The notes beneath the pieces were generated by a model that searched no databases, had not been told where the DNA came from, and was given only the letters and a program-made list of their open reading frames with translations. Of a stretch of DNA of 13,567 nucleotides, positions 1 to 13,567 are shown in pieces (within the stretch, counting starts at the first letter, position 1; every line of letters begins with the position of its first letter). A program made the position numbers and the translations under genes. This stretch comes from a bacterium (lineage in GTDB: Bacteria; Thermosulfidibacterota; Thermosulfidibacteria; Thermosulfidibacterales; Thermosulfidibacteraceae), in the NCBI GenBank assembly GCA_027022065.1, contig JALVZS010000032.1, forward strand, positions 1-13,567. The letters run 5' to 3'.

Positions 1-112
1 GTAACTCCTTGTTTTACAAGTTAGCCAAGAATGCAATTTGTGTCAAGCTTGAAAGGGGTGGCTTAAGTGGATACCTTTTAGCCAGATCTCCTTTTCCTAG
101 GAGGTGGTGTTC
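1..112 (+). promoter_or_regulatory. Upstream region of dnaE with a weak promoter candidate
   Basis: No gene is evident in these bases. A weak sigma70-like pair can be drawn: TTGTTT at 9-14, a 17-base spacer and TGCAAT at 32-37, four of six matches in each box. It would give a leader of roughly 70 bases before dnaE. A short inverted repeat (CTTGT-TTT-ACAAG, 8-20) and a ten-base palindrome (TCAAGCTTGA, 43-52) are also here, but motifs this short are expected by chance. The promoter is a guess from box matching only, and the end of a preceding gene could extend into the first bases. Confidence 0.2.
99..104 (+). promoter_or_regulatory. Ribosome binding site of dnaE
   Basis: A perfect AGGAGG lies eight bases before the ATG at 113. 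It decides the start: an in-frame GTG at 104 would overlap the SD itself, so the ATG is the natural initiation codon. Confidence 0.85.
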
Positions 113-3100
113 ATGGGGGATTTTGTGCATCTTCACCTTCACACCCAGTACAGCCTTCTGGACGGGGCTATAAAGCTTAAGGATCTGTTTCCTCTGGCGG
201 TTGAGATGGGCTACGATGCGGTGGCCATTACCGATCACGGGAATATGTTCGGTGTTGTCAAGTTCTTCCAGAAGGCAACGGAAAGCGGGATAAAGCCCAT
301 TATAGGCTGTGAGATGTACATCGCTCCTGGATCCCGATTTGACAAGACGTCTCAGAGAGGCGGTGCCGATGCCGCTTATCACATTGTGCTTCTTGCAAAG
401 GATGAGAAGGGATACAAGAACCTGATAAAGCTCGTCACCATTAGCTATCTGGAGGGCTTCTACTACAAGCCTCGCATAGATAAGGAGGTGTTGAAGAAGC
501 ATTCAGAGGGCCTTATAGGCCTTAGTGCCTGCGTGAAGGGGGAGATACCGCAAAAGATTCTTTCCGGCAGGTACGAGGAGGCAAAAAAAGCTCTGTACGA
601 GTATCTGGATATTTTCGGAAAGGAGAACTTTTACCTGGAAATCATGCGCCACGGGCTTGAGGAAGAAAATAAAGCCAATGAGGGACTTATAAAGCTTGCC
701 AGGGAGGAAAAAGTAGGGCTTGTTGCCACCAACGACTGCCACTATCTGAGACCCGAGGATGCCGAGGCCCACGACATACTTCTCTGCGTGCAGACGGGAA
801 AGAGGGTTACCGATGCGGACAGGATGAGGATGGAGACGGATCAGCTATACTTCAAGAGTCCCGGGGAGATGAAGGAGCTGTTCAGGGATGTGCCGGAGGC
901 CATTGAAAATACCCTCAAAATAGCGGAGGCCTGTAATTTTGCCTTTTCTTTTGATCAGAGACTGCTTCCTCATTACCAGGTTCCGGAGGGATATACTCTT
1001 GAAACCTACCTCAGGGAGCTTGCCTACAGAGGGCTGGAGGAGAGAAGGAGAAACGGCGAGCTTTACGAAAAGATTCCCTTTGAGGAGTACAAAAAGAGGC
1101 TGGAGTATGAGCTCTCCGTTATAGAGAGCATGGGCTTTTCCGGATACTTTCTGATTGTGTGGGACTTCGTGAACTATGCGAAGAAGAACGGTATTCCAGT
1201 TGGGCCGGGCAGAGGCTCTGCCGCGGGTGCCTTGGTCTCTTATGCTTTAGGCATTACGGACATAGATCCTCTGAGGTGGGGGCTTCTCTTTGAGAGGTTC
1301 CTGAATCCCGAAAGGGTGAGCATGCCGGACATAGACATAGACTTCTGCAAGGAGAGGAGAGACCTCGTCATAGAGTACGTGAGGAAGAAGTACGGGGAGA
1401 ACAATGTGGCGAAGATACTTGCCGTTGGAACTTTGGCGGCAAGGGCCGTTGTCAGGGATGTGGGAAGGGCTTTGGGCTTCTCTCCCTCTGAGGTGGACAG
1501 GATAGCCAAGCTGTTCCCTCAGGCGCCTGACATGACCATAGACGATGCAATAGCCCTAGAGCCCAAGATCTCCCAGGATATGGAGAAGAATCCCAAGGTG
1601 GCAAGGCTCATTGAAATGGCGAAAAAATTGGAGGGCCTGTGCAGGCATGCTTCAACCCATGCGGCCGGTGTGGTGATCACTCCTAAGGAGTTGACGGAGT
1701 ATGTGCCTTTGTACAGGAGCGAGAAGGACGATGAGATCACCACCCAGTACGATAAGGACGATCTGGAGGCCCTGGGTCTTCTGAAGATGGATATGCTGGG
1801 TCTTAGGACCCTCACCGTGATAGACACGGCACTCAAGCTCATAGAGGTTTACAGGGGAGAGAAGGTGGATCTCAGGCACCTGCCCTTGGACGACGAGAAG
1901 ACCTACAGGCTGCTTCAGGAGGGAAGGACGCTGGGAGTCTTCCAGCTTGAAAGCTCCGGAATGAGGGATCTCCTTAGGAGGCTTAAGCCCTCACGCTTTG
2001 AGGACCTGATCGCCCTTGTTGCCCTTTACAGGCCCGGTCCGCTGGGCTCCGGGATGGTGGACGAGTTCATAGAGAGGAAGCACGGCAAAAAACCCATAGA
2101 GTACGAACTGCCTCAGCTTGAGCCCATTCTGTCCGAAACCTACGGCGTCATCCTGTATCAGGAGCAGGTGATGAAAATAGCGTCCGAGGTTGCGGGCTTC
2201 ACCATGGGGGAGGCGGATGTTCTGAGAAAGGCCATGGGCAAGAAGAAGGCAGACGTTATGGCCGCCATGCGGGAGAAGTTCATAAACGGTGCCGTGGAGA
2301 GAGGAGTTGATAGGGAAAAGGCAGAGGAGCTCTTTGACAAGATGGCGGAGTTTGCCAAGTATGGCTTCAACAAGAGCCACTCTGCTGCCTATGCCATGGT
2401 GGCTTATCAAACGGCCTACCTTAAGGCCCATTATCCTGTGGAGTTCATGGCGGCCCTCATATCCAGCGAGATAAACAACACGGAGAAGATCTACCTCTAC
2501 CTGCAGGAGTGCAAGGATATGGGGATAGAGGTGTATCCTCCCGACATCAACGAGAGCCACGTGATATTCAAGGTGGATGGAAACTCCCTAAGGTTTGGTC
2601 TTGCGGCAATAAAGGGTGTTGGGGAGGCTGCCGCAGAGGCCATTGTTAAGGCGAGGGGGGACAGGCCTTTCTCCTCCTTCTTTGACTTTTGCAAGAGGGT
2701 TGCGGGGCACAAGGTTAATAGAAAGACCGTTGAGGCCCTTATAAAGGCGGGTGCCATGGACAGGTTCGGAGACAGGAATGCGCTTCTTGCGGTGATGGAT
2801 GAGTTTATGGATGCCGCAGCGAGGGCTAGCAAGGGCAGGGACAAGCAGGTTTCCTTGTTTGATTTTGCCCATGTGGAGGCGGAGGAGAAAGAGCCGCAGC
2901 TGCCCAGCGACATCCCGCCTGCCACGGTTAAGGAGAGGCTCTCCATGGAGAAAGAGGCCTTGGGATTCTACCTCAGCGGCCATCCCCTTGATACGGTGGA
3001 GGACAAGCTCAGGGGGTATGACATCACGCCCATCTCCAAGCTTGAGGAAAAAGAGGACGGTGAAGAGGTCATCCTTGCAGGGATGGTGGTTTCCATAAAG

Positions 3101-3565
3101 GAGATCACCACGAGGAACGGCGACAGGATGGCCTTTGTGAACTTTGAGGACAGGGAGGCGAGGACGGAGGTTGTGGTGTTTCCCGATGTTTACAAGGACA
3201 CCGTTTTTGTGTTTGCCTCGGATGAGCCCATACTCATAAGGGGCACTGTGACCACGGATGCGGGCAACGACAGCAAGAAGATCCTTGCCCTTGAGGCTGC
3301 GAGGCTGGAGGAGGGGCTGAAGCAGAGGGAACGCATGTGCGTTTTGAGTATAGAGGACACCGTTTCTCCGGAGTACCTTGAGCTTCTCAAGGGGTGGCAG
3401 AAGGGGAATATCCCGCTTCTCATCAAGGTGAGGAACGGGGAGTACGAGGTCATAATAGATACAAAGGCGAAGGTTGATAATGCGCTGGTGAGCAGGTTAA
3501 AGGATGTTCCGGGATTTGAAGTGGATCTTGTAGAGGTGGGGAATGGTAAAGCCGTTGGAGTTTGA
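113..3565 (+). CDS. dnaE: DNA polymerase III alpha subunit (DnaE, replicative polymerase)
   Basis: This is the catalytic subunit of the replicative DNA polymerase, 1150 residues, a normal length for the DnaE family. The N-terminal PHP domain (about 1-270) carries H8, H10, D17, H42, E67, H90, C140, D208 and H210, the full metal-binding set of PHP domains thought to proofread. The C-family polymerase core follows; its catalytic aspartates are D406 and D408 in PDIDIDF and D560 in KMDMLGL. A helix-hairpin-helix with the KGVG turn lies at 834-837. A sliding-clamp binding motif, QVSLF, is at 912-916, and an OB-fold domain runs from about 984 to 1060, followed by a less conserved tail. The start is the ATG behind a perfect AGGAGG. 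The 3' end overlaps accA by 23 bases, so the two are probably co-transcribed. No frameshift or intein is seen. Identification is near certain; proofreading activity is inferred. Confidence 0.98.
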
Positions 3566-4514
3566 GAAGGAGATCTACGAGATAGAGAAGAGGATAGAGG
3601 AGCTCCGCTCCATAGGAACGGGGGCGCAGCTGGACATAGAGGAGGAGATAAAAAAGCTTGAGAGGAAGGTTAAAAGGAAGCTCATAAGGCTTTACAGGGA
3701 GTTAACGCCCTGGCAGAGGGTGCAGGTGGCCAGGCATCCCAACAGGCCCTATACCTTGGACTACATCAGGCTTATGATGAAGGATTTCGTTGAGCTTGCG
3801 GGAGACAGGAGGTTCGGCAACGACAAGGCCATAGTTGCGGGGCTTGCCAGGTTTGAGGGGATGACCGTTGCCGTTGTGGGACACCAGAAGGGCAGGGGAA
3901 CCAAGGAGAACCTTGAGAGGAACTTCGGCATGCCCCATCCGGAGGGCTACAGGAAGGCGCTTAGGGTCATGAAGCTTGCGGAAAAGTTCGGCATTCCCAT
4001 AATCACCTTTGTTGACACGCCGGGGGCCTATCCGGGCATAGGGGCGGAGGAGAGGGGACAGGCGGAGGCCATAGGGGAGTGTCTTTACGAGATGGTAAAC
4101 ATCCGGGTTCCCATTGTGGTCTGCGTAATTGGAGAAGGAGGATCCGGTGGTGCCCTTGCTATAAGCGTGGGGGACAGGATTCTCATGCAGGAAAACGCCA
4201 TATACGCCGTGATATCGCCTGAGGGATGTGCTTCTATCTTGTGGAGGGATGCGGCAAAGGCTCCCCTTGCTGCAGAGGCGCTTAAGCTCACAGCTCATGA
4301 TCTTCTTGCCCTTGGTGTTGTAGACGAGGTGATAAAAGAACCCATAGGGGGTGCCCACAGGGATCACAGGCTTGCGGCAAATATCTTGAAAAGGGCCGTG
4401 AGGAGGAACCTGAAACAGCTTTTGAAGATTCCTCCTGACGAGCTTCTTGAAAGAAGATACAATCGCTTCAGGAACGTGGGCGTCTTCTCATCTGGGGATC
4501 AAAGCGGAAGTTGA
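3543..4514 (+). CDS. accA: Acetyl-CoA carboxylase carboxyltransferase subunit alpha
   Basis: AccA pairs with AccD to form the carboxyltransferase that moves CO2 from biotin on AccB to acetyl-CoA, giving malonyl-CoA, the committed step of fatty acid synthesis in the cytoplasm. The protein has 323 residues, typical of the family. The N-terminal part (about 1-60) is a charged helical region, followed by the crotonase-fold core. Family landmarks are HQKGRGTKE from H114, the [10 protein letters not shown] stretch, and the glycine-rich [10 protein letters not shown] at 197-206, which belongs to the oxyanion-hole and CoA-binding region. The ATG at 3543 has a GAGGTG-type SD inside the end of dnaE and overlaps dnaE by 23 bases, suggesting translational coupling. 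The last 47 bases overlap the 3' end of purL on the other strand. AccD, AccB and AccC are not in the window. Confidence 0.97.
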
Positions 4515-6708
4515 GGCTGTTGTAGGCCTCCCACATCTCGTCAAGGCCGGCTTCAAGGGTGGCCTTTGGCGTTTTTATAGTAAAGCCTTCCTTGGTGGTT
4601 CTTCCCACTAAGCGGTAGGGGAGGCCGTAGCGCTCAAGCACTTTGCTTACTTCGCCTTCTGATTCTTCCCTGAGGCTTAAAATGACTAGTCCTTGGTCCT
4701 CTCCGAAGAGAAGAAAATCGTCCCTAATCTCATAGTCCAATTCAACCTCTGCTCCTATAGGCTTTTCGTAATCAAGGCAGCACTTGGCTAAGGCCACCAC
4801 AATACCACCAAGGGAAACATCGTGAGCAGAAAGGATTAACTGCTTTTGGGCAAGCTCCACCAAGGCTCTATGCAGGGATTTCTCATAGCTCAGCTCCACC
4901 TTTGGGGGGGTGCCGGCCACTTTGCCGTGGATGAGGTGCAGGTACTCGCTTCCTCCTACTTCGCCCTTTGGGGTACCCACAAGCATTATGAGCAGACCCT
5001 CACAGGGGAAGAACTGGGTAAGTCTGTTTCTCACATCGTCAATTATGCCCACCATGCCTATTGTGGGTGTGGGCCATACCCCTTTCCCTAAGGTTTCGTT
5101 GTAGAAGCTCACATTTCCTCCCGTTACCGGGGTTTCAAGAACCCTGCATGCCTCCGCTATTCCTTCAACGGCTTCCGCAAACTGCCACATAACCTCTGGC
5201 TTCTCTGGGTTTCCAAAGTTGAGGCAGTCCGTTATTGCTCTTGGAGTGGCTCCTGAGCAGGCCACATTCCTCGCCGCTTCTGCCACGGCCTGCTTTGCCC
5301 CTTCCTTTGGGTCAAGGTAGCAGTAGCGGGAGTTGCAGTCGCAGGATATGGCTATGCCCTTTCTGTTGCCCTTCACCCTTATAACAGCAGCGTCGGAGCC
5401 GGGAAGCACCACGGTATTTGTCTGAACCATGTGGTCGTACTGCCTCCAGATGAATCTCTTTGAAGCTATGTTGGGGCATGAGAGAAGCCTCAAGAAGGTT
5501 TCCTTCAAGTCCCTCGGCTTTTCAATTGTTTGGGGGTCAAAGCCCTGAAGCTCATCTATGTAAGAGGGCTTCTTTGTGGGCCTGTTGTAAACGGGGGTTT
5601 CTTCTGCGAGGTATTTTACAGGAATTTCCGCCACCACTTTCCCCCTATGCTTCACACGGAGCATGCCGTCATCCGTGACCCTGCCGATGACTGCTGCATC
5701 TATGCCCCATTTGTTGAAGATCTTTATCAGCTCCTCTTCTTTGCCCTTTTCCGTGACGATGAGCATTCTCTCCTGCGACTCGGAAAGCATGATCTCGTAA
5801 GCGGTCATTCCTTCTTCTCTCTGAGGAACCAGGTCAAGGTCCAGCTCTATCCCCGTTTTTGCCTTTGCCGCCATTTCCGATGAGGAGCAGGTGAGCCCAG
5901 CCGCTCCCATGTCCTGTATGCCCACCACGAGTCCCTTCTCCATGGCCTCAAGACAGGCTTCAAGAAGAAGCTTTTCTGTAAAGGGGTCTCCCACCTGCAC
6001 GTTGGGCTTCTTCTGCTCGGCGTCTTCTTTAAACTCATCACTGGCCATGGTTGCGCCGTGTATTCCGTCCCTTCCCGTTTTTGATCCCACGTATATTACG
6101 GGATTACCCACTCCGGATGCCCTTGCCTTAAAGATCCTGTCCTTCCTCGCTATTCCCAGATTGAACACGTTGACCAAAGGATTGTGGCTGAAGCACTCTG
6201 CGAAGAAGGTTTCTCCTCCTACGGTGGGAACGCCTATGCAGTTTCCGTACCAAGCTATTCCCGATACCACGCCGTTCATTATGTACTGGTTTAAGGGATT
6301 GTCCGGGGGCCCGAATCTTAAAGGATCCATGGATGCTACAGGCCTTGCTCCCATGGTGAAGATGTCCCTTAGGATACCGCCAACGCCTGTGGCTGCGCCC
6401 TGAAACGGCTCTATGTAGGAGGGATGGTTATGGGATTCCATCTTGAAGACTGCAGCGAGGTTCTCATCTATCTCAATGACTCCTGCGTTTTCTCCGGGGC
6501 CCTGTATGACCCAGGGGGCCTCGGTGGGAAATTTTTTCAGGTGTATCTTTGAGCTTTTGTAGGAGCAGTGCTCGCTCCACATAACGGAGAATATGCCCAG
6601 CTCCGTTAAGGTGGGTTCCCTGCCGAGGATCTTCAGTATGAGGTTGTATTCTTCTTCAGTGAGGCCGTGTTCCTCTATGAGTTCTTTAGTTATTTTTACT
6701 TCTTGCAT
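4468..6708 (-). CDS. purL: Phosphoribosylformylglycinamidine synthase subunit PurL (small type)
   Basis: PurL catalyses the ATP-dependent conversion of FGAR to FGAM, the fourth step of purine synthesis. At 746 residues it is the small type, which works with separate PurS and PurQ (glutaminase) subunits; neither is in the window. Visible landmarks are [10 protein letters not shown] with the likely catalytic H47, the metal/ATP-binding ESHNHP at 91-96, [20 protein letters not shown], and in the second half [10 protein letters not shown] and SAHDVSLGG. The two halves repeat the AIRS-like fold. I chose the ATG whose complement is at 6706-6708, because proteins of the family begin just before the first conserved helix. 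An in-frame start at 6816 would add 36 unconserved residues and run into the divergent gene. The SD is poor, only a GGGGG a few bases upstream. The gene stands alone on this strand and its 3' end overlaps accA. Confidence 0.96.
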
Positions 6709-6731
6709 GCGGTGCCCCCGAAATATAGATT
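6703..6731 (+). promoter_or_regulatory. Weak promoter candidate for the coiled-coil/def gene run
   Basis: On the plus strand, TTGCAT (6703-6708) and TAGATT (6726-6731) are 17 bases apart, with three and four matches to the consensus. The plus-strand run starting at 6781 needs a promoter somewhere in this divergent gap, but this one is weak. It would overlap both the purL promoter and the purL start codon. Confidence 0.2.
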
Positions 6732-6758
6732 TTAAAAACGTGCGTGTCTGTTTTACAA
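6729..6758 (-). promoter_or_regulatory. Candidate sigma70 promoter for purL
   Basis: Read on the minus strand, TTGTAA (6753-6758) and TAAAAT (6729-6734) are separated by 18 bases; they match the -35 box at four of six and the -10 box at five of six positions. Transcription would start near 6722, leaving only about 14 untranslated bases before purL. The location in a 72-base divergent gap supports it. No PurR-like operator or purine riboswitch is recognisable, and the short leader leaves no room for one. Confidence 0.45.
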
Positions 6759-6780
6759 AAAAATCCCGTGGAGGGAAAGC

Positions 6781-7092
6781 ATGGAGTTGAACAGGTGGAT
6801 AGAGGAGATAAAGCAAAAGGGGAACATCCTCGTGGAGATGGGCAAGCTTAGGGTGAGGAAGGCCTCTCTGGAAAGGAGAATCTCAAAGTTTTACTGCAGG
6901 TTGGGTGAAAGGGTGGACTACCTTGACAAGATAGGAAAATCTCTGGATGGCGATGAGATACTCAAGGGTCTTATAGAGGAGATACGCGCTATTGAGAAAG
7001 AGATTGAGGAAATAGATAAGAAGCTTGCCGCTTTGGGTGAGCAGCAGATGGAGGAAGAAGGTGGGGATTTTGGAGATAAGGACGTTTCCTGA
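6781..7092 (+). CDS. Small coiled-coil protein of unknown function, coupled to def
   Basis: I do not recognise a named family. The product is 103 residues, very rich in Glu, Lys, Ile and Leu, with no signal peptide or membrane segment, so it is probably cytoplasmic. It reads as an antiparallel helical hairpin: one long amphipathic helix over about residues 3-50, a break near GKSLDGDE, a second helix over about 58-90 with heptad-like spacing, then an acidic and glycine-rich tail. The pattern [12 protein letters not shown] near the middle resembles a motif common in small bacterial coiled-coil proteins, but this similarity is by eye only. The ATG has a clear GGAGGG SD (6770-6775). The last 32 bases contain the start of def, and the def SD lies inside this gene, so the two are probably made together. 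The strong SD and tight coupling argue that it is real. Confidence 0.8.
7050..7054 (+). promoter_or_regulatory. Ribosome binding site of def
   Basis: GGAGG lies six bases before the GTG at 7061, inside the upstream coding sequence. It favours this GTG over an in-frame TTG at 7025, which has no SD and would add residues absent from the family. Confidence 0.7.
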
Positions 7093-7561
7093 TAAAGTGC
7101 TTAAGGTGAGGGCCGAGGAGGTTAAGGATATAAACGGTGAGATTGCAAGACTTGCGGAGGATATGCTTGAGACAATGTACAATGCTCCCGGTATAGGCCT
7201 TGCTGCGCCGCAGGTTGGAAAGTCTCTCAGGGTGATTGTGTTTGATATATCCCACAAAGAGGGAGAGAAAAGGCCTTACATACTTATAAACCCTGTTGTA
7301 ACTGCAACTGAAGGATCAGAGGTAATGGAAGAGGGATGCTTGAGTGTGCCTGGAGTTTACGCCCATGTGAAAAGGGCTGCGAAGGTGGAGGTTAAAGGTT
7401 ACGATCTTGATGGGAAGGAGGTAACCCTTCAGGCAGAGGGGCTTCTTGCCAGGGTGATTCAGCATGAGGTAGATCACCTTGATGGGATACTGTTCATAGA
7501 CAGGCTAAGCAGGATAAGGAGGGAGATGATAAAAAAGAGGCTTTTGAGGGAGAAGGGCTAG
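7061..7561 (+). CDS. def: Peptide deformylase
   Basis: Peptide deformylase removes the formyl group from the N-terminal methionine of new proteins as they leave the ribosome. The product has 166 residues, normal for the bacterial type. All three family motifs are present: GIGLAAPQVG (44-53), EEGCLS with metal ligand C93, and QHEVDH with metal ligands H135 and H139 and catalytic E136. The metal is usually Fe(II) in vivo. The GTG start follows a good SD and gives the usual N-terminal ILEIRTFPD. It overlaps the upstream coiled-coil gene by 32 bases. The usual partner fmt is not next to it; the following gene is rpmE after a 64-base gap. Confidence 0.97.
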   Translation: MGILEIRTFPDKVLKVRAEEVKDINGEIARLAEDMLETMYNAPGIGLAAPQVGKSLRVIVFDISHKEGEKRPYILINPVVTATEGSEVMEEGCLSVPGVYAHVKRAAKVEVKGYDLDGKEVTLQAEGLLARVIQHEVDHLDGILFIDRLSRIRREMIKKRLLREKG

Positions 7562-7563
7562 TA

Positions 7564-7593
7564 TTGCAAAGCCCTTGCTTTTCTGGTTGTAAT
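7564..7593 (+). promoter_or_regulatory. Candidate promoter for the rpmE-thyX-prfA run
   Basis: TTGCAA (7564-7569) and TGTAAT (7588-7593) are separated by 18 bases and match the -35 box at four and the -10 box at five of six positions. They sit just after the def stop, in one of the few intergenic gaps of the plus-strand run. A weak hairpin (AAAGC-CCTT-GCTTT, about 7568-7581) overlaps the same bases, but its five-pair, AT-rich stem is poor as a terminator. Confidence 0.3.
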
Positions 7594-7613
7594 TGATATT
7601 CCCTAAAAACGCT

Positions 7614-7619
7614 AGGAGG
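7614..7619 (+). promoter_or_regulatory. Ribosome binding site of rpmE
   Basis: A perfect AGGAGG lies six bases before the ATG at 7626. It settles the start: an in-frame start at 7593 would place this site inside the coding sequence and add residues that L31 proteins lack. Confidence 0.85.
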
Positions 7620-7625
7620 TTGATC

Positions 7626-7835
7626 ATGAAGAAGGGGATACATCCTGATTACCATGAAATAACGGTGGTTTGTGCCTGTGGAAACACCTTTAAGACCCGC
7701 TCCACCTATCCTAAAGATGTACTACATGTTGCCGTGTGCTCAGAGTGTCATCCCTTCTACACGGGCAAACAGAAGGAAAAGGTGGTTACGGGTAGGGCCG
7801 AGAAGTTTAGGCAGAAGTACGGCGAGATCAAGTAA
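7626..7835 (+). CDS. rpmE: 50S ribosomal protein L31, zinc-binding type
   Basis: L31 is a small protein of the large ribosomal subunit that contributes to the bridge between subunits. The product has 69 residues, starting [11 protein letters not shown] as in the family. C16, C18, C38 and C41 form the zinc-binding set, so this is the zinc-containing C+ type. In many bacteria that type is balanced against a zinc-free paralogue under Zur control, but no Zur-like site is visible here. The gene has the strongest SD in the window apart from dnaE. It is followed nine bases later by thyX. Confidence 0.97.
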
Positions 7836-7844
7836 ACCTTTCCT

Positions 7845-8531
7845 ATGCGGGTTTCCCTACTTTACCATACCCCCGATCCGGAAAAAGTAGTGTATGTGGC
7901 TGCGAGGTTGTGCTATTCAAGGCTTCCTATAAGGGATATAGAAGAAGAGGCCAATTATAAAAGCCCGAAGGATCTTATTAGAAGACTTAAAAAAAGTGGG
8001 CACCTTTCTGTGTTTGAACATGCTTCTTTTACCTTCGCCCTGGAGGGTATATCCAGGGTAACCACGCATCAGCTTGTGAGGCATAGAATAGCATCGTATT
8101 CCCAGAGGAGCCAGAGATACGTGGATGAGAGCACCTTCTCCTATGTGGTGCCGCCTGAAATTGAGAGGATGCCTGAGGCGAAAAAGCTGTTTGAGGAGTT
8201 TATGGAAAGGGCCAGGCAGCTTTACTCTAAGTTCTTGGAGCTTGGAATTGATAAGGAAGATGCAAGATACATTCTACCCCAGGCTGTGGAAACCAAAATA
8301 ATCGTTACCATGAACGCTAGGGAGCTTCTCCACTTCTTCTCCTGGAGGTGTTGCAGGAGGGCCCAGTGGGAGATAAGGGAGGTTGCTAAGAGGATGCTCT
8401 CGCAAGCAAAGAGGGTGGCGCCCATCCTCTTTGAGGATGCAGGACCGCCCTGTTTGAGGGGCCCTTGTCCTGAAGGCGAGTTCTCCTGCGGAAAACAGGA
8501 AGAGGTTAAGGAGGAGTTTGCTGCACTATGA
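7845..8531 (+). CDS. thyX: Flavin-dependent thymidylate synthase
   Basis: ThyX makes dTMP from dUMP using methylene-tetrahydrofolate, FAD and NADPH, and releases tetrahydrofolate rather than dihydrofolate. The protein has 228 residues. The diagnostic ThyX motif RHRxxSxxxxSxR is exact: R79, H80, R81, S84, S89 and R91. The N-terminal RLCYS and a Cys-bearing tail ending near CPEGEFSCG also look typical. It begins nine bases after rpmE at an ATG with no recognisable SD (the preceding bases are pyrimidine-rich), so translation may depend on coupling to the highly expressed rpmE. Its TGA overlaps the prfA ATG in an ATGA junction. Whether a classical ThyA or a dihydrofolate reductase also exists cannot be told from the window. 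Confidence 0.97.
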
Positions 8532-9634
8532 TCCCCATGGACAAGCTTAGTGGGATAGAGGAGAGGTATCGCGAAATTGAGGAGGAACTGGCGAAGCCTG
8601 AGGTTTATTCCGACTATCATAAGTATTCTGCTTTGGCCAAAGAGAAGGCGGAGATAGAGCCCATTGTGGAGAAGTTCAGGCGTTATAAAGAGGTTTTGGG
8701 CAGAATAGAAGAGTCCAAGGCTATTATAGAAGAAGAGGATGACGATGAGCTTGTGGAGCTTGCCAAGGAGGAGCTGAAGGAGCTTGAGGATGAGAAGGAG
8801 AGATTGGAGAGGGAGATAAAAATACTGCTTCTTCCCAAGGATCCTAACGATGAGAAGAACATCTTTCTTGAGATAAGGGCTGCGGCAGGGGGTGAGGAGG
8901 CGGCCCTTTTTGCCGCTGATCTTTTCAGGATGTACTCAAGGTATGCGGAGCGCAAGGGCTGGAAGGTGCAGATACTGGATGCCAATGTTACTGGAAGGGG
9001 TGGATTTAAGGAGGTTATAGCCCTCATTGAGGGGAAAGGGGCTTATTCTCGTTTGAAGTATGAGGTAGGTGTTCACAGGGTCCAAAGGGTGCCCGAAACG
9101 GAATCCGGAGGAAGGATCCATACCTCCACCGCCACCGTTGCTGTACTTCCAGAGGTGGAGGAAGCGGAGGTAGAGATAAGGCCTGAGGATCTAAAGATAG
9201 AGGTCTTTAGGGCATCTGGTCCCGGAGGGCAGCATGTTAATGTTACCGACTCTGCAGTGAGAATCACCCATATTCCCACCGGTATTGTGGTTCAGTGTCA
9301 GGATGAGCGCTCCCAGCACAAGAACAGGGAGAAGGCCATGAGGGTTTTGAGGGCAAAGCTTAAAGAGATGATGGAGAGGCAGCGACAAGAGGAGATAGCG
9401 CAGGAGAGGAGAAAACAGGTGGGCACAGGGGAGCGTAGCGAGAAGATAAGGACCTACAACTTTCCCCAGAACAGGGTGACGGATCACAGGATAGGTTTGA
9501 CCCTTTACAGGCTTGAGGATATTCTTGACGGGGATCTTGATGAGATAATAGATGCCCTTGTGGCTCATGATCAGGCGGAGAGGCTAAAAAGAATGGGTGA
9601 GGAGGAGAGAGGTGGTAAAAGCGGACATAGTTGA
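8528..9634 (+). CDS. prfA: Peptide chain release factor 1
   Basis: RF1 recognises UAA and UAG stop codons in the ribosomal A site and triggers release of the finished protein. The product has 368 residues, slightly above the usual 355-360. The first ~100 residues form the charged helical domain 1. The codon-recognition P-x-T motif is P189-E190-T191, a common RF1 variant, which separates it from RF2 (SPF). The catalytic GGQ is G233-G234-Q235 in [10 protein letters not shown]; its Gln is normally methylated by PrmC. The ATG at 8528 overlaps the thyX stop; AAGGAGG ends 13 bases before it, slightly far but acceptable. A Met at codon 4 is a possible alternative start. The end overlaps the HU gene by 23 bases. 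The customary neighbour prmC is absent; HU takes its place. Confidence 0.97.
9600..9605 (+). promoter_or_regulatory. Ribosome binding site of the HU gene
   Basis: AGGAGG inside the end of prfA lies six bases before the GTG at 9612. It makes that GTG the start. An in-frame GTG at 9597 would encode five extra residues from the SD itself, and HU proteins normally begin close to KADIVERVA. Confidence 0.75.
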
Positions 9635-9884
9635 AAGGGTGGCGGATGCTACAGGACTCACAAAGATCAAGGCGAAAGAGGTAGTTGAAGGAATAATAGA
9701 TGAGATTTTTTCCGCTTTAACTAGGGGCGAAAAGGTTTCCATAAGGAAGTTCGGCACCTTTGAGGTTGTGCGCTCCAACAGAACTAAAGGGAGAAACCTG
9801 CAGACCGGAGAGGAGATAGAGGTTGAGCCTAAGATGGTGGTGAAATTTCGCCCCAGCAAGCAGATAAAGTGGGTGGTTGAATAG
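9612..9884 (+). CDS. HU-type DNA-binding nucleoid protein
   Basis: This is a member of the HU/IHF family, small dimers that bind and bend DNA in the nucleoid. At 90 residues from the GTG it has exactly the HU length. It shows the N-terminal helices ([16 protein letters not shown]), the central RKFGTFEV strand region and the DNA-binding beta arm with [15 protein letters not shown] and FRPSKQIK. The anomaly is residue 63: HU and IHF proteins carry a proline here (RNPQTG) that inserts between base pairs to kink DNA, while this protein has Leu (codon CTG at 9798-9800). The start lies 23 bases inside the end of prfA with a good SD, and the stop overlaps the start of comEC by eight bases. HU is more likely than IHF from the sequence, but I cannot exclude an IHF-like or phage-like variant. 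Confidence 0.93.
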
Positions 9885-11628
9885 AGGGTTAGTAGTCCTT
9901 TTAGCCTTCTCTGTCTGCATCTCTGCCCTTTTCTGGAAGAAGAGGGTAGAGGATCTCAATCTTTTAAGGTCTCTTTATAAGGGGCCTGCCTCTGTAGAGG
10001 GAGAGGTTTTAAGCGATGCCTTTCCGTTTTCTAAATACGTTGATATGTCATTTGAGGGCTATAAAGTAAGGCTCTTTTTCAGAAGCACTGTCCCTCCTAT
10101 ATTTGCAGGGGATATACTGAGGGTTAGAGGAATTGCCTTTGTCCCGGTTGAGTATAAAAACCCTGGTGCTTTCTCCAGCAGAAACTTTCTAAATAGGAAA
10201 GGAATAGCCTTCTTTCTGAAGGTGAGGAGCTGGAAGCTGGTAACAAGGGGGAGGGGTTTTCTTTATGCTCTCCACAGGTTGAGAGTTAGGCTCATTTCTT
10301 TTTCTGGCAAATTGAATGAGCCTCTTAGGTACATTGTCCCTGCGCTTCTTTTTGGAGAGAAAGATAGTATCCCTAGGAAAGGTGTGTTTTATAGGCTGGG
10401 GCTTGGACACCTTCTTGCCGTAAGTGGGCTTCATGTAGCCATATTTGTAGGGACCTTGTACTTCATCTTCTTGTGGCTACTGAGACTTGTTAACCTGAAA
10501 TGGCAGCTTCCCTATATGCTACTTCCTAGAAGGAGTGCCCATCTTCTCTGTCTTGCATTTTCTCTTGCGCTTTTGGTCTTTGTGAACTGGCAGGTATCTG
10601 CTACTAGGGCGGTTTTTATGTATGCCTGCTATGTAGTTTTTGGGGTTTTTATGGAGAGGGATGTTTCCCTCTGGAGGAGTGCCCTTTTTGCCCTGTGTGT
10701 CTTTTTGCTATTGGTCCCCTGGCAGCTGTTTTCTCCAGGATTTCAGTATACCTTCCTGGCGGTTTTTGGCCTTTCAATTGTTCAGGAGCGTTTTGGAGAA
10801 AAGCCCAGATGGTTTTCGTTTTCTGTGGCTTCTTTCCTTCTTCCTCTGCTTCTCTTTCCCGTTTCTGCCTTCCACTTCCACAGGGTTTACCCTGCAGCTT
10901 TTGTCTTTAATCTTCTGCTTCTTCCTGTGTTCAGCCTCTTTTTGTCTGCGCTGTTTGTGCTTTTCCTTTTCTGCTGGATGACGGGTCTCATCTGGCCACT
11001 TTCCACCCTTAACGCTCTTTTTAAGCCGCTTTTCTCTTTTATGAAGACTGCCTCTTACGCTTCTTGGGTTGTGGAGACCAGCAAAGTGGATTGGGCGCTT
11101 TCTTTAGTAGTTGCGGCGTTTGCCCTTGTTATCGCTGGGGGAAGGCGCTTCTTTCCTTTGTTTGTTGTTGCGGCTTTTATCCTGACTCTTGTTGTTAGGG
11201 ATGCTGCAAGGGATAGGGTGGTGTTCTTTGACATGGGACCAAAGGGCGAGGCCGCTTTGGTGGTTTATGGAGGGAAGAAAGTGTTGGTTAATGCCAAAGG
11301 GGTGGGAAGGAATGCCGCAAGTGCTTTGTATCGATCGCTTATCTGGGAGGGGGCAAAGGCTATAGATGGCTTTGTCTGCCTAATAAACTCTTCCAGTCAG
11401 AAAAGGATTCTTAGCTTCTTAAAAAGAAGACTGAGCTTTACTCGCATAGAAAACTGCCCTCCTAAAGGTATCTGTCGCAGTTTCACTATTGCAGGAGTTC
11501 AATTTGTGTGTTTTAAACGGGATTGCCAAAGTGCTATATGTAAGGTCCTTGAAGGACCTGTTATCTACAGAAACAGAGAGATTTTAACTTGGAAAACAGG
11601 GGCTGTGAAAATACTCCTGGAGGAGTGA
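9877..11628 (+). CDS. comEC: ComEC/Rec2-type DNA-uptake channel with degenerate C-terminal domain
   Basis: ComEC forms the inner-membrane channel through which single-stranded DNA enters the cell in natural transformation. The 583-residue protein starts with a hydrophobic segment (about 4-20), then a DUF4131-like OB-fold region (about 35-120) ending in the family motif NPGAFSSRNFLNRKGI. The competence domain follows, with the hallmark LLAVSGLHV near 180-190 and many hydrophobic membrane segments to about residue 440. Family members such as B. subtilis ComEC continue with a metallo-beta-lactamase-like domain of some 250-300 residues. Here only about 135 residues remain from VVFFDMG (about 447), and the metal-binding HxHxDH is replaced by INSSSQKR near 501-508. 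The start is an unusual TTG within the end of the HU gene; an upstream in-frame stop at 9865 excludes longer versions and no other start codon occurs in the next ~50 codons. trpS follows after two bases. Confidence 0.9.
   Translation: MNRGLVVLLAFSVCISALFWKKRVEDLNLLRSLYKGPASVEGEVLSDAFPFSKYVDMSFEGYKVRLFFRSTVPPIFAGDILRVRGIAFVPVEYKNPGAFSSRNFLNRKGIAFFLKVRSWKLVTRGRGFLYALHRLRVRLISFSGKLNEPLRYIVPALLFGEKDSIPRKGVFYRLGLGHLLAVSGLHVAIFVGTLYFIFLWLLRLVNLKWQLPYMLLPRRSAHLLCLAFSLALLVFVNWQVSATRAVFMYACYVVFGVFMERDVSLWRSALFALCVFLLLVPWQLFSPGFQYTFLAVFGLSIVQERFGEKPRWFSFSVASFLLPLLLFPVSAFHFHRVYPAAFVFNLLLLPVFSLFLSALFVLFLFCWMTGLIWPLSTLNALFKPLFSFMKTASYASWVVETSKVDWALSLVVAAFALVIAGGRRFFPLFVVAAFILTLVVRDAARDRVVFFDMGPKGEAALVVYGGKKVLVNAKGVGRNAASALYRSLIWEGAKAIDGFVCLINSSSQKRILSFLKRRLSFTRIENCPPKGICRSFTIAGVQFVCFKRDCQSAICKVLEGPVIYRNREILTWKTGAVKILLEE
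11619..11625 (+). promoter_or_regulatory. Ribosome binding site of trpS
   Basis: GGAGGAG at the very end of comEC, five bases before the ATG at 11631, sets the start. An in-frame start at 11589 would add 14 residues before the conserved [11 protein letters not shown] and place the SD inside the gene. Confidence 0.85.
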
Positions 11629-11630
11629 AG

Positions 11631-12617
11631 ATGAAGAGGGTCCTAAGTGGTATGAGGCCAACAGGGAAACTCCACCTTGGAAACTACCTGGGGGCGCTCA
11701 AGAACTGGGTGGCTCTGCAGAATGAGTATCAGTGCTTTTACTTTGTGGCGGACTGGCACGCCCTCACCACCGAGTATGAGGATCCTAAGTCCATAAGAGA
11801 GAATTCCCTTGAGGTGGTTATAGACTGGCTTGCGGCAGGGTTAGATCCTGAAAAGAGCATACTTTTCGTTCAGTCATGGATAAAGGAGCATGCGGAGCTT
11901 CACCTATTATTTTCCATGTTCACCCCCCTTTCCTGGCTTGAGAGAAACCCCACCTACAAGGAGATGAAGCAGGAGCTTGGGGAGTATAAGGAACTCGCCA
12001 CATACGGTTTTCTGGGGTACCCGGTGCTTCAGGCGGCGGATATACTCATATACAAGGCCCACTATGTTCCTGTAGGCAAGGATCAGCTTCCCCACCTTGA
12101 GCTTACCAGGGAAATTGCAAGAAGATTTAATTATCTTTACGGGCGTTGTTTCCCAGAACCCCAGCCGAAGCTGACAGAGATTCCCAAGGTGCCAGGAACA
12201 GATGGAAGAAAAATGAGCAAAAGCTACAACAACGCTATATATCTTGCAGACACGCCCGAGGAGGTTTGGGAAAAGCTAAGGCCTATGGTAACCGACACTA
12301 GGAGAAAGAGGAAAACCGATCCAGGGGAGCCTCAGGACTGCCCCGTTTACTACCTGCATCTGGCCTTTACGCCTGAGGAGGAATTAAGGGTGGTGGAGGA
12401 TGGGTGCAGGAAGGCTGCCTTTGGCTGTATAGAGTGTAAAAAGCGCCTCTACAACCACATGATGGAACAGCTCGGCCCAGTGATGGAGAGGAGGAGACAG
12501 TGGGAGAAAAGAAAAGATGAGGTTATGGATATACTGAAAGAGGGTGCTAAAAAGGCCAGGGAGGTGGCACAGGCAACAATGGAAGAGGTTAGAAGGCTTA
12601 TGGCTTTTGCCCTATAA
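11631..12617 (+). CDS. trpS: Tryptophanyl-tRNA synthetase, likely [4Fe-4S] type
   Basis: TrpRS attaches tryptophan to tRNA(Trp) in the cytoplasm. The protein has 328 residues, normal for bacterial class Ic TrpRS. The ATP-binding signature appears as TGKLHLGNY (HIGH motif) near residue 10 and KMSKS in [11 protein letters not shown]. The tryptophan-pocket region is visible as [15 protein letters not shown] and [18 protein letters not shown]. In the C-terminal anticodon-binding domain, C237, C259, C266 and C269 form C-x21-C-x6-C-x2-C. This is almost the C-x22-C-x6-C-x2-C that binds a [4Fe-4S] cluster in Thermotoga maritima TrpRS, so this enzyme probably carries one too. The start is the ATG behind GGAGGAG, two bases after comEC, so coupling is likely. 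The 3' end overlaps the convergent thioredoxin gene by 20 bases. Confidence 0.97.
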
Positions 12618-13068
12618 CTTCTTTAAGCGGTATCTCTCCCACGAACTTCTTAACTATAAATCCCTTTTCATCTATGAGAAACGCAGTGGGCAGGAACCTT
12701 ACGCCTGGATAGTCCATCAGCATCTGTTGGGATGCCACAGCCACAGGGAATATGTTGAACCCGTGCTCCTTTGCCGTTCTTGCCACTGCATCTCTATCCC
12801 TGTCCATAGCTACAAGAAGTACATTGACATGGGCTCTTTTTAAGGTATCTGCCTCTTCTGAAAGCTTCTTCAGCTCCTTTTTGCATGTGGGACACCAGGT
12901 AGCCCAAAATACCAGAAGCAACCTTTTGCCCTTGTACATGTTTATGGTGTAGGTCTTGCCGTCTATGCCCTTAACCTCAAAGTAAGGTGCTTGTATGCTT
13001 GTGCTTTTCTTTGCGCATCCTGTAAAGAGTAAAAACAGGCACAAGGCTAAAAGAAGGAGCCTCTTCAT
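12598..13068 (-). CDS. TlpA/ResA-like thioredoxin lipoprotein
   Basis: This is a membrane-anchored extracytoplasmic thiol-disulfide oxidoreductase of the TlpA/ResA/peroxiredoxin-like group, 156 residues. A positively charged start and hydrophobic stretch lead to the lipobox LFTGC with lipidated C18; Ala at +2 would allow outer-membrane sorting if the cell has the Lol system. The thioredoxin fold follows, with active site WATWCPTC (C59, C62) and cis-proline P127 in FLPTAF. Relatives reduce cytochrome c haem-binding cysteines or assist oxidase assembly, but the substrate here is unknown and no cytochrome genes are adjacent. The ATG has a strong AAAGGAGGA SD (13074-13082). It follows dciA by 32 bases on the same strand and overlaps trpS tail to tail by 20 bases. 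Confidence 0.9.
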
Positions 13069-13100
13069 TTCAATCCTCCTTTCGGGAGATGCTAAATTTT

Positions 13101-13541
13101 TTATCGGTTGAGGCGGGCTTCTTCAAGGGAGATCATGGCTTTTAGTATAATTCTTCTCAGTTCAGGATCCTTAACCTTTGAGACCATTTTTTCCATATTC
13201 TTTATCTTTTCATGTTCTAGTCTTTTTCTATTCTGAACTAGCATGCGTCTCTTTATCCTGCCCAATGTAAATTTCGGTCTGAGGTTTATTTGGAATTTCT
13301 CTTTTATCCTTTCCTTTATAAGCTCTTGCTGAAGGGCCATCTGCTGCATTATCAGGTTGTTGTCCACCTCTATTATGAGATCATCTCCCACTATCCTTAG
13401 AGGACTGCTATGCTGAGCCACAAACTCCCCTACAATTTCTTTCCACCTTTTCCTCATAAGGAGTACAAGGAGCCCTTTATTCCACTGATTGTCCTCAAAG
13501 CCGCTTACTAGGGCCTCAAATATGGAGAAAAAGTCCTTCAT
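13101..13541 (-). CDS. dciA: DciA-like (DUF721) putative replicative-helicase loader
   Basis: The N-terminal half fits the DUF721/DciA family: the [18 protein letters not shown] segment (W33), then the [16 protein letters not shown] strand-helix region and a helix ending in IKEKFQINL. DciA proteins help load the replicative helicase DnaB in bacteria lacking DnaC or DnaI, acting at the origin. The product has 146 residues, within the family range. The C-terminal half is strongly basic and probably helical ([18 protein letters not shown]), unlike the family core, and may bind DNA or be disordered. The ATG has no clear SD. The reading frame stays open to the window edge, but no start codon occurs in those 26 bases, so a longer N-terminus is possible only from outside. 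Family assignment rests on the pattern of the first half. Confidence 0.75.
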
Positions 13542-13567
13542 AGTGCCAGGCTTTTCACAAGTCCCTG

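Follow-up and report, generated by a model that had tools for sequence, protein, structure and literature searches.

A Thermotoga-type tryptophanyl-tRNA synthetase with a predicted [4Fe-4S] cluster and a ligand loop one residue shorter

Introduction

The structure of the tryptophanyl-tRNA synthetase (TrpRS) of Thermotoga maritima (TmTrpRS; PDB 2g36) was solved by Han et al. in 2010, and the iron of its [4Fe-4S] cluster was confirmed by X-ray fluorescence (PMC2954223). In that structure Arg224 contacts a cluster sulfur, and C266 was modelled as adjoining C34 of the anticodon; the authors proposed that the cluster serves stability and anticodon recognition, and they already gave the homologue motif, C-x(21-24)-C-x6-C-x2-C, mostly from thermophiles or other extremophiles (PMC2954223). 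A paper of 2017 listed TrpRS as cluster-binding in anaerobes, the homologue of aerobes being devoid of the pattern (PMC5279795), and another of the same year predicted a cluster in the TrpRS-A2 group of the rare archaeal/eukaryotic-clade TrpRS-A (PMC5370408). The four-cysteine TrpRS is thus a known and widespread type.

Here we describe the TrpRS encoded in a stretch of 13,567 nucleotides (the window). Since both the motif range and the Thermotoga cluster have been published, this protein adds a member to a published type.

Results

The window encodes a class I TrpRS with four aligned cysteines

The enzyme is encoded by the following gene:

11631..12617, + strand: trpS, tryptophanyl-tRNA synthetase, 328 aa, ATG start at 11631 (TIGR00233, PF00579)

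The translation matched PF00579 and scored 312.7 bits against TIGR00233 (curated cut-off, 176.75), which identifies it as a bacterial tryptophanyl-tRNA synthetase. It carries both class I signatures, a HIGH-like H15-L-G-N18 and the KMSKS K194-M-S-K-S198, and H15, G17 and the whole KMSKS are at least 90% conserved in an alignment of 81 homologues. A single TrpRS match was found in its own genome (1.57 Mb, 88% complete). Together with the predicted model, the sequence gives good support to placing the window protein among TmTrpRS-type class I enzymes with a housekeeping role.

Six cysteines occur in the protein, at residues 35, 173, 237, 259, 266 and 269. The last four are spaced as C-x21-C-x6-C-x2-C (12339-12437), as the sequence-only reading had described, and this holds in the 328-residue frame read from the ATG at 11631. 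The corresponding features, with residue counts from 150 aligned rows, are:

12192..12515, + strand: tRNA anticodon-binding domain, about residues 188-295, from the alignment to TmTrpRS 187-294
12303..12305, + strand: Arg225, equivalent to Tm Arg224, the residue in contact with a cluster sulfur in 2g36 (R in 124/150 rows, K in 25/150)
12339..12341, + strand: Cys237, predicted cluster ligand 1, equivalent to Tm C236 (Cys in 138/150 rows)
12405..12407, + strand: Cys259, predicted cluster ligand 2, equivalent to Tm C259 (Cys in 146/150 rows)
12426..12428, + strand: Cys266, predicted cluster ligand 3, equivalent to Tm C266 (Cys in 146/150 rows)
12435..12437, + strand: Cys269, predicted cluster ligand 4, equivalent to Tm C269 (Cys in 137/150 rows, Asp in 8/150)

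When phmmer aligned the protein with 2g36 (E 3e-122), each of these cysteines fell on a Thermotoga [4Fe-4S] ligand (C236, C259, C266 and C269), a coincidence for which six cysteines placed at random in 328 positions have a chance of about 3e-8. Conservation in each of the four columns is 90% or more among the 81 aligned homologues, and all four cysteines are kept in the complete relatives within the phylum of the window. The first spacing had been read as one residue shorter than in Thermotoga and the others as equal; indeed, the whole spacing difference comes from one alignment gap, which falls in the C237-C259 interval, in the loop that follows 'AFT/AFD', and x6 and x2 are shared.

CxxC pairs are frequent zinc binders, and the four cysteines could hold zinc, as in many tRNA synthetases, instead of an iron-sulfur cluster. 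We regard this as extremely unlikely, given that the closest solved homologue, which shares 59% identity, the same ligands and the arginine contact, holds a [4Fe-4S] cluster whose iron was detected by X-ray fluorescence.

The predicted fold superposes on the Thermotoga enzyme

An AlphaFold2 model built on the 81-sequence alignment had a mean pLDDT of 94.8 and a pTM of 0.91, with pLDDT values of about 93-98 around the ligands. In this model C237 lies just before helix 238-246, C259 ends helix 249-260, and C266 and C269 occupy the opening turns of helix 266-292. Among solved structures 2g36 matched best (Z 42.3, rmsd 1.1 A over 320 residues, TM 0.95), and the next structural matches trailed it by about 2 Z units. 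From this superposition and the alignment we infer that the four sulfurs converge, bearing in mind that AlphaFold may cluster cysteines since homologues carry them, irrespective of the metal bound. Sequence similarity, the modelled fold and the conserved ligands together give good support to an iron-sulfur-type TrpRS homologous to TmTrpRS.

The spacing between ligands 1 and 2 varies among homologues

We searched 386 genomes spread over the bacteria and took the better-scoring matches together with 16 named loci, which gave a survey set of 146 near-complete TrpRS picked for similarity to the window protein. Because this choice enriches for the motif, the safe figure is that at least 113 of the 386 phylogenetically spread genomes, counting best-scoring matches only, hold a TrpRS with all four cysteines. 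The statement that most bacterial TrpRS lack them is thus true only loosely. Across the 146 proteins the ligand patterns were CCCC in 128, SCCC in 8, CCCD in 8, CCCN in 1 and none in 1. Among the 128 complete motifs, the spacing between ligands 1 and 2 was x21 in 81, x20 in 37, x22 in 7, x19 in 2 and x18 in 1, and the same order was retained at 75% redundancy (x21 55, x20 32, x22 5, x19 2, x18 1). The Thermotoga x22 is a minority form among the homologues sampled.

The window spacings of x21, x6 and x2 satisfy the published C-x(21-24)-C-x6-C-x2-C. We rejected x21 as a novel spacing, which the earlier emphasis on the shorter distance had implied, because that published range already covers it (PMC2954223) and no other spacing is as frequent in the sample. 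The difference between x21 and x22 is an indel in a loop between two helices. On a TrpRS tree made by a quick method, the window protein grouped with two sequences of its own family (L018 and L002; SH-aLRT 95), and the other complete members of the phylum joined this group with weaker support. The length of the loop between ligands 1 and 2 required many changes on the tree, as expected of an indel-prone loop. Since this loop is so variable, a difference of one residue within it is functionally uninformative.

Ligand losses among relatives are non-random

Losses of a single ligand were confined to particular positions and residues, with Ser replacing ligand 1 and Asp or Asn replacing ligand 4; ligands 2 and 3 remained Cys in all 17 of these TrpRS. 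Ser at ligand 1 (window C237), with the other three cysteines kept, was found in L031, L036, L038, L056, L058, L074, L088 and L095, and this form required five changes on the tree, at least two of them forced by well-supported branches. Asp at ligand 4 (window C269), in the form GC-x-ED, was found in L053, L075, L076, L078, L081, L097, L103 and L139, and Asn at the same position in L148; the Asp/Asn form likewise required five changes, at least four of them forced by well-supported branches.

Two of the Ser forms, L088 and L095, carry a new Cys six residues upstream, with D-C-G for D-P-G, and from its position this residue might stand in for the lost ligand 1. Asp serves as a [4Fe-4S] ligand in Pyrococcus ferredoxin, and because of this precedent the ligand-variant TrpRS may be natural alternative-ligand or [3Fe-4S] enzymes.

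These relatives (SCCC 8, CCCD 8, CCCN 1; n=146) also bear on the idea that the window motif is vestigial, the cysteines being inherited by an organism whose enzyme holds no cluster. The window protein, however, keeps the four cysteines and the arginine, its complete phylum relatives keep the four cysteines, and a SUFBD_core gene (SUF cluster assembly) is present in its genome, so that we consider the chance of a vestigial motif to be next to negligible.

Genome partners and neighbours of trpS

The tRNA-Trp gene in the genome has the anticodon CCA, the discriminator G73, A1-U72 and A36-A37-A38, which looks like an ordinary bacterial identity set. A link to MiaB was uninformative, because the MiaB model gave five matches, none over its cut-off. 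The following genes lie in the window around trpS or farther upstream:

6781-7092, + strand: probably a coiled-coil protein, 103 aa, no Pfam or NCBIfam match
9877-11628, + strand: ComEC-like protein, upstream of trpS
12598-13068, - strand: TlpA/ResA-like thioredoxin lipoprotein (CPTC), convergent with trpS
13101-13541, - strand: DciA-family protein (PF05258), helicase loader, near trpS

A redox operon around trpS is ruled against by its neighbours, comEC upstream and the convergent TlpA/ResA-like gene downstream, which do not point to a redox regulon. Of seven loci checked in the phylum, six have comEC upstream of trpS; no TlpA-like gene was found there, within short downstream flanks.

Several further features were observed in the window. 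The trpS and TlpA/ResA-like genes share 20 bases at their 3' ends. The C-terminal part of the ComEC-like protein resembles a metallo-beta-lactamase domain devoid of the HxDxDH metal motif, as is also the case in L002, L019, L021 and L022. The 103-aa ORF begins inside the longest ORF of divergent purL, at the latter's 5' end.

The motif and oxygen lifestyle

No COX1-family gene was matched in seven genomes of the phylum, that of the window included. Over-cut-off matches to the COX1 (haem-copper oxidase) family (PF00115) were found in 19/44 four-cysteine genomes tested, in 5/9 genomes whose ligand 4 is Asp or Asn and in 5/8 whose ligand 1 is Ser; PF00115 also takes in NO reductases, which limits each of these figures as a test of lifestyle. 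Legionella adelaidensis, an aerobe, has a TrpRS with the x21 motif. The 19 matches together with this enzyme indicate that the motif, in our sample, is not confined to anaerobes.

These data bear on the suggestion, made from the sequence alone, that the cluster could be a redox sensor for tRNA-Trp charging. In the wider form considered here, a redox or iron sensor, loss or oxidation of the cluster would lower charging and thereby tie translation to oxygen or iron status. If true, a housekeeping synthetase would act in the redox control of translation. The position of the TmTrpRS cluster beside the anticodon site would suit such a sensor, the absence of COX1-family oxidase matches from the seven phylum genomes is consistent with anaerobes, and the 2017 survey recorded aerobes' homologue as free of the cluster pattern (PMC5279795). 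Against it, trpS is a single housekeeping copy with no cluster-free paralogue in its own genome (88% complete), and a sensor that halted charging would presumably halt growth; the four-cysteine form also occurs in the COX1-family-positive genomes and in L. adelaidensis. A redox response had neither published nor local support, the authors of 2010 having proposed stability and anticodon recognition. We therefore judge a sensor to be very unlikely.

Discussion

Taken together, the window TrpRS is very probably a housekeeping enzyme of the TmTrpRS type whose four cysteines bind one [4Fe-4S] cluster in a structural role; this rests on sequence, model and analogy. The binding of a cluster, its [4Fe-4S] nature, its structural role and any contribution to anticodon recognition are all read across from the Thermotoga structure.

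On this basis, the four cysteines of the helical anticodon-binding domain would bind a single [4Fe-4S] cluster, one helix being capped by C237 and the next ending with C259, while the early turns of a third supply C266 and C269. Because the ligands are spread over three helices, the cluster would hold these helices together, next to the face that contacts the tRNA-Trp(CCA) anticodon. The cluster would thereby stabilise the anticodon-binding domain and possibly aid anticodon recognition directly. The residue missing relative to Thermotoga would come out of the loop that joins the first and second helices, with no ligand shifted.

The window TrpRS illustrates the variable length of the loop between ligands 1 and 2, and it adds a small bacterial phylum, in which no COX1-family gene was found, to the known iron-sulfur TrpRS. 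Why a synthetase carries a cluster could be tested with the Asp and Ser ligand variants that occur naturally among relatives.

Among known systems, the closest is T. maritima TrpRS (TM0492, PDB 2g36), which like the window protein is a class I TrpRS with four aligned cysteine ligands and an arginine by the cluster, and which has the same fold (Z 42.3, 1.1 A, 320 residues) at 59% identity. The two differ in the loop (x22 in Thermotoga, x21 in the window) and in that the cluster is observed in Thermotoga and predicted in the window. Four-cysteine TrpRS also occur in Proteobacteria and other bacteria; for instance, the trpS on a plasmid record of L. adelaidensis (WP_058462359.1) encodes C-x21-C-x6-C-x2-C like the window and is 54% identical, but its product, at 403 aa, has an insertion between the catalytic core and KMSKS. 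Deinococcus radiodurans TrpRS II (PDB 1yi8 / 2a4m) has the fold of the window protein (Z 40.1, 44% identity), whereas it has N, Y, D and V at the cysteine positions and no cluster. Similarly, Thermus thermophilus TrpRS (PDB 2el7) shares the fold (Z 36.8, 48% identity in structural alignment) but has T, Y, T and V at these positions, and is thus the enzyme of a thermophile that does without the four cysteines.
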